From Faecalicoccus acidiformans (lineage in GTDB: Bacteria > Bacillota_I > Bacilli_A > Erysipelotrichales > Erysipelotrichaceae): a DNA stretch of 64,000 bases. The notes under the pieces were generated by a model. The model was not told where the DNA came from. It saw only the letters and a list, made by a program, of their open reading frames with translations, and searched no databases. The stretch lies in assembly GCF_014202635.1 (NCBI RefSeq), contig NZ_JACHHD010000009.1:1-64000 (forward strand). Direction: 5' to 3'. A program made the position numbers and the translations under genes. Positions 1 through 64,000 of the stretch are shown one piece after another. Every line of letters starts with the position of its first letter. Within the stretch, counting starts at the first letter, position 1.

Positions 1-110
1 TGAATTGACGTTCCTTCTTGGTTTCGTTTCTTGTTCAGTTTTCAAAGATCTCTCACGCCGCTTCCCGCGCCGTGCTCAGTTATATTACCAAATCTTATCC
101 CCCTTGTCAA
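1..110 (-). promoter_or_regulatory. rRNA operon promoter and leader (operon lies left of the window)
   Basis: On the minus strand there is a consensus promoter: TTGACA (105-110), a 17-bp spacer, TATAAT-like TAATAT (82-87), with a T-run upstream that looks like an UP element. Downstream, at 31-47, is the TTTGAAAACTGAACAA-type sequence that Firmicutes carry in rRNA leaders and spacers, followed by AACGTCAATTC near position 1. The order promoter then leader argues for the 5' end of an rRNA operon rather than an internal spacer. A short GC-rich hairpin (about 53-73) lies between promoter and the boxA-like part. The 16S gene itself is not in the window, so the assignment is inference from these signals. 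Confidence 0.75.
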
Positions 111-140
111 AAAAAATGTGCATTTTTTTTCATAAAGATT

Positions 141-182
141 AAAAAAGAGCCAATTTCCTTTATTTATCGAAGAAACTGGCTC
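141..182 (-). terminator. Intrinsic terminator of an unidentified leftward transcript
   Basis: Arms at 147-157 and 172-182 pair (GAGCCA and TGGCTC plus a TTTC/GAAA extension with one mismatch), followed on the minus strand by a T-run at 141-146. It ends whatever is transcribed leftward from about 350-400, just before the rRNA promoter. Confidence 0.75.
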
Positions 183-349
183 GCTCGTATCGGATGAATC
201 ATCTCATCTCTACCCTTTTTTACCGATAGATAAATCCTTATTTTCTGGATGTGATTCACCATATCATAGAGTCGATCTCTATGTGATAACCTTCCTTTTG
301 GTATTTCTATCCTATCATATTTCATCGGGTTGTCATTTTTGCTGTCCAA
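183..349 (-). other. Unassigned leftward transcript, possible small RNA or small protein
   Basis: This stretch ends in a good terminator, so something is transcribed leftward. A reading frame exists (TTG at 349 or ATG at 325, stop at 164-166 inside the terminator loop; 53-61 residues). It has no ribosome binding site and is rich in AGG and ATA codons, which the neighbouring genes avoid. The RNA can fold a 7-bp hairpin (CATAGAG/CTCTATG). I do not recognise it as 6S, SRP or tmRNA. A small RNA seems likelier than a protein, but neither is established. Confidence 0.3.
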
Positions 350-398
350 ATCTGTTTCAAATCTGGAACGTTTTGTTCTCTTTCATCCTTTTTTCATG

Positions 399-411
399 TA
401 AAATCATAGAT
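399..411 (+). promoter_or_regulatory. Candidate -10 box for leaderless msrC transcript
   Basis: TAAAAT at 399-404 lies 7 nt before the ATG at 412, and no Shine-Dalgarno sequence lies between. The -35 region is poor (TTGTTC with a 20-bp spacer is the best match). If used, transcription would begin at or within one base of the start codon. Confidence 0.4.
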
Positions 412-876
412 ATGAGATATATTTATGAACAATGTCAGTCTATTTTAGATCCTGCTCTGCCCTGGATCTCCAACGTATCTAATATTCTGGCAATCCTTTA
501 TCATGAGATTTCTGATTTAAACTGGGTCGGAGTCTACTTTACAGATCCTCAAAAACAGCTCTGTTTTTTAGGTCCCTTTCAAGGAAAAGTTGCATGCACC
601 AAGATCCCTTATGGGAAAGGCGTTGTGGGAACCTGCGCGCAGCAGAAAAAAACACTCGTAGTGAATGATGTACACGCCTTTCCTGGTCATATTGCCTGCG
701 ATAGCGCCTCCCGATCCGAAATCGTCATCCCATTATATAAAGATGAAAATATCATCGGCGTTTTAGATATTGACTCTCCTTTGCTTGCGCGCTTTCAAAT
801 CCCGGAAGAATCCGTCTTACAAAAAACGGCAGATCTGATCTCGGAATTATTATCCAGAGCCGACTGCCTTTGGTGA
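412..876 (+). CDS. msrC: Free methionine-(R)-sulfoxide reductase (GAF domain)
   Basis: A 154-residue single-GAF-domain protein that should reduce free methionine-R-sulfoxide in the cytosol as part of oxidative damage repair. It matches the fRMsr (E. coli YebR) pattern along its length: NWVGVYF, LGPFQGKVAC, a GxGVxGT loop, FPGHIACD, SEIVIPL and GVLDIDS. Of the family's three cysteines, the catalytic one (Cys96 in HIACD) and its usual disulfide partner (Cys62 in GKVAC, 34 residues apart as in E. coli) are present. The third, in GVCGT, is Val72, with a Cys three residues later at 75. I chose ATG 412 over the longer frame from 283 because the family starts here. Convergent with the next gene, with 4 nt between the stops and no terminator. 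Confidence 0.88.
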   Translation: MRYIYEQCQSILDPALPWISNVSNILAILYHEISDLNWVGVYFTDPQKQLCFLGPFQGKVACTKIPYGKGVVGTCAQQKKTLVVNDVHAFPGHIACDSASRSEIVIPLYKDENIIGVLDIDSPLLARFQIPEESVLQKTADLISELLSRADCLW

Positions 877-880
877 TATT

Positions 881-1615
881 CTATTCTGTATCTTCATCTA
901 AACTCAACCGAGTGATTTTGCGATCAAAGATTTTATCCGCTTTTACATGGATATACTTCATAGCCTCTTCCACTGAATCGTTGGAGGCTTTCGTAATCAA
1001 AAATGTGCGTACCTTATTCGTGCTTCCCTTTTTGACCTGTGCCCTTTGGATGGCGGTTTGACCAAGGTTGAGCGTCTTTGCGATTGCCGGAAGCAACACG
1101 CTGTATTTTGGATCTATGTCGAACATCAAAGAAACGCCTTGATTGCGGGCAAAAGAGCGCAAGACATGACTGAAAGAAAGAGGATAGTTCATTTTTTGAT
1201 CGATCATCTTCTCATCCCAAAAACCCCAGAACGCAAAACTATAAACCGGATGTTCCGTACGTAATACACCCTCATATTTTAAAAACTGATTGGCCAGTTC
1301 GCCGTTTTGATCACACGATGTAAGCAATTTATGATACCCATTTTGATTTTCACGAATTCTTTTCCAGTCATCAACCGAACCCTTGATAGTCTGACACGCT
1401 GGATCTAAACAAGAAAAAGTGAAAGTCGGCATAAACAAAAGGCCTCCCGAACCAACCACATCCATGAGGACTTCAATGATTGTCTGCGCACCACCGACCA
1501 CTTGATGACAGAAGGCGTCACTGCACTGAATACAAACGTGATCTCCTTTTTGAATCGAGAAATGTTCCAGCAGATCTCGAATGTCTGATCGAACTAAAAA
1601 AGATGGATTACTCAT
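881..1615 (-). CDS. AAC(3)/YokD-fold N-acetyltransferase-like protein, probably divergent
   Basis: A 244-residue protein of the Antibiotic_NAT (aminoglycoside 3-N-acetyltransferase) fold family: the N-terminal GDHVCIQCS and VVGGAQTIIEVLMDVVG segments, LFMPTFTF near 60-67 and EHPVYSFAFWG near 121-131 follow the family order. The family's C-terminal signature with His, Asn-Thr, His and Glu is not visible; the matching stretch at about 161-179 reads without a His. It may therefore not acetylate aminoglycosides, and a resistance call would be unsafe. The start has no SD but sits exactly 6 nt after an extended -10 box, so it may be translated from a leaderless mRNA. Divergent from the HAD phosphatase gene. 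Confidence 0.7.
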   Translation of the reverse strand: MSNPSFLVRSDIRDLLEHFSIQKGDHVCIQCSDAFCHQVVGGAQTIIEVLMDVVGSGGLLFMPTFTFSCLDPACQTIKGSVDDWKRIRENQNGYHKLLTSCDQNGELANQFLKYEGVLRTEHPVYSFAFWGFWDEKMIDQKMNYPLSFSHVLRSFARNQGVSLMFDIDPKYSVLLPAIAKTLNLGQTAIQRAQVKKGSTNKVRTFLITKASNDSVEEAMKYIHVKADKIFDRKITRLSLDEDTE

Positions 1616-1650
1616 AGGACTATTTTAACATATTTGATAGAATTGAACCA
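1613..1650 (-). promoter_or_regulatory. Extended -10 promoter giving a predicted leaderless mRNA
   Basis: On the minus strand TGTTAAAAT (1622-1630) is an extended -10 element; the ATG at 1615 begins exactly 7 nt after its last base, which is where transcription normally starts. No SD is present. The -35 is weak (TGGTTC). A rightward TGATAGAAT (-10 at 1638-1643) in the same gap probably drives the HAD gene. Confidence 0.55.
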
Positions 1651-1669
1651 TGGAAAGGAGATATCCTCT

Positions 1670-2488
1670 ATGATACATTTAGTCGCTAGTGATTTAGACG
1701 AGACTTTGCTTCGCTCTGACAAACACGTCGGACTTTATACGCAAGAAATGATCCGTAAAATCCAAGAGAAAGGAATCCATTTTGTTTGCGCAACCGGCAG
1801 GCCATTCTTTTCTATTCAAAATACCCTGAGAGAAATTGGTCAATTTCAAAAACCAGGGACTTATACCATCTCTTTAAACGGAGGTTGTGTTACCGAAAAT
1901 AATACCGGCCAAGTCTTATATACAAAACCCATGAACTTTGATTTGGTAAATCAAATCTATACATTAGGAAAAACATACGATGTAGGTATTCAAGTCTACT
2001 TGGTAGATAAGACTTATGCCTATCGTTTAAATGAAGACGAAAGACATTTTCTCAAAGGCCGCATGGAAGTTTCTGAGATTGATGCCGAAGATTTATCGTT
2101 TCTAAAGAACCGGCCGATCATCAAGATCCTTTTTGAAAATACAGATCTTTCGATCTTGAAACAGATCGAGAAGCAGCTTCCTGAAACGATTTCTCAAAAT
2201 TGTGATCTCTCGTATTCCAGCAATCGCTATTTTGAATTCAATCCCCGCGGTGTCCATAAAGGACTCGGCTTAGAATATCTTTGCGATCATCTGAAAATCG
2301 CAATCAAAGATACTTTGGCAATCGGTGACAATATCAATGACTTAGGTCTTTTAAAAACCGCCGGCCTATCCATCGGAGTCAAAAATGCCCATCCCGACAT
2401 CTTATCCACGATCGATGACTTATGTCCTTATACCCACGATGAAGATGCCGTCGGACATATTCTTCAGCGCTATATTCTTTCAAAATAA
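1670..2488 (+). CDS. Cof-type HAD hydrolase (sugar- or nucleotide-phosphatase)
   Basis: A 272-residue HAD-superfamily phosphatase of the Cof/YidA type, with a type IIB cap. Motif I is DLDET at residues 8-12 (nucleophile Asp8), motif II lies in CATGRP, and motif III is GDNINDLGLL near residue 224. These proteins dephosphorylate small phosphorylated sugars or cofactors; the substrate cannot be told from sequence. I chose ATG 1670 rather than the upstream ATG 1634 because an AAAGGAG SD lies 9 nt before it and the family begins a few residues before DxDxT. Ends in a terminator shared with glpK. Confidence 0.85.
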   Translation: MIHLVASDLDETLLRSDKHVGLYTQEMIRKIQEKGIHFVCATGRPFFSIQNTLREIGQFQKPGTYTISLNGGCVTENNTGQVLYTKPMNFDLVNQIYTLGKTYDVGIQVYLVDKTYAYRLNEDERHFLKGRMEVSEIDAEDLSFLKNRPIIKILFENTDLSILKQIEKQLPETISQNCDLSYSSNRYFEFNPRGVHKGLGLEYLCDHLKIAIKDTLAIGDNINDLGLLKTAGLSIGVKNAHPDILSTIDDLCPYTHDEDAVGHILQRYILSK

Positions 2489-2515
2489 AAACTTCCGATA
2501 ATGATGGAAGTTTTT
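2487..2515. terminator. Bidirectional terminator between HAD gene and glpK
   Basis: AAAAACTTCC (2487-2496) and GGAAGTTTTT (2506-2515) form a 10-bp stem with A-run and T-run on opposite sides, so it works for both converging genes. Confidence 0.85.
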
Positions 2516-3982
2516 TTAATACATTCGAGTCGCCGCAACCGCTTTTTTCCATTGGGCGTAAAGTTTTTCCACACTTTCGTGATCTCGCGAAGGCAAAAAC
2601 TGTTCTGTTTCACCATCCTTGAAATCGTTCATCGTAAAGAAATCAACCGCCAAGCCCGCCAGTCTGGCAGCCCCTAGTGCCGTCATCTCCAACATCTCAT
2701 TTTTATAGACAGGAATCTCCAAGATATCACTTTGAAATTGATTCAAGAAACGATTGGAACTGGCTCCGCCATCCACCTTTAGATATTCTATTTTCTGATT
2801 GAGATCTTCTTCCATGATCTGGATCAAATCCTTACTTTGATAGGCCATACTTTCTAAAGCGGCTCTGGTCAAATGACGAATATCCGTCCCCCGGGTCAAG
2901 CCAAAGATGGCACCGCGGCACTGATCATCCCAATAAGGAGCTCCTAAGCCTGTAAAGGCTGGAACGATCATAACTCCATTGCAGGAATCAACATCGGTGG
3001 CTAATTGTTCACTGTCCTTTGCGGATTTAAAGAATTTCAAACCGTCCCGCAGCCATTGAATCAGAGAACCGGACACAAAGATACTGCCCTCTAATGCATA
3101 TGCAATCTGGTCCTGGATCTTCCAGGCCACAGTGGACAATAATCCTTGTTTAGAAAGAATAGGCTGATTTCCCGTGTTCATCAATAAAAAGCCACCGGTT
3201 CCATACGTATTTTTTCCTTCCCCTTTTTGGAAACAAGACTGACCAAAAAGAGCACTTTGCTGATCCCCTACTAAACAAGCGATCGGACACGGTGTATTGA
3301 AGAAGTAGACAGGATCCACATAGCCGACAACCCCGGATGTATCCACGATCTTAGGAAGCATGTTCGAAGGAACACCAAACCATGCCAGCAATTCCGGATC
3401 CCAATCCAATGTATGGATATTCATCAATAAAGTTCGGGAACCATTCGTAACATCTGTCACATGAACCTTTCCATTCGTCATCCTCCAGACCAGCCACGTA
3501 TCGACCGTTCCAAACAAAAGATCTTCAGGATCTTCAATCGAACACTCTTCCAATATCCATCGAATCTTTGTAGCACTGAAATAAGGGTCCAAAACGAGTC
3601 CTGTTTTTTCATGGATCTTTTCTTCTAAACCTTGTTTTTTAAAACGCTCTACGATATCTGCCGTCTGCCTGGATTGCCAGACAATAGCGCGATGAACCGG
3701 CATGCCTGTCTTCTTATTCCAAACGACGGTAGTCTCGCGCTGATTGGTAATACCAATCGAAGCCACTTCTTCTGGTTTTAGATCTCCGGGCGCAAACAGT
3801 TGGGATATACAGCTTAAAGTACTCAACCAAATCGACTGCGCATCTTGTTCAACCCACCCCGGCTGCGGGAATACGTTCTGAATTTCTTCCTGTACGATTC
3901 GAATCACATTCTGATTTTGATCAAAGCAGATTGCACGAGTGCTGGTCGTGCCCTGATCGATCGCGATAATATATTTTTTCAT
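2516..3982 (-). CDS. glpK: Glycerol kinase
   Basis: A 488-residue FGGY kinase that makes glycerol-3-phosphate from glycerol and ATP. N-terminal IDQGTTSTRA is the phosphate loop, followed by NQRETTVVW, the GDQQSALFGQ segment and NTYGTGGF, all typical of GlpK; length is normal for the family. The SD (AGGTGAGA) precedes ATG 3982. No glpF or glpD lies nearby, so it is a single-gene unit. Its promoter contains a cre-like site, so CcpA-mediated repression in glucose is the expected control. Confidence 0.95.
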   Translation of the reverse strand: MKKYIIAIDQGTTSTRAICFDQNQNVIRIVQEEIQNVFPQPGWVEQDAQSIWLSTLSCISQLFAPGDLKPEEVASIGITNQRETTVVWNKKTGMPVHRAIVWQSRQTADIVERFKKQGLEEKIHEKTGLVLDPYFSATKIRWILEECSIEDPEDLLFGTVDTWLVWRMTNGKVHVTDVTNGSRTLLMNIHTLDWDPELLAWFGVPSNMLPKIVDTSGVVGYVDPVYFFNTPCPIACLVGDQQSALFGQSCFQKGEGKNTYGTGGFLLMNTGNQPILSKQGLLSTVAWKIQDQIAYALEGSIFVSGSLIQWLRDGLKFFKSAKDSEQLATDVDSCNGVMIVPAFTGLGAPYWDDQCRGAIFGLTRGTDIRHLTRAALESMAYQSKDLIQIMEEDLNQKIEYLKVDGGASSNRFLNQFQSDILEIPVYKNEMLEMTALGAARLAGLAVDFFTMNDFKDGETEQFLPSRDHESVEKLYAQWKKAVAATRMY

Positions 3983-4000
3983 CTGATCTCACCTGTCCCC

Positions 4001-4029
4001 ATTATAACACGAAAGCGCTTTCATCAAGA
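4001..4029 (-). promoter_or_regulatory. glpK promoter with embedded cre (CcpA) site
   Basis: Minus strand: an extended -10 TGTTATAAT (TATAAT at 4001-4006) and directly upstream the 14-bp palindrome TGAAAGCGCTTTCG (4010-4023), which fits the cre consensus TGWAANCGNTNWCA except for the last base. The site occupies the -35/-10 interval, a position where bound CcpA would block RNA polymerase. No strong -35 is visible. Confidence 0.75.
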
Positions 4030-4033
4030 AAGA

Positions 4034-4058
4034 GAAAAAAAGTGCATTTCTGCACTTT
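4034..4058 (-). terminator. pheST operon terminator
   Basis: AAAGTGCA and TGCACTTT (4039-4046 and 4051-4058) form an 8-bp stem with a 4-nt loop and a minus-strand T-run. The pheT stop codon (4057-4059) overlaps the stem. Confidence 0.85.
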
Positions 4059-6459
4059 ATCCACGCAATATCGCGTCACATTCCTTTTGAATATGATCGA
4101 TGATGGAAGTAAACAAGGTGTTGATCTCGTCTTCTTTCAATGTCTTCTTATCGCTTTGGAAACGAATCGACAAGGCAACGCTTTTCTTAGACGGGTCCAT
4201 ATGTTCCCCTTGATACACATCAAAGACTTCGATATCCCGAATGACCATCTCTTTATCTAAACGACCTTGTTTCTCGATTACTTTTACGACATTCTCAACC
4301 GGAAGCTGACGGTCGATCACAAAAGCCAAATCGCGCTGAACGCTTGGATATTTAGAAATCGGTACAAATTTCACTTTTGACTTTTTAACATCCATCAAAG
4401 CATCCAGTTCCAACTCACAAAGAATTGCCGATGAAACTTCGCAATCTGCTGCATAGCTTGGATGGATCTCTCCTAACAAACCGATCGTCTTATGATCAAT
4501 TTGGATCTCGCAGGAACGATAAGGATGGAAATGATCTGTATCCAGCTTATTCTCTACAAATCCAATTCGTTTCGATTGAATACCGATCCGCTCAAACAAT
4601 TCTTCTATCAAACCTTTTCCTGTATAGAAATCTGCCGGAATCGAATCTTGTGTCCAGCGTGTTTCATAGAGCTTTTGACTCAAGACAAAGGCCAAGTGTA
4701 CTTTTTTTCCTTCTTTAGCCGCCACATCACTGATCTCATATAGATTCACATCGGCAATATGACGCGCTTGATTATACGCCAGACTTTCCAGAAGACTAGG
4801 CAAAATGCTAGTGCGGATATATCGACGCTCTTCACTCATTGGACTGGCAAGTTCTATGGCTTGTCCGCAACTTAAGATCGCATTGTCTTTCTTCTTGGTC
4901 GAAACCAAAGTATAAGTAATACAATCTTGGATACCATGCTGCGTAAAGGTCGTGCGAAGATCGCGGACCAATCTCTGCCTTGCGTTTAATTTTCCTTCCG
5001 TCATTTCCATGAAAGGCAATGTACTTGGCAAGCGATCATACCCGATCAGACGGATAACTTCTTCGCTGAGATCAGCCATGCCTTCCACATCGCTTCGATA
5101 GCTCGGGATTTGAACTGTAAACTCTGTATCCTTCGATTGCGGCTGCCAGTCTAAACGACGGAAAACATCCATGATTTCTTCAGATGTAAAATCCGTTCCC
5201 AGACGATCGTTGATCGAATCAAAAGAACAAGTCAGCGTCAAAGGCTCGTACGGCGTTTTACCAAACTGTACCGTTTCTTCGATTTCTTTGGCATCCGCAT
5301 ATTCTACTAAGAGTTGAACAGCCCGATCCAAGGCCTTTTGGGCTGCCAAAGGTTCAATTCCTTTTTGATAACGGACGCTGGACTCTGTCGCCAGATTTAA
5401 ACGACGTGCCGTATTGCGAATCGATACGTGGTCAAAGATGGCACATTCAATGATCAGTCCCTGGGTCGAATCTAAGATCTTAGAGTCATCCCCTCCCATG
5501 ATCCCGGCAATTCCGATCGGTTTTCCTTGATTGGTGATGACAATATCTTCCGGTAAAAGATCATAAGTTACACCATCCAGTGCGGTATATCCTTCTTCAA
5601 AACCATCCGCAACCGTGATCTCAAGATCTTTGATTGCCGCTTTATCATAGAAGTGCATCGGTTGTCCAGTTTCTAACATTACGATATTTGAAATATCGAC
5701 GACGTTGTTGATGGAATGCATACCGGAAGCTCTTAAGAGCTCTTTCATCCATTCAGGACTTTCTTTGATTGTAATATTTCCAATAACTTTCCCTAAGAAC
5801 ATCGGACACTTTTGCGTTTTCGAAGAAACACGAAGATGCGTCGGTCCCCCTTGAGAAGCGGCATGATCATAATTTGGAAGTTGAACTTTCCGATCTAAGA
5901 TGGCTCCCACTTCCTTGGCCATATTGAAGGCAGACAAACAATCGCTGCGATTAGGAGTCAAAGCTACATCCAAGATTTCATCATTCCATCCCAGATAGCC
6001 TAACGGATCCGTATTCCCAACCGGAGCCGATTCAGGCAATACTTCGATTCCCGCCTTCTGTTCCTCCGTTAACAAGTGAGGATCTACACCCAGTTCAAAC
6101 AAAGCACAGATCATCCCATTGCTTTCTTGTCCGCGAATCGAACCTTTCTTGATTTCTAGTCCTGGAAGCTGGGCTCCCGGCTTGGCAACAATGACTTTTT
6201 GCCCGACGGCGACATTCGGTGCGCCACAAACAATCGATACGATCTCATCCCCGATATCGACTTTCGTGCAATGTAAATGATCACTGTCCGGATGCATCGT
6301 GCACTCTATGACTTGACCAATCACTAAATTAGTTCCTTGGGATTGTGATTCGACAGATTCCACTTCCAATCCGGCATCGGTGATGCGACTAGCAAGCTCA
6401 TCAATGCTCAAATCGGATATATCCATATATTGCGATAACCATTTTCTGGAAATTCTCAT
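4057..6459 (-). CDS. pheT: Phenylalanyl-tRNA synthetase beta subunit
   Basis: An 800-residue beta subunit of the (alpha beta)2 PheRS. In order: N-terminal MRISRKWL, a tRNA-binding OB domain (about 40-150, with GQVIECTMHPDSDHLHCTKVD), the B3/B4 editing domain (middle third), the B5 domain, the catalytic-like core, and a C-terminal FDX-ACB anticodon-binding domain (KYPSVQRDLAFVID onward). I chose ATG 6459, 10 nt after the pheS stop and with GGAGGAAG just upstream; the in-frame ATG at 6537 lies inside pheS. Co-transcribed with pheS under a T-box. Confidence 0.96.
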   Translation of the reverse strand: MRISRKWLSQYMDISDLSIDELASRITDAGLEVESVESQSQGTNLVIGQVIECTMHPDSDHLHCTKVDIGDEIVSIVCGAPNVAVGQKVIVAKPGAQLPGLEIKKGSIRGQESNGMICALFELGVDPHLLTEEQKAGIEVLPESAPVGNTDPLGYLGWNDEILDVALTPNRSDCLSAFNMAKEVGAILDRKVQLPNYDHAASQGGPTHLRVSSKTQKCPMFLGKVIGNITIKESPEWMKELLRASGMHSINNVVDISNIVMLETGQPMHFYDKAAIKDLEITVADGFEEGYTALDGVTYDLLPEDIVITNQGKPIGIAGIMGGDDSKILDSTQGLIIECAIFDHVSIRNTARRLNLATESSVRYQKGIEPLAAQKALDRAVQLLVEYADAKEIEETVQFGKTPYEPLTLTCSFDSINDRLGTDFTSEEIMDVFRRLDWQPQSKDTEFTVQIPSYRSDVEGMADLSEEVIRLIGYDRLPSTLPFMEMTEGKLNARQRLVRDLRTTFTQHGIQDCITYTLVSTKKKDNAILSCGQAIELASPMSEERRYIRTSILPSLLESLAYNQARHIADVNLYEISDVAAKEGKKVHLAFVLSQKLYETRWTQDSIPADFYTGKGLIEELFERIGIQSKRIGFVENKLDTDHFHPYRSCEIQIDHKTIGLLGEIHPSYAADCEVSSAILCELELDALMDVKKSKVKFVPISKYPSVQRDLAFVIDRQLPVENVVKVIEKQGRLDKEMVIRDIEVFDVYQGEHMDPSKKSVALSIRFQSDKKTLKEDEINTLFTSIIDHIQKECDAILRG

Positions 6460-6469
6460 GATCTTCCTC

Positions 6470-7504
6470 CTAATCAAACCGTTTGAACGGTTCCAAAAAG
6501 CGCATATCGTTCGTATAGAAATGACGAATATCGTCAATGCCGTATTTCAACATCGCAACACGCTCAATACCGACTCCAAACGCAAACCCTGAACACTTGT
6601 CCGGATCATAACCAGCCATCTTCAAAACATTCGGATGAACTTCTCCCGCTCCCAGGATCTCGATCCAACCAGTGCCTTTGCAAGTTGGGCATCCTTTTCC
6701 ATTACAGATATGACACGAAACATCCACTTCCACACTTGGTTCTGTAAATGGGAAAAAGCTTGGACGGAAACGAATCTGACGATCTTGTCCAAACAGTTTG
6801 CGAGCCATGAACTCCAATGTTCCTTTCAGATCCGACAAAGTCACATGTTCACCGATGACCAGGCCTTCCATCTGCATGAACTGATGAGAATGCGTCGCAT
6901 CATCATCATCGCGACGATATACTTTTCCCGGACAAACAACTTTGATTGGAAGATGTGGAGCGCTTTGTTCCAAAACCTCCATCTGAATTGCGGTCGTATG
7001 CGTACGAAGCAACCAGTTGGGATCAATATAAAGCGAATCCTGCATGTCCCGAGCCGGGTGATCCTTTGGAATATTTGCTCTCTCAAAACAATATTCATCA
7101 CTGACGATATCGTCTCCTTCGATCACTTGATAGCCCAAACCAATAAAAAGATCTTCCAATTCCTGGCACACAAGATTCAAAGGATGCAGATTTGCTATGA
7201 CAGGTTTTCTTCCTGGCAATGTGATATCGATTTTTTCTCTTTCAATTTTTTCTTGAAGCTCCTTTTTAGCCAAAGCTTCTCGTTTTTCTTCGATGGCCTT
7301 CGCAATCTGACTCTTCAGCTGATTGACTTTTTGGCCAAAAGCCGGCCTTTGATCTGGCGTCAGATCTTTCATCCCCTTCATCAGATTTTGAATCGGTCCT
7401 TTTTTCCCAAGATACTCGACCCGAACTGCATTGAGATCCTGATTGTTTTGACAATCCGCAATCTTGGTCAATGCTTCACTTTGGAGCTTTTCGATTTGTT
7501 CCAT
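6470..7504 (-). CDS. pheS: Phenylalanyl-tRNA synthetase alpha subunit
   Basis: A 344-residue class II aminoacyl-tRNA synthetase catalytic subunit. An N-terminal coiled coil (to about 85) is followed by the class II core: motif 2 around VYRRDDDDATHSHQFMQMEG and motif 3 in GFAFGVGIERVAMLKYG near the C terminus. A CxxC-CxxC insert (CHICNGKGCPTCKGTG) precedes WIEILGAG, a known variation in some PheS proteins that may bind zinc. First gene of pheS-pheT, regulated by the T-box upstream. Confidence 0.96.
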   Translation of the reverse strand: MEQIEKLQSEALTKIADCQNNQDLNAVRVEYLGKKGPIQNLMKGMKDLTPDQRPAFGQKVNQLKSQIAKAIEEKREALAKKELQEKIEREKIDITLPGRKPVIANLHPLNLVCQELEDLFIGLGYQVIEGDDIVSDEYCFERANIPKDHPARDMQDSLYIDPNWLLRTHTTAIQMEVLEQSAPHLPIKVVCPGKVYRRDDDDATHSHQFMQMEGLVIGEHVTLSDLKGTLEFMARKLFGQDRQIRFRPSFFPFTEPSVEVDVSCHICNGKGCPTCKGTGWIEILGAGEVHPNVLKMAGYDPDKCSGFAFGVGIERVAMLKYGIDDIRHFYTNDMRFLEPFKRFD

Positions 7505-7529
7505 AATATTCTTCCCTTCTTTTGATAAA

Positions 7530-7745
7530 AATAAAAAAGACGAGTACAGGAGCCAGTTACGGCGGTACCATCCTGTTTCGTCTTTTACGCACTTAATTCA
7601 TGATAACCGTATGAAACGGAAGAGGTTTTTGACTCTTGCTCGCAGGTGAATTCTTCCAATTTCTTCGTTCAGATCTTACAGCCAAGGATCCGATTCTCTT
7701 GCCGAAGCCGGTTTGGAGTACTACTCCTGTTCAACGCTTTAGATA
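7530..7745 (-). promoter_or_regulatory. T-box riboswitch, phenylalanine specifier, with terminator
   Basis: The pheS leader on the minus strand carries the T-box core AGGATGGTACCGCC (about 7562-7574) and ends in a terminator whose arms lie near 7539-7553 and 7570-7582, followed by a T-run at 7533-7538. The antiterminator would use the T-box instead of the terminator. A specifier candidate TTC (7650-7648), in the context GAATTCACC, matches tRNA-Phe(GAA). Uncharged tRNA-Phe should bind and allow read-through into pheST. Confidence 0.9.
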
Positions 7746-7751
7746 TAATGG

Positions 7752-7780
7752 ATTATACAAAATCGTCTGATAAGTTTCAA
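7752..7780 (-). promoter_or_regulatory. pheST promoter
   Basis: TTGAAA (7775-7780), 17-bp spacer, TATAAT (7752-7757) on the minus strand. The -35 box overlaps the last codons of the upstream membrane-protein gene (stop at 7777). Confidence 0.85.
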
Positions 7781-9069
7781 CTGAATTCGTCGTTTTGTGT
7801 TTGTCCTAAAGCATCGATCTTCGATTGAAAATGTTTCGCTTTGGCAACATACGAAATCTTATTGCCTAAATTGATCACTTTTTCAAAATACATATTCGCC
7901 AATGAATAATCTTGTTCTACAAAAGAGATCATACCGATATAGTAACAAGCATCCACCTGTTGAAAAGGAAAGCTTGCCTTTTGTAAAGCTTGCAGATAAT
8001 ACTTTTTGCATGTATTGAACTGTCCGTTCATCAAATCCACTTTATTTTGAATGGAGGCAACTTCTTCGTTCTGGACCATGATCCCCTGTGTGCCAAAATT
8101 CAAACGAACTTTATTGGCCTCTTCTTTACAGCGCTCTAACGCTTCTTCGTCTTTGAGCATGTAATAAATCGTAGCCATCAGGCTCCAATACTGCAAAGTG
8201 CTGGCTTGATCCCGCCGAGGATAGTCAATCAACACATCCATAGCCAGCTGCGGATCATCCATATAGATCAAAGCCTGCGCCATCAAGATCCGATCTTTGA
8301 TCTTGACTCTTCCTTTATGATCCATTCCATAATAGATGCAAGCACTGGCACAAGCTTCCGGATCGCAGTTTTGATAAAGCAGCATCCGAATCGGCATCAA
8401 AGAGCTGGCATAGTATCGCATCAGATAACTGAAGGACATAAAGAAAAAGATAAACAAGATCGCCAGCAAAAGAAAGCTTTGCACGAAAAACATCACACAT
8501 AAAGCAGCCGCGATGCCTAACCCATAGACAAAGGTGATCTTGCGAACATTCTTCTTACATTCTTGAGCCATCTGACGAACATTTTCTTGAAGCTGATGAT
8601 GAATCTTATATACACGGACTATTTCATCATCATTGGAAATATTTCTCTGCTTCCGCTGGGATGCCAAAGAGCTGCGCAAAGTTAGCATGCCATAGATACA
8701 GGCTATCACGCTTGGCAACAACAATATGATTCCAACAAACAAAAGCAAGGTGGAGGCAAACATCAATAAAACAATAAAGATCAAAGGGCTGAACGTCGAT
8801 ACACTGGAGAAATACTGGGCCAATAAAACAATATTGATCAAACCCGCAAAAACGATCCCCAACGAGAGCGATTGAAGAAGCGGACTTTCTATATAAGCTT
8901 CCAAGCTCGGTATAGCCGCTGCCGGAACGCCGGCATCCGCCAAGATGTCGCGCATATAGACTTGCAGTTCACCGCCGTAGACAAGATTGGCAATCAAGCC
9001 AAAAAGCACCCCAACGAGAAATGAACCAATTAAAGAAAGTAAATGGGATTTACAGCGATATTTCCACAT
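7777..9069 (-). CDS. Membrane protein with C-terminal TPR-like region
   Basis: A 430-residue protein I cannot assign to a named family. The N-terminal half has several hydrophobic segments (a first one near residues 10-30, a pair with FSPLIFIVLLMFASTLLLFVG, and another around ITFVYGLGIAAALCVMFF). The C-terminal half is soluble, alpha-helical and TPR-like (ILMAQALIYMDDPQLAMDVL, YYIGMISFVEQDYSLANMYFEKV), suggesting a membrane-tethered protein-interaction scaffold. I chose ATG 9069, preceded by AAAGGAAG, over the ORF start at 9150; it overlaps the end of cysE by 20 nt, so the two are translated from one message. Confidence 0.7.
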   Translation of the reverse strand: MWKYRCKSHLLSLIGSFLVGVLFGLIANLVYGGELQVYMRDILADAGVPAAAIPSLEAYIESPLLQSLSLGIVFAGLINIVLLAQYFSSVSTFSPLIFIVLLMFASTLLLFVGIILLLPSVIACIYGMLTLRSSLASQRKQRNISNDDEIVRVYKIHHQLQENVRQMAQECKKNVRKITFVYGLGIAAALCVMFFVQSFLLLAILFIFFFMSFSYLMRYYASSLMPIRMLLYQNCDPEACASACIYYGMDHKGRVKIKDRILMAQALIYMDDPQLAMDVLIDYPRRDQASTLQYWSLMATIYYMLKDEEALERCKEEANKVRLNFGTQGIMVQNEEVASIQNKVDLMNGQFNTCKKYYLQALQKASFPFQQVDACYYIGMISFVEQDYSLANMYFEKVINLGNKISYVAKAKHFQSKIDALGQTQNDEFS

Positions 9070-9613
9070 CTTCGCGCTTCCTTTCAATAATTCGAGCCGG
9101 CATGCCAACTGCCGTTGCGTAATCTGGCACATCTTGTAAAACGACCGCATTCGCGCCTACTCGAGAGTACATTCCTAAAGTGATATTCCCTAAGCATTTA
9201 GCCCCGGACCCAACATAAGCTCCTTTTTTCAAGGTCGGATGTCTTTTCTTATGTTCTTTCCCGGTTCCTCCCAAAGTCACGCCATGATATAAATGACAAT
9301 CATCTTCAACGATGGCCGTCTCGCCAATCACGACCCCCATGCCATGATCGATCACAAGTCCGCGGCCAATCGTAGCCCCCGGATGAATCTCGATTCCTGT
9401 CCAGTTCCGGGCTACATTCGAGACCCAGCGAGCCAAAAAAGTTCGGTGATGATCCCAAAGCCAGCGGGCAATGCGATGCAGACCGATCGCCTTGATATGC
9501 GGATACAGCCAAAAAACTTCCCACTTTGAATGGGCTTCCGGATCCAATTCCATTGTTCTTCTTATATTATAAGCCGCATCTTTAAAAAAAGAACGTCCTT
9601 CGTATTCACTCAT
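9050..9613 (-). CDS. cysE: Serine O-acetyltransferase
   Basis: A 187-residue CysE of the short form: an alpha-helical N terminus followed by left-handed beta-helix hexapeptide repeats (GIEIHPGATIGRGLVIDHGMGVVIGE, then YHGVTLGGTG, AYVGSGAKCLGNITLG). It acetylates serine with acetyl-CoA, the first step of cysteine synthesis. His residues of DHGMG and YHGVTLGG are those of the active site. No cysK or Cys T-box lies next to it. The start codon has no SD but a consensus-like promoter places transcription exactly on the ATG. Overlaps the downstream membrane-protein gene. Confidence 0.93.
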   Translation of the reverse strand: MSEYEGRSFFKDAAYNIRRTMELDPEAHSKWEVFWLYPHIKAIGLHRIARWLWDHHRTFLARWVSNVARNWTGIEIHPGATIGRGLVIDHGMGVVIGETAIVEDDCHLYHGVTLGGTGKEHKKRHPTLKKGAYVGSGAKCLGNITLGMYSRVGANAVVLQDVPDYATAVGMPARIIERKREDVEISL

Positions 9614-9648
9614 GAATGAATTTTATGTTATTTTAAGCTAAAAATCAA
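9611..9648 (-). promoter_or_regulatory. cysE promoter predicting a leaderless mRNA
   Basis: TTGATT (9643-9648), a 17-bp spacer, TAAAAT (9620-9625), then exactly 6 nt and the ATG (9613-9611). Normal initiation 7 nt after the -10 would place +1 on the A of ATG. There is no SD. Confidence 0.7.
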
Positions 9649-9658
9649 GCAATACACA

Positions 9659-9682
9659 AAGCACCGCCCGAAGACGATGCTT
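9659..9682 (-). terminator. Putative terminator after the surface adhesin gene
   Basis: AAGCATCG and CGGTGCTT form an 8-bp stem (one G-U) with an 8-nt loop; the following T-tract is weak, so efficiency is uncertain. Confidence 0.5.
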
Positions 9683-9689
9683 AGAATTC

Positions 9690-12683
9690 CTATATCTTTC
9701 TAAAAACTTGAATCACTACAATGAGTCCAAGAAGAATTCCTGAGAAAACAAACCAAACTCCATATCCATCGGCATTCCAGTCTACCCTTGTCGAAACCAT
9801 CGGAATCTTGATATTTTGGATCTCAAGATAAAAATATCCTTCTTTCGTTTTGGCCTTTTTTCCATCAATATAAATTCCGTCTTTTTTCACTTCCAAGAAA
9901 TATACATGGTCTAAAAGACGATATCCTTTAGGCGCTTTTACTTCTTTTAAGTACCAGGAACCTTGTTTCAGATCTTTCCAGGATACCGTTCCTTTAGAAA
10001 TATCGGTCTGTCCCGTTTGATACAGAGTATTTGCTTGTTTATCTTTGAAAAGCGCAAATTCTAATTGTGCATTTTGAATAGGTTTACCTGTATCCGCATC
10101 GACTTTTTGGACCTGCAGATCATAAAGAGGCAAGATCTCAAAAGTCTGTTTGTCGTCATTCAAATCTTCATGGGCTGCCAAAAGGTGTCCATTTTCACAG
10201 TATAGCCTTTCGGTTACGACATAAGAGGCTGGCTCGATCTGTGAAGCATCGAAGCGAAACACCATATCCACAAAACCATTTTTAGTTTCTGGCACAAAAT
10301 CCAAAACTTGGATCAGTTCTTTTCCTTCGTTTTGGATCGGTTTTTTTGTCTTAGGATCTAAGATCCTTCCCTCCAGTCGATAGGTTTTGCCAGGAACCAG
10401 CCCGAGATACTCTACGCGATCTGTGACCTCTATTTCTTCTTCTGGATACCATTCTTTCTCTTTGTTCACCGTTGTCTGGATCTGTACGCGCTTATTGGTG
10501 ATCGACTTTTCTAAAACATATTCATCTCTGTCTCGAGATCCTTGCACAAACTCAAAATCAATCGGATCTTCCAAGAGCTGATAACCTTCGATCGTCTCAA
10601 TTTCTTTTAACTGATACGATCCCAGAACCAAATCATCGATAACCAAAGAACCCGCTTCTAAAGAATAGATCCCATCCGGATGTTCTGAAGTTTCAATCCA
10701 ACTTCCCTTCGGATAAAGCAGCGTCCCATCTGCCGGATCAAATATATCTTCTTTGGCTGACAATCGAAAACGCACCTCTCCTTTGCATAGATCTTCCGAC
10801 AATCTTTCTTCAAACTCCTTATGAAGAATGATCTTCGCCTTAGGTCTTTCATTTTCGATGGTCACTTCAACTGTCGCATGCCCCTGATCGTCGACTTGCG
10901 AGACATAGCTCGATCCCAAAACGATCTTGACAGGTTCTTTTAAAAGCTGATAGCCTTGCGGAGATTCAACTTCCTGAATCTGATACGTTCCGGCTTTCAA
11001 CTTTAAAGGTGTCGTCAGAACTCCTTTTTCATCTTGAGCGACAAAGACCCCTTCTTTTTCTTTCGGGTGATTGGATGCGGTCTGGAATGTATCGTAGGTT
11101 TTGGATCCCACTCTCATCGTGACCGGCTTTCCTTCTTCGTCCAAGATCTGAAAGGATGCACCCGATGTTGATATCGGCTTTTTCGTTTGAGCATCGATTT
11201 TGATCAGACGCAGATAATATTCAAACGGTCGATTATTGATCGTATATTCTAAAGGCTCATCGGTTTCCTGGTCGATCTCAAAAGTAAAGGGTTCTTTGAG
11301 CCAATGTGTTTCCGGATCTCCGCCAGTCTGTTGAGCCATATAAGTTCCATAAGCCAACGCCTTGCTTAAAGCATACCCTTGATCATCCGTTGTCAAAATG
11401 TCCCATTCGCTGTCCGAAAATCGATCTCGATGTTCAATTGCCTTTGTGATTGAGCCATATTGGTCAACATAACGTTTGAGCACAATGGTAAATTCCGCTC
11501 CTTTTTCCGGCTTCACGATCTGCGAGATATCTTTGTCCGTAATGATCTTCTTGATTTGGATGCGGCCTGTGATCACCTCATCGCTCAGTTCTAAGATGAC
11601 ATCTTTCTGATTTGAAAAATCAATCTGTACCTGATTTGTATCTAACTGGTATCCTTCCGGCGCTTGTATTTCCTGAATTGTATACGTGCGGTCCGTAGGC
11701 AGATCACTGATGCGGTTGCTGAAGAGATCCTCTTGAATCAGAAACGTACCTGCAACTTTCTTTGTTTTGTTGTCGATCAACTGATATTGTGCACCAGCTA
11801 AAGTCGCATCCCCTTGAGAAATGTCTTGTGTTTGTGCATCTCTTTTTAAAACTTGTACACTTCCCGTTTCGACCATTGCGGATACATGCAGCTGATTAGG
11901 TATTCCTCCTGTGATATAAGCCACCGCCTGGTGGTTATACTTGCTTCGATAAGCGATGCTGACGCCTTGTTGAGGATAGAAGCAATTCATCGTCAACTGT
12001 CCGCTTTTTCCTTGACTTTTTTCCATCCATATCGTCAATTGATTGCCCTGCTGTTCATAAGAAAGCGTCCCGGAATCCAGCGTATAGTGAGAGAACACGC
12101 CATTTGTGTCTGTCAGAGTTTGGGCAAATTCTTTTCCATAGCCCGATAGAATCACTTTTTGTTGATCAAAAGAAACATCGGTCATCATAATTTTCAGACG
12201 ATTATTGATCTGATCGATCTTTGCCTGAATATCCGGATGAATTTTCACAACCAATCCCGGCATGATTTCTTGCCAAATGCGAATTTGTGTCGCGAAATCT
12301 AATTCGTGAGAATAATCCCCCTGAAAACCATAACCTAAAGCCGAGATGTACTCTAACTTTTGAGTCAATGTACTATCCCCAAAATAGTCCCCCAAATCGC
12401 TGGCAGTATAGCCCCCATTTCCATCGCTGATCAACGACAAAGGTTCAATACAGTAGACTTTCTTGCCGGAAATTGAGATCTGTGCATACGTATCAAAGTT
12501 ATAGCCAGATACATTCGATTGCGAAAGCCCCACAGCCCATTTACTGTTAGGATCCGTGATAAAGCCTTCCGGATAGTCTACTTGAACACTTAACTCCTGT
12601 GCAAATACGGGAACACTCTGCACCAGGATCATCATCACCCCTAAAAAGATCCCCAAAATTTTATGAACGGATTTTCGTATCAT
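9690..12683 (-). CDS. Surface adhesin with thioester domain and Cna_B repeats
   Basis: A 997-residue exported protein. Signal peptide to about residue 28 (VFA cleavage). Then a thioester (TQXA) domain: Cys78 in VYCIEP and Gln133 in ATQIRIWQE are the residues expected to form the internal Cys-Gln thioester that can bind host targets covalently. Four or five prealbumin-like Cna_B/SpaA domains follow (repeated EIQAPEGYQL-type ends), with one VaFE-type domain (VTDRVEYLGLVPGKTYRL) before the last. The C terminus has one membrane helix and a short basic end (FRKI), but no LPXTG; IPMVSTR stands where it would be. I chose ATG 12683 (AAGGAGG SD). No sortase or pilin genes are adjacent. Confidence 0.85.
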   Translation of the reverse strand: MIRKSVHKILGIFLGVMMILVQSVPVFAQELSVQVDYPEGFITDPNSKWAVGLSQSNVSGYNFDTYAQISISGKKVYCIEPLSLISDGNGGYTASDLGDYFGDSTLTQKLEYISALGYGFQGDYSHELDFATQIRIWQEIMPGLVVKIHPDIQAKIDQINNRLKIMMTDVSFDQQKVILSGYGKEFAQTLTDTNGVFSHYTLDSGTLSYEQQGNQLTIWMEKSQGKSGQLTMNCFYPQQGVSIAYRSKYNHQAVAYITGGIPNQLHVSAMVETGSVQVLKRDAQTQDISQGDATLAGAQYQLIDNKTKKVAGTFLIQEDLFSNRISDLPTDRTYTIQEIQAPEGYQLDTNQVQIDFSNQKDVILELSDEVITGRIQIKKIITDKDISQIVKPEKGAEFTIVLKRYVDQYGSITKAIEHRDRFSDSEWDILTTDDQGYALSKALAYGTYMAQQTGGDPETHWLKEPFTFEIDQETDEPLEYTINNRPFEYYLRLIKIDAQTKKPISTSGASFQILDEEGKPVTMRVGSKTYDTFQTASNHPKEKEGVFVAQDEKGVLTTPLKLKAGTYQIQEVESPQGYQLLKEPVKIVLGSSYVSQVDDQGHATVEVTIENERPKAKIILHKEFEERLSEDLCKGEVRFRLSAKEDIFDPADGTLLYPKGSWIETSEHPDGIYSLEAGSLVIDDLVLGSYQLKEIETIEGYQLLEDPIDFEFVQGSRDRDEYVLEKSITNKRVQIQTTVNKEKEWYPEEEIEVTDRVEYLGLVPGKTYRLEGRILDPKTKKPIQNEGKELIQVLDFVPETKNGFVDMVFRFDASQIEPASYVVTERLYCENGHLLAAHEDLNDDKQTFEILPLYDLQVQKVDADTGKPIQNAQLEFALFKDKQANTLYQTGQTDISKGTVSWKDLKQGSWYLKEVKAPKGYRLLDHVYFLEVKKDGIYIDGKKAKTKEGYFYLEIQNIKIPMVSTRVDWNADGYGVWFVFSGILLGLIVVIQVFRKI

Positions 12684-12746
12684 TCTCTCCTCCTTTTTCC
12701 TTAGACGACTACCTAGTAATAGATACGATAAAAATCCAATAGAAAA

Positions 12747-12776
12747 TAAAAAATCCCGATCATTTCTGATCAGGAT
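12747..12776 (-). terminator. Terminator overlapping the stop of the small membrane protein gene
   Basis: Arms 12753-12762 and 12767-12776 (ATCCTGATCA with TGATCGGGAT, one G-U pair) and a T-run at 12747-12752. The stop codon of the preceding gene (12760-12762) lies in the hairpin. Confidence 0.8.
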
Positions 12777-13173
12777 CTTTGTCGGCTGGTAATTCTTGTT
12801 TCTCTTCCTGGGCGCTGTTTTCACTCGGAGTGTTTTCTTCTATTTCTTTTGGTTCCTTAGCAGCTTTTATCTCTTCTTGATTCTCTGCGCTGTTTTTTTC
12901 TTCTTCCTGATTGGCTGCAATCTCAAATTCATTGCGAATTCCCTGCAGAAGCCCGACGATCGTACCCAAAGCATAGAAGATCAAAGCCATGCAGAAGGGA
13001 GTAAAAGCACTGGAGATCAAGCTGGTAAAAATTTCTGTAACCGGTGCTTGTGAACTATACGCTGCGTAATAGGTTGTAATGGAATCATAACTGTAAAAAA
13101 GCGTATAACCCATATAAACCAAAGCTACAACAGAAAAAACATAAAGGACTTGTGATAATCGCTTGTTTTTCAT
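12760..13173 (-). CDS. Small membrane protein with acidic Glu/Lys-rich tail
   Basis: A 137-residue protein of unknown family. Two hydrophobic segments (LYVFSVVALVYMGYTLF near 10-26 and FTPFCMALIFYALGTIVGLL near 57-76) are followed by about 60 residues of low-complexity, Glu/Asn/Lys-rich tail, probably disordered. Start at ATG 13173, where GAGGAAG precedes it, rather than the upstream in-frame codon. It lies between tRNA-Leu and the adhesin gene, separated from both by terminators, so no partner is indicated. Confidence 0.65.
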   Translation of the reverse strand: MKNKRLSQVLYVFSVVALVYMGYTLFYSYDSITTYYAAYSSQAPVTEIFTSLISSAFTPFCMALIFYALGTIVGLLQGIRNEFEIAANQEEEKNSAENQEEIKAAKEPKEIEENTPSENSAQEEKQELPADKDPDQK

Positions 13174-13190
13174 GAACTTCCTCACTTTCA

Positions 13191-13211
13191 AAATAGCCGC
13201 CTGATGGCGGC
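13191..13211 (-). terminator. Terminator of tRNA-Leu
   Basis: GCCGCC and GGCGGC (13196-13201 and 13206-13211) form a tight 6-bp GC stem with a 4-nt loop, followed by TATTTT on the minus strand. Confidence 0.75.
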
Positions 13212-13226
13212 CAATCTATAACAATA

Positions 13227-13312
13227 TGGTGAGGCCGATGAGACTTGAACTCACACGGGCTATGCCCACTACCCCCTCAAAGTAGCGTGTCTGCCGATTC
13301 CACCACGGCCTC
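13227..13312 (-). tRNA. tRNA-Leu (anticodon GAG)
   Basis: Class II tRNA with a long variable arm. Acceptor stem GAGGCCG/CGGCCTC, anticodon loop TTGAGGG giving anticodon GAG (reads CUC and CUU), T-arm containing GTTCAAGTC, discriminator A and an encoded CCA (13227-13229). It stands alone between rlmD and a small membrane protein gene. Confidence 0.95.
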
Positions 13313-13323
13313 ATGTGTTCCCT

Positions 13324-13352
13324 ATTATAGCGAACTTTTTATCGTTTGACAA
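13324..13352 (-). promoter_or_regulatory. tRNA-Leu promoter
   Basis: TTGTCA (13347-13352), 17-bp spacer, TATAAT (13324-13329). The -35 lies inside the last codons of rlmD (stop at 13339). Confidence 0.85.
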
Positions 13353-14637
13353 ATAAAGATACACATTCTAGGCCAGCAGTCTGACAAAACATATCAACCG
13401 GCTGGACTTTTTGACAATCATATCCCACCTCCTGGAATCGCTTGGCATCACGGACCAAAGTATTCGGATTGCACGAGATATAAATGATCTTATCCGGATC
13501 AAAATCCTGAATATGGTCTGTCGCTTCTTCGCAAAGACCTTTCCGAGGCGGATCCACAAAGAGTACATCGGTCTTTTGAGCATGTTTCTTGGCATAGCTT
13601 CCCGCATCTTCACAAACAAATTCAACATTGTGCAAGTGATTGCGCAAAGCATTTCTTTTCGCATCCTGACAAGCTTCTTCTACGATCTCGACCCCGATTA
13701 CACTTTGTACATGCTGACTGACCAGACAGCTGATCGTTCCGGTTCCTGAATAAAGATCCACAACATGCATGAAGTCTTGCAGCTTGGCCAGATCCATAGC
13801 CGTTTGATATAAGATCTCCATCATAACAGGATTGACTTGGTAAAACGATTTAAAATGAACATCCATTTGCAGCCCCATGCATTCTTGCACCAAATAATCC
13901 GTTCCATACAGGACTTCATAGGATTCTCCCAAGATCACATTGTCTTTGCGCACATTTTCATTAAATACAACAGATACGATCTGAGGATCTGCCTTACAAA
14001 GATCTTGTGTCAAAGTCTGAAATCGGTTTTCAGTCCCGATCCACGCGATTTGGATCTCATTTTTTTGATTGGAACGAATTAAAACATGACGCAGACTGGC
14101 CGCCTCTTGGGGACGGAGCTTCTGACGGATCGCTTGATATACATGATTGATCGCATCGGATTGAATCTTGCACTCAGGGCAATCGATCACATCGTGAGAA
14201 TGAGGCCGGTAAAATCCCATCTGAACCTTGCCGTTTCTGACTTGCACCGGAAACTGGGCTTTGTTTCGATAGGCATAAGGATCCTGGACAGAAAGCGGGA
14301 ACTCTACCTGTATCGGAAGATGTGCACGATCAAACAAAGTTTGTACCGCATTCTGTTTCACTTTCAAAGAAGCAAGATAGTCCAAATGTAAAAAAGCACA
14401 GCCCCCACATTTGCCAAAAGCCGGACAAGCCGGTTCAAGACGATCACAAGAAGAAGTATAGCGCTCCTCTATTTTTCCAAATGCATACCTTGATAACACC
14501 TTCACGATTCGAATCTTTGCTTTTTCCTTAGGAAGCAAACCAAAAACAAAAACCGCCATAGAATCCAAATGAACGACCCCATAGCCTTGGCTGGTGATAT
14601 CTTCACAGATAACGGTATAGATTTCATTTTTTTGCAT
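13339..14637 (-). CDS. rlmD: 23S rRNA (uracil-C5) methyltransferase, RlmD/RumA family
   Basis: A 432-residue TrmA/RumA-family m5U methyltransferase. N-terminal TRAM domain (about 1-60), then a 4Fe-4S cysteine set (ACPAFGKCGGC and the later CPEC), a central domain, and the SAM-binding fold with VDLYSGTGT, DPPRKG and the catalytic cysteine in YISCNPNTL. In Firmicutes such enzymes modify one or two uridines of 23S rRNA (RlmCD type), so the exact target is uncertain. ATG 14637 lacks an SD and lies 6 nt after the -10, a predicted leaderless start. Divergent from marR. Confidence 0.9.
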   Translation of the reverse strand: MQKNEIYTVICEDITSQGYGVVHLDSMAVFVFGLLPKEKAKIRIVKVLSRYAFGKIEERYTSSCDRLEPACPAFGKCGGCAFLHLDYLASLKVKQNAVQTLFDRAHLPIQVEFPLSVQDPYAYRNKAQFPVQVRNGKVQMGFYRPHSHDVIDCPECKIQSDAINHVYQAIRQKLRPQEAASLRHVLIRSNQKNEIQIAWIGTENRFQTLTQDLCKADPQIVSVVFNENVRKDNVILGESYEVLYGTDYLVQECMGLQMDVHFKSFYQVNPVMMEILYQTAMDLAKLQDFMHVVDLYSGTGTISCLVSQHVQSVIGVEIVEEACQDAKRNALRNHLHNVEFVCEDAGSYAKKHAQKTDVLFVDPPRKGLCEEATDHIQDFDPDKIIYISCNPNTLVRDAKRFQEVGYDCQKVQPVDMFCQTAGLECVSLFVKR

Positions 14638-14672
14638 AGCCGTATTGTATCTTTTTTTTTAATAGTTGACAA
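14635..14672 (-). promoter_or_regulatory. rlmD promoter predicting a leaderless mRNA
   Basis: TTGTCA (14667-14672), a 17-bp spacer, TACAAT (14644-14649), 6 nt, ATG (14637). Its -35 lies on the opposite strand of the marR -35. Confidence 0.75.
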
Positions 14673-14728
14673 TATCAACAAATGCCCTATAATTATATAG
14701 CGAACTATATTTTTATATAGCACGCTAT
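14666..14728 (+). promoter_or_regulatory. marR promoter with three overlapping inverted repeats (MarR operator)
   Basis: TTGACA (14666-14671), 16-bp spacer, TATAAT (14688-14693). Immediately downstream lie ATATAG-4-CTATAT (14695-14710), CTATAT-4-ATATAG (14705-14720) and ATAGC-2-GCTAT (14717-14728). They share half-sites and cover the likely start site and leader, ending just before the SD. This is a typical arrangement for autorepression by a MarR dimer. Confidence 0.75.
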
Positions 14729-14744
14729 GAGATAGGAGGTGCGC

Positions 14745-15200
14745 ATGGACAAAAGAAAATATGGCTACGGTTTTTACTTTAAATGCATTCAGTCTGCTAT
14801 CGAAAAAAATATGAATGAGACGTTGAAAGTCTTTGATTTAACGGCTTCACAAGAAAAAGTTCTCCGTTTTTTACGGTGGACAAAACTGGAAAGAGTCTCT
14901 CAAAAAGACATCGAGGAATTTTATCACATTTCCAATCCGACAGTGACCGGGATCTTAAATCGTTTAGAACAAAAAGGATATATTCGACGGATCCAAAGTC
15001 AGAAGGACAAACGTGTCCACTATATCGAAGCAACCCAGAAGGCGACAGAATTCCAAAAAGTCGTCAACAAAAATGTTCGGGAATTTGAATCTAAGATCTC
15101 CGGAAATTTAACCCCCGAAGAACAAGAGACATTGTTTGTCTTATTAGAAAAAGTAGCCAAAAATTTAATAATGGATAAGGAGGAAGAAAAACATGGTTAA
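14745..15200 (+). CDS. MarR-family transcriptional regulator
   Basis: A 151-residue winged-helix regulator. The DNA-binding part is about residues 40-105: SQKDIEEFYHISNPTVTGILNRLEQKGYIRR is helix-turn-helix and QSQKDKRVHYIEAT the wing. Helices at both ends would make the dimer. Start ATG 14745 with AGGAGG 5 nt upstream. It overlaps the following ABC gene by 8 nt and likely represses the exporter operon until a ligand releases it, via the inverted repeats in its own promoter. Confidence 0.9.
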   Translation: MDKRKYGYGFYFKCIQSAIEKNMNETLKVFDLTASQEKVLRFLRWTKLERVSQKDIEEFYHISNPTVTGILNRLEQKGYIRRIQSQKDKRVHYIEATQKATEFQKVVNKNVREFESKISGNLTPEEQETLFVLLEKVAKNLIMDKEEEKHG

Positions 15201-16932
15201 AACATTGATGGGACAAATCAAAGAATACAAGATCAACACGATCAAGTCCCCCCTTTATGTCATTATCGAAGTTATAATGGAAGTCCTGATTCCCTATCTG
15301 ATGTCCGTTCTGGTCGATCGAGGCATCGAAGAAGGAAACATGGATATTGTTTGGAAAATCGGCGGAATCATGATCGTCTGTGCTTTTATCGGACTTTGGG
15401 CCGGGGCACAGAGCGGAAAACATTCTGCTATTGCCAGCAGCGGATTTGCCAAAAATCTCAGAAAAGCTGAATATGAAAACATTCAAAAATTTGCCTTCAG
15501 TAATATTGATCAATATTCAACAGGCGGTTTGATTACGCGTATGATGACCGATGTAACCAACGTGCAGATGGCCTTTCAGATGATCATCCGCATCTGTGTA
15601 CGTGCTCCATTTATGTTAGTGGCAGCACTGGGCATGTGTTTCTTTATCAATTTCCGGTTATCCTTGGTTTTTGTGGGCGTTATCATCTTCCTTGGAATTG
15701 CCTTATTTGCGGTCAGCTTTATCGTTCATCCCGTATTTGAAAAGATGTTTCGCAAATACGATGCACTAAATGCTTCCGTACAAGAGAATATCAGCGGGAT
15801 CCGCGTTGTGAAAGCATATGTTCGCGGTAAATTTGAAACCAATAAATTCCACAAAGAAAGTGAAGACATCTATAACATTCAAATGAAAGCTGAAAAGATT
15901 TTGATCTTGAATATGCCGTTGATGCAGATGAGTATGTATGGAGCCATTTTAATGATTTCCTGGTTTGGTGCTCATATGATCGTCGGCTCTTCTTTGACGA
16001 CCGGTGAACTGATGTCTTTATTCACCTACACCGCTAATATTCTGATGTCTTTGATGATGTTCAGTATGGTCTTTATCATGGTTGTCATGTCAATTGCCAG
16101 CGGTGAACGTATTGCGCAAGTCATCAATCAGAAAAGTGATTTGGTCTCTCCTGAAAATGGAATCAAAGAGATCAAAAACGGTCAGATCGATTTTGAAGAT
16201 GTATATTTTGAGTACACAAACATTCAGGATGAAGCAAACTATGTCTTAGACAATATCGATTTGCATATCCCTAGCGGTTCTACTTTAGGAATTTTGGGTG
16301 CTACCGGTTCCGCTAAATCCAGCCTGGTACAGCTGATTCCAAGATTGTATGATGTCACAGGCGGAAGCGTTAAAGTGGCCGGCATCGATGTGCGCGACTA
16401 CGATCTGGAAAGCCTGCGCAACAGTGTCGCCATGGTTCTTCAGAAAAATGTCTTGTTTTCTGGAACCATTAAAGAAAACATGCGTTGGGGAAACCCAAAT
16501 GCCACAGATGAGGAAATCGAAGAAGTTTGTAAATTGGCACAAGCGGATGAGTTCATCCAGAAAATGCCAGATAAATACGATACCTACATCGAACAGGGGG
16601 GAACCAATGTTTCCGGTGGGCAGCGTCAAAGACTTTGTATCGCACGTGCCTTGTTGAAAAAGCCGAAAATCCTGATCTTGGATGATTCCACAAGCGCAGT
16701 AGATACAAAGACAGATGCCTTGATTCGTCAAGCCTTTATGGAAAAGATTCCCGATACAACTCGTATCATCATCTCTCAGCGCGTAAGCTCGATCCAAGAT
16801 TCAGATCAGATCTTAGTCTTAGATGAAGGAAGGATCTCAGGTCTGGGAACACACGAAGAATTATTGGAATCAAATAAACTTTACCGTGAAACTTTCATGG
16901 AACAGCAGAAAGGAGGAAGCCTCAGTGAATAA
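15193..16932 (+). CDS. ABC exporter half-transporter, degenerate nucleotide site
   Basis: A 579-residue exporter half: six membrane helices (to about 320) followed by an ATPase domain. Walker A reads GATGSAKSS (Ala in place of the third Gly), the C-loop is VSGGQ, Walker B is ILILDDSTSAVD with Asp instead of the catalytic Glu, and the switch residue is Gln (SQR) instead of His. These changes mark the non-catalytic site of a heterodimeric multidrug or lipid exporter. The partner is the next gene, overlapping by 8 nt. Substrate unknown; marR control suggests drug or toxic-compound efflux. Confidence 0.9.
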   Translation: MVKTLMGQIKEYKINTIKSPLYVIIEVIMEVLIPYLMSVLVDRGIEEGNMDIVWKIGGIMIVCAFIGLWAGAQSGKHSAIASSGFAKNLRKAEYENIQKFAFSNIDQYSTGGLITRMMTDVTNVQMAFQMIIRICVRAPFMLVAALGMCFFINFRLSLVFVGVIIFLGIALFAVSFIVHPVFEKMFRKYDALNASVQENISGIRVVKAYVRGKFETNKFHKESEDIYNIQMKAEKILILNMPLMQMSMYGAILMISWFGAHMIVGSSLTTGELMSLFTYTANILMSLMMFSMVFIMVVMSIASGERIAQVINQKSDLVSPENGIKEIKNGQIDFEDVYFEYTNIQDEANYVLDNIDLHIPSGSTLGILGATGSAKSSLVQLIPRLYDVTGGSVKVAGIDVRDYDLESLRNSVAMVLQKNVLFSGTIKENMRWGNPNATDEEIEEVCKLAQADEFIQKMPDKYDTYIEQGGTNVSGGQRQRLCIARALLKKPKILILDDSTSAVDTKTDALIRQAFMEKIPDTTRIIISQRVSSIQDSDQILVLDEGRISGLGTHEELLESNKLYRETFMEQQKGGSLSE

Positions 16933-18790
16933 TCAAAAACCGACAAACGGTCTTGGACGAATCCTCAAGACAACGATCAAAAATTATAAACTGGCTTGCT
17001 TCTTCATCCTGATCTTTATTTTGATCAGCTGCTTTGCCAACGTCTACGGAAGTACATTCCTCAAAGATTTGATCGATGTGTACATCGTCCCGATGCTGGC
17101 CCAGGAAGAAGCTGATTTCGGACCATTGATCCAGGCCCTTTTAACTTTAGCTTCAATCTATATCTTAGGAATTCTTTGTACGTATCTCTATAACCGAATT
17201 TTGTTGAATGTGGCCCTAGGTACATTACGAGATACTCGTGATCGTTTGTTTGAACATATGGAGACTTTGCCTATCGGCTATTTTGACACACATTCTCATG
17301 GCGATATCATGTCGATCTATACAAACGATACCGATACTTTACGTCAGCTTTTGACGATGGCCGCTCCGCAGTTGATCGTCAGTGTGGTTACGATGATCTC
17401 TGTCCTGATTTCCATGCTTTTGCTTGATATTCCTTTGACTTTGGTCGCCATCATTATCGCAATCATCATGGTCATTTCTTCTAAATTCATCACGACCCGA
17501 TCTGCTCGTTACTTCCGGGCTCAACAAGAAGACTTGGGTAAAGTCAATGGCTTTATTGAAGAAATGGTAGAAGGAAGCAAGGTCATTAAAGTCTTCTGTC
17601 ATGAAGAACAAAGTGTTAAAGATTTTGACAAGGTCAATGAACAGTTATTTCATGCCAGTGCCAATGCAAACATGTTTGCGAATATCTTAATGCCGATCAT
17701 TGGAAACTTAGGTTACTTAAGTTATGTCATCACTGCCCTTGTAGGTTCGATGATGGCTGTTCATGGTATTGGAGGTTTAACACTGGGAACCATTGCGGCT
17801 TTCTTGCAGCTGAACCGTTCTTTCAACACCCCAATCGGTCAGATCTCGCAACAAGTCAATTCCGTTGTGATGGCCGGAGCCGGTGCTTCACGTATCTACG
17901 CCTTATTGGATTCACCAAGTGAAGTCGATGACGGAAAAGTCACCTTGACTTGTGTAGAAGTCAACGAGGATGGAAGCTACACAGAAACCGATAAAAATAC
18001 GGGACACTGGTGTTGGAAACACCCTAGACAAGATGGAACTGTCGATTATGTTCCATGGAAAGGGGATGTCCGATTCCATAATGTTGTCTTTGGCTACAAT
18101 GAAAAGAAAACGATTCTGCATGATATCAACTTATTTGCCAAACCAGGAGAAAAGATTGCTTTTGTAGGGGCTACCGGAGCGGGTAAAACGACGATCACAA
18201 ATCTGATCAACCGCTTCTATGATATTCAACAAGGATCCATTACATACGATGGCATCGATGTCAAACTGATCAAAAAGGATGACCTGCGTCACTCTCTGGG
18301 AATCGTTTTACAAGATACCAACTTGTTTACAGGAACAATCATGGATAACATCCGTTACGGAAAACTGGATGCGACCGACGATGAATGTATCAAAGCGGCT
18401 AAATTAGCGAATGCACACGAATTCATCAAACATCTGGATCACGGCTATCAAACCATGATCACCGGTTCAGGGACTTCTCTTTCCCAAGGTCAGAAACAAT
18501 TGTTGTCCATCGCACGAGCTGCCGTTGCCAATCCGCCTGTGCTCATCTTAGATGAAGCTACTTCTTCTATCGATACGCACACAGAACGTATCGTCCAGGA
18601 TGGTATGGATAAACTGATGCAGGGACGAACTGTGTTTGTCATCGCGCATCGTCTGAGCACGATCCAAAACAGCGATGCGATCATGGTCTTGGAAAATGGT
18701 CGAATCATTGAGCGAGGCAATCACGATGAACTCATCAAACAAAAAGGAACCTATTATCAGCTTTACACAGGTGCCTTCGAATTAGAATAA
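16925..18790 (+). CDS. ABC exporter half-transporter, canonical nucleotide site
   Basis: A 621-residue partner of the preceding exporter half. Membrane domain to about 340, then an insertion of about 50 residues (containing TGHWCWKHP) between membrane and ATPase domains, then a canonical ATPase: GATGAGKTT, LSQGQ, ILDEATSSID with catalytic Glu, and AHR switch His. GTG start at 16925 (SD AAAGGAGG), overlapping the previous gene. Ends the marR operon at a strong terminator. Confidence 0.9.
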   Translation: MNNQKPTNGLGRILKTTIKNYKLACFFILIFILISCFANVYGSTFLKDLIDVYIVPMLAQEEADFGPLIQALLTLASIYILGILCTYLYNRILLNVALGTLRDTRDRLFEHMETLPIGYFDTHSHGDIMSIYTNDTDTLRQLLTMAAPQLIVSVVTMISVLISMLLLDIPLTLVAIIIAIIMVISSKFITTRSARYFRAQQEDLGKVNGFIEEMVEGSKVIKVFCHEEQSVKDFDKVNEQLFHASANANMFANILMPIIGNLGYLSYVITALVGSMMAVHGIGGLTLGTIAAFLQLNRSFNTPIGQISQQVNSVVMAGAGASRIYALLDSPSEVDDGKVTLTCVEVNEDGSYTETDKNTGHWCWKHPRQDGTVDYVPWKGDVRFHNVVFGYNEKKTILHDINLFAKPGEKIAFVGATGAGKTTITNLINRFYDIQQGSITYDGIDVKLIKKDDLRHSLGIVLQDTNLFTGTIMDNIRYGKLDATDDECIKAAKLANAHEFIKHLDHGYQTMITGSGTSLSQGQKQLLSIARAAVANPPVLILDEATSSIDTHTERIVQDGMDKLMQGRTVFVIAHRLSTIQNSDAIMVLENGRIIERGNHDELIKQKGTYYQLYTGAFELE

Positions 18791-18792
18791 AC

Positions 18793-18823
18793 AAAAAAAT
18801 GGTTCAAAGCGAACCATTTTTTT
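18793..18823. terminator. Bidirectional terminator between ABC exporter and degV
   Basis: AATGGTTC (18798-18805) and GAACCATT (18811-18818) with a 5-nt loop, A-run and T-run flanks; serves both converging units. Confidence 0.88.
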
Positions 18824-19673
18824 ATGCATTTTCATCAAATACTTGTAAGGCCAGGCACCCTAATCCGGTATGAATTCCGACTGCACTGACAAGATCAATG
18901 ATCTTGACCTTGGCGCCTTCAAAGGACTTTTGAATTTTTTGCGCGTAATCCACAGCCGCATCCAGCACATCTACGTGAGCCACAATGAAGGTGTAGTCCG
19001 ATGTAACACCTCGACTCTTGATAAATTCGATCACCTTATCTTGCGCTTTGGTCATCGTCCGGACCTTTGCCATGACATCGACACGCCCTTTCGTTCCTTT
19101 ATCCAAATAAAGAACTGGTTTGATCTTGAGCAATCCTCCCAACATCGCCGCTGCCGGGGTAAGACGTCCCCCGCGTTTCATATGTTGAAGATCATCGCAA
19201 AGCAGTACCGTTTCACAGCTTGCCGCAATCCGCTCAAGCCGCTGGATAGCCTCTTCTGGAGTATGTCCCTTTTCGATCATCTCTTTCGCAATCTCGATCA
19301 TGCGATCTTGTACAACTGCCGTTACATAACAATCGACCCCATAAAATTTCAATCCCACTTGATTGGCTACCATTTCCAAAGATTGGAATGTACTGGAAAG
19401 CCCTTTACAAATAGGTACACAGAAGACGGCATCACACCCTTCTTCCTTCAGTTTTGAAAACGTATCTTCAATAAGGCCTAGTTTGGGCAAGGAGGTTTTC
19501 ATCAGGACTTGCTCATGCAGATTTGAGATCACTTTTTTGTAAGGAATCGTGACATATTCATCATAAGAATTTCCGTTGTATTCGATCTGTAACGGAAAAC
19601 AATGAATCCCTCTTTCTTGCCAATAAGCAGGATCCTTCCCTGTGCCTGTATCCGTCACAAAAGCAATCTTCAT
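18822..19673 (-). CDS. DegV-family fatty-acid-binding protein (first copy)
   Basis: A 283-residue DegV/FakB-type protein: it carries a bound fatty acid that a FakA-type kinase phosphorylates for phospholipid synthesis. TDTGTG at the N terminus, the central GGRLTPAAAMLGGLLKIKPVL loop and the C-terminal IHTGLG are family hallmarks. The lipid-pocket motif usually read as SSGLSGT is CKGLSST here, suggesting a different ligand from its neighbour. Starts directly after the stop of the second degV, with GGGAG as SD. Confidence 0.88.
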   Translation of the reverse strand: MKIAFVTDTGTGKDPAYWQERGIHCFPLQIEYNGNSYDEYVTIPYKKVISNLHEQVLMKTSLPKLGLIEDTFSKLKEEGCDAVFCVPICKGLSSTFQSLEMVANQVGLKFYGVDCYVTAVVQDRMIEIAKEMIEKGHTPEEAIQRLERIAASCETVLLCDDLQHMKRGGRLTPAAAMLGGLLKIKPVLYLDKGTKGRVDVMAKVRTMTKAQDKVIEFIKSRGVTSDYTFIVAHVDVLDAAVDYAQKIQKSFEGAKVKIIDLVSAVGIHTGLGCLALQVFDENA

Positions 19674-20540
19674 TTAATCGACTCCCTTCACTTTTTTACA
19701 GTATTGGAAAGCAACAGATCCTAGACCTGTATGGGAAGCAATGACCGCACAGATCGGTTCTCTTTGGATCTTAAGATCGTTTCCAATCAGAGAACGCAGT
19801 TCATCCACACACATTTTCGCGTTTTCTTCTGCTGCAGAGTCTACGACAAAATAAACACAATCGCCCGATTCTTTTGCTCCTTTGGCAGTTAATTTTGCGG
19901 CCTTGGAAATGGCTTTTGACATCGTGCGGACCTTTTCACATGTTCCTACTTTCCCTTCCGAATTCTTGCTGACTTCTAAGATCGGTTTGATCTTGAGCAT
20001 GCCAGCCAACTTGGCAGCCATCGGTGTCAAGCGTCCTCCGCGGGCTAAATGATCCAGATCTTCCGGGATCAGGAATCCTTGTGTATGATCCAAAACATCC
20101 GATAAACGATGGATGATCTCTTCAGGAACATACCCTTTTTCATTGAGCTTGGCAGCACTGATTGCCAGATATCTTTCTACGGCCAAAGTCGTATAAATAT
20201 CTAAAGTATGCAGCTTGATCTCATGCCACTTGGCGCTGGCTTGGATAGCCTGATTGGTTCCGGATAAGCCGCTGGACAGTGTAACCGCTACTACATCCGT
20301 CACCCCATCTTTTTTGTATTGATCAAACAATTCTTCGATCATGCCTAATGGAGGCATGCTCGTCTGCGGCATATATCCTTTATCGATCAGATCATACAAC
20401 TGATCGATCGTTAAATCGATTCCGTCTAAGTATGTCTTATTATCGACAATCACTTGCAAAGGCAGATAATCTAAATTATATTGGGCGGCTTCTTCTTTAG
20501 ATAAACCCGAGCCGCTATCCGTCAATACTCTTACTTTCAT
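19674..20540 (-). CDS. DegV-family fatty-acid-binding protein (second copy)
   Basis: A 288-residue DegV/FakB protein with the canonical motifs: LTDSGSGLS at the N terminus, LSSGLSGT for the fatty-acid carboxylate, GGRLTPMAAKLAGMLKIKPIL, and ASHTGLGSV near the end. It is the promoter-proximal gene of a two-gene unit. The two copies differ clearly in sequence and probably bind different fatty acids, as in bacteria with several FakB proteins. No fakA kinase is in the window. Confidence 0.9.
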   Translation of the reverse strand: MKVRVLTDSGSGLSKEEAAQYNLDYLPLQVIVDNKTYLDGIDLTIDQLYDLIDKGYMPQTSMPPLGMIEELFDQYKKDGVTDVVAVTLSSGLSGTNQAIQASAKWHEIKLHTLDIYTTLAVERYLAISAAKLNEKGYVPEEIIHRLSDVLDHTQGFLIPEDLDHLARGGRLTPMAAKLAGMLKIKPILEVSKNSEGKVGTCEKVRTMSKAISKAAKLTAKGAKESGDCVYFVVDSAAEENAKMCVDELRSLIGNDLKIQREPICAVIASHTGLGSVAFQYCKKVKGVD

Positions 20541-20571
20541 ACGTTCGTTCTCCTTTTTATAATTCGGTATA

Positions 20572-20600
20572 ATCGTATCACGAAGTCCTTATTTTCTCAA
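20572..20600 (-). promoter_or_regulatory. degV operon promoter
   Basis: TTGAGA (20595-20600), 17-bp spacer, TACGAT (20572-20577) on the minus strand, followed by an AAAGGAG SD before ATG 20540. Confidence 0.6.
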
Positions 20601-20642
20601 TGTAGACTCCCGATGAATTCTGCCTCTCTTTTACCATAAACA

Positions 20643-20651
20643 TGTTATAAT
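20643..20651 (+). promoter_or_regulatory. Extended -10 promoter for the LolD/FtsX ABC pair
   Basis: TGTTATAAT (TATAAT at 20646-20651) is an extended -10 with no recognisable -35; ATG 20678 follows with GAGGTG as SD. Confidence 0.6.
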
Positions 20652-20677
20652 AAAGCTAGTAAATCGAGGTGCGTTTT

Positions 20678-21382
20678 ATGTCAAGTTTTATCACATTTGA
20701 AGATGTAAAAAAAACGTATACGATGGGAGAAATAAAGATCCACGCTCTGGATGGTGTGTCTTTTTCGATTGACCAAGGTGAATTTGTGATCATAGCCGGT
20801 GCCAGCGGTGCAGGAAAAAGCACGATCTTGAATCTGCTTGGCGGCATGGATACGGTAACCGAAGGAAATATCGTCGTAGATGGGCAAACTGTCAGCGATT
20901 ATAACGAAAAGGAAATGACGTTATACCGTCGTTATGATGTAGGATTTGTATTTCAGTTTTATAATCTGGTCCAGAATTTAACATTGCGGGAAAATGTTGA
21001 ACTGGCCACTCAGATTTGTAAAGAACCTCTTGATATTGAAGAAACAATACGTTCCGTTGGATTGGAAGAAAGAATGGACAATTTTCCAAGCCAGCTCTCT
21101 GGCGGAGAACAGCAGCGCGTGGCGATTGCCCGTGCTCTTGCGAAAAACCCAAAGCTGCTGTTATGTGATGAACCGACTGGGGCTCTGGACTATAAAACAG
21201 GAAAACAAGTTTTAAAAGTTCTGCAGGACACTTGTCGCAAGCAGAAAAAAACGGTGATCGTGATTACCCACAATTTAGCTTTGACCCCGATGGGCGATAA
21301 GATCATCAAAGTCAAAAGCGGGAAGATCGATTCCATAGAAATCAATAAGAATCCAATGGACGTAGATGCCATTGAATACTAA
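20678..21382 (+). CDS. ABC transporter ATPase, LolD/MacB type
   Basis: A 234-residue stand-alone ATPase. Walker [11 protein letters not shown]-loop FVFQFYNL, signature LSGGEQQR, Walker [12 protein letters not shown] and switch His in VITHN are all intact. The [19 protein letters not shown] pattern is that of the MacB/LolD family, which powers FtsX-type permeases by mechanotransmission rather than classic transport. I chose ATG 20678 over 20669 for its SD. The stop overlaps the next ATG (TAATG), so the pair is coupled. Confidence 0.92.
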
Positions 21383-24300
21383 TGCCTAAAACTTTTTTAA
21401 AAAATATATTCTGTGAGATCAAAAGCTCCTTTGGACGATTCTTCTCCATTCTTTCCATCGTCGCTATTGGAGTTGCCTTTTTTGCGGGCGTAAAAGCAAG
21501 TGCCCCGGACATGAAATACTCGGCAGATGCCTATTTTGATAAACAAAATCTCCAGGATATCCAAGTTTATTCTACCTTAGGCCTTACTGACGAAGACATT
21601 CAAGCCATACAAGAGGTAGAAGGTGTCGAAAGTGCACAAGGCCTTTTCACTATGGATGTGTTGACTCAAAAAGAGAATACACAACTTGTCTTAAAGCTTA
21701 TTTCTTTGCCAGAAGATCAAGAAATCAATACGATACGACTTATAGAAGGGCGAATGCCAGAAAACGATCATGAATGTTTGGTCGAAGCCGATAGTGCCAC
21801 CAACACCTTGTTTGGCGGATTGGAAATTGGCGAAACGATTACCCTGAGCAGTGGTACTGACACACCAATTGGTGATTCTTTAGCCAATGATACATATACG
21901 ATCGTTGGAACTTGTTATACTCCGACTTACCTTAGCTATCAAAAAGGCAGCAGCTCGATTGGCTCTGGAACGCTGAACACTTTCATTTATGTCCCTGAAC
22001 AGAATATCCTTTCGGATTACTATACCGAAGTGGATGTCTTGGTAGACGGTGCAAAAGTCTATAATTCTTATGAAGAAGATTATTTTGATGTGATCGATCC
22101 CGTAGTCAAAGAGATCGAAAAGATTGCCGGTGATCAGATTGAAGTACGCATCATAGAAAGCCAGCAGGAACTCGATGAGGCCAAAGCGGAATTCAACGCG
22201 CAGATCCAGGATGCACAAAATCAAATCGACTGGGCGCAAAATGAGATCAATCAAGGACAACAAACGATTCAAAACAGCGAAGCAACCTTGGCTTCTTCTC
22301 GTGCTCAGCTCGATGCCGGATGGCAAGAATACTACAATAATCTTGCGCTGTTAGATAATCTTCCGGTCTTAAATGATGCGATCGCCCAAATCGAAACGGC
22401 CGAAGCTTCGCTTCCGCAAGTGGAATCGGGCATCCAACAAGCCCAAGCCGGATTGAATACAATCAATCAGACATTGGCAAATCTGGAAAGCAGCTACCAA
22501 CAGATCACCGCCATAACGGATCTAGCTACCCTGCAGACACAAGCTCAAACGATCCAGGATCAAATAGCTCTGTTAGATCCAAACGATCCGGCCAATACAG
22601 ATATTATTGCCGGCTTACAAACGCAGCTGTCACAAATCGAACAATCCATCGAATTGATCCAAGGCTATGAATCCCTTGTCAGCCAGCGCTCACAAGTCCA
22701 AGCGCAATATGATCAATTGGTCCAGACGCGTGATCAAATCAATGCTTCTGTGGCACAAAAGGCCACCTTGATTTCGCAAAGAGATGCCTTATTGAATGCG
22801 CAAGTCCAGCTTCAACAAGCTTACAATGAACTGGTCAATGGAGAGGCTCAATATACATCGGGATTGGCCCAGATTCAAAGCGCTAAGGAAGAATTAGCTT
22901 CTGGACAATCGGAATTAAATGCGAGTGTTCAAGATTTAGAGGCACAAAAGGCAAAAGGACAGCAGCAGTTAGAAGATTCACAAAATCAAATAGATGAACT
23001 TGAAGGGGAATGGATTGTTTTAGACCGCAATTCTCATTATTCATATCGTGACTACGGAGCTTGTGCAGATCGCATGGATGGAATCGCCGCCGTCTTCCCG
23101 GTCTTCTTCTTTATGGTCGCTGCCCTTGTCTGCATGACTACCATGACACGAATGGTCGATGAACAGCGCACCGAAATAGGTACCCTAAAAGCTCTGGGAT
23201 ATTCCAAACTGCAGATTGCCAGCAAATATCTGATATATGCTTTGATTGCTTCTTTGATCGGTTCTGCAATCGGTTGTCTGGTGGGAATGACACTCTTCCC
23301 GACTGTGATCTTTACGGCATGGAATATGTTGTACAATCTGGAAACCATTCATTTTGAATTTCAACCGGGTCTGATCTTATTAGCTTCAGGCTCTGTTACA
23401 GGCATTACTCTTTTGGCGACGATCTATTCCATATATTCCGAATTGATGGAAGTTCCCAGCCAATTGATGCGCCCCAAATCTTCTAAAGCTGGTAAAAAAA
23501 TCTTATTAGAGAGAATCAAACCTCTTTGGAGCCGCCTTTCTTTTTTACACAAGGTCACAGCCCGAAATATTTTCCGATATAAAAAGCGTTTCTTTATGAC
23601 CATTATCGGCATTGCAGGCTGCAGTGCTTTACTCGTATCTGGCTTTGGAATCAACGACAGTATTGGAGATATCGCTGCGCAACAATACGGAAATATCTAC
23701 CTATACAATGCGACCGTGGGAACCGAAGATGATTCCAATGCAGAACTGAGCAAACAGATTGAAGATCTGAAAGGTGTACAAGAAGCATCCAAAGAAAGAC
23801 AAACGAACATGATTGCGGACTATGAAGACGAAGATCATACCGTAACCGCTCATATTGTCGATGATCCTTCTGTATTCTCGGATTTCACGTCTTTAAAAAC
23901 AGAAAAAGGAGAATCTCTAGAACTGGATGATTCGGGCGTGATCATCTCGCAAAAACTGGCTAACAAAATGCAACTGGAAAAAGGCGATACCTTCACTTTA
24001 GAAGACAGTGATGAACAACCAGTAGAGATGAAAGTAGCCGGTATTTTTGAAAACTATGTAGGCCATCATATTTACATGACAGAAAACTACTTTGAAACTT
24101 TAGATACTGACATCGATCCTAATTCGATCTATATGATCAAAACTGAAGATCAAAGTGAAGACTTTGAGGATCAGTTAGGAAAGCAGTTAATGGAATTAGA
24201 CACTGTCAATAGTGTAACTTTCTACTCTTCGTTACAGAAAAACTTCACCGATATGATTTCCAGTATTTCGTTCATTGTCGTAGTTCTGGTGATCAGTGCT

Positions 24301-24666
24301 GCTTTACTTGCGTTTGTCGTGTTATATAACTTAAGTAACGTCAATATTTCAGAACGAGTTCGTGAAATCGCAACGATCAAAGTTCTTGGCTTTACAAGGC
24401 GGGAAGTCAATCAATATGTCAATCGTGAAGGCATATTGTTGGCGATGATGGGAGCTGTTCTAGGATTGGTGATCGGTATCGGTTTACATCATTTGATAAT
24501 GAATCTTGCGGAAATGGATGATGTGATGTTTGGACGAACGATTTTGCCGCAGTCCTATTTCTATAGCTTTGCCTTGACCATGCTCTTTACATTCATCATA
24601 AACTTCTTTATGTCTTTTAAGCTCAAAAAGATCCAAATGGTTGAATCGCTAAAAGCTGTAGAATAA
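21382..24666 (+). CDS. FtsX-like ABC permease with long extracellular coiled coil
   Basis: A 1094-residue MacB/FtsX-type permease. One N-terminal membrane helix (about 14-36), a first extracellular domain, then a Gln/Asn-rich coiled coil from about 256 to 541 (repeated QIQ, LASGQSEL-type heptads), three helices (566-586, 616-636, 663-686), a fourth at 736-756 opening a second extracellular domain, and three final helices (961-984, 1020-1040, 1060-1079). This is the full-length duplicated FtsX layout. The coiled coil should project far into the wall. The substrate is unknown; no two-component system or lipoprotein partner is adjacent. Confidence 0.88.
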   Translation: MPKTFLKNIFCEIKSSFGRFFSILSIVAIGVAFFAGVKASAPDMKYSADAYFDKQNLQDIQVYSTLGLTDEDIQAIQEVEGVESAQGLFTMDVLTQKENTQLVLKLISLPEDQEINTIRLIEGRMPENDHECLVEADSATNTLFGGLEIGETITLSSGTDTPIGDSLANDTYTIVGTCYTPTYLSYQKGSSSIGSGTLNTFIYVPEQNILSDYYTEVDVLVDGAKVYNSYEEDYFDVIDPVVKEIEKIAGDQIEVRIIESQQELDEAKAEFNAQIQDAQNQIDWAQNEINQGQQTIQNSEATLASSRAQLDAGWQEYYNNLALLDNLPVLNDAIAQIETAEASLPQVESGIQQAQAGLNTINQTLANLESSYQQITAITDLATLQTQAQTIQDQIALLDPNDPANTDIIAGLQTQLSQIEQSIELIQGYESLVSQRSQVQAQYDQLVQTRDQINASVAQKATLISQRDALLNAQVQLQQAYNELVNGEAQYTSGLAQIQSAKEELASGQSELNASVQDLEAQKAKGQQQLEDSQNQIDELEGEWIVLDRNSHYSYRDYGACADRMDGIAAVFPVFFFMVAALVCMTTMTRMVDEQRTEIGTLKALGYSKLQIASKYLIYALIASLIGSAIGCLVGMTLFPTVIFTAWNMLYNLETIHFEFQPGLILLASGSVTGITLLATIYSIYSELMEVPSQLMRPKSSKAGKKILLERIKPLWSRLSFLHKVTARNIFRYKKRFFMTIIGIAGCSALLVSGFGINDSIGDIAAQQYGNIYLYNATVGTEDDSNAELSKQIEDLKGVQEASKERQTNMIADYEDEDHTVTAHIVDDPSVFSDFTSLKTEKGESLELDDSGVIISQKLANKMQLEKGDTFTLEDSDEQPVEMKVAGIFENYVGHHIYMTENYFETLDTDIDPNSIYMIKTEDQSEDFEDQLGKQLMELDTVNSVTFYSSLQKNFTDMISSISFIVVVLVISAALLAFVVLYNLSNVNISERVREIATIKVLGFTRREVNQYVNREGILLAMMGAVLGLVIGIGLHHLIMNLAEMDDVMFGRTILPQSYFYSFALTMLFTFIINFFMSFKLKKIQMVESLKAVE

Positions 24667-24680
24667 GGCATGAAGTAAAA

Positions 24681-24712
24681 AACATATCCTTTTTCTGGAT
24701 ATGTTTTTTTAA
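24681..24712 (+). terminator. Terminator of the FtsX operon
   Basis: AACATATCC (24681-24689) and GGATATGTT (24697-24705) form a 9-bp stem, followed by a T-run. Confidence 0.85.
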
Positions 24713-24718
24713 TGGTCT

Positions 24719-24749
24719 AAAAAATGAGCAGGTTATAGAGTACCTGCTC
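24719..24749 (-). terminator. Terminator of pfkA-pyk
   Basis: GAGCAGGT and ACCTGCTC (24742-24749 and 24726-24733) form an 8-bp stem, followed on the minus strand by ATTTTTT. Confidence 0.85.
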
Positions 24750-24763
24750 ATGAACATGAATTT

Positions 24764-26194
24764 TTAATTTTCTGTAATTTCAACGATACGCATCATGTTG
24801 GTTGCACCATGTCCTTCTGGATAACCAGCAACGACAATGATGAAATCTCCATAATGACAACCTTTCATCAAAGCAATATTTTTTGCCAGATCCACATCAT
24901 TTTCTCGTGTGTTCTGGATCTCGCTGAAATATGGTTCAACTCCAAAGATCGGCAACATTGCACGTTCTGTCACTTCATCAAAACAAACGCCAATAATAGG
25001 AGCCTGTGGTCTAAAACGAGCTAAACGACGAGCTGTTAAACCGCTTTGTGTAAAGGCAATGATGCATTTTACATCGATTGCGATCGATGTATCTGCCGCA
25101 CTGACACCGATAGCATCGTTCAAAGAATTACGGGAAGTGCGAATTCCTTCTTTTAAACGCTGGCGATAAGGAATCATCGGTTCTATTGCATCCGCAATAC
25201 GGTGCATCGTCTGAACACATTCTACTGGATAATGTCCGGCAGCACTTTCGCCTGACAACATGATACAGTCCGTACCATCCATGATCGCATTGGCAACGTC
25301 ACTGGCTTCTGCCCGTGTTGGACGTGGATTTTCTTGCATACTCTCCAACATATGCGTAGCCGTTACAACAGGTTTTCCTAATTCATTCGCAACGCTGATA
25401 ATCTGTTTTTGATAGATTGGAACTAATTCCAGGCTGACATCAACACCTAAATCACCGCGCGCTACCATGACGCCGTCACTGACTTCCAAGATGTCGCGAA
25501 GATTATCAAAACCTTCCTGGTTTTCGATCTTCGGAATGATCTGAATACGATCTTTTCTTTCTGAGATCAAAATCTTGCGAAGCGCTAAAACATCTTCCTT
25601 ACGGCGCGTAAAGCTGGCAGCGATATAATCTACATCTTGCTGACATCCGAAACGAATATCGGCTTCATCTTTTTCAGAAATAAAAGGCATGCTCAGGATA
25701 ACTCCTGGTAAATTACATCCCTTGCGACTCTTCAAGAAGTGCGGATTTTCAATACGACCTTTGATATGATTCTCATCCACTTCTACGACCGTTACTTTTA
25801 ATTTCCCATCATCCATCAAAATATGGTCTCCAGGTTTAACGTCGTGGAAGACTTCCGGACAACGCAAGGTAAATCTCTCATGATTTCCTTCCACTTCTTC
25901 TTTCATGATCTGAACGATGTCTCCTTCCTCAAACTGACATCCTCCATCCTTGAAATCTCCTAAGCGGATTTCCGGTCCTTTTGTATCCAAAAGAATACCA
26001 ATTGGCTTGTTTAATTCCTTAGACACTTCACGAATCAATTTAATTCGATTTCCATGCTCTTCATAACTACCATGAGAGAAATTCAAACGGGCAATATTCA
26101 TTCCCGCCTTGACCAACCGTTTTAAAGTTTCTTTGTCTTCACTGGCTGGTCCAATCGTACAGATAATCTTCGTCTTCTTGTCACTAATACACAT
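24764..26194 (-). CDS. pyk: Pyruvate kinase
   Basis: A 476-residue pyruvate kinase, last step of glycolysis (phosphoenolpyruvate + ADP to pyruvate + ATP). TKIICTIGPAS and NFSHGSYEEH at the N terminus, active-site lysine in IIPKIENQEG, metal-binding MVARGDLGVDV, and TATHMLESM are all present. It has the standard length and lacks the extra C-terminal PEP-utiliser domain found in some Bacilli. Lies 28 nt after pfkA and is co-transcribed with it. Confidence 0.95.
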   Translation of the reverse strand: MCISDKKTKIICTIGPASEDKETLKRLVKAGMNIARLNFSHGSYEEHGNRIKLIREVSKELNKPIGILLDTKGPEIRLGDFKDGGCQFEEGDIVQIMKEEVEGNHERFTLRCPEVFHDVKPGDHILMDDGKLKVTVVEVDENHIKGRIENPHFLKSRKGCNLPGVILSMPFISEKDEADIRFGCQQDVDYIAASFTRRKEDVLALRKILISERKDRIQIIPKIENQEGFDNLRDILEVSDGVMVARGDLGVDVSLELVPIYQKQIISVANELGKPVVTATHMLESMQENPRPTRAEASDVANAIMDGTDCIMLSGESAAGHYPVECVQTMHRIADAIEPMIPYRQRLKEGIRTSRNSLNDAIGVSAADTSIAIDVKCIIAFTQSGLTARRLARFRPQAPIIGVCFDEVTERAMLPIFGVEPYFSEIQNTRENDVDLAKNIALMKGCHYGDFIIVVAGYPEGHGATNMMRIVEITEN

Positions 26195-26222
26195 AAATTT
26201 TCGATTCCTTCCTTTTCCTTCC

Positions 26223-27185
26223 TTATACTAAACGTTCAAACAAATTCTGAAGAGGTTTGCGTGATTCTGCAGGCATGCTCAATGCCTTTTCGATCGGATA
26301 CGATACGATCTTGTTGTCGCGAATACATACACAATGTCCACCGATTCCCTGCATCAGCAGATCCACGGCTTTTTCACCCATCTGGCTTGCCAACATACGA
26401 TCATATGGACATGGTGATCCACCACGTTGAATATGTCCTAATACCGTTGCCCTTCCTGAAAAACCGGTATTAAGTGTCACCTTCTTGGCAAATTGATCGA
26501 CATCAGTGATTTTTTCAGAAATCACGACGATGGCATGCTTTTTCTTACGGATGATATCTAAGTCTCGCAAACGATCCAAAACATCATTCTCATCAAATCC
26601 TGTCTCGCTGGTCACGATCATATCGGCTCCGGATGCGATTCCTGACCAAAGAGCTAAATCACCGCAACGGTTTCCCATCACCTCTACAATAGAACAACGA
26701 TGGTGTGAATTGGATGTATCACGCAATTTATCGATAGCATCCACAACGGTTTCCAGTGCCGTATGGAATCCTATCGTAAAATCAGTGCAAGTGATATCAT
26801 TATCGATCGTGCCTGGCAGACCGATACAATTGATACCCATCTCCGTTAGAGATAAGGCTCCTCGATAGGAACCATCTCCTCCGATGACAACCACCGCTTC
26901 AATACCTCGTTTTCCAAGTTGGTGAATGGCTTTACGGCGAACTTCTTCATCTTTGAATTCTGGTAAACGAGCGGATCCAAGAATCGTTCCTCCACGGTTT
27001 ACGATCTCACGGATCGTCTCACGTGTCATCGGCTCAATGTACCCTTCCACCATGCCTTTGTATCCATTGTAGATACCAAACACTTCCAGGCCACTGTTTA
27101 ATCCTACTTTTGTAACCGCACGAATTGCTGCATTCATCCCCGGAGAGTCTCCACCCGAGGTCAAGATCCCGATTCTTCTAACCAT
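26223..27185 (-). CDS. pfkA: 6-phosphofructokinase
   Basis: A 320-residue ATP-dependent PfkA. GGDSPGMNAAIR (11-22), GGDGSYRGA (102-110), catalytic GTIDNDI (125-131) and the substrate Arg163 in SHHR are as in Bacillus. The MGR motif that follows (MGRHxGD in B. stearothermophilus, Arg171) reads MGNRCGD, so this position is Asn172 with an Arg shifted by one. Gly104 of GGDGS marks the ATP- rather than pyrophosphate-dependent type. SD GGAGG precedes ATG 27185. First gene of pfkA-pyk. Confidence 0.93.
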   Translation of the reverse strand: MVRRIGILTSGGDSPGMNAAIRAVTKVGLNSGLEVFGIYNGYKGMVEGYIEPMTRETIREIVNRGGTILGSARLPEFKDEEVRRKAIHQLGKRGIEAVVVIGGDGSYRGALSLTEMGINCIGLPGTIDNDITCTDFTIGFHTALETVVDAIDKLRDTSNSHHRCSIVEVMGNRCGDLALWSGIASGADMIVTSETGFDENDVLDRLRDLDIIRKKKHAIVVISEKITDVDQFAKKVTLNTGFSGRATVLGHIQRGGSPCPYDRMLASQMGEKAVDLLMQGIGGHCVCIRDNKIVSYPIEKALSMPAESRKPLQNLFERLV

Positions 27186-27233
27186 ATGAGTTCCTCCTAA
27201 GAATAAGTTTTTAAACCATTCTAAAACACTTTA

Positions 27234-27242
27234 AATATAACA
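27234..27242 (-). promoter_or_regulatory. Candidate extended -10 for pfkA-pyk
   Basis: TGTTATATT on the minus strand (TATATT at 27234-27239) about 50 nt before pfkA. No convincing -35 is seen, so the exact promoter is uncertain. Confidence 0.4.
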
Positions 27243-27298
27243 CAGGAATCAAGGAAAAAGAAGAAAAACAGACAGTTTCTTTTTTTTGAAAAGACAAT

Positions 27299-27330
27299 TG
27301 TAAACCATGCGTAAAATGTAACGGTTTACA
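27299..27330. promoter_or_regulatory. Inverted repeat upstream of pfkA, possible operator
   Basis: TGTAAACC (27299-27306) and GGTTTACA (27323-27330) are perfect 8-bp arms with a 16-nt spacer. The right part, TGTAACGGTTTACA (27317-27330), is itself close to a cre site (one mismatch in the minus-strand reading). It lies between the upstream terminator and the pfkA start, so CcpA or another sugar regulator is plausible. Confidence 0.5.
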
Positions 27331-27343
27331 TGCTAAAACGATG

Positions 27344-27369
27344 TAAAAAGACCGCTGTTTCTAGCGGTC
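27344..27369 (-). terminator. Terminator of the lysine ABC operon, containing the stop codon
   Basis: GACCGCT and AGCGGTC (27363-27369 and 27350-27356) form a 7-bp stem, followed by TTTTT. The TAG stop of the ATPase gene (27361-27363) lies at the end of the 5' arm. Confidence 0.85.
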
Positions 27370-28098
27370 AAAATAACGAGATAAGAATTGTTTTGTTCGT
27401 TCCTGCTGCGGATTCTCAAAGATCTGCTGCGGCGTTCCTTGTTCTGCAATCACACCTTGATCCATAAAAATCACGCGATTGCTCACGTCTTTGGCAAACT
27501 GCATTTCATGCGTTACAATGGCCATGGTCAAGCCTTCCTTGGCCAGTTTCTGCATAACTTCCAACACATCGCCTACCATCTCAGGGTCCAAGGCCGACGT
27601 TGGTTCATCAAAAAGCAGGACTTCCGGATCCATGCACAAAGCACGGGCTATTGCCACACGTTGTTTTTGGCCCCCGGAAAGACGAACAGAACTGGCATCG
27701 GCAAAACTTTCCATCCCTACGCTTTCCAAGTGGTGCATGGCAATCTGACGAGCCTCTTCTTTAGATCGTTTTAAAACCTTGATCTGCCCTATCATGCAGT
27801 TTTCAATCACGCTTTTGTTCGCAAACAAATTAAAGCTTTGAAACACCATACCTACTTTTGAACGATATTCAGTCAAAGAAAGCTTACCGCTCAAAATGTC
27901 CGTGTCCTTATAAAGGATCTTTCCGCCATCTGGAATCTCTAACAAATTGATGCAACGAAGCAATGTACTTTTTCCAGAACCAGAGGATCCGATAATCGTT
28001 ACCACTTCGCCTTTGTTGATTTCAAAGTCGATATCGTTAAGAACTTGTAAGGAACCGAAATGTTTCTTTAAATGTTGTACTTGAATGATCGTTTCCAT
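27361..28098 (-). CDS. Amino-acid ABC importer ATPase (probably lysine)
   Basis: A 245-residue polar-amino-acid importer ATPase of the GlnQ type: Walker [11 protein letters not shown]-loop MVFQSFNLF, signature LSGGQKQR, Walker [12 protein letters not shown] and switch His in VTHEMQ. Homology alone would give glutamine or general polar amino acids. The operon sits behind a lysine riboswitch, so lysine import is the better assignment. Third gene of binding protein, permease, ATPase; SD AGGAGG. Confidence 0.9.
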
Positions 28099-28107
28099 GC
28101 AAACCTC

Positions 28108-28836
28108 CTACGCGCAATTATCCTTGATGGTCACTGTTTTTGTCTGATTGATCTTACGCTCCATCGCATTTAAGATCAAAGTCGCAACGGTCGTCAGCAC
28201 TAAATACATGACCATTTCCAAGAAATACACTTCTGCATATCGCATATTGCTTCCGGCTACCGAAGATGACTGGAAATAGAGTTCCGTCACCTGAATCGCA
28301 TTCAACATACAACTATCTTTGATATTGACAATCAGCTGATTTCCAATTGTTGGAAAGGTATTTTTGATTGCTTGCGGGAAAATAATCGAAAGCATCGTCT
28401 GCAAGGTTGTCATTCCTAAAGATTTTGCTGCCTCACTTTGACCAACATCAATAGACTGAATCCCTCCACGGATGATCTCGGCCATATAGGCTCCTGTATT
28501 CACCGAGATAATGATCAGACCGGCAGAAAAACCTGTCCATCCTAATACCGGACGTAATAAATAGAAGAAAAACAAAGCTTGAACCATCATCGGTGTTCCG
28601 CGGAAAAACCATACATAAAATCCGACAACAAAACGGGCAATCTTCTTTAAAACCTTTACAATGGTCGAATCCATTGGATCTTCCGGAATCGCTCGCAATG
28701 CCCCGGTAACCAGTCCTAGAAGAAGACCTACGACCGTACCTACTAAGGCAAACAGCAGCGTATTTTGAATACCAAAGGAAAACAGGCTCCAGTTTTCGGT
28801 AAATATTTCAAACGCTCTTCCAAAATCGATACTCAT
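28108..28836 (-). CDS. Amino-acid ABC importer permease (probably lysine)
   Basis: A 242-residue HisM/GlnP-type permease with about five membrane helices. The EAA loop (GQSEAAKSLGMTTLQTMLSIIFPQA) that docks the ATPase is intact, and FFRGTPMMVQALFFFY is the usual family segment. A single permease gene implies a homodimer. The specificity inference comes from the riboswitch. Confidence 0.9.
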   Translation of the reverse strand: MSIDFGRAFEIFTENWSLFSFGIQNTLLFALVGTVVGLLLGLVTGALRAIPEDPMDSTIVKVLKKIARFVVGFYVWFFRGTPMMVQALFFFYLLRPVLGWTGFSAGLIIISVNTGAYMAEIIRGGIQSIDVGQSEAAKSLGMTTLQTMLSIIFPQAIKNTFPTIGNQLIVNIKDSCMLNAIQVTELYFQSSSVAGSNMRYAEVYFLEMVMYLVLTTVATLILNAMERKINQTKTVTIKDNCA

Positions 28837-28856
28837 TGAGTGACAAACCTTTCTAC

Positions 28857-29681
28857 TTATTCTTCTGTTGGGGCATTTTCAACGGCCGTAGCCATATACT
28901 CATTGCGAGTGTCCTGATCGATAGAATCCAAAGCTTCTTGCACTGCATTGAAGAAATCAGTGTCGCGACTTCCTTCAGCCAAACCGATCGAAACGGTTGT
29001 GTCGACTTCAAATCCATGTCCTTCATCAAATTTTACGATCGCAAGACCTGGATTTGCCGCAACGACTCCTTCTGCTACCGGCATTTCAGCCGTAATTCCA
29101 TCGGCCACTCCATTTTGTAAAGCTGCCACTAATTCTGGATAGGTTGCCAGAGGAGTTTGGTGATTGACGCCCTCGATTTGATCAATTACAGTGTCATAGT
29201 TTGTATTTTTTTGTCCGATTACATTATGTCCGGAAAATTGTTGGATATCAGTATATCCAGCCATTTCACTATCTGCACGAACGATCATGACCATTCCTTC
29301 ACTTTCATAGTAAGGGGTCGTAAAGTCAATTCCTTCTTCACGTTCGTCACTTGCTGTCATTCCGGCAATGATCGCATCGATTTCACCAGATTCCAAAGCG
29401 GGCTGTAAACCATCCCAAGAAATCTTTTTCACTTCTAACTCTTGTCCTAGTTCATCCGCAATGGCCTGGGACATCATGACATCATAACCATCACAATATC
29501 CTCCTCCGCCGCTGATTTCTACTGCAGAGTCTGTTTCAGCATCCGCTGTTTGCCAGTTAAATGGCTGATATCCACATTCCATTCCCACTGTAAAAGTGTT
29601 GTCTTCTGCTGCGTCTTGCCCTCCAGAGCATCCCGCCAGTGCCATCGCACCTACTAAACTTGCCGCAAGTAATTTTTTCAT
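28857..29681 (-). CDS. Amino-acid ABC importer binding lipoprotein (probably lysine)
   Basis: A 274-residue SBP_bac_3 lipoprotein. Lipobox LAGC gives Cys18 as the lipid-modified residue after a short signal peptide. The binding fold follows: FTVGMECGYQPFNWQ, then GYDVMMSQAIADELG, and AIIAGMTASDEREEGIDFT around the ligand contacts. First gene of the importer, with SD GGAGGG, directly behind the lysine riboswitch. Confidence 0.9.
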   Translation of the reverse strand: MKKLLAASLVGAMALAGCSGGQDAAEDNTFTVGMECGYQPFNWQTADAETDSAVEISGGGGYCDGYDVMMSQAIADELGQELEVKKISWDGLQPALESGEIDAIIAGMTASDEREEGIDFTTPYYESEGMVMIVRADSEMAGYTDIQQFSGHNVIGQKNTNYDTVIDQIEGVNHQTPLATYPELVAALQNGVADGITAEMPVAEGVVAANPGLAIVKFDEGHGFEVDTTVSIGLAEGSRDTDFFNAVQEALDSIDQDTRNEYMATAVENAPTEE

Positions 29682-29711
29682 CTCATTTCCCTCCTAAAGT
29701 TCATGAAAATA

Positions 29712-29930
29712 GATAAGAAAAAAGCCATATGCGTTATCCATATAGCTTGTCTTCGCCTTCAAGATAACCCCTCTTCTTACGAAGGAGTGCAGTGGGTATT
29801 TCCCAAAGCCCCAAGAAACACTGTCGCCACAGTTTTTCCTTCGGCGATGATTACCTTTCCTACAGTTCAAAGTTCGCCAACTCCCTGCAGTACTCTGATG
29901 CATCGCTACCTCTATCTTCATCTGATTTAC
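29712..29930 (-). promoter_or_regulatory. Lysine riboswitch (L-box) with transcription terminator
   Basis: On the minus strand the leader contains, in order, the conserved AGATAGAGG-GCGA and GAGTA elements, GTAGGAAAGG, CGCCGAAGGAAA, the partner TTTCTTGG, and GGGAAATACCCACTG; this order matches lysine riboswitch aptamers. After it comes a terminator (GCTATATG 29746-29739, CATATGGC 29731-29724, T-run 29723-29718). High lysine should favour termination and switch off the importer. Confidence 0.92.
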
Positions 29931-29942
29931 TTGTATGCCCCC

Positions 29943-29971
29943 ATTATAGGAGTTTCTATGGCACAAGTCAA
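29943..29971 (-). promoter_or_regulatory. Promoter of the lysine-riboswitch operon
   Basis: TTGACT (29966-29971), 17-bp spacer, TATAAT (29943-29948), starting just downstream of the DUF2752 gene stop. Confidence 0.85.
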
Positions 29972-29988
29972 TGTAAACTCAGCAGAAA

Positions 29989-30378
29989 TCATCGATTCAA
30001 GAAATATCCCAACAAACTAGAGGAGTCATAAACCATCGGGATATCCGGAAAAATAAAAATCATTCGATAAATATAATAGACGATCATGCAGCCAATCCAC
30101 ATCCATAAAAATCTTTCCATCCACTTTTTCTTCTTTTTCCATTGACAAATCCCGATCAGTAAAGCGAACACCCCTGTCGGGATCAACATCGCATGATACA
30201 TCAAAGAAGCAGAAAGATTTCCTTGAATCAAATGATATAAACTGGTTGTCATATTGCAGCCGGGGCATGGAATACCAAGTATTTTTTGTATGGGGCAATA
30301 AACTCCCATGAAAAGAACAAACAGGAGCAACACAATGATTGCTCCTAAAGTCTTTCCTATTTTTTTAGCGGTTAGCAT
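29989..30378 (-). CDS. DUF2752 membrane protein
   Basis: A 129-residue protein with three or four hydrophobic helices and the DUF2752 signature CPGCNMTTSLYHLIQG after the first helix. The conserved CPxC pair may bind metal or form a disulfide; the family has no known function. It overlaps the end of the GYF/DUF4234 gene by 14 nt, so the two are made together. Such pairs of zinc-ribbon membrane proteins and DUF2752 proteins look like small membrane complexes, but that is inference. Confidence 0.85.
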   Translation of the reverse strand: MLTAKKIGKTLGAIIVLLLFVLFMGVYCPIQKILGIPCPGCNMTTSLYHLIQGNLSASLMYHAMLIPTGVFALLIGICQWKKKKKWMERFLWMWIGCMIVYYIYRMIFIFPDIPMVYDSSSLLGYFLNR

Positions 30379-31411
30379 AACGTGCTATATCGTTCAAAGA
30401 ACTTTGGCAGATAGCCATCGAAATGATACCCAGTCCCAAAATCGGCATAATCAACTGGATGATACTATTATCAGGAACACTAAAGCCGTTATCGAATTCA
30501 AGCTGCGCCAACGCCTTGCCAGCTTTCCAATAGAAGTAGATACCGTAAAGCCCACAAGTCACGATTGTCAATAAAACAACGATTCCCGGCTCCGCAACAC
30601 GTGGTTTATTTTGCACATTGCAGCAAGCATTGATATCTCTGGCAAGACAATATAACCAGTAATAAGAATAGATTCCACAAGTCACGAAGGTTAATACGAT
30701 ACTCAAACCTATACTTCTTTCCATGATAAAAATCTGTCCGTTTGATTTTCCAGTCGTATTGGCAGAACTTTGATCATTAAAAGATTGATACTGTGGCTTT
30801 GGAGATTCTGGGGTGGCCAAAGAAGCCAATTCCGTTTCTTTTAATCGTTTCCAGTCCGCCATTCCTGTTTTCCAAACAAAAGTATTTCCAAAAATCTGAC
30901 GAGCTTGAATCAATGTTTCCATTTGTTCACGAGTATATGGCCCATTTTGTGCATTTTTGGCATCCACATAATACCATTGTTCCGTAGAGCTCATATCCGG
31001 AACAGGAATCTCAGTTGACTTCAACTTTACCCAGTCTTCCATTCCTTGTTTCCAAACCAGAGTGTCTCCATTGATTGTCTTTGATTTTAAGAAAGCCGTC
31101 ATTTCTTCCACGCTATAAGGACCCATGGCTTGATCATTCTTAACATAATACCAGACCTTGCTTGGTTCTTCTTTCTTGTCTTCCAAAAAGTCTTCTTTTG
31201 GAGATGGTTCTTCCTCAACAACTTCTTCTTCGACAGGTTGTTCAGCAACTGTTTCTTCAGATTCTTCTACGACAGCCTCTTCTGTAACGGCTACTTCAGA
31301 TTCCTCTATTTGGGCATCTTCCACGATGTTCTCTTGAATGACAGGTGCGCCGCATTCAGGACAAAATTTTGCATTTTCTGGAAGGTCTACTCCACATTTT
31401 TTACACTGCAT
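30365..31411 (-). CDS. Zinc-ribbon, double GYF_2 and DUF4234 membrane protein
   Basis: A 348-residue fusion. N-terminal zinc ribbon (Cys3, 6, 17, 20), an acidic Glu/Val-rich linker (about 28-80), two GYF_2 domains (about 85-137, WYYVKNDQAMGPYS; about 144-197, WYYVDAKNAQNGPYT), then a DUF4234 region with about four membrane helices containing the twice-repeated VTCGIY/VTCGLY motif. GYF_2 domains are thought to bind proline-rich or other peptide partners. First gene of a two-gene unit with the DUF2752 protein. Function unknown. Confidence 0.85.
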   Translation of the reverse strand: MQCKKCGVDLPENAKFCPECGAPVIQENIVEDAQIEESEVAVTEEAVVEESEETVAEQPVEEEVVEEEPSPKEDFLEDKKEEPSKVWYYVKNDQAMGPYSVEEMTAFLKSKTINGDTLVWKQGMEDWVKLKSTEIPVPDMSSTEQWYYVDAKNAQNGPYTREQMETLIQARQIFGNTFVWKTGMADWKRLKETELASLATPESPKPQYQSFNDQSSANTTGKSNGQIFIMERSIGLSIVLTFVTCGIYSYYWLYCLARDINACCNVQNKPRVAEPGIVVLLTIVTCGLYGIYFYWKAGKALAQLEFDNGFSVPDNSIIQLIMPILGLGIISMAICQSSLNDIARYANR

Positions 31412-31490
31412 ATTCTTTCAACTCCTTAAGTTTATTACCAAAATTATATCTCAATTAACATAAATTACAAATAAACATTCTGCTAATTAA

Positions 31491-31522
31491 CAAAATAGGA
31501 AGCATGCAGACCACATACTTCC
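31491..31522 (-). terminator. Terminator after the ChW amidase gene
   Basis: GGAAGTATG and CATGCTTCC (31514-31522 and 31498-31506) form a 9-bp stem with one G-U pair, followed by TATTTTG. Confidence 0.75.
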
Positions 31523-31531
31523 CATTCTTAG

Positions 31532-34500
31532 TTAAGATTTTAATATTCGGTTGATCCCTGTCATCAAACTAGATGCATAGGTATTCGAGGTTGCCCAAGT
31601 ACCCTGTAATTTCTCTACTGTTGGTGCTTTGCCACGCAAAGAATCACTCCAGCGCGGATCCACTTTTGCTTGATTTAAAGGCTCTGTGGACGCATAACAT
31701 TTTAAATGTTGCACCTGTGCACGGATTCCTGTGCGTACATCTTTAAAAGAATTTCCATGCGTACCATTTCCTGTAGCCCCTAAACCGGCAAAGTTATATT
31801 GATTAGGTAAAACATCGCCGCCAAACTTCAAAAATCCGGTCTCATGCATTGCTTGTGCAAAAGCTACTTCTGCCTTAACCCCTTCAGCCTGACATTCTTC
31901 TAAAAAGATTTGACAAAACTGTTCAATAGTAGCGGCACCCCCTTTTGAGAGAGTGCCGTTATATTTTGCGTTTGATCCAGTATACTTATCATATGTTGCA
32001 GAACCCTTATATGAATTGTAATAGTTTGCCAATTGTTTAGCTGATACACTGGATGTGCCCATTATTTTATAGCCTTTCGCTTGTTGAGCATTTTTATCAT
32101 GATAAGCATTTGACGTACTGCCCGGAGCAGAACCACCTTTCTTCACTAAAACGATTTCTATTCCTTCCATACGATATGCATAGCCAGAGCTTCCTGAGCT
32201 TTCACCATTTTTAGCCCAACCTAGCCATCCAAGCTTTTGTACATGTGTACGGTAATAAACATCATAATAATTGGCAACGTCCCCTGTAAGCTTGATTTGT
32301 ATAGCTTCTAATCGTTTTGCCTGCCCGGTTGTTCCACTTTCTTGTCCATTCTGTTTCCATCCTTGCCAGCCATATGTCTGTACATGAGTTCGATATTGTA
32401 CTCCTCCAGAATACCCGGTCTCACCTAAACTGATCTTGATTGATTCAAGTCGTTTTGCCTGGCCAGATGTACCACTTAGTGCTCCATCATTTACTTCCCC
32501 TTGCCAACCATAAGTTTGCACATGAGTCTGATACTTAATTTGTTTTGTCTTATAAGCATTTGACGTACTGCCCGGAGCAGAACCACCTTTCTTCACTAAA
32601 ACGATTTCTATTCCTTCCATACGATATGCATAGCCAGAGCTTCCTGAGCTTTCACCATTTTTAGCCCAACCTAGCCATCCAAGCTTTTGTACATGTGTAC
32701 GGTAATAAACATCATAATAATTGGCAACGTCCCCTGTAAGCTTGATTTGTATAGCTTCTAATCGTTTTGCCTGCCCGGTTGTTCCACTTTCTTGTCCATT
32801 CTGTTTCCATCCTTGCCAGCCATATGTCTGTACATGAGTTCGATATTGTACTCCTCCAGAATACCCGGTCTCACCTAAACTGATCTTGATTGATTCAAGT
32901 CGTTTTGCCTGGCCTGTAGTTCCAGCAGTTTGCCCATCTCCAACAGTATTCATCCATCCATAGGTTTGGCAATGAACAGAATAATTAATCGCTTTCGGTG
33001 TTTTTTGTAATCCGAACGCCTTTGCGATACCTGTCGCATCCGCCACTCCTAATTGTTTTAATTTCGCTTCCGAACTCAAGAATTTATTAAAATCATTCCA
33101 ATTATCTGCCATGCAATGTTCAACAATGATTCCAGAAACTCCCACCAATTTACTATAACGGATCACGCCATAATAATCACCTACAGAACCATCCGGATAA
33201 TCATAAGCCGGATGATGAGCTGGCTGTCCAGTTTCCGTATTATATACATACTTGACTTTTATACCTCGATTTTGAATTCCTAGACCAACTAACTGGTTCA
33301 AGATGTTTTGAGCCAAGTTTTTACCTGTAGTTGAAGTTGCTGCATTGTAATTCGAACTTGGATAATATACCTCAGCTCCCGCAACTGTACTTTGGGTTCC
33401 CCATCCAGTAGCATTTAAATGTATACTGACTAAGGCTGTAGCTCCGGCATCGGCAGCAATTTGAGCACGCTGTTGAAGAGATGGGTTTGTATCCCCTGTT
33501 CGAGTCATCACAACTTTTACATTTTTATACTGCTCTAATTCCGCTTTTAGATATTGAGCGATTTTCAAGTTATAGTTCTTCTCATAGGCTCCATTTACAA
33601 TGATAGTACCGCTATCATTACCACCATGACCCGGATCTATACAAATCACTAACGGATTCGTTTCACTGTAAGTTGTAATTGAATTAGAACGACTTCTTGA
33701 TTGAACTGATGGCAATGCATTATTTTGTAAAGCATCTTCCACTAATGCTTCTGTCTGATCCGCATTCGATCCATCCAGAGTTACAACGGAAGTATCAATT
33801 TCTGCTTCAGAGAGTCCCTGAGTATCAATAGATTCCTCTTGAACTTCATTTCCATTCGCATCTACAGTATACCCTTCAGCAGTTCCATAACCTTCATATT
33901 CTTGGTTAACTCCAAAACGAATATCCATTTCTAAATCAGAAAAACTGACTTCATATGTTTGATTATCAATAACATATGTAAATCCATTTACTTTATATGT
34001 ACCGCTTTCTGCCTCAGTGAAAGATCTTTCAAACACATATAAATTAGATTGTTGCCTAGCAACATCCAAACTTAATTCTTCTTCACCATCTTTTTGATAT
34101 TCGAGTTTTACTGAAGTAATTCTTTCTGCTCCAGTCCCAAAAGATAAAATAAACTGTTGAGTAGCAGGTGTAGTCAAATAAGGACTGCCTACATAAAAAT
34201 ATTCAACTAAAGAAGAATCTCCAGGTTGAACGATAATATTCTTCTCTTCAGGAATGCTATCTTCAACATTATGCTGTTCTTGTAAAGATTGCACATTTTT
34301 TTCAGCAGCCTGGTTTTCCATGACTGAAGAATCATCATTAAGATTACTTCCTTTATCTTCTGTATTATTTGAGCCTTCAGACTCAGAGTCTTCAATAGCG
34401 TTTTCTTCCTCAGCTTGATTCAAATTTTGATTTTCAACAATTTCATTTGTATCAGCATTGTCTGAAGAAATAAAATCTAAAGCATAAACATTAGAAACCA

Positions 34501-34561
34501 GCGATGTGACTAACATCAATATCATCACAAAAGAAAGTGATTTTTTTAAAAACTTAAACAT
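31532..34561 (-). CDS. Secreted bifunctional autolysin: amidase, six ChW repeats, glucosaminidase
   Basis: A 1009-residue exported wall hydrolase. Signal peptide (to about 27), an acidic Asn/Glu/Ser-rich linker, an uncharacterised beta-rich domain (about 110-215), then an Amidase_3 zinc domain (about 303-500; CIDPGHGGNDSG zinc site, SIHLNA, catalytic Glu in IIVEHC) that cuts MurNAc from L-Ala. Six ChW repeats follow (about 533-810), arranged as two triplets. The C-terminal domain (about 823-1009) is a glucosaminidase, with likely catalytic Glu in QAMHETGF. SD AGGAG before ATG 34561. It is the last gene of the rml/glycosyltransferase series, 37 nt after a glycosyltransferase. Confidence 0.88.
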   Translation of the reverse strand: MFKFLKKSLSFVMILMLVTSLVSNVYALDFISSDNADTNEIVENQNLNQAEEENAIEDSESEGSNNTEDKGSNLNDDSSVMENQAAEKNVQSLQEQHNVEDSIPEEKNIIVQPGDSSLVEYFYVGSPYLTTPATQQFILSFGTGAERITSVKLEYQKDGEEELSLDVARQQSNLYVFERSFTEAESGTYKVNGFTYVIDNQTYEVSFSDLEMDIRFGVNQEYEGYGTAEGYTVDANGNEVQEESIDTQGLSEAEIDTSVVTLDGSNADQTEALVEDALQNNALPSVQSRSRSNSITTYSETNPLVICIDPGHGGNDSGTIIVNGAYEKNYNLKIAQYLKAELEQYKNVKVVMTRTGDTNPSLQQRAQIAADAGATALVSIHLNATGWGTQSTVAGAEVYYPSSNYNAATSTTGKNLAQNILNQLVGLGIQNRGIKVKYVYNTETGQPAHHPAYDYPDGSVGDYYGVIRYSKLVGVSGIIVEHCMADNWNDFNKFLSSEAKLKQLGVADATGIAKAFGLQKTPKAINYSVHCQTYGWMNTVGDGQTAGTTGQAKRLESIKISLGETGYSGGVQYRTHVQTYGWQGWKQNGQESGTTGQAKRLEAIQIKLTGDVANYYDVYYRTHVQKLGWLGWAKNGESSGSSGYAYRMEGIEIVLVKKGGSAPGSTSNAYKTKQIKYQTHVQTYGWQGEVNDGALSGTSGQAKRLESIKISLGETGYSGGVQYRTHVQTYGWQGWKQNGQESGTTGQAKRLEAIQIKLTGDVANYYDVYYRTHVQKLGWLGWAKNGESSGSSGYAYRMEGIEIVLVKKGGSAPGSTSNAYHDKNAQQAKGYKIMGTSSVSAKQLANYYNSYKGSATYDKYTGSNAKYNGTLSKGGAATIEQFCQIFLEECQAEGVKAEVAFAQAMHETGFLKFGGDVLPNQYNFAGLGATGNGTHGNSFKDVRTGIRAQVQHLKCYASTEPLNQAKVDPRWSDSLRGKAPTVEKLQGTWATSNTYASSLMTGINRILKS
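32102..32914. repeat. Perfect 363-bp direct repeat inside the autolysin gene (period 450 bp)
   Basis: 32102-32464 and 32552-32914 match base for base in a line-by-line comparison. The offset is 450 bp, which is three ChW repeats (150 residues). Identity at synonymous sites points to a recent duplication or gene conversion. Such a tract can expand or contract by recombination in frame. Confidence 0.9.
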
Positions 34562-34598
34562 ATCTATTCTCCTATCATATATAAAAACATATGTTTCC

Positions 34599-35582
34599 TT
34601 ATTTCGTATTTAAAATCTCCAAAAGTTTATTCTTTAAATCGTCGCTATCCCCTCGCTTTACATAAAAATTCATAGAATCTTCAGTAAATAATTCTTTATT
34701 TGCTCTACTATCCCCCAATATTACAGGTTTTTTCATGGCTTTATATATATATGTTTTTCCTGCAATCGTGCGATCTGCTTTCCCAATATCTCCACTAAAA
34801 TGTCCTGCCAGACAAATATCGCTATTGGCGATTTGAGCCGCAAGATCTTTTTGTGACAACCATGAAAAAAATGTAGCATTTGGATACTCTTCTTTATTTA
34901 AATTAAACTTTTTATCTATAGGTCCCACTATTACAAAATGCAGTCTTGAATCGTTACGTAAACTTTTTATCGTATCCAATATGACTTCAATGCCTTGTAG
35001 AGGTAAAATACTACCAAAATACAAAACATCCAAATGATTTTTTTGTTTGATTTTGACTGGATAATTATTTGGATCGTATATAGAAGTATCGGCCTTTAAA
35101 TAAATAACTTCAAATTTAGTAGGACTAACATTAAATTCTTTAGAAAAATAATCCCTGTCCGCCTTTGTATCTACAATTATAAGATTTGCATACCTAATAC
35201 AGTATGAATCTACCCAATGCATTAGCTTTGAAATCAAAGATCCTTCTTTTACTTTTTTTCTATCATCAATAAAAGTATCATACACAGAAATAAAAAAATC
35301 TATAATTAATTTATTACTATCTAAAAAGGGGTAAAAGAAAAAGAAAAGTTGCGGAGAAAACCCAATAAAAATATAATCAAAACTCTTTTTTCTAGTAAAA
35401 AGCAATTTAAAATATGTAGAAATCAGACGAATAAAATAATTTTTTGATGAAGATCCAATTATTTTTACTTCTGAAGCATTTTGTTTGAGTATATCTATTT
35501 CCTGAACATTTCTTATATACTCTATTTGTTTACTAGTAATAAACAATACTTTTTTACTTTTTATTTTGTCTACTAAAATCAT
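34599..35582 (-). CDS. Glycosyltransferase, GT4-like (GT-B)
   Basis: A 327-residue cytoplasmic or membrane-associated transferase. The C-terminal half has the GT-B pattern VLYFGSILPLQGIEVILDTIKSL, HFVIVGP and a donor-site region with KTYIYKAMKKPVILGD and a late Glu (ANKELF). Sugar and acceptor are unknown. Very AT-rich compared with the housekeeping genes, as are its upstream neighbours. SD GAGTAGG lies in the end of the flippase gene (5-nt gap), so it is in the same operon. Confidence 0.75.
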   Translation of the reverse strand: MILVDKIKSKKVLFITSKQIEYIRNVQEIDILKQNASEVKIIGSSSKNYFIRLISTYFKLLFTRKKSFDYIFIGFSPQLFFFFYPFLDSNKLIIDFFISVYDTFIDDRKKVKEGSLISKLMHWVDSYCIRYANLIIVDTKADRDYFSKEFNVSPTKFEVIYLKADTSIYDPNNYPVKIKQKNHLDVLYFGSILPLQGIEVILDTIKSLRNDSRLHFVIVGPIDKKFNLNKEEYPNATFFSWLSQKDLAAQIANSDICLAGHFSGDIGKADRTIAGKTYIYKAMKKPVILGDSRANKELFTEDSMNFYVKRGDSDDLKNKLLEILNTK

Positions 35583-35586
35583 ATAC

Positions 35587-36852
35587 CTACTCTACATTTA
35601 TCTTCATAATTAAGAACATAAATCCTAACAACATAATTAAAACCAGTCCTAAAATACAACAAAACAATATACTGACTCCTAACAGTCCAAATGTTGTTAA
35701 TACAAAACCACCTAATATAACAAATATAATTGATCCTATTAAAAATATGAGAGTGAGCAATTTCTGTTGTCTAAATATAGTATAAACAATATTCATTAAA
35801 TTTAATATTGCTAAAATACCTCCGGCCACTAGCAAGAATGTAAATATTAATGTCCAATCATTAACATCCACTCCATAAATGATTGAAAGAATCTTTAATC
35901 CAATCAAATCGCCTATAACAACCACAATCCCTGTTATGAAAACAATTAATAGTATTAGTTTTAAAATTGTTATATTAAATTTTTTATAATCCTTAGATTG
36001 ATATAATTCAGACAATCCTTTAATCATTGGATTAAAAATATAAGTTCCAAAAAGAGCAATGACAAAGACAGGCATAAAAACAATGTTAAAATTCGTCTGA
36101 ACTGAATCAGAAACTACTCCATCAATTAAATATTTTGGAGCATTAGCTAGATACATGATCAATATTGAGGTTAATGCCAGTGGAAATAGTTCAACAAGCA
36201 AATGTTTAATATTTTTAGCTGTAGATATGGTCTTGCTAAAAAAAGTACGTAAAAGGCCGAAATTTGTATATATAAAAATAAATGCATTGAAACAAAAACA
36301 AATCAATGAAGACAATAATAAATTATTAAACAATAAATAAGTGATGATAAATAATACATAAAAAAGAACATATCTCAAACTTAATGCTTTTGAGGCAATA
36401 TCTAACCGCCCAATTTGTTGAAGTTTTCCATGATAAACATCCTCATAAGCATCGATCATCTTAAAACCGCATATAAAAAGCATACATAAAGCTTTATAAG
36501 CACTGTAATTATTATTTATTATTCCATAAAATATATATACCACTGTAGCCAAAATCATAAAAGCTACGGTTATTTTTCTCGAATCAATATATTCTTGATC
36601 AGAATACTTTTTCTCTTGATCAGTTACTTGATAATTTCTAACGCCAAATTTTCCAACTGTTAATAACAAATTACCTACAGCATAAGCAATTACGAAAATA
36701 CTCGAATCTTCGATACTTCCAGAACGTGTGATAAACAATAATAAAACAGTTGTTTGAAAAGAATTTAAGGTAGCTGAGAATGCTGACCAAAAAAAAGAGG
36801 ACTTTGAAATCGATTTTGTGGAAACTAATTTTTCTTGTAAAAATTTATTCAT
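35587..36852 (-). CDS. Wzx/MOP-type polysaccharide flippase
   Basis: A 421-residue integral membrane protein with about 12 helices and the pattern of the polysaccharide biosynthesis (MOP/MATE-like) family; SSFFWSAFSATLNSFQTTVLLLFITR at the N terminus is typical. It should flip a lipid-linked sugar across the membrane. Because this locus also has a Wzm/Wzt exporter, this flippase may move a polyprenyl-phosphate monosaccharide or a separate repeat unit. AT-rich. SD AAGGA before ATG 36852. Confidence 0.85.
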   Translation of the reverse strand: MNKFLQEKLVSTKSISKSSFFWSAFSATLNSFQTTVLLLFITRSGSIEDSSIFVIAYAVGNLLLTVGKFGVRNYQVTDQEKKYSDQEYIDSRKITVAFMILATVVYIFYGIINNNYSAYKALCMLFICGFKMIDAYEDVYHGKLQQIGRLDIASKALSLRYVLFYVLFIITYLLFNNLLLSSLICFCFNAFIFIYTNFGLLRTFFSKTISTAKNIKHLLVELFPLALTSILIMYLANAPKYLIDGVVSDSVQTNFNIVFMPVFVIALFGTYIFNPMIKGLSELYQSKDYKKFNITILKLILLIVFITGIVVVIGDLIGLKILSIIYGVDVNDWTLIFTFLLVAGGILAILNLMNIVYTIFRQQKLLTLIFLIGSIIFVILGGFVLTTFGLLGVSILFCCILGLVLIMLLGFMFLIMKINVE

Positions 36853-36863
36853 CCAATTTTTCC

Positions 36864-37817
36864 TTATCTTTTATCATTTTTCTCGCAATCCATTTTTCTC
36901 ACACGATATTGAATATCCTCTAAAATTTTTCGATTTGCTGCAATCAAATCGGCCTGTAATCCAATGACAATTGTTGAAAAACCAAGCATCATTAGAGTAC
37001 TCGCTAAAATCAAAGATTGAATATGACCTGAACCAACTCCCTGGAAATAGAAGAATAAGAAACGAAAACCAAGAGCAGCGCCCATACAAAAAACAATAAT
37101 ACCTAAAATACAAAAGAACATTAATGGCTTATACATCATGAGAGCTCGTAAAATTGTTACCATTGATTTTTTAACGTAACCAATCATACTATTGAACAAT
37201 CGACTTGGCCTTAACTCTCCATTTGTACGAATTGGTACAGAAGTCATCGCGATTTTTGTACGCCCTGCCTGTACAATCGTTTCTAATGTATATGTATATT
37301 CATTAATGACATTCATCCGTAAAGCAGCCTCGCGACTATACGCTCGAAAACCACTCGGAGCATCTGGAATATCTGTCTTTGAAGCTTTTCTTACAACCCA
37401 ACTTCCAAAATGTTGCAGTTTTTTCTTTAGAGGAGACCAGTGTTCTGTAGTATCTACTGGTCTTTCTCCAATGACTATATCCGTCTTCCCCTCTAATATA
37501 GGACGAACCAATTTCTCAATGTCTTTACCAACGTATTGATTATCTGCATCAGTATTTACAATTATATCTGCCCCATTCTTTAAACATGCATCTAACCCAG
37601 CTAAAAAACCATAAGCAAGTCCTTTATTTCTTTTGAAGTTGACCACATAGTTAACACCCCATTCTTTAGCAACTTTCACAGTATCATCTTTACTACCATC
37701 GTTGATAATCAAGTATTCTATTTCGTCAATTCCCTCAATATGTTTGGGTAAATCGTTTAATGCAATAGTTAGCGTTTCTGCCTCGTTATAACATGGAATT
37801 TGGATAATCAACTTCAT
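36864..37817 (-). CDS. Polyprenyl-phosphate glycosyltransferase, GtrB/DPM-like GT2
   Basis: A 317-residue GT2 enzyme: GT-A domain with IPCYNEAETL, IINDGSKDDT and the metal-binding DADNQY, then two C-terminal membrane helices (FFCILGIIVFCMGAALGF and the next one). This layout is that of enzymes charging undecaprenyl phosphate with a single sugar for use outside the cell. I chose ATG 37817 over the GTG at 37829, with GAGGTG as SD. Next to a GT-C-like protein and a flippase it suggests a side-chain decoration unit. Confidence 0.85.
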   Translation of the reverse strand: MKLIIQIPCYNEAETLTIALNDLPKHIEGIDEIEYLIINDGSKDDTVKVAKEWGVNYVVNFKRNKGLAYGFLAGLDACLKNGADIIVNTDADNQYVGKDIEKLVRPILEGKTDIVIGERPVDTTEHWSPLKKKLQHFGSWVVRKASKTDIPDAPSGFRAYSREAALRMNVINEYTYTLETIVQAGRTKIAMTSVPIRTNGELRPSRLFNSMIGYVKKSMVTILRALMMYKPLMFFCILGIIVFCMGAALGFRFLFFYFQGVGSGHIQSLILASTLMMLGFSTIVIGLQADLIAANRKILEDIQYRVRKMDCEKNDKR

Positions 37818-37832
37818 TTGAAACAACACCTC

Positions 37833-38999
37833 TTAATCTCTCTTATACAAGTCTCTAGTATAAACTTTTTCCTTTACATCGTCCAATGCAATATCATATC
37901 TGTTCGTTATTATGACATCCGATTTCTTTTTAAACTCCGATAAATCTCTAATAACTTTTGAATTGAAAAAATTGTCTTCTTTCATCGTTGGTTCATATAC
38001 TATTACTTCAATACCTTTAGCTTTTACTCGTTTCATTATTCCTTGTATTGCACTTTTTCTATAGTTATCAGAACCTGATTTCATGGTTAATCGATATACT
38101 CCTACTATTGATGGGTTCATGTCAATAATTTCCTGAGCAATATGATCTTTTCGAGTGCGATTACTCTCAACAATAGCACTGATTAAATTTTCCGGAACAT
38201 CTTTGTAATTAGCTTTCAACTGTTTCGTGTCCTTAGGTAAGCAATATCCTCCATAACCAAAAGAAGGATTATTATAATGTTCACCAATTCTAGGGTCTAA
38301 ACATACTCCATCAATGATATCTTTAGTATTTAACCCTTTCATTTCTGCATAAGTGTCCAGCTCATTAAAATATGATACACGTAATGCTAAATATGTATTT
38401 GCAAACAACTTAATTGCTTCTGCCTCAGAGCTGTTCGTAAAGATAGTAGGTATATCTTTCTTAATTGCCCCTTCTTGCAAAAGTGCGGCGAATTGTCTAG
38501 CTTTTTCCCCTTTATCTCCCACAACTATTCTCGAAGGATAGAGATTATCATATAATGCTTTTCCTTCCCTCAAAAACTCTGGTGAAAAAATAAGATTATC
38601 TATTCCATATTTTTCCCTCATTCGTTTGGTAAAACCTACAGGTATAGTTGATTTAATAATCATCGTGGATTTTGGAGAAATTCTAAGGACTGCCTCAATT
38701 GTACTTTCTACTGATGAAGTATCAAAATAATCCTTTTTTTCATCATAATTAGTAGGTGTACTAATAACTATAAAATCTGCATGATCAAATGCCTCTTCTT
38801 GATCCAACGTTGCATGAAGATTCAAAATGTTACTTTTTAAAGAATCTTGAATCTCTTTGTCCTCAATAGGCGAAACTCCCTCATTAATCATTTTTACTTT
38901 TTCTGGGACTATATCTAAGGCATATACTTCATTGTGTTGTGCTAAAAGTGTCGCAATACTTAAACCAACATACCCTGTTCCCGCTACAGCAATTTTCAT
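37833..38999 (-). CDS. ugd: UDP-glucose/UDP-sugar 6-dehydrogenase
   Basis: A 388-residue nucleotide-sugar dehydrogenase: N-terminal Rossmann motif [25 protein letters not shown], and the catalytic Cys in [14 protein letters not shown]. It oxidises UDP-glucose to UDP-glucuronate (or the UDP-HexNAc equivalent) with two NAD+. Length and motifs fit the short UDP-glucose dehydrogenases of capsule loci. It implies an acidic sugar in the polymer. Confidence 0.9.
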
Positions 39000-39016
39000 A
39001 ATTTCTCAATCTCCTA

Positions 39017-41419
39017 TTACCAATGTAATAATGTGTAAATAAAGCTACTATAAACAAACCATATAACAATTATAAACGAAATACAATTCATCACTTTCTT
39101 TAAACTTTCAGATGAATCCACTTTACATAAAAGGTTATTGTAAAGAAAAGCAAAACCAAACGCAAAAACTGGCATCCAACAAATATAGTATCTACTTTGA
39201 AAGCCCCCCATGTAACCACGAATGGAAAAACTATTGATAGCCGAAAAGTATTGCCCTATAATCGCTACAATAATTCCTAAAAATACTCCAATAATAAATT
39301 TTTTCCCAATAAAATCTTTTTTTTGTTTAAAGAAGAGTATTGGAGACAACGGTAAAATATAAAATATACATCTATCTAAACTTAATAAATCTTGCGACTT
39401 AATGATAGAAACATGAGAATTAATTTGTCCCCATGTTTCTATAAATTTTGTGAAGAAATACTTGAAATAGTCAATTTGAGTAAAACATGTTCTATCAGGA
39501 TAATCTACAAAAAAATCCGTTGTTTTTAAATAATCATATGGTATTGGTGGTTGAAAAGAACCATATCTAAAAAATATAGCTAAAAAATACCAAGCACCTA
39601 TAATCATAAATGGTATAGCAATAAGAGCATTCTTATTCAAAACACAACTTAAAGACTTTTCATTTCTACAAGTCCATAAAATATAAATACTATAAGCAAA
39701 AATCAATACTATTCCAGCAGTTATTTTACTAAAAACAGTGATAAATATACCCAGACTAAGCAAAAAATAAGTGAGTAAATTTCTGCGTTCATTTTCAAAT
39801 CTTAATATTCCCCAAAAAGAAATAACAACTCCTAACAAGGAAAGAATATCGTTATTCAAACCTGAAAAACTATATAAAAAGAAAGGTAAACTAACTGTAC
39901 TAATAATATATATTAAATGAACAATCGGATTTTTTTTAGATAAATATTTATACCCTAAACCCATAAATATCCCGATAGCGATTAAACCAATTCCCGTTGA
40001 ACACAATCGCAATAAAACTAGATTAAAAGTAGTACCCCCTAATAGCATTTGACAAATAGCCAAGAACCAATAATATAAAGGTGGATGTCCTAAGTAGTTT
40101 ATAGTTCCCGGAATAGCTTCCGGAAGCCCGCTAGAAAAATCGTACATTTCCATTTCATAGAAATTTGGGATAATTGTTTTATTTTCCAAAATATACTCGA
40201 CATAAGACATATGCGCTGGTTCATCAGGTGAATGCCCAACATAAATAGAATAATAAAAAATTTGAGCAATTATAAATATAACTGAGAAAAAATAAACAAA
40301 CTGGATAGATTTTTTCTTTGAAATTCTAAAATCTTCATAACAGAAAGATAAAGTTAATACTATTAACAAATATAAAAGTGTTCCAAAGAAGAATACTAAG
40401 TTTACATATGATATATCACTTACTTTTTGTATCGTCCTCGATTCTTCTAAAGTTGATAGACTAAATGGAGTTTCGCTTTCATCATTAACCGAGATTAACT
40501 TTAAGTTTAGTTTCTCTTGTTCAATTCTTTCAAGCGGTTCCTGAAAAAATATTTTAATCTGATTTTCAGACAAAATATCGTTTCTGTCTTTTACAGAAGA
40601 AAAAATAGTATTACCATCTTCATCTTCTATAAGAATGTAAACATTATCCGTTGTTGATTCTGGATTATTTGACACTGGGATAATAAGGCCATATAACGGT
40701 TCATTCCCATTTGTAAAAGTAATCTCATTATAATTCTTATTTGTTTCTATAGTTTCCACTTCGCAATTAGAACGTCTCTCACGAAGCATATAATTATAAT
40801 CAGGCAAGACAAAAACAAATAAACAATAAACCACTAAAAAAGCAAGAGAAATTATCTGGAATATTTTTATAATAAGCCTTCTTTTAACTCTATGTTTATT
40901 TGCATAGTATAAATCATAAACTACAAGAATAAAGAATAAAACAATTATTGCTTGAAATTTTAAACCATTATTATGATTTATTGCCAGATGCATCTGAGAA
41001 AGAACATCTTGAGGAATCTTTATATTCTCATTTTCTACATTAATATGTAAATCAGAAACAGAAAAAATCTCTCTATCTGTCGCGGTATCATAGTTTCCAG
41101 AGTAAATGGAAATGTGATTTAATTCTAATGGTTTACTACTATGAATCGAAATAATAGTATCTGAATCTATAAAAATATCATGAAATTTAACAAATGCCCC
41201 TCCATCTAATAAATTGACTTCTTCCGAATAAGAATCCTTTGAATTCAAAAAATCTATCGTAACGACATTCGATTCACCTTGATTTTCAACAATTCGATCA
41301 AACTCTAATTGCATCGTTAGATTATCATAAGGAATAGGTCGAATAACAATAATTAACGATAATAATAGGAATACAATCCATGATAAAAAAATCTTATCTT
41401 TAAGTATTTTTCTTAGCAT
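39017..41419 (-). CDS. DUF2142-like membrane protein, probable GT-C glycosyltransferase
   Basis: An 800-residue membrane protein. An N-terminal helix leads to an extracellular beta-rich part with a further helix and a second outside segment (to about 330), then about ten helices. GHSPDEPAHMSYVEYILEN is the DUF2142-type loop with acidic residues placed as in GT-C enzymes; NYLGHPPLYYWFLA also fits that class. Such proteins use polyprenyl-phosphate sugars on the outer face. Next to a GtrB-like donor synthase, so it may add side-chain sugars. Not a clear Wzy polymerase. Confidence 0.7.
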   Translation of the reverse strand: MLRKILKDKIFLSWIVFLLLSLIIVIRPIPYDNLTMQLEFDRIVENQGESNVVTIDFLNSKDSYSEEVNLLDGGAFVKFHDIFIDSDTIISIHSSKPLELNHISIYSGNYDTATDREIFSVSDLHINVENENIKIPQDVLSQMHLAINHNNGLKFQAIIVLFFILVVYDLYYANKHRVKRRLIIKIFQIISLAFLVVYCLFVFVLPDYNYMLRERRSNCEVETIETNKNYNEITFTNGNEPLYGLIIPVSNNPESTTDNVYILIEDEDGNTIFSSVKDRNDILSENQIKIFFQEPLERIEQEKLNLKLISVNDESETPFSLSTLEESRTIQKVSDISYVNLVFFFGTLLYLLIVLTLSFCYEDFRISKKKSIQFVYFFSVIFIIAQIFYYSIYVGHSPDEPAHMSYVEYILENKTIIPNFYEMEMYDFSSGLPEAIPGTINYLGHPPLYYWFLAICQMLLGGTTFNLVLLRLCSTGIGLIAIGIFMGLGYKYLSKKNPIVHLIYIISTVSLPFFLYSFSGLNNDILSLLGVVISFWGILRFENERRNLLTYFLLSLGIFITVFSKITAGIVLIFAYSIYILWTCRNEKSLSCVLNKNALIAIPFMIIGAWYFLAIFFRYGSFQPPIPYDYLKTTDFFVDYPDRTCFTQIDYFKYFFTKFIETWGQINSHVSIIKSQDLLSLDRCIFYILPLSPILFFKQKKDFIGKKFIIGVFLGIIVAIIGQYFSAINSFSIRGYMGGFQSRYYICWMPVFAFGFAFLYNNLLCKVDSSESLKKVMNCISFIIVIWFVYSSFIYTLLHW

Positions 41420-41426
41420 ATACTAA

Positions 41427-42284
41427 TTATTCCGTTCTAATTTCTTTTAAATATCTTGCCAGTGCATCTTGCCAAGCCGGCAATCTGTTAAAACCATTTT
41501 TATCTAATTCCGTTTGATTCATCCGAGAGTTTTTTGGCCGAGTCGCTTTTGCCGGAAAAGCACTACTGTCCACCGGCGTCACTTTAACATCATCCATTTT
41601 TGCTTGTTTAAAGATCTCGCAGGCAAAGTCATACCAGCTGATAAAATCTCCAGAATTCGTCGCATGATAAATTCCGTATTTATCCGTTTGAATCATATCG
41701 ACAACCAATTTTGCCAGATCAAACGTATAAGTCGGATTGCCAATTTGATCATTTACTACGCTAACCGCTCCTTTTTCTTTGCCTAAGCGAAGCATTGTCT
41801 TAATAAAATTATTTCCATTCTTGCCAAATACCCACGCAATACGAATGATAAAATGTTTAGGATAAGCTTCTACTGCCAATTCTCCTTCATACTTTGTTTG
41901 TCCATAAACATTCAAAGGATGTCTCTCATCATATTCATTCCAAGGAGTTGTGCCTTGTCCGTTGAATACATAATCTGTCGAAAAGTACATCACCGGAATA
42001 TCTAACTCTTTACAAACATTCACAATATTTTGTGTACCTGTCGCATTCACGGCCCGTACCGTATCTAATAGTTCTGGTTCTTCTGCTTTGTCAACCGCTG
42101 TCCAAGCTGCACAATGCACTACTGCATCATAGTTTCCAGCCTTAATTACGTCATTTACTTGCTGAGCATTAGTAATATCCATTTCATCAATATCAACACC
42201 AACAGCTTCTATGCCGCGTGAATGAGCTTCATTCACAACATCAAATCCTAACTGCCCTTTATACCCTGTTACTAATAATTTCAT
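41427..42284 (-). CDS. rfbD: dTDP-4-dehydrorhamnose reductase
   Basis: A 285-residue extended SDR, RmlD: GYKGQLGFDV for NAD(P)H, STDYVFNG, and the YGQTKYEGE catalytic Tyr-Lys pair. Last step of dTDP-L-rhamnose synthesis. I chose ATG 42284 behind GGAGGAATC rather than the ORF start at 42320, which lies in the rfbB-rfbD gap. Confidence 0.94.
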   Translation of the reverse strand: MKLLVTGYKGQLGFDVVNEAHSRGIEAVGVDIDEMDITNAQQVNDVIKAGNYDAVVHCAAWTAVDKAEEPELLDTVRAVNATGTQNIVNVCKELDIPVMYFSTDYVFNGQGTTPWNEYDERHPLNVYGQTKYEGELAVEAYPKHFIIRIAWVFGKNGNNFIKTMLRLGKEKGAVSVVNDQIGNPTYTFDLAKLVVDMIQTDKYGIYHATNSGDFISWYDFACEIFKQAKMDDVKVTPVDSSAFPAKATRPKNSRMNQTELDKNGFNRLPAWQDALARYLKEIRTE

Positions 42285-42323
42285 GATTCCTCCTATGCAA
42301 GAAAAGAGATTGTTATACAATCT

Positions 42324-43358
42324 CTATTTCTCTGCTCTTCCTTTTTCTACATACATCTTTTCAAAATAGTTCTGGTATTCACCGCTGATGATGTTCTCCC
42401 ACCATTCTTTATTGTCTAAATACCATTGAATTGTCATTGGAATACCTGTGTCAAAGGTATATTTTGGTTCCCATCCTAATTCAGTTTCTAATTTGGTAGG
42501 ATCAATCGCATAACGACGGTCGTGTCCTTTTCTATCTTCTACAAAAGTGATCAAACTCTCTGGTTTATCTAAAGCTTTCAAAACAGTTTTGACAACTTGA
42601 AGATTTGTTCTTTCGTTATGACCACCAACATTATAGACTTCTCCTTCGCGTCCTTTACGAACAATTAAATCTATTGCAGTACAATGATCATATACATGCA
42701 GCCAATCTCGAACATTCTCTCCCGTTCCATATACAGGAATCGTTTCATCATTTAAAGCGCGTGAAATAATTAATGGGATTAATTTTTCGGGAAAATGATA
42801 TGGGCCATAGTTATTTGAGCAACGAGAGATCGTCACTGGAAGTCCATACGTCCTATGATATGCTAACACAAATAAATCCGCACTGGCTTTTGCACTTGAA
42901 TATGGACTTGAAGTATGAAGCGGTGTTTCTTCTGTAAAGAATAGATCTGGTCTGTCTAATGGAAGATCTCCATATACTTCATCTGTAGATACTTGATGAT
43001 AACGTTTAATCCCATATTTAACGCAAGCATCTAACAAAGTGGTTGTTCCCATGACATTGGTTTTTACAAAAATTTCCGGATCTTCAATACTGCGGTCTAC
43101 ATGGCTTTCGGCCGCAAAGTTTACCACAACATCAAAATGTTCTTTTTCAAATAAATCAAAGATAAAATCTCTATCTGCAATATCTCCTTTAATAAACTTA
43201 TAATTTGGTTTATCTTCTACCGGTTTGCAAGTCTCTAAATTGCCTGCATATGTCAATTTATCTAAATTAACGATCATATCTTCTGGATACTTATTCACCA
43301 TGTAATGAACAAAGTTTCCTCCAATAAACCCAGCTCCGCCAGTAACTAAAAACTTCAT
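42324..43358 (-). CDS. rfbB: dTDP-glucose 4,6-dehydratase
   Basis: A 344-residue SDR, RmlB: TGGAGFIGGNF, STDEVYGDL with the catalytic acidic pair, and YSSAKASAD (Tyr-Lys). Second step of dTDP-L-rhamnose synthesis. ATG 43358 overlaps the end of rfbC, whose last codons provide its AGGAGG SD. Confidence 0.95.
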   Translation of the reverse strand: MKFLVTGGAGFIGGNFVHYMVNKYPEDMIVNLDKLTYAGNLETCKPVEDKPNYKFIKGDIADRDFIFDLFEKEHFDVVVNFAAESHVDRSIEDPEIFVKTNVMGTTTLLDACVKYGIKRYHQVSTDEVYGDLPLDRPDLFFTEETPLHTSSPYSSAKASADLFVLAYHRTYGLPVTISRCSNNYGPYHFPEKLIPLIISRALNDETIPVYGTGENVRDWLHVYDHCTAIDLIVRKGREGEVYNVGGHNERTNLQVVKTVLKALDKPESLITFVEDRKGHDRRYAIDPTKLETELGWEPKYTFDTGIPMTIQWYLDNKEWWENIISGEYQNYFEKMYVEKGRAEK

Positions 43359-43359
43359 C

Positions 43360-43935
43360 TTATTTTTCCTCCTGATATACAAACTGATTATTTGATTCTT
43401 CTAAAGTTGGTCCAATTTGATCTTTTTCACTAAGAACAGGTTCAATGCCATCTAATAATGTCCCCCAATCCACATTGACTGTCGGATCATCATAACGCAT
43501 TCCACCTTCTGATTCTTTGTTATATACATTATCCACTTTATAACGGAATTCTACATCTGGAGTTAAAGTTAAGAATCCATGTGCAAATCCTTGTGGAATA
43601 AAGAATTGTCTGTGGTTTTCTGCGCTTAGTTCCACACTTACCCATTGACCATAGGTAGGACTTCCTTTACGAATGTCTACCGCTACATCGATCACCTTTC
43701 CTTTAGTACAAGATACTAGTTTAGACTGTGCATAGGGAGGATTTTGCCAATGCAATCCTCGCAATGTTCCTTGCTGAGCACTAAATGACATATTATCTTG
43801 CACAAAATCAACAGTAATTCCTAGTTTTTCATACTTAGGTTTTGAATACGTTTCGGTAAAATAACCTCGATGATCTCCAAAAACATCTGTATCAATAATC
43901 AAGACACCAGGAATTTTAGTTTCTGTTACTTTCAT
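43360..43935 (-). CDS. rfbC: dTDP-4-dehydrorhamnose 3,5-epimerase
   Basis: A 191-residue cupin-fold Rml[19 protein letters not shown] with the catalytic His, and [12 protein letters not shown]. Third step of dTDP-L-rhamnose synthesis. Its ATG overlaps the rfbA stop (ATGA). Confidence 0.95.
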
Positions 43936-44831
43936 CCTTTGAACTCCTCCTCACCTTTGATATATTTCCGATCCATAATTTTTTTCAAATAAGCACCATA
44001 TTGATTCTTCTTATAGATTTCGTAAATCTCTTCCAATTGCTTCAAAGAGATCCATCCATTAGTGAATGCAATTTCTTCCAAACAAGCAATCTTTCGATGC
44101 TGATGTTCTTCTATCGTCTTTACAAAATTTGTTGCATCTACTAAAGATTCATGTGTACCTGTATCGAGCCAAGTAAAACCATCTCCTAATAAAGTTACAT
44201 TCAATTCATTATTCTCTAAATAAATACGATTCAAATCCGTAATTTCTAATTCTCCTCGAGCACTTGGTTTTAAATTTTTAGCATATTCAACCACTTTATT
44301 ATCATAGAAATACAACCCCGTAACTGCGTAGTTTGACTTTGGATGTTCCGGTTTTTCTTCTAAAGAAATAGCTTTTCCTTCTTCATCAAACTCAACAACA
44401 CCAAAACGCTCTGGATCTTCTACATAGTATCCGAATACTGTAGCTCCCACTTCTTTTTTGGCAGCGGCTTTTAATCGTTTGGTCAAACCATGACCATGGA
44501 AAATATTATCGCCTAAGATCATGGCACAAGAATCAGAACCAATAAACTCTTCTCCTAAAATAAAAGCTTGTGCTAACCCATCTGGGCTTGGCTGTACTTT
44601 ATAAGACAGTTCAATTCCAAACTGATGTCCATCTCCTAATAATTCTTGAAAACGAGGAGTATCATCTGGTGTAGAAATAATCAATATTTCTCGAATTCCA
44701 GCCTGCATTAAAATCGACATAGGATAATAAATCATAGGCTTATCATAAATCGGCAATAATTGTTTACTTGTTACTTTTGTTAATGGATATAATCTGGTTC
44801 CGCTACCCCCAGCTAAAATAATTCCTTTCAT
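43932..44831 (-). CDS. rfbA: Glucose-1-phosphate thymidylyltransferase
   Basis: A 299-residue Rml[12 protein letters not shown] nucleotide-binding loop, [15 protein letters not shown], and GDNIFHG. It makes dTDP-glucose and starts the rhamnose pathway. First gene of the rfbACBD order, with AGGAGG as SD. A weak extended -10 (TGATAGAAT) lies just upstream, behind a terminator, so a transcription unit probably starts here and runs to the autolysin gene. Confidence 0.95.
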
Positions 44832-44859
44832 TTTTTTATCCTCCTAAGTTTTATTCTAT

Positions 44860-44891
44860 CATAAATAATAAACCCTTACGTAACGTAAGGG
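44860..44891 (-). terminator. Hairpin between acyltransferase gene and rfbA
   Basis: CCCTTACGT and ACGTAAGGG (44873-44881 and 44883-44891) form a near-perfect palindrome, followed on the minus strand by TTTATTATTTAT. Likely ends the transglutaminase-lipoprotein-acyltransferase unit, though the T-tract is broken. Confidence 0.6.
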
Positions 44892-44899
44892 TCAATCGA

Positions 44900-45928
44900 T
44901 TATATAAATTTATTGATTATTGGAACTTTTTTTAGAATAACTACCGTAAGTAACGACAGAATAAAAACTACTATTACAAGAAGAGATATAGTTACAACAG
45001 GTAGGTTTAAAAAAGGATTAATACTAAGATACTTTAGAATCGATCTTATAAAAAGCATATGGATCAAATAGACTCCAAAAGTTAAAACATCGAGTTTTTT
45101 TATCCATTCCCGATTTTTCCACTTGATGCTATCAACCAAAGAGAAGATCCCAATAGACTGTACTATGACAAAAACCGAAGAATAATTTGATAATACATTT
45201 CCTAAATTATAATGCGAATTCTCTTGATTGAAAATTGTTAAAAAAATAATACACAAAGTAGATAAAACTATCATAAAAAAAGATTGATATCGTTTTAGAG
45301 ATATTATTCCGTGATGAAGTGCATATCCAAAAAATAAATAGAACGGATAAACAGAACTAACCATAATATAAAAAGCAATATGGATTCCGATCGTTTCTAA
45401 CATAGGAATTACAGATAAAAACACAAAATATATTAGTAATAAATACTTAATCAGTTTATCCGAAGCACCTTTCGTAACAACTTTGTAAATAGGCAGCAGC
45501 AAATATATACCAATCAACAAATATAGATACCATAAATGAGACCAACTACTGCCTTGAAAAAAATCAAGAAATACTTGAATGACAGTATACAAATCAAACG
45601 ATTCTTTGTGGACTATGACATCATAAACCACAAAAATAATGCAACAAAACAATAAAGCTTCTAGAATTCTTAAAACGTATCTTTTTAATATTTTATCTAG
45701 TGACAGTTGTTTATTCTTATCCAGTAATAGAGCTCCCGTAATCATAACAAAACATGGTACACACCAAAGCAGTAAATTTAAAATAATTTGAGATATCAAC
45801 AATTCATTTTGGCTAATAACAGATCCATATAATCCAATGGCTCCACTCATAAAATGTAAAAGAACTATTCCCAAACATGAGATAGTTCTTAAATAATAAA
45901 AGCTATAAATCGGTTCTTGTTTTACCAT
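44900..45928 (-). CDS. Acyltransferase 3 family membrane protein
   Basis: A 342-residue integral membrane acyltransferase with about ten helices. The N-terminal YYLRTISCLGIVLLHF contains the family's R-x10-H-type conserved Arg and His, and the C-terminal LTFGVYLIHMLFI also fits. Such enzymes O-acylate exported sugars. In this locus it may acetylate the wall polysaccharide. It overlaps the lipoprotein gene by 7 nt. Confidence 0.85.
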   Translation of the reverse strand: MVKQEPIYSFYYLRTISCLGIVLLHFMSGAIGLYGSVISQNELLISQIILNLLLWCVPCFVMITGALLLDKNKQLSLDKILKRYVLRILEALLFCCIIFVVYDVIVHKESFDLYTVIQVFLDFFQGSSWSHLWYLYLLIGIYLLLPIYKVVTKGASDKLIKYLLLIYFVFLSVIPMLETIGIHIAFYIMVSSVYPFYLFFGYALHHGIISLKRYQSFFMIVLSTLCIIFLTIFNQENSHYNLGNVLSNYSSVFVIVQSIGIFSLVDSIKWKNREWIKKLDVLTFGVYLIHMLFIRSILKYLSINPFLNLPVVTISLLVIVVFILSLLTVVILKKVPIINKFI

Positions 45929-46689
45929 GTTTCAACGCTGTCTCCTAAGCACCCTTCATTAGCCGAAGAACCTGTATCTGCTGGAGGTGTTTCTTGGACA
46001 GGTTGTTGTACTGGTTGTTCTTGCACCGGCTGTTGTACCGGTTGCTGTTCTTGAACTGGTTGTTGAGCAGGTTGTTGCACAGCCTGTTGCTCAGAAATAT
46101 TTTGTTGGTTTTGCTCTGTCGTCACATTATTTTCCTGTGATTCTGATTGTGTTGCCAACTCTTCTTTTATTCTTTGTTCTGCATCTTTTGTTGAAACTTT
46201 AGCTTCTTGGTCAAGAGATTCATACTCTATGAAACAAATATCATCTTCAAACTTGATCGTTGCTTCCTTCACATCTTCGAAAGGAAAAGAGTGCAACTCA
46301 TATGATGAATCTTCAAAATCAAGTTTAATGGTATAATCTGGAGAAATTTGCATCTCAGATCCTTCTTGTTCCGTTTCATTATTTTCAATAGCCTCTGTTG
46401 CATCATAATACAATGTTCTTGTTTCTTCATTAGCAAAAACTTCATCTTCTTTTAACATGTTTTCGCTATAATCCATTGTATCAGTTTTTATTGAAAAACC
46501 CACAATGTCATTACCTGTATCGTTGATTAGAGAGACTTTGTACACATTTTCTCCAGAAAGTTTCTCACCAATGATTTTTTCTTCGACTTCCTTTTCTTTG
46601 ACTTCATCGGATTCTTGTCCTTGACAACCAGTCAAAAACAAAGAAAAGCAGAACATTGATCCAAATAATAATTTAATCTTCTTTTTCAT
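45922..46689 (-). CDS. Lipoprotein with Gln/Pro/Val-rich C-terminal tail
   Basis: A 255-residue predicted lipoprotein: lipobox LTGC (Cys22), a beta-rich globular part (about 40-165) of no family I recognise, then a tail of about 85 residues made of short QQPVQ/QEQPV-type repeats, probably extended and wall-spanning, ending in Trp. Start ATG 46689 behind GGAGGG. It is translationally coupled to the acyltransferase and follows the transglutaminase-like gene, so these three may act on the same surface target. Confidence 0.7.
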   Translation of the reverse strand: MKKKIKLLFGSMFCFSLFLTGCQGQESDEVKEKEVEEKIIGEKLSGENVYKVSLINDTGNDIVGFSIKTDTMDYSENMLKEDEVFANEETRTLYYDATEAIENNETEQEGSEMQISPDYTIKLDFEDSSYELHSFPFEDVKEATIKFEDDICFIEYESLDQEAKVSTKDAEQRIKEELATQSESQENNVTTEQNQQNISEQQAVQQPAQQPVQEQQPVQQPVQEQPVQQPVQETPPADTGSSANEGCLGDSVETW

Positions 46690-46704
46690 ATAAAAACCCT
46701 CCAA

Positions 46705-49260
46705 CTAATTCATTCTAGAATAACTATGATATTTTAATGTTCCTGAAGTACCGTATGTAAACATATAGCCATTACGGCCTAATTCCTTTTCAAAATCAGG
46801 ATCGAACACATAGATTGTTCCATTCATATTAATTTCAACCCATGAATGCGGGGTGTTATAACTGCCTTGATAACCTCCCACTTGATGAGCATCATAACCC
46901 AAATCTCTAGCAAGATAAGTAAATACAGCTGCCATTACATAACAATTGCCTCTATGCCTTGAGAAACCATATGAAGCATAGTTTGCACTGCCATAAGCAT
47001 TATTATCAGCTGGTTCATATCTTGAATACGTAATACTCTTCGCATAATTAAATGCTGCTCTTAAATCCCTACCTAACGAATTATTTATTTCATTAGCAGT
47101 TTGCTCAAGATCTGATGCATATTCCCGATAATAGCCGGAATTCGATCCGACAACTGTACCCTTAGGAACAATTTTTATTTCTATAGCCTCCACTTGATTC
47201 CCTGACTTTGAGGAATTACCGGCGCTTTGTCCATTCATAGCCCAACCTAACCAACCAAGATGAGCTAAATGCGTACGATAGTAAATATCACAATACTTAT
47301 TCATTTCCCCAGTCAATGAAACTTGAATTGCTAGCATTGGATTAGTGGATGTAACTTCTTGCCCGCTTGAATAAATATCTGTCCAACCTGAATGAGAAAA
47401 ATTTACTTTATAATTCACAGCGCCAGAATATAAATTACCTGAGTTATTATCTATAGAAATTTTAATACCATTAATAGCTTTACTTTGTCCTGTAGTTCCA
47501 GCTGTTGCACCATTAGTCTTTTCGCTTTGCCAACCATAAGACGAAGAATTAACACTATATTTTAAACTTCCTATTCTATCTGTTCCAAGATAACCATTAG
47601 AAGTTTTTATGCTAGTATCTCCTTTTTTTCGAATCTGAATTTGAATGGCTTCTGTTCGTTTAGCCATTCCCTCAGTACCAGCCTTATCTCCATTTTTAAC
47701 CCAGCCTAGCCAGCCATATGTTTGTACATGTACTCTGTAATAGACATCATAGTAATTTGCCACATCTCCTGTTAACTTGATTTGAATAGCTTCTAATCTT
47801 TTTGCCTGTCCGCTGGTTCCACTCACTGTTCCATTTTGCTTCCAATCTTGCCAACCATACGTCTGAACATGCGTTCGATATTGGATACCTCCAGAATATC
47901 CTGTATCTCCTAAGTTAATCTTGATTCCTTCTAATCTTTTTGCTTGCCCTGAAGTACCGCTAGTTGCTCCATCAGAGACAGTGCTCTGCCATCCATAAGT
48001 TTGTACATGAGTTTGATAAGTCACTAGTTGAGTTTTATAAGTGGTAGACGTATCACCCGGTGCCACTCCGCCTTTCTTTACAAGAACAATCTGAATGGCT
48101 TCCATTCGATAAGCATAACTTGAAGTACCAGAACTTTCTCCATTTTTTGCCCATCCAAGCCATCCGAATTTTTGAACATGAGTTCGGTAATATATATCGT
48201 AGTGATTAGCAAGTTCCCCAGTAAGTTTAATCTGAATAGCTTCTAATCTTTTTGCTTGGCCGGTTGTACCGCTCAACTCCCCGTTTTGCTTCCATCCTTG
48301 CCAACCATACGTCTGAACATGCGTTCGATATTGGATACCTCCAGAATATCCTGTGTCTCCTAAATTAATCTTAATTCCTTCTAATCTTTTTGCTTGTCCT
48401 GAAGTACCGCTAGTTGCTCCATCAGAGACAGTACTCTGCCATCCATAAGTTTGTACATGAGTTTGATACTTTACACTTGCTTCATCCGCCAGTAAATTTA
48501 TCGAATCCTCTTTCTCGTTGTTTCCATTAGTATTCGAATTTTCAGCTTCATCCTTCTCTATTTCTTGACTATCTTCTTCTTGATTATCCACATTTGTTAC
48601 ACTACTATTTGAAGTTTCGTTTGACAAATCTGATGATTCGTCTTCCTTGTTATTAACGCTACTATCTAGTTCTTCATTCTGACTATTCTCGTCTTCAATA
48701 ATCTCAGAATCTTCACTTTCCGCTTTCCCATTGTTCTCCGGTCCTGTTTGTTCACTTGAATGATCTTCATTATTATTCTGTGGTAACTCCAATTCCTCAG
48801 TAGTTAAATCATTCATATACCAAATAACAGATGAGGAAGCATTATTCTGATTTCTAAAAGATCCTTCAACAGTGAACTGTCCCTTATAATCAATATAATC
48901 TAAATCAGAATCTATAAAAGTAATAATAGCTTCTCCATTATCAATTTTCACCTTGCCTAGAACTTCATCTGTAGATTCGTTGGAATCCTTTTGATAAGCA
49001 TAAATATATTCTTCAGTTGTATCTTTGAACTCCATATATTCTACCGGTAAATTAATGGACGCTTGATCCCCTGATACAGGGTTCACATTCTTAAACTCAA
49101 AATTGATAATCAATTGGTTATCTTCTTGTGAATACAAAAAAGGATGGAAACTCGGATCATTACTCCAATCTTTCTTTCCATCAAGAGCATAAACAGGTTG
49201 AATGCTGACAAAAAGAGCCAGAAAAAAAGCTATGATTCTATTCATCATTGGTTTTATCAT
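46705..49260 (-). CDS. Secreted transglutaminase-like protein with nine ChW repeats
   Basis: An 851-residue exported protein. Signal peptide (to about 25), a beta-rich N-terminal domain (about 30-150), an acidic Asn/Glu/Ser linker (about 165-255), nine ChW repeats in three triplets (about 260-703), and a C-terminal transglutaminase-like domain with Cys in RGNCYVMAA (about 771), His in PHSWVEI (about 803) and Asp in VFDPDF (about 818). The triad suggests cysteine-protease or cross-linking activity on wall peptides or proteins. The repeats are those of the autolysin at the other end of the rml half. SD GAGGAG before ATG 49260. Confidence 0.87.
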   Translation of the reverse strand: MIKPMMNRIIAFFLALFVSIQPVYALDGKKDWSNDPSFHPFLYSQEDNQLIINFEFKNVNPVSGDQASINLPVEYMEFKDTTEEYIYAYQKDSNESTDEVLGKVKIDNGEAIITFIDSDLDYIDYKGQFTVEGSFRNQNNASSSVIWYMNDLTTEELELPQNNNEDHSSEQTGPENNGKAESEDSEIIEDENSQNEELDSSVNNKEDESSDLSNETSNSSVTNVDNQEEDSQEIEKDEAENSNTNGNNEKEDSINLLADEASVKYQTHVQTYGWQSTVSDGATSGTSGQAKRLEGIKINLGDTGYSGGIQYRTHVQTYGWQGWKQNGELSGTTGQAKRLEAIQIKLTGELANHYDIYYRTHVQKFGWLGWAKNGESSGTSSYAYRMEAIQIVLVKKGGVAPGDTSTTYKTQLVTYQTHVQTYGWQSTVSDGATSGTSGQAKRLEGIKINLGDTGYSGGIQYRTHVQTYGWQDWKQNGTVSGTSGQAKRLEAIQIKLTGDVANYYDVYYRVHVQTYGWLGWVKNGDKAGTEGMAKRTEAIQIQIRKKGDTSIKTSNGYLGTDRIGSLKYSVNSSSYGWQSEKTNGATAGTTGQSKAINGIKISIDNNSGNLYSGAVNYKVNFSHSGWTDIYSSGQEVTSTNPMLAIQVSLTGEMNKYCDIYYRTHLAHLGWLGWAMNGQSAGNSSKSGNQVEAIEIKIVPKGTVVGSNSGYYREYASDLEQTANEINNSLGRDLRAAFNYAKSITYSRYEPADNNAYGSANYASYGFSRHRGNCYVMAAVFTYLARDLGYDAHQVGGYQGSYNTPHSWVEINMNGTIYVFDPDFEKELGRNGYMFTYGTSGTLKYHSYSRMN
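47170..48480. repeat. ChW repeat block of the transglutaminase gene (450-bp period)
   Basis: Nine repeats of about 47-50 codons, grouped as triplets. Segments near 47851-48018 and 48301-48468 are nearly the same at an offset of 450 bp with a handful of base changes, the same period as in the autolysin but more diverged. Confidence 0.85.
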
Positions 49261-49371
49261 ATATTAATCTCTCCTCACCCATTAGATCGTCTTAGTTCTA
49301 GCTCTTAAATATTACAAATTGGTCGTATTTTAATTAATGTGTGGCAAAGATTGTGTATAAAAAAATTAACT

Positions 49372-50523
49372 CTAAACTAAACAAATAAACAGTCCGGCTT
49401 GTTTTGTAATTCGAATCGAACCCTGTTCATTTATTAATTTCTCGATATATTGCTTAAATTCATTTAATCTGGGACCAATCACTTCACTTTGATTTCCATG
49501 ACAACTCATAATGTAGTCCACCAAAGGTTGTGCTTGATCAACTATCAACGCATCATCATATTCTTTCAATTGTACATTGGAAAAAAATTCTTTAAGAGTT
49601 TCCTCACCATTTTCAAGTCCGAATACATCATAAAGCTTATTCTGTGATAACTCAATCTGCGGATCATAAGACTTTACAATTTCGGTTATTTCCTTCATAT
49701 GACATTTTCCGTAAGTGCTGCAGTAAAATACACCATTCTTTCGTAAAACTCTTACAATCTCAGATAACCCTTTTTGGATATCTTGAACATAAAACATCAC
49801 ATGATTAGCCACCACTGCATCAAAGTATTCATTTTTAAAAGGTATTGACTGACAATCTACTTGGATGCAGTTAAAATCATTCCCTAACTTTTTGCGAACC
49901 TCCTGTACCATTCCATCCGATATATCAGATAAAAATATTTCTCGATTTCTCAAATCGACTTTTTGATTTAACCAAAGCTTTCCATTACCGCACCCAATCT
50001 CTAAAAGACGCGTAACTTTTGAAAAATCAATTTGTTCATAAAGCCAATTGAACCAACCTTTTTTATTTGTCGAGAACCGATCATGTAATGATATCCTCAC
50101 TTTTAAATTATTAGAATTCTTATATTGTTTAACAATATCTTCTTCAATATTAGACATTTGAAGCAAAGAAATAATTTGATCCCAGTTAATATTGTCATCT
50201 TCATTGTGGACTAAAGCCTCCATGGAGTCTCTAATCCCCTGTAAATGCGCAATCTGATTATTTAATAATTCAATCTGCATAGAAAATGATTCTTTAACAT
50301 TCTCGTCTTTAAGAACCATAGGAAAAATCTCTTCCAATGAAAAACCCATATGTTTTAATGACAATATCTTTTGTAATTTCAATAAATCGGACTGAGTATA
50401 TTTTCTATATCCATTTCCCATAACAAAAGAGGGTTTTAACAGCCCTATTTTATCATAATATCGAATAGTGCGTTCTGTGACGTTTGCCAGTTTAGCGAAT
50501 TGGCCTGTTGAATAAGAACTCAT
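49372..50523 (-). CDS. MerR-type regulator fused to SAM methyltransferase
   Basis: A 383-residue fusion. Residues about 4-75 are a MerR winged helix (TGQFAKLANVTERTIRYYDKIGLLKP, NGYRKYTQSDLLKLQKI), then a coiled-coil linker (80-105), then a class I methyltransferase with motif I LLEIGCGNGK (173-182) and PFKNEYFDAVVANHVMFYV. The methyltransferase may sense or modify the effector, or use SAM level as the signal; the substrate is unknown. It sits alone between the transglutaminase and a glycosyltransferase. The SD is poor, and a 34-codon frame overlaps its start. Confidence 0.82.
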   Translation of the reverse strand: MSSYSTGQFAKLANVTERTIRYYDKIGLLKPSFVMGNGYRKYTQSDLLKLQKILSLKHMGFSLEEIFPMVLKDENVKESFSMQIELLNNQIAHLQGIRDSMEALVHNEDDNINWDQIISLLQMSNIEEDIVKQYKNSNNLKVRISLHDRFSTNKKGWFNWLYEQIDFSKVTRLLEIGCGNGKLWLNQKVDLRNREIFLSDISDGMVQEVRKKLGNDFNCIQVDCQSIPFKNEYFDAVVANHVMFYVQDIQKGLSEIVRVLRKNGVFYCSTYGKCHMKEITEIVKSYDPQIELSQNKLYDVFGLENGEETLKEFFSNVQLKEYDDALIVDQAQPLVDYIMSCHGNQSEVIGPRLNEFKQYIEKLINEQGSIRITKQAGLFICLV

Positions 50524-50624
50524 TTTTCTTTTTTTCGATCCTCGTATTCTTTTATAGTTAGCTTTTGAATTAACTCATTGATTTTTTCTTTAAGTTTAGA
50601 AATTTGAATTGCTTGAATAAACAA
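50520..50624 (-). CDS. Possible small coiled-coil ORF or gene remnant before the MerR gene
   Basis: A 34-codon frame (TTG at 50624, stop 50520-50522) encodes a charged, helix-forming peptide with heptad-like spacing (ISKLKEKINELIQKL). Its stop overlaps the MerR start as ATGA, the usual sign of translational coupling. No SD or ATG is visible and the frame is closed just upstream, so it could instead be the tail of a decayed gene. The rest of the gap to 50725 shows nothing else. Confidence 0.3.
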   Translation of the reverse strand: MFIQAIQISKLKEKINELIQKLTIKEYEDRKKEK

Positions 50625-50725
50625 GTTTTATTAGAAAATATAAAAACATCTCCTGATAAAATCTTCAAGCTAAAGCTTATTTTTCTTTGCTTAAAAACAT
50701 CATATAATCATTCCTAATTTCATAA

Positions 50726-53215
50726 TCAATATAATTTGAAAGGTCCTTTATCCAAATTAAAATTAATATTATGGAATGGATCTCCATTTTTTAAAATGTC
50801 TGGCCATTTTTCCTGAAATTTTTTTATTTCATTATTAAATCGTTCTAATTTTTCAGGTGTGTCTTCATAACCACGAGTTTTAGATTCAAAATGATGCCAT
50901 AAAGAAAAGGCATTAAAGACATTGAATAGACCTAGTTTTCTGATTTTCAAACAAAAATCCACATCATTGCATGCAACCTTAAATTGCTCATCAAATCCGT
51001 CAACTTTATCATATATCTCTTTACGAACCATCAAACAAGCAGCAGTCACTGCAGAATAGTTTGAGGATACTCGCGGTCTACCCATATGTCCAAAATCATC
51101 TCGATCAATTTCAGTATAAGCATGAGTTGCATAACCTTTGTAACCGACTACAACACCCGCATGTTGCACAGTATTATCAGGGTAAAGCAGTTTTGCTCCC
51201 ACTGCTCCTACTTCTTTTCTTTGGGCACATCCTAACAATTCTTCAATAGCATCTTCATTAATAATCTCTACATCATTATTCAAAAATAACAAATATTCTC
51301 CCTTAGCAAAGGTCACAGCAAAATTGTTAATTGCAGAATAATTAAACTCGTCTTTCCATGTAATGACTCTAACATTCTGATACTTATCTTCTACTTCATG
51401 ATAATACTCAAAGATTTCTGGAGTAGTGCTATTATTCTCGACAACAATAATTTCAATATTTTTATAAACATTGATCTTTTCCAAGGACTCTATACAAGTT
51501 TTAAGAGTTTCGGTTTCATCTTTATTTGGAATAATAACAGAAATTAAAGGATTGCCTATTATTTTATATCGCACATGATACATTCCATAAAGTGGAGCAT
51601 CTAACATCGTTACACTTCCCTCTACTCCACAGCGTTTTAAATGAGCTTCAATTGCTCTTTTACCTGCGTCATAGCAGTACATCTTGCTTGCGGGATCTTG
51701 AGCAGTTGAAGCAGGATGCATTCTCCAATGATAGAGAATCTTAGGCACATGATAAATGCTCTTGGATTTCTCTATACATCGAAATATAAAATCATAATCT
51801 TGGCTTCCATCATATTCTGGCCGCATCCCCCCTACTTCATCCACAATACTTTTCTTTACAGCAAAAAAATGTGTGATGTAATTATGGGAACGAAGTAAAT
51901 CTATACTAAAATCCGGTTTAAAATGTGGATCCGTATAAATTTTTAGCGCATCATCAAATTTATCCTCATCACTATATAAACAATCATGATGTACTTCTTG
52001 CATACTAGAAACAAATTCAAACAAACAATCTGGAGTTAACATATCATCATGATCATAGAGAGCTATATAATCTCCTTCAGCCATTTCAAGAGCTCCATTC
52101 ATATTTCCGGAAATTCCATAGTTTTTATCCAACTTTTTAAATTTTATCCGCTTTTCTTCAGAATAATGCTCTCTGATATAGTTCTCTACTGCATCTGTAG
52201 AACTTCCATCAGCAATACACAGCTCCCAATTTATATAAGTTTGTGCTATAACTGTTTCAATCATATCTTTTAAATATGTATCTTTTGTATTGAACGTAGC
52301 CACAATAATACTTATTTTGGGGTTATATGATAAACTAGTATTCCTTTGTTTTTCTAATGTTGCTTCTGTTGCCTTATGATCTTCAAACCAAAACTGATAA
52401 CGAATATCCCCAGCATTGGGGCCCAGAGATAATCTCTTCAGAAATCGTTTCATCCCATATTCATCTATAAATTTTTTAGATTTATTTAAATTAGAAGGTT
52501 CTAAGTAACTTAAATAGTTCTTAAAGGTCTTTACAGAAAGTCCAGCAGACATAAATAACTTTTCTTGTCTTTTATGTTCCCCATCATCAAATTCTAAAAT
52601 ATATGTTTGTTTTTTATCTCCCTTGAATTTTATCTGAAAGCCGCAATATTTTTGTGAGAGTGATAACTTTTTTAACACAACGGTATCCGCTCGACTCATT
52701 TTTTGAAGCTTAAATTCGATTTCTTGGCCATCTTGATCAAATAATTTGTAATTAATATTCTTACCTTCTAGAGAGTATGCCCATCCAGTGACAATTAATT
52801 CATTATTATCTCCGCATTTAAAATAATCAATATATGAATCAATCAAATCTGCTTCTTCTATTTCTAAGATTTTCTTTTCATTGTAATCTAATATTTTTTT
52901 TCTTTGGCCTTCTGCCTCAGCAAAAAACTGAATTGATTTTGGCAATGTTTGAAACTTTACGCTCAATACAAATCCCACTCTAGAATTTCGTAAATACTTT
53001 GAATATTTCTCTTCAACATCTGCTCTTAATACACCATTCATTTCAAATGGTACCGAAACTCCGTCTAATTGAATATCATATTGAATTTCCTTGCCACCAG
53101 AATGAAATGCCCATCCATAAATATAAAAAGACTGCTCAATATATGTATTTTTTAGCTGCACTCTATCTATATAACAAACTATTTCATTATCTCCAATATT
53201 ATGAAAAAATAACAT
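50726..53215 (-). CDS. Large two-domain GT2 glycosyltransferase with N-terminal beta modules
   Basis: An 829-residue enzyme. Two similar beta-sandwich modules occupy about 10-100 and 125-215 (each with GWA and a later R-A-D followed by GF). Two GT2 domains follow: the first (about 300-520) begins SIIVATFNT and has YDHDDM; the second (about 555-800) begins SVIIPNKDE with LFLNNDVEI. Two-domain GT2 enzymes of this type polymerise or extend rhamnan-like chains. ATG 53215, behind GAGGT in the end of the permease gene. It follows the exporter genes, as in rhamnose-polysaccharide loci. Confidence 0.8.
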   Translation of the reverse strand: MLFFHNIGDNEIVCYIDRVQLKNTYIEQSFYIYGWAFHSGGKEIQYDIQLDGVSVPFEMNGVLRADVEEKYSKYLRNSRVGFVLSVKFQTLPKSIQFFAEAEGQRKKILDYNEKKILEIEEADLIDSYIDYFKCGDNNELIVTGWAYSLEGKNINYKLFDQDGQEIEFKLQKMSRADTVVLKKLSLSQKYCGFQIKFKGDKKQTYILEFDDGEHKRQEKLFMSAGLSVKTFKNYLSYLEPSNLNKSKKFIDEYGMKRFLKRLSLGPNAGDIRYQFWFEDHKATEATLEKQRNTSLSYNPKISIIVATFNTKDTYLKDMIETVIAQTYINWELCIADGSSTDAVENYIREHYSEEKRIKFKKLDKNYGISGNMNGALEMAEGDYIALYDHDDMLTPDCLFEFVSSMQEVHHDCLYSDEDKFDDALKIYTDPHFKPDFSIDLLRSHNYITHFFAVKKSIVDEVGGMRPEYDGSQDYDFIFRCIEKSKSIYHVPKILYHWRMHPASTAQDPASKMYCYDAGKRAIEAHLKRCGVEGSVTMLDAPLYGMYHVRYKIIGNPLISVIIPNKDETETLKTCIESLEKINVYKNIEIIVVENNSTTPEIFEYYHEVEDKYQNVRVITWKDEFNYSAINNFAVTFAKGEYLLFLNNDVEIINEDAIEELLGCAQRKEVGAVGAKLLYPDNTVQHAGVVVGYKGYATHAYTEIDRDDFGHMGRPRVSSNYSAVTAACLMVRKEIYDKVDGFDEQFKVACNDVDFCLKIRKLGLFNVFNAFSLWHHFESKTRGYEDTPEKLERFNNEIKKFQEKWPDILKNGDPFHNINFNLDKGPFKLY

Positions 53216-53216
53216 T

Positions 53217-53999
53217 TTACAATACCTCAGCAAACCCTTTTTCTAATTTTCTAAAAATAAAATAACCTATTACTAAAACCAATAAGGAAAAGACCAAAAC
53301 TCCAAATAAAGATAAAAAATTTGGCCAACATTGATATAAAAAAGCATCCCTATATGCATTAATAATTATTGTCATAGGGTTTAGGCTAATCAATTTGTAT
53401 AATAAAGAAGAAGTTGGTAACATATTCAAACTATAAATCACTGGGGTTGCATAAAATCCCATTTGCAACACAAATCCCACAATATGCTCAATATCCTGTA
53501 CATAAACATTGATAGCCCCAAGAATAAAGATAAGTCCAAGGTTTAATATCGCTTGAATCAAAGCTAACAGAGGTAGAGTGGCTAAATAAATTGAAACCCC
53601 TTCTCCCGTTCCAATGCAAAATATCAAGATAATGACACACGAAATCAAAAAGTTAACCAATCCACTTAGCACTTGAGAAATCAATAAAATCTCCCTGGGG
53701 AAATATACTTTTTTAATAATTCCCGCATTTCCTTTGATTGCTGTTGTACCTCCAGTAATGACCACTAAGAAAAAATTCCAAGGAATAATACCAGTAATTA
53801 GATACACTAAGTAATTATCAATTCCAGCCCCTCTGAATAGATATGGAAATACTATCCAATAGACAACCACCTGAAGCAATGGATTAATAAAAGACCATAG
53901 CACGCCTAAAAAAGACCCTTTATAGCGCCCACGAATATCTTTCTTTACATTCGATTTCAACAATTCTCTATAATTACATATATTTTTAATAATTTGCAT
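53217..53999 (-). CDS. ABC-2 type polysaccharide export permease (Wzm/RgpC/TagG-like)
   Basis: A 260-residue permease with six membrane helices. The N-terminal DIRGRYKGSFLGVLWSFINPLLQVVVY is the amphipathic gate-helix region typical of Wzm/TagG. With the ATPase encoded just upstream it exports a complete undecaprenyl-linked glycan to the outer face. The stop overlaps the SD region of the following glycosyltransferase. Confidence 0.92.
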   Translation of the reverse strand: MQIIKNICNYRELLKSNVKKDIRGRYKGSFLGVLWSFINPLLQVVVYWIVFPYLFRGAGIDNYLVYLITGIIPWNFFLVVITGGTTAIKGNAGIIKKVYFPREILLISQVLSGLVNFLISCVIILIFCIGTGEGVSIYLATLPLLALIQAILNLGLIFILGAINVYVQDIEHIVGFVLQMGFYATPVIYSLNMLPTSSLLYKLISLNPMTIIINAYRDAFLYQCWPNFLSLFGVLVFSLLVLVIGYFIFRKLEKGFAEVL

Positions 54000-54007
54000 A
54001 TTCTTAC

Positions 54008-55141
54008 CTATTCAGTTAATTCAAAAGTTACTTCTTTTTCTTCCAGAATTTCATTGTTTGGCAAAATATATCTCGCAAACAATTTATGTTTACCACATTC
54101 AAGTTGTTCTAGAGGCAACTCATATTCCCAGCCAATAGAATTCTCATCCATAAATCCAGCGAAATCTTCGTAATAAACATCATATACATCTTTGCGGCAA
54201 ACTCTTTTTATCTTTGAAAGTTCGGTATCATCTAAAACTAATTTGAAAGAAGCTGAACTGCTATCTGTGATTGCCCATCCACGACATAGCATAGAATGAT
54301 TGCTCTTTTTAACAGAAGCGAAATCTTTAGGCATATCTATAAATGTTATACCCTTTTCTTTCTGTTTACCTTCTTGAAGATTTTTAATACGTTGTTCTTT
54401 ATGATCTAAAGCAACCTGCTTCAAATATTCGCCAATCACATAAGTAGGATCGCCATCAAGCTTAAACTCTCCTTTGTAGATCCAGATAGCTCGATGACAT
54501 AATTCTTTTACAACACCTAAACTATGAGTAACAATAACGATTGTTTTTCCTGAATCTCTAAGTTCTTCCAGTTTCGCATAACACTTTTCTTGAAAATGTT
54601 GATCTCCAACCGCTAAAATCTCATCAATCAATAAGATATCCGCATCTACATTAATAGCCACTGAAAAAGCCAACCGCATATACATTCCTGAAGAATATGT
54701 ACGGATAGGATTATCGATAAACTCTCCTAATTCTGAAAATTCAATAATATCTTTGATTCTACCTTCGATTTGTTTTCTTGTCAGTCCAAAAATTGATGCA
54801 TTAAAATAAATGTTCTCCCTTCCTGTAAAATCAGGATGAAAGCCTGCACCCAATTCTAGTAAAGAGGTTAACTTTCCATCTGTTTTAATCGATCCTTTAT
54901 TTGGAAAAATAATTTTGGTCATCAATTTTAAAAGAGTTGATTTACCCGAACCGTTGGTCCCGATCAATGCGACAGTCTCACCTTTTTTTATATCTAAATT
55001 AATATCTTTTAAAACTTCATGAACTTCAGTATTTCCGCGATTCCAAAACAAAAGCTTTTCTTTTAAAGTATGCGCTTTGTCATAATCCACTTTAAAATGC
55101 TTTGACATATTTCGTACTTCAATCGCATTTTCTTTATTCAC
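54008..55141 (-). CDS. Polysaccharide export ATPase with C-terminal extra domain (Wzt/RgpD-like)
   Basis: A 377-residue ATPase: Walker [27 protein letters not shown], signature YSSGMYMR, Walker B ILLIDEILAVGD and TH switch. After residue about 250 comes an extra beta-rich domain like the Wzt carbohydrate-binding domain, containing GWAI and a later R-K-D-V. It resembles the modules at the N terminus of the 829-residue glycosyltransferase. I chose GTG 55141 (SD GAGGTGAT) over the TTG at 55156. First gene of wzt-wzm-GT, behind an extended -10. Confidence 0.9.
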   Translation of the reverse strand: MNKENAIEVRNMSKHFKVDYDKAHTLKEKLLFWNRGNTEVHEVLKDINLDIKKGETVALIGTNGSGKSTLLKLMTKIIFPNKGSIKTDGKLTSLLELGAGFHPDFTGRENIYFNASIFGLTRKQIEGRIKDIIEFSELGEFIDNPIRTYSSGMYMRLAFSVAINVDADILLIDEILAVGDQHFQEKCYAKLEELRDSGKTIVIVTHSLGVVKELCHRAIWIYKGEFKLDGDPTYVIGEYLKQVALDHKEQRIKNLQEGKQKEKGITFIDMPKDFASVKKSNHSMLCRGWAITDSSSASFKLVLDDTELSKIKRVCRKDVYDVYYEDFAGFMDENSIGWEYELPLEQLECGKHKLFARYILPNNEILEEKEVTFELTE

Positions 55142-55165
55142 AAGATCACCTCGCAAAACAAATAT

Positions 55166-55174
55166 ATTCTAACA
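55166..55174 (-). promoter_or_regulatory. Candidate promoter for the Wzt-Wzm-GT unit
   Basis: TGTTAGAAT (TAGAAT at 55166-55171) on the minus strand is an extended -10, 25 nt before the GTG start. No clear -35. Confidence 0.45.
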
Positions 55175-55186
55175 CATATCTCTATT

Positions 55187-55212
55187 AAAAAAAGGCCTGG
55201 CCCTTAAACCAG
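55187..55212 (-). terminator. Weak terminator overlapping the GT2 stop codon
   Basis: CTGG and CCAG (55209-55212 and 55197-55200) with a run of seven T after GGCC. The stem is short, but the T-tract is good; the TAA stop of the upstream gene lies in the loop. Confidence 0.4.
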
Positions 55213-56202
55213 TCTGAATTTCCGCAAAAGACAGAAAAAAATATCCATGAGCCTAGCCTTTAATGGTTTTAAATCTTTATAATACGGATTCATATTCTGA
55301 AGTCCGATCGAAACAGGTTTTCCCATCTTTAAAAAATCTAAATGATTCTTGTAGAATATCCGCATCGAATCATATTCAGGAACACTTTCATAGTATTCTG
55401 GATAAATCTCTTTAATTGCTGATAAAGAATCAAATCTTTCCTGGGCAAAAGCTGCGCGTATATCATAATTAAATATTCTATTTAACTTTTGCTTAACCGT
55501 TGGTTTTTGATTGTCCGGCAATCCTATCGTATTCTTGTCATGGATGCGATAAGAAAATAACGGCTTGTTGTAGAAATACATTCCCTTTTCTGCCGATGCG
55601 ATAATATTGAGGACCCAGTCATGAGGAAGAGTATCTATAAATTTCTCCTCAAATTTATTTCTGAGTTCTTTTTTGATAACCATAGAACACCCTTGAAAAT
55701 AATTATGAAAAACAAATTCATTCAATGTCATTTCAATCAGTGCGTTCTCTTCTACGGGTTTTAATAAAAGATTGTTATTCGATCGTCCAGGAATCAGTTT
55801 GACCTCTACAGGTCGATCATTCTGATCAATCTCACGAAAAGAAGATGCCAAGGATAAAATAGCTGGATGCTCTTTCAAAACGGAAATCATATCCTTAATT
55901 TTATCAACATCCCAAATATCATCTTGATCACACAGAAAGATATAATCTCCTTTGCATTTCGATAAAGCTTTTTTAAAGTTCAGCTTATAGCCCAAGTTTT
56001 TCATATTTTGAAAGAGCAAGATTCTTGAATCCTCATTCTGATATTTCTCAATGATCGATACTGTCTTGTCTGTCGAACAATCATCGACAATAATGATTTC
56101 ATCTACAGGCAAAGATTGTTGCAGAATAGAATTTAATTGTGCTTGAAGATATTGTTCTCCATTGTAAGTAGCCATTGCGACTGATATCATCAAGTTCTCC
56201 AT
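55204..56202 (-). CDS. GT2 glycosyltransferase (rhamnosyltransferase-like)
   Basis: A 332-residue GT-A enzyme: ISVAMATYNGEQYLQAQLNSILQQS, IIIVDDCSTDKT, LCDQDDIW (DxD-type metal site), then a C-terminal region with LPHDWVLNI. The pattern is that of RgpB-like transferases in rhamnan loci. Two starts are possible: ATG 56202 (behind AGGAGG, a little close) or ATG 56190 (behind GGAG). Overlaps nothing; the upstream gene ends 8 nt away. Confidence 0.83.
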   Translation of the reverse strand: MENLMISVAMATYNGEQYLQAQLNSILQQSLPVDEIIIVDDCSTDKTVSIIEKYQNEDSRILLFQNMKNLGYKLNFKKALSKCKGDYIFLCDQDDIWDVDKIKDMISVLKEHPAILSLASSFREIDQNDRPVEVKLIPGRSNNNLLLKPVEENALIEMTLNEFVFHNYFQGCSMVIKKELRNKFEEKFIDTLPHDWVLNIIASAEKGMYFYNKPLFSYRIHDKNTIGLPDNQKPTVKQKLNRIFNYDIRAAFAQERFDSLSAIKEIYPEYYESVPEYDSMRIFYKNHLDFLKMGKPVSIGLQNMNPYYKDLKPLKARLMDIFFCLLRKFRLV

Positions 56203-56210
56203 GCCGCCTC

Positions 56211-57014
56211 CTATTTTAACGCCCATAAGATAGATATATCTTTATAATATACGATGTGTCTAAAGATTCTTCGGATCATGACATAATGATAGATGATCCT
56301 GGAAATAAATCCTTGATCATAAAAACAGTTTAAATCCTTTTTTAAGATTCTTAACCTTTTTCTGGCGCTGCTTTTAGAGTCCGTGACCGCCGAAAAAGAT
56401 TGTTCTAAAACAGTATCCACAACCTGTATCTTGATATTTTTATTTCTCATATCGCGCATAAAAGAATGATCTACATAATCTAAAAACATCCGCTGGTCAT
56501 ATCGATAATCCCTAAAAATCAATAACTGAATCACCATTCCACTGTTGATTCCGCAGATGTTTTGCGGCGTCAATTCCTCAATCTTTTGTATTCTATGACA
56601 GTATCCATGCTTACTCATCTTACTTGGAGAAAGTATGCCCAACGAATCTTTGACAACAGGCAAATAGATTGGTTTTAGACTTTTTTTGATCTCTTCATTC
56701 ATTTTTTTGACAAAATCAGAAGGAATATTTGTATCATCATCCAAAAGAACAACATAGTTGTTAGGATCCTCTTTATGTGAAAAGATCCAATCTATCGCTT
56801 TGTTATAAGCTTTCGGCAAGCCTTTATTTCCTTCCATCGTAATATATATTTGATGATTCTGCTTTACTGTAGACTGATTAAAATCAACAAATTGCCTTTC
56901 TGTGCTATTGTCAACAACAATAAGAGTAAGATCTTGAGATAAAAGAGATCGATAGGATCTCGATTCACTAATTTTTTTGTTGTATATTACTAAAATTCCA
57001 TATTTTATAAACAT
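56211..57014 (-). CDS. GT2 family glycosyltransferase
   Basis: A 267-residue GT-A-fold enzyme. TLIVVDNST, GNKGLPKAYNKAI and the metal site VVLLDDDTNI are the GT2 landmarks; the C-terminal part has LDYVDHSFMRDM. Donor and acceptor unknown, rhamnose being likely from context. SD GGAG before ATG 57014. Confidence 0.8.
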   Translation of the reverse strand: MFIKYGILVIYNKKISESRSYRSLLSQDLTLIVVDNSTERQFVDFNQSTVKQNHQIYITMEGNKGLPKAYNKAIDWIFSHKEDPNNYVVLLDDDTNIPSDFVKKMNEEIKKSLKPIYLPVVKDSLGILSPSKMSKHGYCHRIQKIEELTPQNICGINSGMVIQLLIFRDYRYDQRMFLDYVDHSFMRDMRNKNIKIQVVDTVLEQSFSAVTDSKSSARKRLRILKKDLNCFYDQGFISRIIYHYVMIRRIFRHIVYYKDISILWALK

Positions 57015-57031
57015 ACTTACTCCGTTGTTTG

Positions 57032-57760
57032 TTATCCTTTGTTCAATCTATATTTTTTATACTTCTCGATTTCATAAAACAGATCTTTACGCCATTTGAT
57101 CATTTGACGAATGCCGGCATGCTTCATATCTGTTTTATTATCCTCATGCCGGCGATACAACAAGTATACTTCCGGGATGAGAATATTCTTTCCCTCCAAC
57201 TCTCCGACCAATCCGATCCATTGATCATGCATAGGTATTCTTTTAGGAAATGGAATAATTCGCTCTTTTAAATTGCTTTTAAAAGCCATGCAGCAACCTA
57301 TGTAACTGTTTCTGATCATGTTTTCCCTGATTCCTAATTTTACATGGCGATAAGAAAAATAAGATGGTTCTTTAATGACCATTTTTTCATCTACGATAGA
57401 TGCATCGTGCATCACCACTTGCACACTTGGATCTTCAAACTCCTTCAATACTCGTTTCACTTTTCCAGGGAGCCAATAGTCATCCTGATCCGCCAGAAAA
57501 ATGATGTCATTTTGTGTATAAGCGATCGCATTCTCAAAATTTTTAATTACACCTTTGTTCGGACCCGGGATCACATGAACACGCGAATCCTTTTTTGCGC
57601 GCTCCAAAACAATTTCCTCTGTTTGATCTGTTGAGAAATCCAAAGAAATGATCAATTCATCCGTAGGATTCAATTGATGTAAAATCGATTCCATCTGATC
57701 CGCAATATATTTTTGTCCGTTGTAGGCTGCCATAGCCACTGAAACTGTTTTCTCTTCCAC
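57032..57760 (-). CDS. GT2 glycosyltransferase (rhamnosyltransferase-like)
   Basis: A 242-residue GT-A enzyme: VSVAMAAYNGQKYIADQMESIL, IISLDFSTDQT, FLADQDDYW, and PMHDQWIGLV near the C terminus. It is close in pattern to the GT2 at 55204-56202. GTG start (57760) with GGGGT upstream; no ATG is available nearby. Confidence 0.83.
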   Translation of the reverse strand: MEEKTVSVAMAAYNGQKYIADQMESILHQLNPTDELIISLDFSTDQTEEIVLERAKKDSRVHVIPGPNKGVIKNFENAIAYTQNDIIFLADQDDYWLPGKVKRVLKEFEDPSVQVVMHDASIVDEKMVIKEPSYFSYRHVKLGIRENMIRNSYIGCCMAFKSNLKERIIPFPKRIPMHDQWIGLVGELEGKNILIPEVYLLYRRHEDNKTDMKHAGIRQMIKWRKDLFYEIEKYKKYRLNKG

Positions 57761-57781
57761 TTTAAGACCCCGAATTTTGTT

Positions 57782-58906
57782 CTATTTTATCATAGATTCT
57801 GTTTGATTTATTCCATTAACAAACGATTGCTTCGTAAAATATCGCAAATAAAGAGATTTGATATTCTCTCTTTGAATAGAATTTTCCTGTATTGTTTGAC
57901 CACAAATCACCTTAGCCATTGGTTTGATACAGTCATGAGAAACATGAAAACCTATATTTTCTTTCTCACAAAAATCTTTCGTATCCCCTGGAATCGTATT
58001 GATGATAGGTAACTGTCCACACATATAATCTAACGATTTCATGGTTAGTCCAACGACCACATTTTCCTTCATCACATTGAATCCAAAATGACACTGATCA
58101 AAAATCTTCTGTTTTTCCACCTGATCAAAAACCTTATTATGATCAATAACTTCTACTTTTTTCATCTTTACCTGGTAAATCAGTTCCTTTTTAGATTCTC
58201 CATCCCCGATCAAATGTAACTTTACCTTTTTATATTTCGAACATGTTTCACAGAATTGAGCAATAAAATCAATGTCGATGATGTTATTCATAGATCCCAA
58301 ATAACAAAATGATATTTCATTTTCTTTTAGATCCATTTTACGTTGTAACGGCATTTCTTGCCGAGCCCAATACAAGGTATGAAATTTAGGATTGCCTTCC
58401 TGATGAAGAACCCTATGAAATAAATCGCATTCCGTATAGACAAGATCCGCAGTATCCAAATACCGATCTCTGACGTTTTTCCAAACTGTAAACGGAAAAC
58501 GGTTTTTCCATTTTGAAATTGGCATCGTTTCTGGCCACAGATCGATTAAATCAAAAATCAATCGAGTCTGCGGATGCTTCCGTTTATACATAGACATAGT
58601 CTTCGCCAAAGAATTACATGGAATCAAAACATGTAATACATCCAAAACCTGTGAGTTGATGGCATGATAAGCACGTTTTGAAAAATCGATGTGCGAACGA
58701 ATCCGCGCGATCGACAGATTCTTTTGATAAGGTCGAGTCGAAATCTGAATCGTGACAGGATCCTGCAAAGGAATTTTCGTTTTTTTTCGATGTGAAAAAT
58801 CAGAAGAATATACCTTTACTTCTGCTCCTTTTTCTTCATAGTACTCTTTTAGTAAAGAAACCCTGTCAAAATAGGTATCAAAAGCACAAACTATCCCTAC
58901 TTTCAT
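57782..58906 (-). CDS. GT4 family glycosyltransferase
   Basis: A 374-residue GT-B enzyme: ISFCYLGSMNNIIDIDFIAQF starts the donor domain, with LHLIGDGESKKELI and a late GLTMKSLDYMCGQLPIIN segment. It contributes one linkage of the surface glycan; the sugar is unknown. Its ATG overlaps the CapN-like gene stop (ATGA), whose last codons give GGAGGAGG as SD. Confidence 0.83.
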   Translation of the reverse strand: MKVGIVCAFDTYFDRVSLLKEYYEEKGAEVKVYSSDFSHRKKTKIPLQDPVTIQISTRPYQKNLSIARIRSHIDFSKRAYHAINSQVLDVLHVLIPCNSLAKTMSMYKRKHPQTRLIFDLIDLWPETMPISKWKNRFPFTVWKNVRDRYLDTADLVYTECDLFHRVLHQEGNPKFHTLYWARQEMPLQRKMDLKENEISFCYLGSMNNIIDIDFIAQFCETCSKYKKVKLHLIGDGESKKELIYQVKMKKVEVIDHNKVFDQVEKQKIFDQCHFGFNVMKENVVVGLTMKSLDYMCGQLPIINTIPGDTKDFCEKENIGFHVSHDCIKPMAKVICGQTIQENSIQRENIKSLYLRYFTKQSFVNGINQTESMIK

Positions 58907-59769
58907 AGACCTCCTCCACTTTCCGTAATCTGAATGCTTTGTTCAAGAGAATATTTAGTGTAATCTAAATCAAAAGAAGATAATGAAGGATCAATAATAA
59001 GATTGCCAAACACTTTATTTACGATTGTTTGTTTTCTCATGCATTTTAGAACGGGATTAAATACAGAAACAAAATGAATGGTATGCCCATGTTCTCGAGC
59101 AATCAGGGCAATCAAATCTTTTGTCTGGACCGGTTTCTGATTTTGAGGAAGAAAGATTCCTTCTAACTCTAAATCAATCACTTTCTTTATAAACTGAACA
59201 AGATTTCCCACAAACAACATACTTCTTTCATTTCCAAGGGTTGGAAAAAACGGAGATTTTTGGGCAAACTTCGACAATAAAGGATAATTTCCTTTCGAAT
59301 GAGGTCCATAGATCATAGGTGGACGCAAAATAACAACTTTCATATCCGAATCGATCGAACGAATCTTGATTTCAGCTTGTTTCTTAGAATCGCCATAAAA
59401 ATTATCTGGAGTTAAAGGAGTTTCTTTCGTTATCGTTCGTTTACAGCCCACTTTGCCGCTCCCATAGACGATGATCGAACTCATAAAAATAAATTGTTTA
59501 ACGCCTTCACGACTTGCCTTTAACGCAGTTTGATAAGCTAGTTCCGTGTTGATTTGATAATAGAGATCTTTCTGACTTTCATCCGGCGTAGAATGCGCTA
59601 ATCCTGCCACATGATAAACTACATCATATCCTTCAAAAGAAAAATCTGTCCACTTTGGATTCTTCAAATCGAGTTCCGCAACTTGATAAGCTTCTGGTTT
59701 TCTTTCCAGTTCGTTTCGTACAAAACTGCCTAAATAACTGTTCTTACCTGTGATCAGTACCTTTTTCAT
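58903..59769 (-). CDS. NAD-dependent sugar epimerase/reductase, CapN/WbpV-like
   Basis: A 288-residue extended SDR: TGKNSYLGSFV for the dinucleotide, VVYHVAGLAH, and YGDSKKQAE with the catalytic Tyr-Lys pair. Genes of this kind beside a 4,6-dehydratase and a sugar-phosphate transferase reduce the 4-keto sugar to UDP-FucNAc or UDP-QuiNAc (S. aureus CapN, WbpV). The exact product cannot be read from sequence. Overlaps both neighbours by ATGA. Confidence 0.78.
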   Translation of the reverse strand: MKKVLITGKNSYLGSFVRNELERKPEAYQVAELDLKNPKWTDFSFEGYDVVYHVAGLAHSTPDESQKDLYYQINTELAYQTALKASREGVKQFIFMSSIIVYGSGKVGCKRTITKETPLTPDNFYGDSKKQAEIKIRSIDSDMKVVILRPPMIYGPHSKGNYPLLSKFAQKSPFFPTLGNERSMLFVGNLVQFIKKVIDLELEGIFLPQNQKPVQTKDLIALIAREHGHTIHFVSVFNPVLKCMRKQTIVNKVFGNLIIDPSLSSFDLDYTKYSLEQSIQITESGGGL

Positions 59770-60380
59770 TCATGATCTCCTCTATGCATTTCTCCAGTAC
59801 CGCCCTCAACAACACCATCATGTTTCAATACAGATGTAATAGTCATCAAAAAACATTTGCAGTCAAAAAGGAAACTTTGTCTTTGTACATATTCACCATC
59901 TAATTTTGCTTTTACAGGAATCTCCAATTCATCTCGCCCATTGATCTGCGCCCAGCCAGTAAGCCCAGGCATAACATCGTTAGCACGATATTTATCACGT
60001 TCCTCGATCAAGTCATACTGATTCCATAAAGCGGGACGAGGCCCCACGATTGCCATATCTCCCTTAATGATATTGATCAACTGCGGCAATTCATCTAAGC
60101 TAGTCTTCCTTAAAAATTTCCCCACCGAAGTAATATATTGATCTGGATTGGTTAACATATGCGTCGGGACATCTTTCGGAGTATCTATTCGCATGGTCCG
60201 AAATTTTAAAATATTGAAATGTGTTTTATGGATCCCCACTCGTTTTTGTTTAAAAAACACCGGACCCGGAGACGTGATCTTGATCAAAATGCAAAGAACG
60301 ATGAACAGTGGAGACAATACGATAAAACCACAAAAACTGATACAAAAATCTAAGATTCGTTTGATCCCTTTCGAATACAT
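59766..60380 (-). CDS. Undecaprenyl-phosphate sugar-phosphate transferase (CapM/PglC-like)
   Basis: A 204-residue short bacterial sugar transferase with one N-terminal membrane segment (FCISFCGFIVLSPLFIVLCILI). PGPVFFKQKRVG, the catalytic DELPQLINIIKGDMAIVGPRP and PGLTGWAQING are diagnostic. It places the first sugar-1-phosphate on undecaprenyl phosphate and so primes the glycan. First gene of the capM-capN-GT series, with its own promoter just after a terminator. SD GGAGGG. Confidence 0.92.
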   Translation of the reverse strand: MYSKGIKRILDFCISFCGFIVLSPLFIVLCILIKITSPGPVFFKQKRVGIHKTHFNILKFRTMRIDTPKDVPTHMLTNPDQYITSVGKFLRKTSLDELPQLINIIKGDMAIVGPRPALWNQYDLIEERDKYRANDVMPGLTGWAQINGRDELEIPVKAKLDGEYVQRQSFLFDCKCFLMTITSVLKHDGVVEGGTGEMHRGDHE

Positions 60381-60404
60381 CGTAACCCTCCAATACTCTT
60401 CGAT

Positions 60405-60433
60405 ATTGTATCATGAATCACAACTACACACAA
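60405..60433 (-). promoter_or_regulatory. Promoter of the CapM-like operon
   Basis: TTGTGT (60428-60433), 17-bp spacer, extended -10 TGATACAAT (TACAAT at 60405-60410). The -35 falls inside the T-tract of the preceding terminator. Confidence 0.6.
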
Positions 60434-60459
60434 AAAACAGCCGTGCCCCGCACAGCTGT
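60432..60459 (-). terminator. Terminator of the CapD-like gene
   Basis: ACAGCTGTGC and GCACGGCTGT (60450-60459 and 60437-60446) form a 10-bp stem with one G-U and a 3-nt loop, then TTTTTT. Confidence 0.8.
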
Positions 60460-60461
60460 CG

Positions 60462-62318
60462 CTAATTCATGCGATCTTTGATCGTTTCTAACAGTACTTC
60501 TTTGATCTTGGCCGGATCATCCGTTCGCATGATCACATCATACAAAGAAGTGATTTTTTGATCTACCTCTTCTTGGGTAATCTCAATTGGTTCATGCACG
60601 AAGATCAGCTTGTTTTCCGTTCGATGACATTTTTCAATCTCCAGTGCCAGCTCTTCAAACATCTTTTCCCCCGGACGAAGACCAATTTCTTTGATCTCAA
60701 TATCTTTATAAGGAACGGCCCCCGATAAGGAGATCATCTTTTCTGCCAAATCTAAGATCTTGACGGGTTTTCCCATATCCAAGACGAAGATCTCTCTATG
60801 ATTCGCATAATATCCTGCTTGTAAAACCAGCTGTGCCGCCTCTGGAATCGTCATAAAATAGCGCTGAATATTTTTATCCGTGATGGTAACAGGTCCTCCC
60901 TGTTTGATCTGCTCTTTGAAAATGGGAATTACAGATCCGTTAGATCCTAAAACGTTGCCAAAGCGGACAGCTGCCATACGAATTGGCTTATCTGTTTCTC
61001 TAGATTGCAGAATCAGCTCTGTCATACGTTTGGTAGCCCCCATAACGTTTGTCGGGTTCACAGCCTTATCCGTAGAAATCATGATAAAACGTTCTACTTC
61101 GCTATGGATACAAGCATCGATCACATTCTTTGTCCCGAAAATATTGTTGCGAATTGCTTCCGTCGGCCGATCCTCCATCAAAGGCACATGTTTGTGCGCG
61201 GCAGCATGATATACAACCTGAGGATGGAATTGATCAAATATTTTAAACACTTCATCACGCTCACGTATTGAAACAATCAAAGTTTCTAATTCGATTTTTG
61301 GCGAATAAGACCCCTTTCTTACTCCGCGTAATATCTCTTGTTTCAACATATACAAAGTATTTTCATTGATGTCTAACAAAACCAACGACTTGGGTTGAAA
61401 AGGCAAGATTTGACGAACCAGTTCCGAACCAATCGAACCGCCTGCCCCTGTAACACAGACCACTTTATCCGTCAAATAAGAACCAATTTGTTCCGTTTGT
61501 AAATTGATGCTCGGTCGCTCCAGCAAATCCTCGATTTGAATATCTTCCACATGGACAGGAGAATTTAAGTCATTTTCCGTGGTAAATCGCATGATCTTCG
61601 TATTGGCTCCCGATGAAGCACAAAGATCAATGATCCTTTGTTTTTGTTGTCTTGTCGCCTTACTGATAGCGATAAAAACATGTTTAACATCATACTTTTC
61701 ACAAATAGCTTTGACATCGTCCACGGTTCCCAAAACTTTTTTTCCGCTGATGATCGTTCCTTTTTCTTTTAAATCATCCAAAAAACCAACGACATTATAC
61801 GGATAGCTCGTTCCCCGATAAATCTCTGTCAACATCAAATAGCCGGCATTCCCCGCCCCGACGATCAGAGCATTCTCGCTTCGCTCCATATCCATGGCAT
61901 AACGCCTGAAAGAACGATAGATCAGACGACAGCCCAAGGAAGCAAAAAAAGCAAGAGCCTCCCCTAAAATCAAAATCTGTGTATGAAGAAAAAGTCCAGA
62001 TAAAGAAGAGAATACCAACATGATCACTAAACAGACAATAGACTTCAAACCTGCGCGAATGACTTCACTTGGCCCCGTAAATGTCCACAGGCTCTTATAA
62101 GTTTGAAAAACCACTCCCATCACAGCATGAAGAACCAAAACAAAAACCATACCTAAAAGAATATAGCTAGTGATATGTAAAACTCTTCCATCCAAGAAAA
62201 AATGATTATCAAAGAAAAACGCAAAGACATAACAAAAAAAGACTACGAAGATATCAAACAAGGAAATCATCAAGCCTCGATATCTTTGATATAGGATCGA
62301 TTTATACAAACTTGTCAT
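60462..62318 (-). CDS. Membrane UDP-HexNAc 4,6-dehydratase (CapD/PglF/WbpM-like)
   Basis: A 618-residue enzyme. Four N-terminal helices (to about 130), a first Rossmann domain (NALIVGAGNAGYLML), then the catalytic SDR domain (VCVTGAGGSIGSELV, YHAAAHKHVPLME, STDKAVNPTNVMGATKRMTE). The Met-x3-Lys in place of Tyr-x3-Lys is the mark of the large 4,6-dehydratases. It makes a UDP-4-keto-6-deoxy-HexNAc. The CapM- and CapN-like genes just downstream should transfer and reduce that sugar. I chose ATG 62318 (GGGTGATC as SD). Confidence 0.9.
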   Translation of the reverse strand: MTSLYKSILYQRYRGLMISLFDIFVVFFCYVFAFFFDNHFFLDGRVLHITSYILLGMVFVLVLHAVMGVVFQTYKSLWTFTGPSEVIRAGLKSIVCLVIMLVFSSLSGLFLHTQILILGEALAFFASLGCRLIYRSFRRYAMDMERSENALIVGAGNAGYLMLTEIYRGTSYPYNVVGFLDDLKEKGTIISGKKVLGTVDDVKAICEKYDVKHVFIAISKATRQQKQRIIDLCASSGANTKIMRFTTENDLNSPVHVEDIQIEDLLERPSINLQTEQIGSYLTDKVVCVTGAGGSIGSELVRQILPFQPKSLVLLDINENTLYMLKQEILRGVRKGSYSPKIELETLIVSIRERDEVFKIFDQFHPQVVYHAAAHKHVPLMEDRPTEAIRNNIFGTKNVIDACIHSEVERFIMISTDKAVNPTNVMGATKRMTELILQSRETDKPIRMAAVRFGNVLGSNGSVIPIFKEQIKQGGPVTITDKNIQRYFMTIPEAAQLVLQAGYYANHREIFVLDMGKPVKILDLAEKMISLSGAVPYKDIEIKEIGLRPGEKMFEELALEIEKCHRTENKLIFVHEPIEITQEEVDQKITSLYDVIMRTDDPAKIKEVLLETIKDRMN

Positions 62319-62340
62319 ATTGATCACCCAAATCTTAATT

Positions 62341-62369
62341 ATTATATCGTATTTCCCCATAAATACAAA
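62341..62369 (-). promoter_or_regulatory. Candidate promoter of the CapD-like gene
   Basis: TATAAT (62341-62346) on the minus strand with a poor -35, TTTGTA (62364-62369), at 17 bp. Confidence 0.5.
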
Positions 62370-62391
62370 ATTTCAGTATATCGATTCACAT

Positions 62392-62435
62392 AAAAAAATC
62401 GCATAAGTAACTCGTAATGAGGCCTCATACGATTT
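62392..62435 (-). terminator. Terminator of the DUF975 gene
   Basis: AAATCGTAT and ATGCGATTT (62427-62435 and 62396-62404) form a 9-bp stem with one G-U, a long loop and a T-run at 62392-62398. Confidence 0.7.
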
Positions 62436-62446
62436 ATTAAAAATAT

Positions 62447-63160
62447 TTAAGATTCTGGAATCGGGGGAAGATCGGCTTTTCCAAGACCATGCATTTCTTT
62501 TAAATACAGATATAATTGAGTCATTGTCATATCAACATAAGGGGTAACAAACACTACACCAATTCCGCAACATAGAACCCCCAACAAGATCCAGCCTAGA
62601 AAGGAGAGTTCCAATACGAAAATATTCCATTTGTTATTCTGCGTCAAGAGCGCTGATTGTTTAAACACTTCAGAAGAATTCATATCCGGGTTTTCTGCCA
62701 GAATGAAGGGGACCATCCGATACTCATAGATTTTTATGATGCCAGGCACCACAAAACAAAGCAGCCATAGAGCAATCTTCAAATAATACAGAAATGTAAT
62801 CTTGACAACATTCCAATAGGAAGATTTAAAAAAATCAAAAAGCGTTGAAAGAGTCCCTATCCTGTCTGCAGATTCCAAGTAATACTTCGTAAGTCCAATC
62901 CAGATCGTATGTCCAACAAAGACAGAATAAATCCAGGAAACAAGCATGATCACGATCCAGATCCGAATCAAAGCTTGCATATCAATGGCATAATTGCCAA
63001 AAAGAAAAACAAGTCCATCTTGAGGATCGTATATTTCCATGAGCAATGTAAAAAAGGCACCTTGCAGTACTCCGCCTAGAATTGATACACCTAGAATTGC
63101 CCAATACTTCCCTTGCAGCACATCTTTTGCTCTTTGTTTCATTTCTTCTGATGTCCACAT
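62447..63160 (-). CDS. DUF975 family membrane protein
   Basis: A 237-residue protein with five or six hydrophobic helices. The N-terminal MWTSEEMKQRAKDVLQGKYWAILGVSIL and the EYRMVPFILAENPDMNSSEVFKQSALLTQNNKW segment are those of DUF975. No function is known for the family. Start ATG 63160 behind GGGTGA; ATG 63172 is possible. A TGCTATAAT extended -10 at 63186-63194 leaves a very short leader. Own unit between the LCP ligase and the CapD-like gene. Confidence 0.82.
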   Translation of the reverse strand: MWTSEEMKQRAKDVLQGKYWAILGVSILGGVLQGAFFTLLMEIYDPQDGLVFLFGNYAIDMQALIRIWIVIMLVSWIYSVFVGHTIWIGLTKYYLESADRIGTLSTLFDFFKSSYWNVVKITFLYYLKIALWLLCFVVPGIIKIYEYRMVPFILAENPDMNSSEVFKQSALLTQNNKWNIFVLELSFLGWILLGVLCCGIGVVFVTPYVDMTMTQLYLYLKEMHGLGKADLPPIPES

Positions 63161-63185
63161 AGAATCACCCATTTCTTTCTATATT

Positions 63186-63194
63186 ATTATAGCA
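63186..63194 (-). promoter_or_regulatory. Extended -10 promoter of the DUF975 gene
   Basis: TGCTATAAT on the minus strand (TATAAT at 63186-63191), about 25 nt upstream of the start. No -35 match. Confidence 0.5.
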
Positions 63195-63235
63195 TGCAAT
63201 CTAGGATACTCCTAAATTAACAAGATACTCATAAT

Positions 63236-63266
63236 AAAAAAAGAACGCAGTCTTTCAACTACGTTC
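63236..63266 (-). terminator. Terminator of the LCP gene, containing the stop codon
   Basis: GAACGTAGT and ACTGCGTTC (63258-63266 and 63243-63251) form a 9-bp stem with one G-U, a 6-nt loop and a T-run. The TAG stop (63259-63261) lies in the 5' arm. Confidence 0.85.
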
Positions 63267-64000
63267 CATAACTCTCTATCGTTTCCTGACTCATGCCTGG
63301 ATCCGTATACGTTTGAGAAGGATCTGTTGTTTCCAAATAAGATTCTTCACTATATGACTCTTCAGGTACGACGGATTGCTCATAACCATAATCATAAGTA
63401 CTATTCGAGTCCGTATACGTATCACCAGGAACAGATCCCGTATCCGTACGATAATCCATAGTAGAGTCGTATTGTCCCCAGTAGTTATAAACAGGATATG
63501 TCGTTTCCAGCCATTCTGTATCCACGGAATCAGATGATTCTCCATTCATCACCGCTTCAATTTTTTCTCTGGCAATCTGTACTGTACGCATATCCGGAAT
63601 AGACACAGAAGCCTCCTGCCCCAAGGCAGCACAATACATCATATCTCCGGCTACATCGATCTGATATGTTTCGAACGTCCAATCTGGATTTGCCTGCAAT
63701 TGATACTGCAAAAGCGAAGTGATCTCTTTTGTGCTCATGTTAGTCTCAAAAGCACCGCTGAAAGCATCCATCAAACTAGCATAATTCACAATGATATCCG
63801 GAGAAGTTGCTTTATCGACGATAGCCTGTAATACCTTTTGTTGATTCTTTACACGCTGATTGTCTCCATCTTCATACGCATAACGTTCACGGGCAAAAGA
63901 AAGAGCTCGATCTCCTTCCAAATGATTCCAGCCTTCTGTTACACCCTCTAAACTGCTGTCCGCATAAAAAGTATCCACAGCCATACCTTCTTCGATATAC
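63259..64000 (-). CDS. LytR-CpsA-Psr (LCP) family glycopolymer ligase, 3' part only
   Basis: Only the C-terminal 247 codons are in the window; the frame stays open at position 64000. HLEGDRALSFARERYAYEDGDNQRVKNQQ is the LCP segment with the conserved arginines that bind the lipid pyrophosphate. The C-terminal tail (about 80 residues) is Ser/Thr/Tyr/Asp-rich and probably disordered. LCP enzymes move completed glycans from undecaprenyl pyrophosphate to peptidoglycan, which fits the polysaccharide genes next to it. Confidence 0.88.
   Translation of the reverse strand, partial: YIEEGMAVDTFYADSSLEGVTEGWNHLEGDRALSFARERYAYEDGDNQRVKNQQKVLQAIVDKATSPDIIVNYASLMDAFSGAFETNMSTKEITSLLQYQLQANPDWTFETYQIDVAGDMMYCAALGQEASVSIPDMRTVQIAREKIEAVMNGESSDSVDTEWLETTYPVYNYWGQYDSTMDYRTDTGSVPGDTYTDSNSTYDYGYEQSVVPEESYSEESYLETTDPSQTYTDPGMSQETIESYGT

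Follow-up and report, generated by a model that had tools for sequence, protein, structure and literature searches.

A -35 box likely shared by divergent rlmD and marR promoters in Faecalicoccus acidiformans

The rlmD-marR intergenic region

We analyzed a 64,000-nucleotide stretch of the genome of the gut bacterium Faecalicoccus acidiformans (GCF_014202635.1, contig NZ_JACHHD010000009.1, positions 1 to 64,000), hereafter the window, in which an RlmD-family gene reads leftward and a MarR-family gene reads rightward, followed by two ABC exporter genes (Table 1). Family profiles support each of these identities as originally predicted, and the DNA-binding domain of the window's MarR is present (PF01047, PF12802). 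The true start of the second exporter gene probably lies further in than that of its longest open reading frame. Directly downstream of rlmD sits a tRNA-Leu (gag) gene (13227-13312, minus strand), preceded by an 11/12 promoter-like site at 13352-13324. A 1044-aa open reading frame at 9690-12824 (minus strand) carries repeated domains and a membrane segment at its C terminus, resembling a surface adhesin or a protein of pilin type.

Table 1. Features of the rlmD-marR locus and of a second shared-box site (window positions unless a locus is named)
Feature	Position	Strand	Basis or remark
rlmD, 23S rRNA uracil-C5-methyltransferase family, 432 aa	13339..14637	-	TIGR00479, 347.5 bits (cut-off 183.55)
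Predicted rlmD transcription start, A of the ATG	14637	-	from -10 spacing
rlmD -10 TACAAT	14644..14649	-	17 bp from box, 6 nt before ATG
Likely shared -35 box TTGACAA	14666..14672	.	TTGACA rightward for marR, TTGTCA leftward for rlmD
marR -10 TATAAT	14688..14693	+	16 bp from box; predicted +1 near 14700
Operator-like inverted repeat 1, ATAGCGAACTAT	14697..14708	.	covers predicted marR +1; same position in four Faecalicoccus genomes
Operator-like inverted repeat 2, ATAGCACGCTAT	14717..14728	.	20 bp centre to centre from repeat 1
marR Shine-Dalgarno AGGAGG	14734..14739	+	
marR, MarR-family regulator, 151 aa	14745..15200	+	PF01047, 48 bits
ABC exporter half-transporter 1	15193..16932	+	PF00664 and PF00005
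ABC exporter half-transporter 2	16823..18790	+	PF00664 and PF00005; coordinates of longest ORF
ArsR-like shared-box case	L096:1990-2386, L097:1980-2379 (G003:C9:44781-44840, G002:C11:15574-15633)		ArsR-like named from sequence

A sequence scan placed a promoter for each gene on opposite strands of the same heptamer. The marR promoter scores 12/12 (TTGACA at 14666-14671) and the rlmD promoter 10/12 (TTGTCA at 14672-14667), such that the core elements of the two outward promoters overlap, the -35 hexamers by 5 bp. The position of the box, its reading on both strands, both -10 elements and both spacers agree letter for letter with the original prediction. The 7-mer TTGWCAA reads identically on both strands, and any TTGACAA -35 element scores 5/6 as a -35 element on the opposite strand; sharing is therefore almost free, a second -10 being the sole additional need. 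The predicted marR and rlmD start sites lie 63 bp apart.

Two inverted repeats lie at marR's own promoter, on and just after its predicted start, as expected of an autoregulated operon, and are likely MarR operators. They are in register across four Faecalicoccus genomes, and ATAG-N4-CTAT repeats precede marR in all 18 of the divergent rlmD/marR pairs described below (1-3 matches per locus in the stretch scanned). Relative to the predicted rlmD start the repeats are centred at -65.5 and -85.5, about the edge of an rlmD-bound polymerase. Genome-wide, the repeat motif gave 4 matches versus 8 for a reversed control, and thus no excess. A wider MarR regulon was considered and rejected, the repeat pattern occurring at one further place in the genome (C6:101345), with no excess over the reversed control.

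Conservation of the divergent pair and of the box

RlmD matches were found in 105 of 115 sampled genomes of the family Erysipelotrichaceae (E up to 1e-60). Among 50 rlmD loci read, marR lay divergently upstream in 18, a count obtained with the window's MarR as sole tblastn query (E 1e-4 or 1e-2) over approximately 150-1500 bp of upstream DNA, which may therefore miss marR genes that are distant in sequence or lie farther away; 20 of the loci were picked down the match lists with several skipped, and one locus in which the rlmD start is missing (L037) was left out of the count in favor of another from the same genome (L004). An exporter homologue lies beyond marR in 17 of the 18 divergent pairs, and in the remaining one (G084) the contig ends inside marR. 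In a midpoint-rooted RlmD tree of 30 rows, the 17 of these 18 pairs that it includes fall into one 20-row group with 100/100 support, which also holds three genomes in which no marR was found at this position (G025, G014 and G077). We refer to 23 loci as clade A, three of them (G258, G140 and G139) assigned by similarity and not by the tree.

The original prediction had proposed conservation of the overlap in relatives as a check, and this was borne out in part. A 5-bp overlap of the -35 hexamers, in an identical layout, occurs in 10 of the 18 pairs, spanning three genera (Faecalicoccus, g1, 4/4 read; g22, 2/2; g2, 4/4 read), but the other eight pairs lack a shared box. Seven of the ten sharing pairs carry an exact TTGACAA, and three g2 genomes have imperfect boxes, GTGACAA (G084), TTCGCAA (G116) and CTGGCAA (G258), together with weak marR -10 elements. 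The four Faecalicoccus genomes agree fully in the TTGACAA box, the marR -10 and the core of the marR Shine-Dalgarno sequence and almost fully in the repeats, while their spacers drift. Among the eight pairs without sharing, the boxes lie 6-10 bp apart in g57 and farther in g4, g54 and g70, and in G016 they are displaced with a 2-bp overlap. Promoter picks by script were poor for g70, and likewise for marR in G136 and G113, where -10 elements inside the repeat had been excluded; for G113 the script gives a 2-bp overlap, and on visual inspection tens of bases separate the TTGACA box from the rlmD -35 in both G136 and G113. In four non-sharing genomes (G086, G136, G065 and G006) the first operator-like repeat is approximately 102-430 bp from the rlmD start, and divergent synteny persists. 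Given that eight of the 18 pairs lack a shared box, coupling is not needed across the clade.

The comparison also bears on whether the rlmD promoter is a working one. The rlmD -35 scores 4-5 of 6 in the ten sharing pairs versus 0-4 in the eight others (Mann-Whitney p 0.0002, a guide only given the relatedness of the loci), an association that is partly built in, as TTGACAA is already 5/6 on the other strand. Five of the eight non-sharing pairs have an extended -10. Across 20 rlmD promoters, an extended -10 (TGN) accompanied six of eight weak -35 elements (score of 3 or less) versus two of 12 better ones (Fisher p 0.019, again no more than a guide, with the cut-off for a weak -35 set after the data were seen). 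That a fading -35 is replaced by an extended -10, the other known route of polymerase recruitment, while the -10 itself stays in place is good evidence that the rlmD promoter functions. Physical sharing of the box by both promoters is likely.

How often such sites arise by chance was evaluated at several scales. A general promoter scan of 9 kb found 19 promoter-like sites versus 19.5 expected and has no power. We then counted 193 TTGNCAA boxes in 304 kb of the window's genome (G000; the window plus 12 further stretches), of which the box at 14666-14672 was the only one scoring at least 10/12 in both directions, whereas first-order Markov resampling gave a mean of 0.43 such sites (0.08 with minimum scores of 11 and 10). 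Lowering the threshold to 9/12 in both directions gave 12 sites in the same 304 kb versus 13.5 expected, with no excess. The rarity of the double site is by itself suggestive only, and the decisive support for the shared box is its conservation.

Across 266 family genomes, the pattern of -10, box and -10 at functional spacing gave 76 matches at 50 sites, compared to 9 matches for a reversed-pattern control. Displaced controls gave 35 and 33 matches, which, after allowing for the smaller number of distinct spacings (14 versus 18), corresponds to about 26 expected sites; when likely orthologues were collapsed by eye, 40 sites remained versus 24.5 expected (binomial p 0.011). Shared-box promoter pairs are modestly enriched in the family and not unique to the window's site.

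Predicted leaderless rlmD mRNA

Because the rlmD -10 ends 6 nt before the ATG, the expected +1 is the A of the start codon and the mRNA is probably leaderless. Of 23 clade-A loci, 17 have a TANNNT hexamer at a distance of exactly 6 nt from the rlmD ATG, and no other distance between 0 and 30 holds one in more than three loci (in G068 the script chose TATACT at 6 nt, which overlaps TATTAT at 9 nt). When distances of 6-8 nt are allowed, 20 of the 23 loci, the window's included, have TANNNT and no Shine-Dalgarno sequence by motif list (in G086 and G139 the counted ATG differs from the aligned first residue, and in G086 it is upstream of the homologous start); the three exceptions (G025, G014 and G140) have an SD-like sequence instead. 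Every one of the 18 divergent pairs has a -10-like hexamer 6-8 nt before the ATG and no Shine-Dalgarno sequence. Outside clade A the layout occurs in three of 27 loci (L079, L080 and L081), each with a perfect TATAAT. In these three rlmD upstream regions, from G063, G092 and G105, TATAAT stands 6 nt before the ATG directly behind a T-rich run that is perhaps the terminator of the preceding gene, and no marR match was found in the stretch read.

We also assessed promoter-to-ATG distances across open reading frames sampled from three genomes. At a 9/12 threshold, a distance of 6 was found for 7 of 282 ORFs in G000 (other distances from 0 to 40: mean 1.2, maximum 5) and 4 of 121 in G004 (mean 0.5, maximum 3), and the F. 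pleomorphus sample (G003) showed no excess, with 1 of 200 (mean 0.97, maximum 4 elsewhere). A looser threshold gave 10 at distance 6 in G000 (mean 3.2, maximum 10), 10 in G004 (mean 1.7, maximum 6) and 3 in G003 (mean 2.6, maximum 7), and the G000 excess fades, another distance also reaching 10. From these distributions, leaderless genes look common in G004, are likely in G000 and are not detectable in the G003 sample. Full-consensus promoter patterns in 41 genomes had an ATG at 6, 9 and 12 nt in 16, 11 and 8 matches, respectively, a weak count, since the majority of ATGs do not begin a gene; counting by ORF is preferable. A full-consensus promoter at G000:C2:56165-56205, with matching sites in G001, G002 and G003, has an ATG 9 nt after its TATAAT and may be a further case of a very short leader.

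According to a 2011 survey, leaderless genes in Firmicutes occur mainly among certain Lactobacillales and in Mycoplasma (PMC3160421), and reported extents include 8.6% of S. pyogenes mRNAs (PMC6431027), under 1% in Enterococcus (PMC7724050) and nine transcripts in M. gallisepticum (PMC4245973). The closest parallel is that of the conserved streptococcal leaderless mRNAs, which likewise come from low-GC Gram-positive bacteria, have transcripts starting on the start codon and are kept across species, with 54 of 67 in S. pyogenes also found in S. agalactiae (PMC6431027). Those are mapped transcripts from Lactobacillales, whereas the rlmD case is read from sequence in Erysipelotrichaceae. The rlmD spacing points to conserved leaderless genes in this family, of which a partial literature search found no report.

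Polymerase competition and its alternatives

Taken jointly, these observations are explained with fair probability by back-to-back promoters on a shared box, a leaderless rlmD and a MarR-gated exporter operon, with the polymerase share shifting when MarR is released. Two housekeeping-sigma promoters would stand back to back on opposite strands of one self-complementary -35 box, the rightward full-consensus promoter driving an autoregulated marR-ABC-ABC exporter operon and the leftward good promoter giving an rlmD transcript that would begin at the A of the ATG. As the predicted start sites are 63 bp apart, two polymerases could not hold the site at once. With MarR on both repeats, which lie near -65 and -85 of rlmD and so just outside the rlmD polymerase, marR would be blocked and rlmD left free; the default would then be exporter off and rlmD on. 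A ligand releasing MarR would allow the strong marR promoter to take a larger share of the site. The sequence, the geometry and the conservation are observed directly, and from them we infer the transcription starts, MarR binding, and the direction and size of the competition effect.

The original prediction held that the two transcription units must compete. Its structural part stands, with well-formed promoters for both genes on one box and a layout conserved in 10 of the 18 divergent pairs and three genera; coupling as a requirement does not, as the other eight pairs keep divergent synteny without such sharing. In the work of Warman et al. 2026, E. coli promoters with a shared element showed no competition at basal strength, with basal activity too low for it at all five promoters tested, and competition once one direction was strengthened (PMC12825309). 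The 12/12 match of the marR promoter suggests the strong regime once MarR leaves, making polymerase competition at the shared box plausible. That derepressing marR would measurably affect rlmD has even chances at best, and a biologically selected switch at the box is unlikely.

The strongest alternative, to which we give slightly less than even chances, is that the shared box is real but has no regulatory consequence, compact intergenic DNA and a palindromic -35 having placed together two sub-saturating promoters with no mutual effect. The near-free sharing offered by TTGWCAA is consistent with this, as are the weaker double sites at chance level in G000 (12 versus 13.5), the modest size of the excess across 266 genomes (50 versus about 26; collapsed, 40 versus 24.5, p 0.011), the eight pairs in which the box is not common to both promoters, and the absence of competition at basal activity for the five E. 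coli promoters (PMC12825309). Against it, the marR promoter at 12/12 is nearer the condition under which competition was seen, and sharing is kept in all four Faecalicoccus genomes despite drifting spacers.

An extension of the competition model to a drug-responsive trade-off seems unlikely: MarR release would draw polymerase from the box and lower rlmD, new ribosomes would carry less m5U in their 23S rRNA under drug stress, and the leaderless mRNA would add another level of control by way of altered initiation under stress.

Somewhat less probable still is direct action of MarR on rlmD, either by contact activation from about -65 or by repression, with the shared box incidental. Such action would fit the conserved divergent synteny, and the centre of repeat 1 stands 65.5 bp upstream of the predicted rlmD start in each of the four Faecalicoccus genomes and 54.5-66.5 bp upstream across the ten sharing pairs, but among all 18 pairs this distance varies between 54.5 and 429.5 bp, which leaves no fixed contact geometry, and MarR proteins act mostly as repressors. 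We rejected MarR as a fixed-distance activator of rlmD, for which these distances vary too much. Least probable of all is that rlmD is transcribed mainly from another promoter with an ordinary leader, the -10 beside its ATG being coincidental: AT-rich DNA abounds in promoter-like sites (19 versus 19.5 expected in 9 kb) and the G003 sample shows no leaderless-type excess, but the exact 6-nt spacing in 17 of 23 clade-A loci, the missing Shine-Dalgarno sequence in 20 and the SD-like sequence in the three exceptions argue against it.

Among the nearest known relatives of the arrangement are overlapping back-to-back divergent promoters, reportedly a classical category since Beck and Warren 1988, in which a regulator gene and its neighbour likewise read outward from one short region with overlapping polymerase sites. 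The rlmD/marR pair differs from these in that the overlap is one palindromic 7-mer, one mRNA is predicted to be leaderless and the neighbour is a housekeeping rRNA methylase. RcrRPQ of Streptococcus mutans is an example of an autoregulated MarR-ABC-ABC exporter operon; it resembles the present one in gene layout, with two half-size ABC exporters encoded behind the MarR gene, whereas here the promoter region is likely shared with rlmD.

The bidirectional promoters of Warman, Grainger and colleagues likewise use one pseudo-symmetric element on both strands with one polymerase at a time, and one of them, PacrA/acrR, also separates a repressor gene from a drug-efflux operon (PMC12825309). In those promoters the -10 is shared and the starts lie either side of or within it, whereas rlmD and marR share the -35 and have separate -10 elements (14644-14649 and 14688-14693) with starts 63 bp apart, which places them outside the bidirectional definition of Warman et al. 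(PMC12825309). A partial literature search found no described case of a -35 shared between divergent promoters, and two papers containing the phrase '35 boxes overlap' dealt with another subject. Overlapping divergent promoters are known; the proposed combination of leaderless mRNA, shared box and MarR gating would be new. If true, it would provide a conserved natural example in which a palindromic -35 links two promoters, and one in which the repressor of one gene could indirectly activate a housekeeping gene.

The genus holds a second conserved TTGACAA of this kind (Table 1). In G003 and G002 an ArsR-like regulator gene, which was not found in G000 or in the 79% complete G001 (E up to 1e-15), has its -10 6 nt before the ATG and shares the box with a divergent promoter-like sequence.
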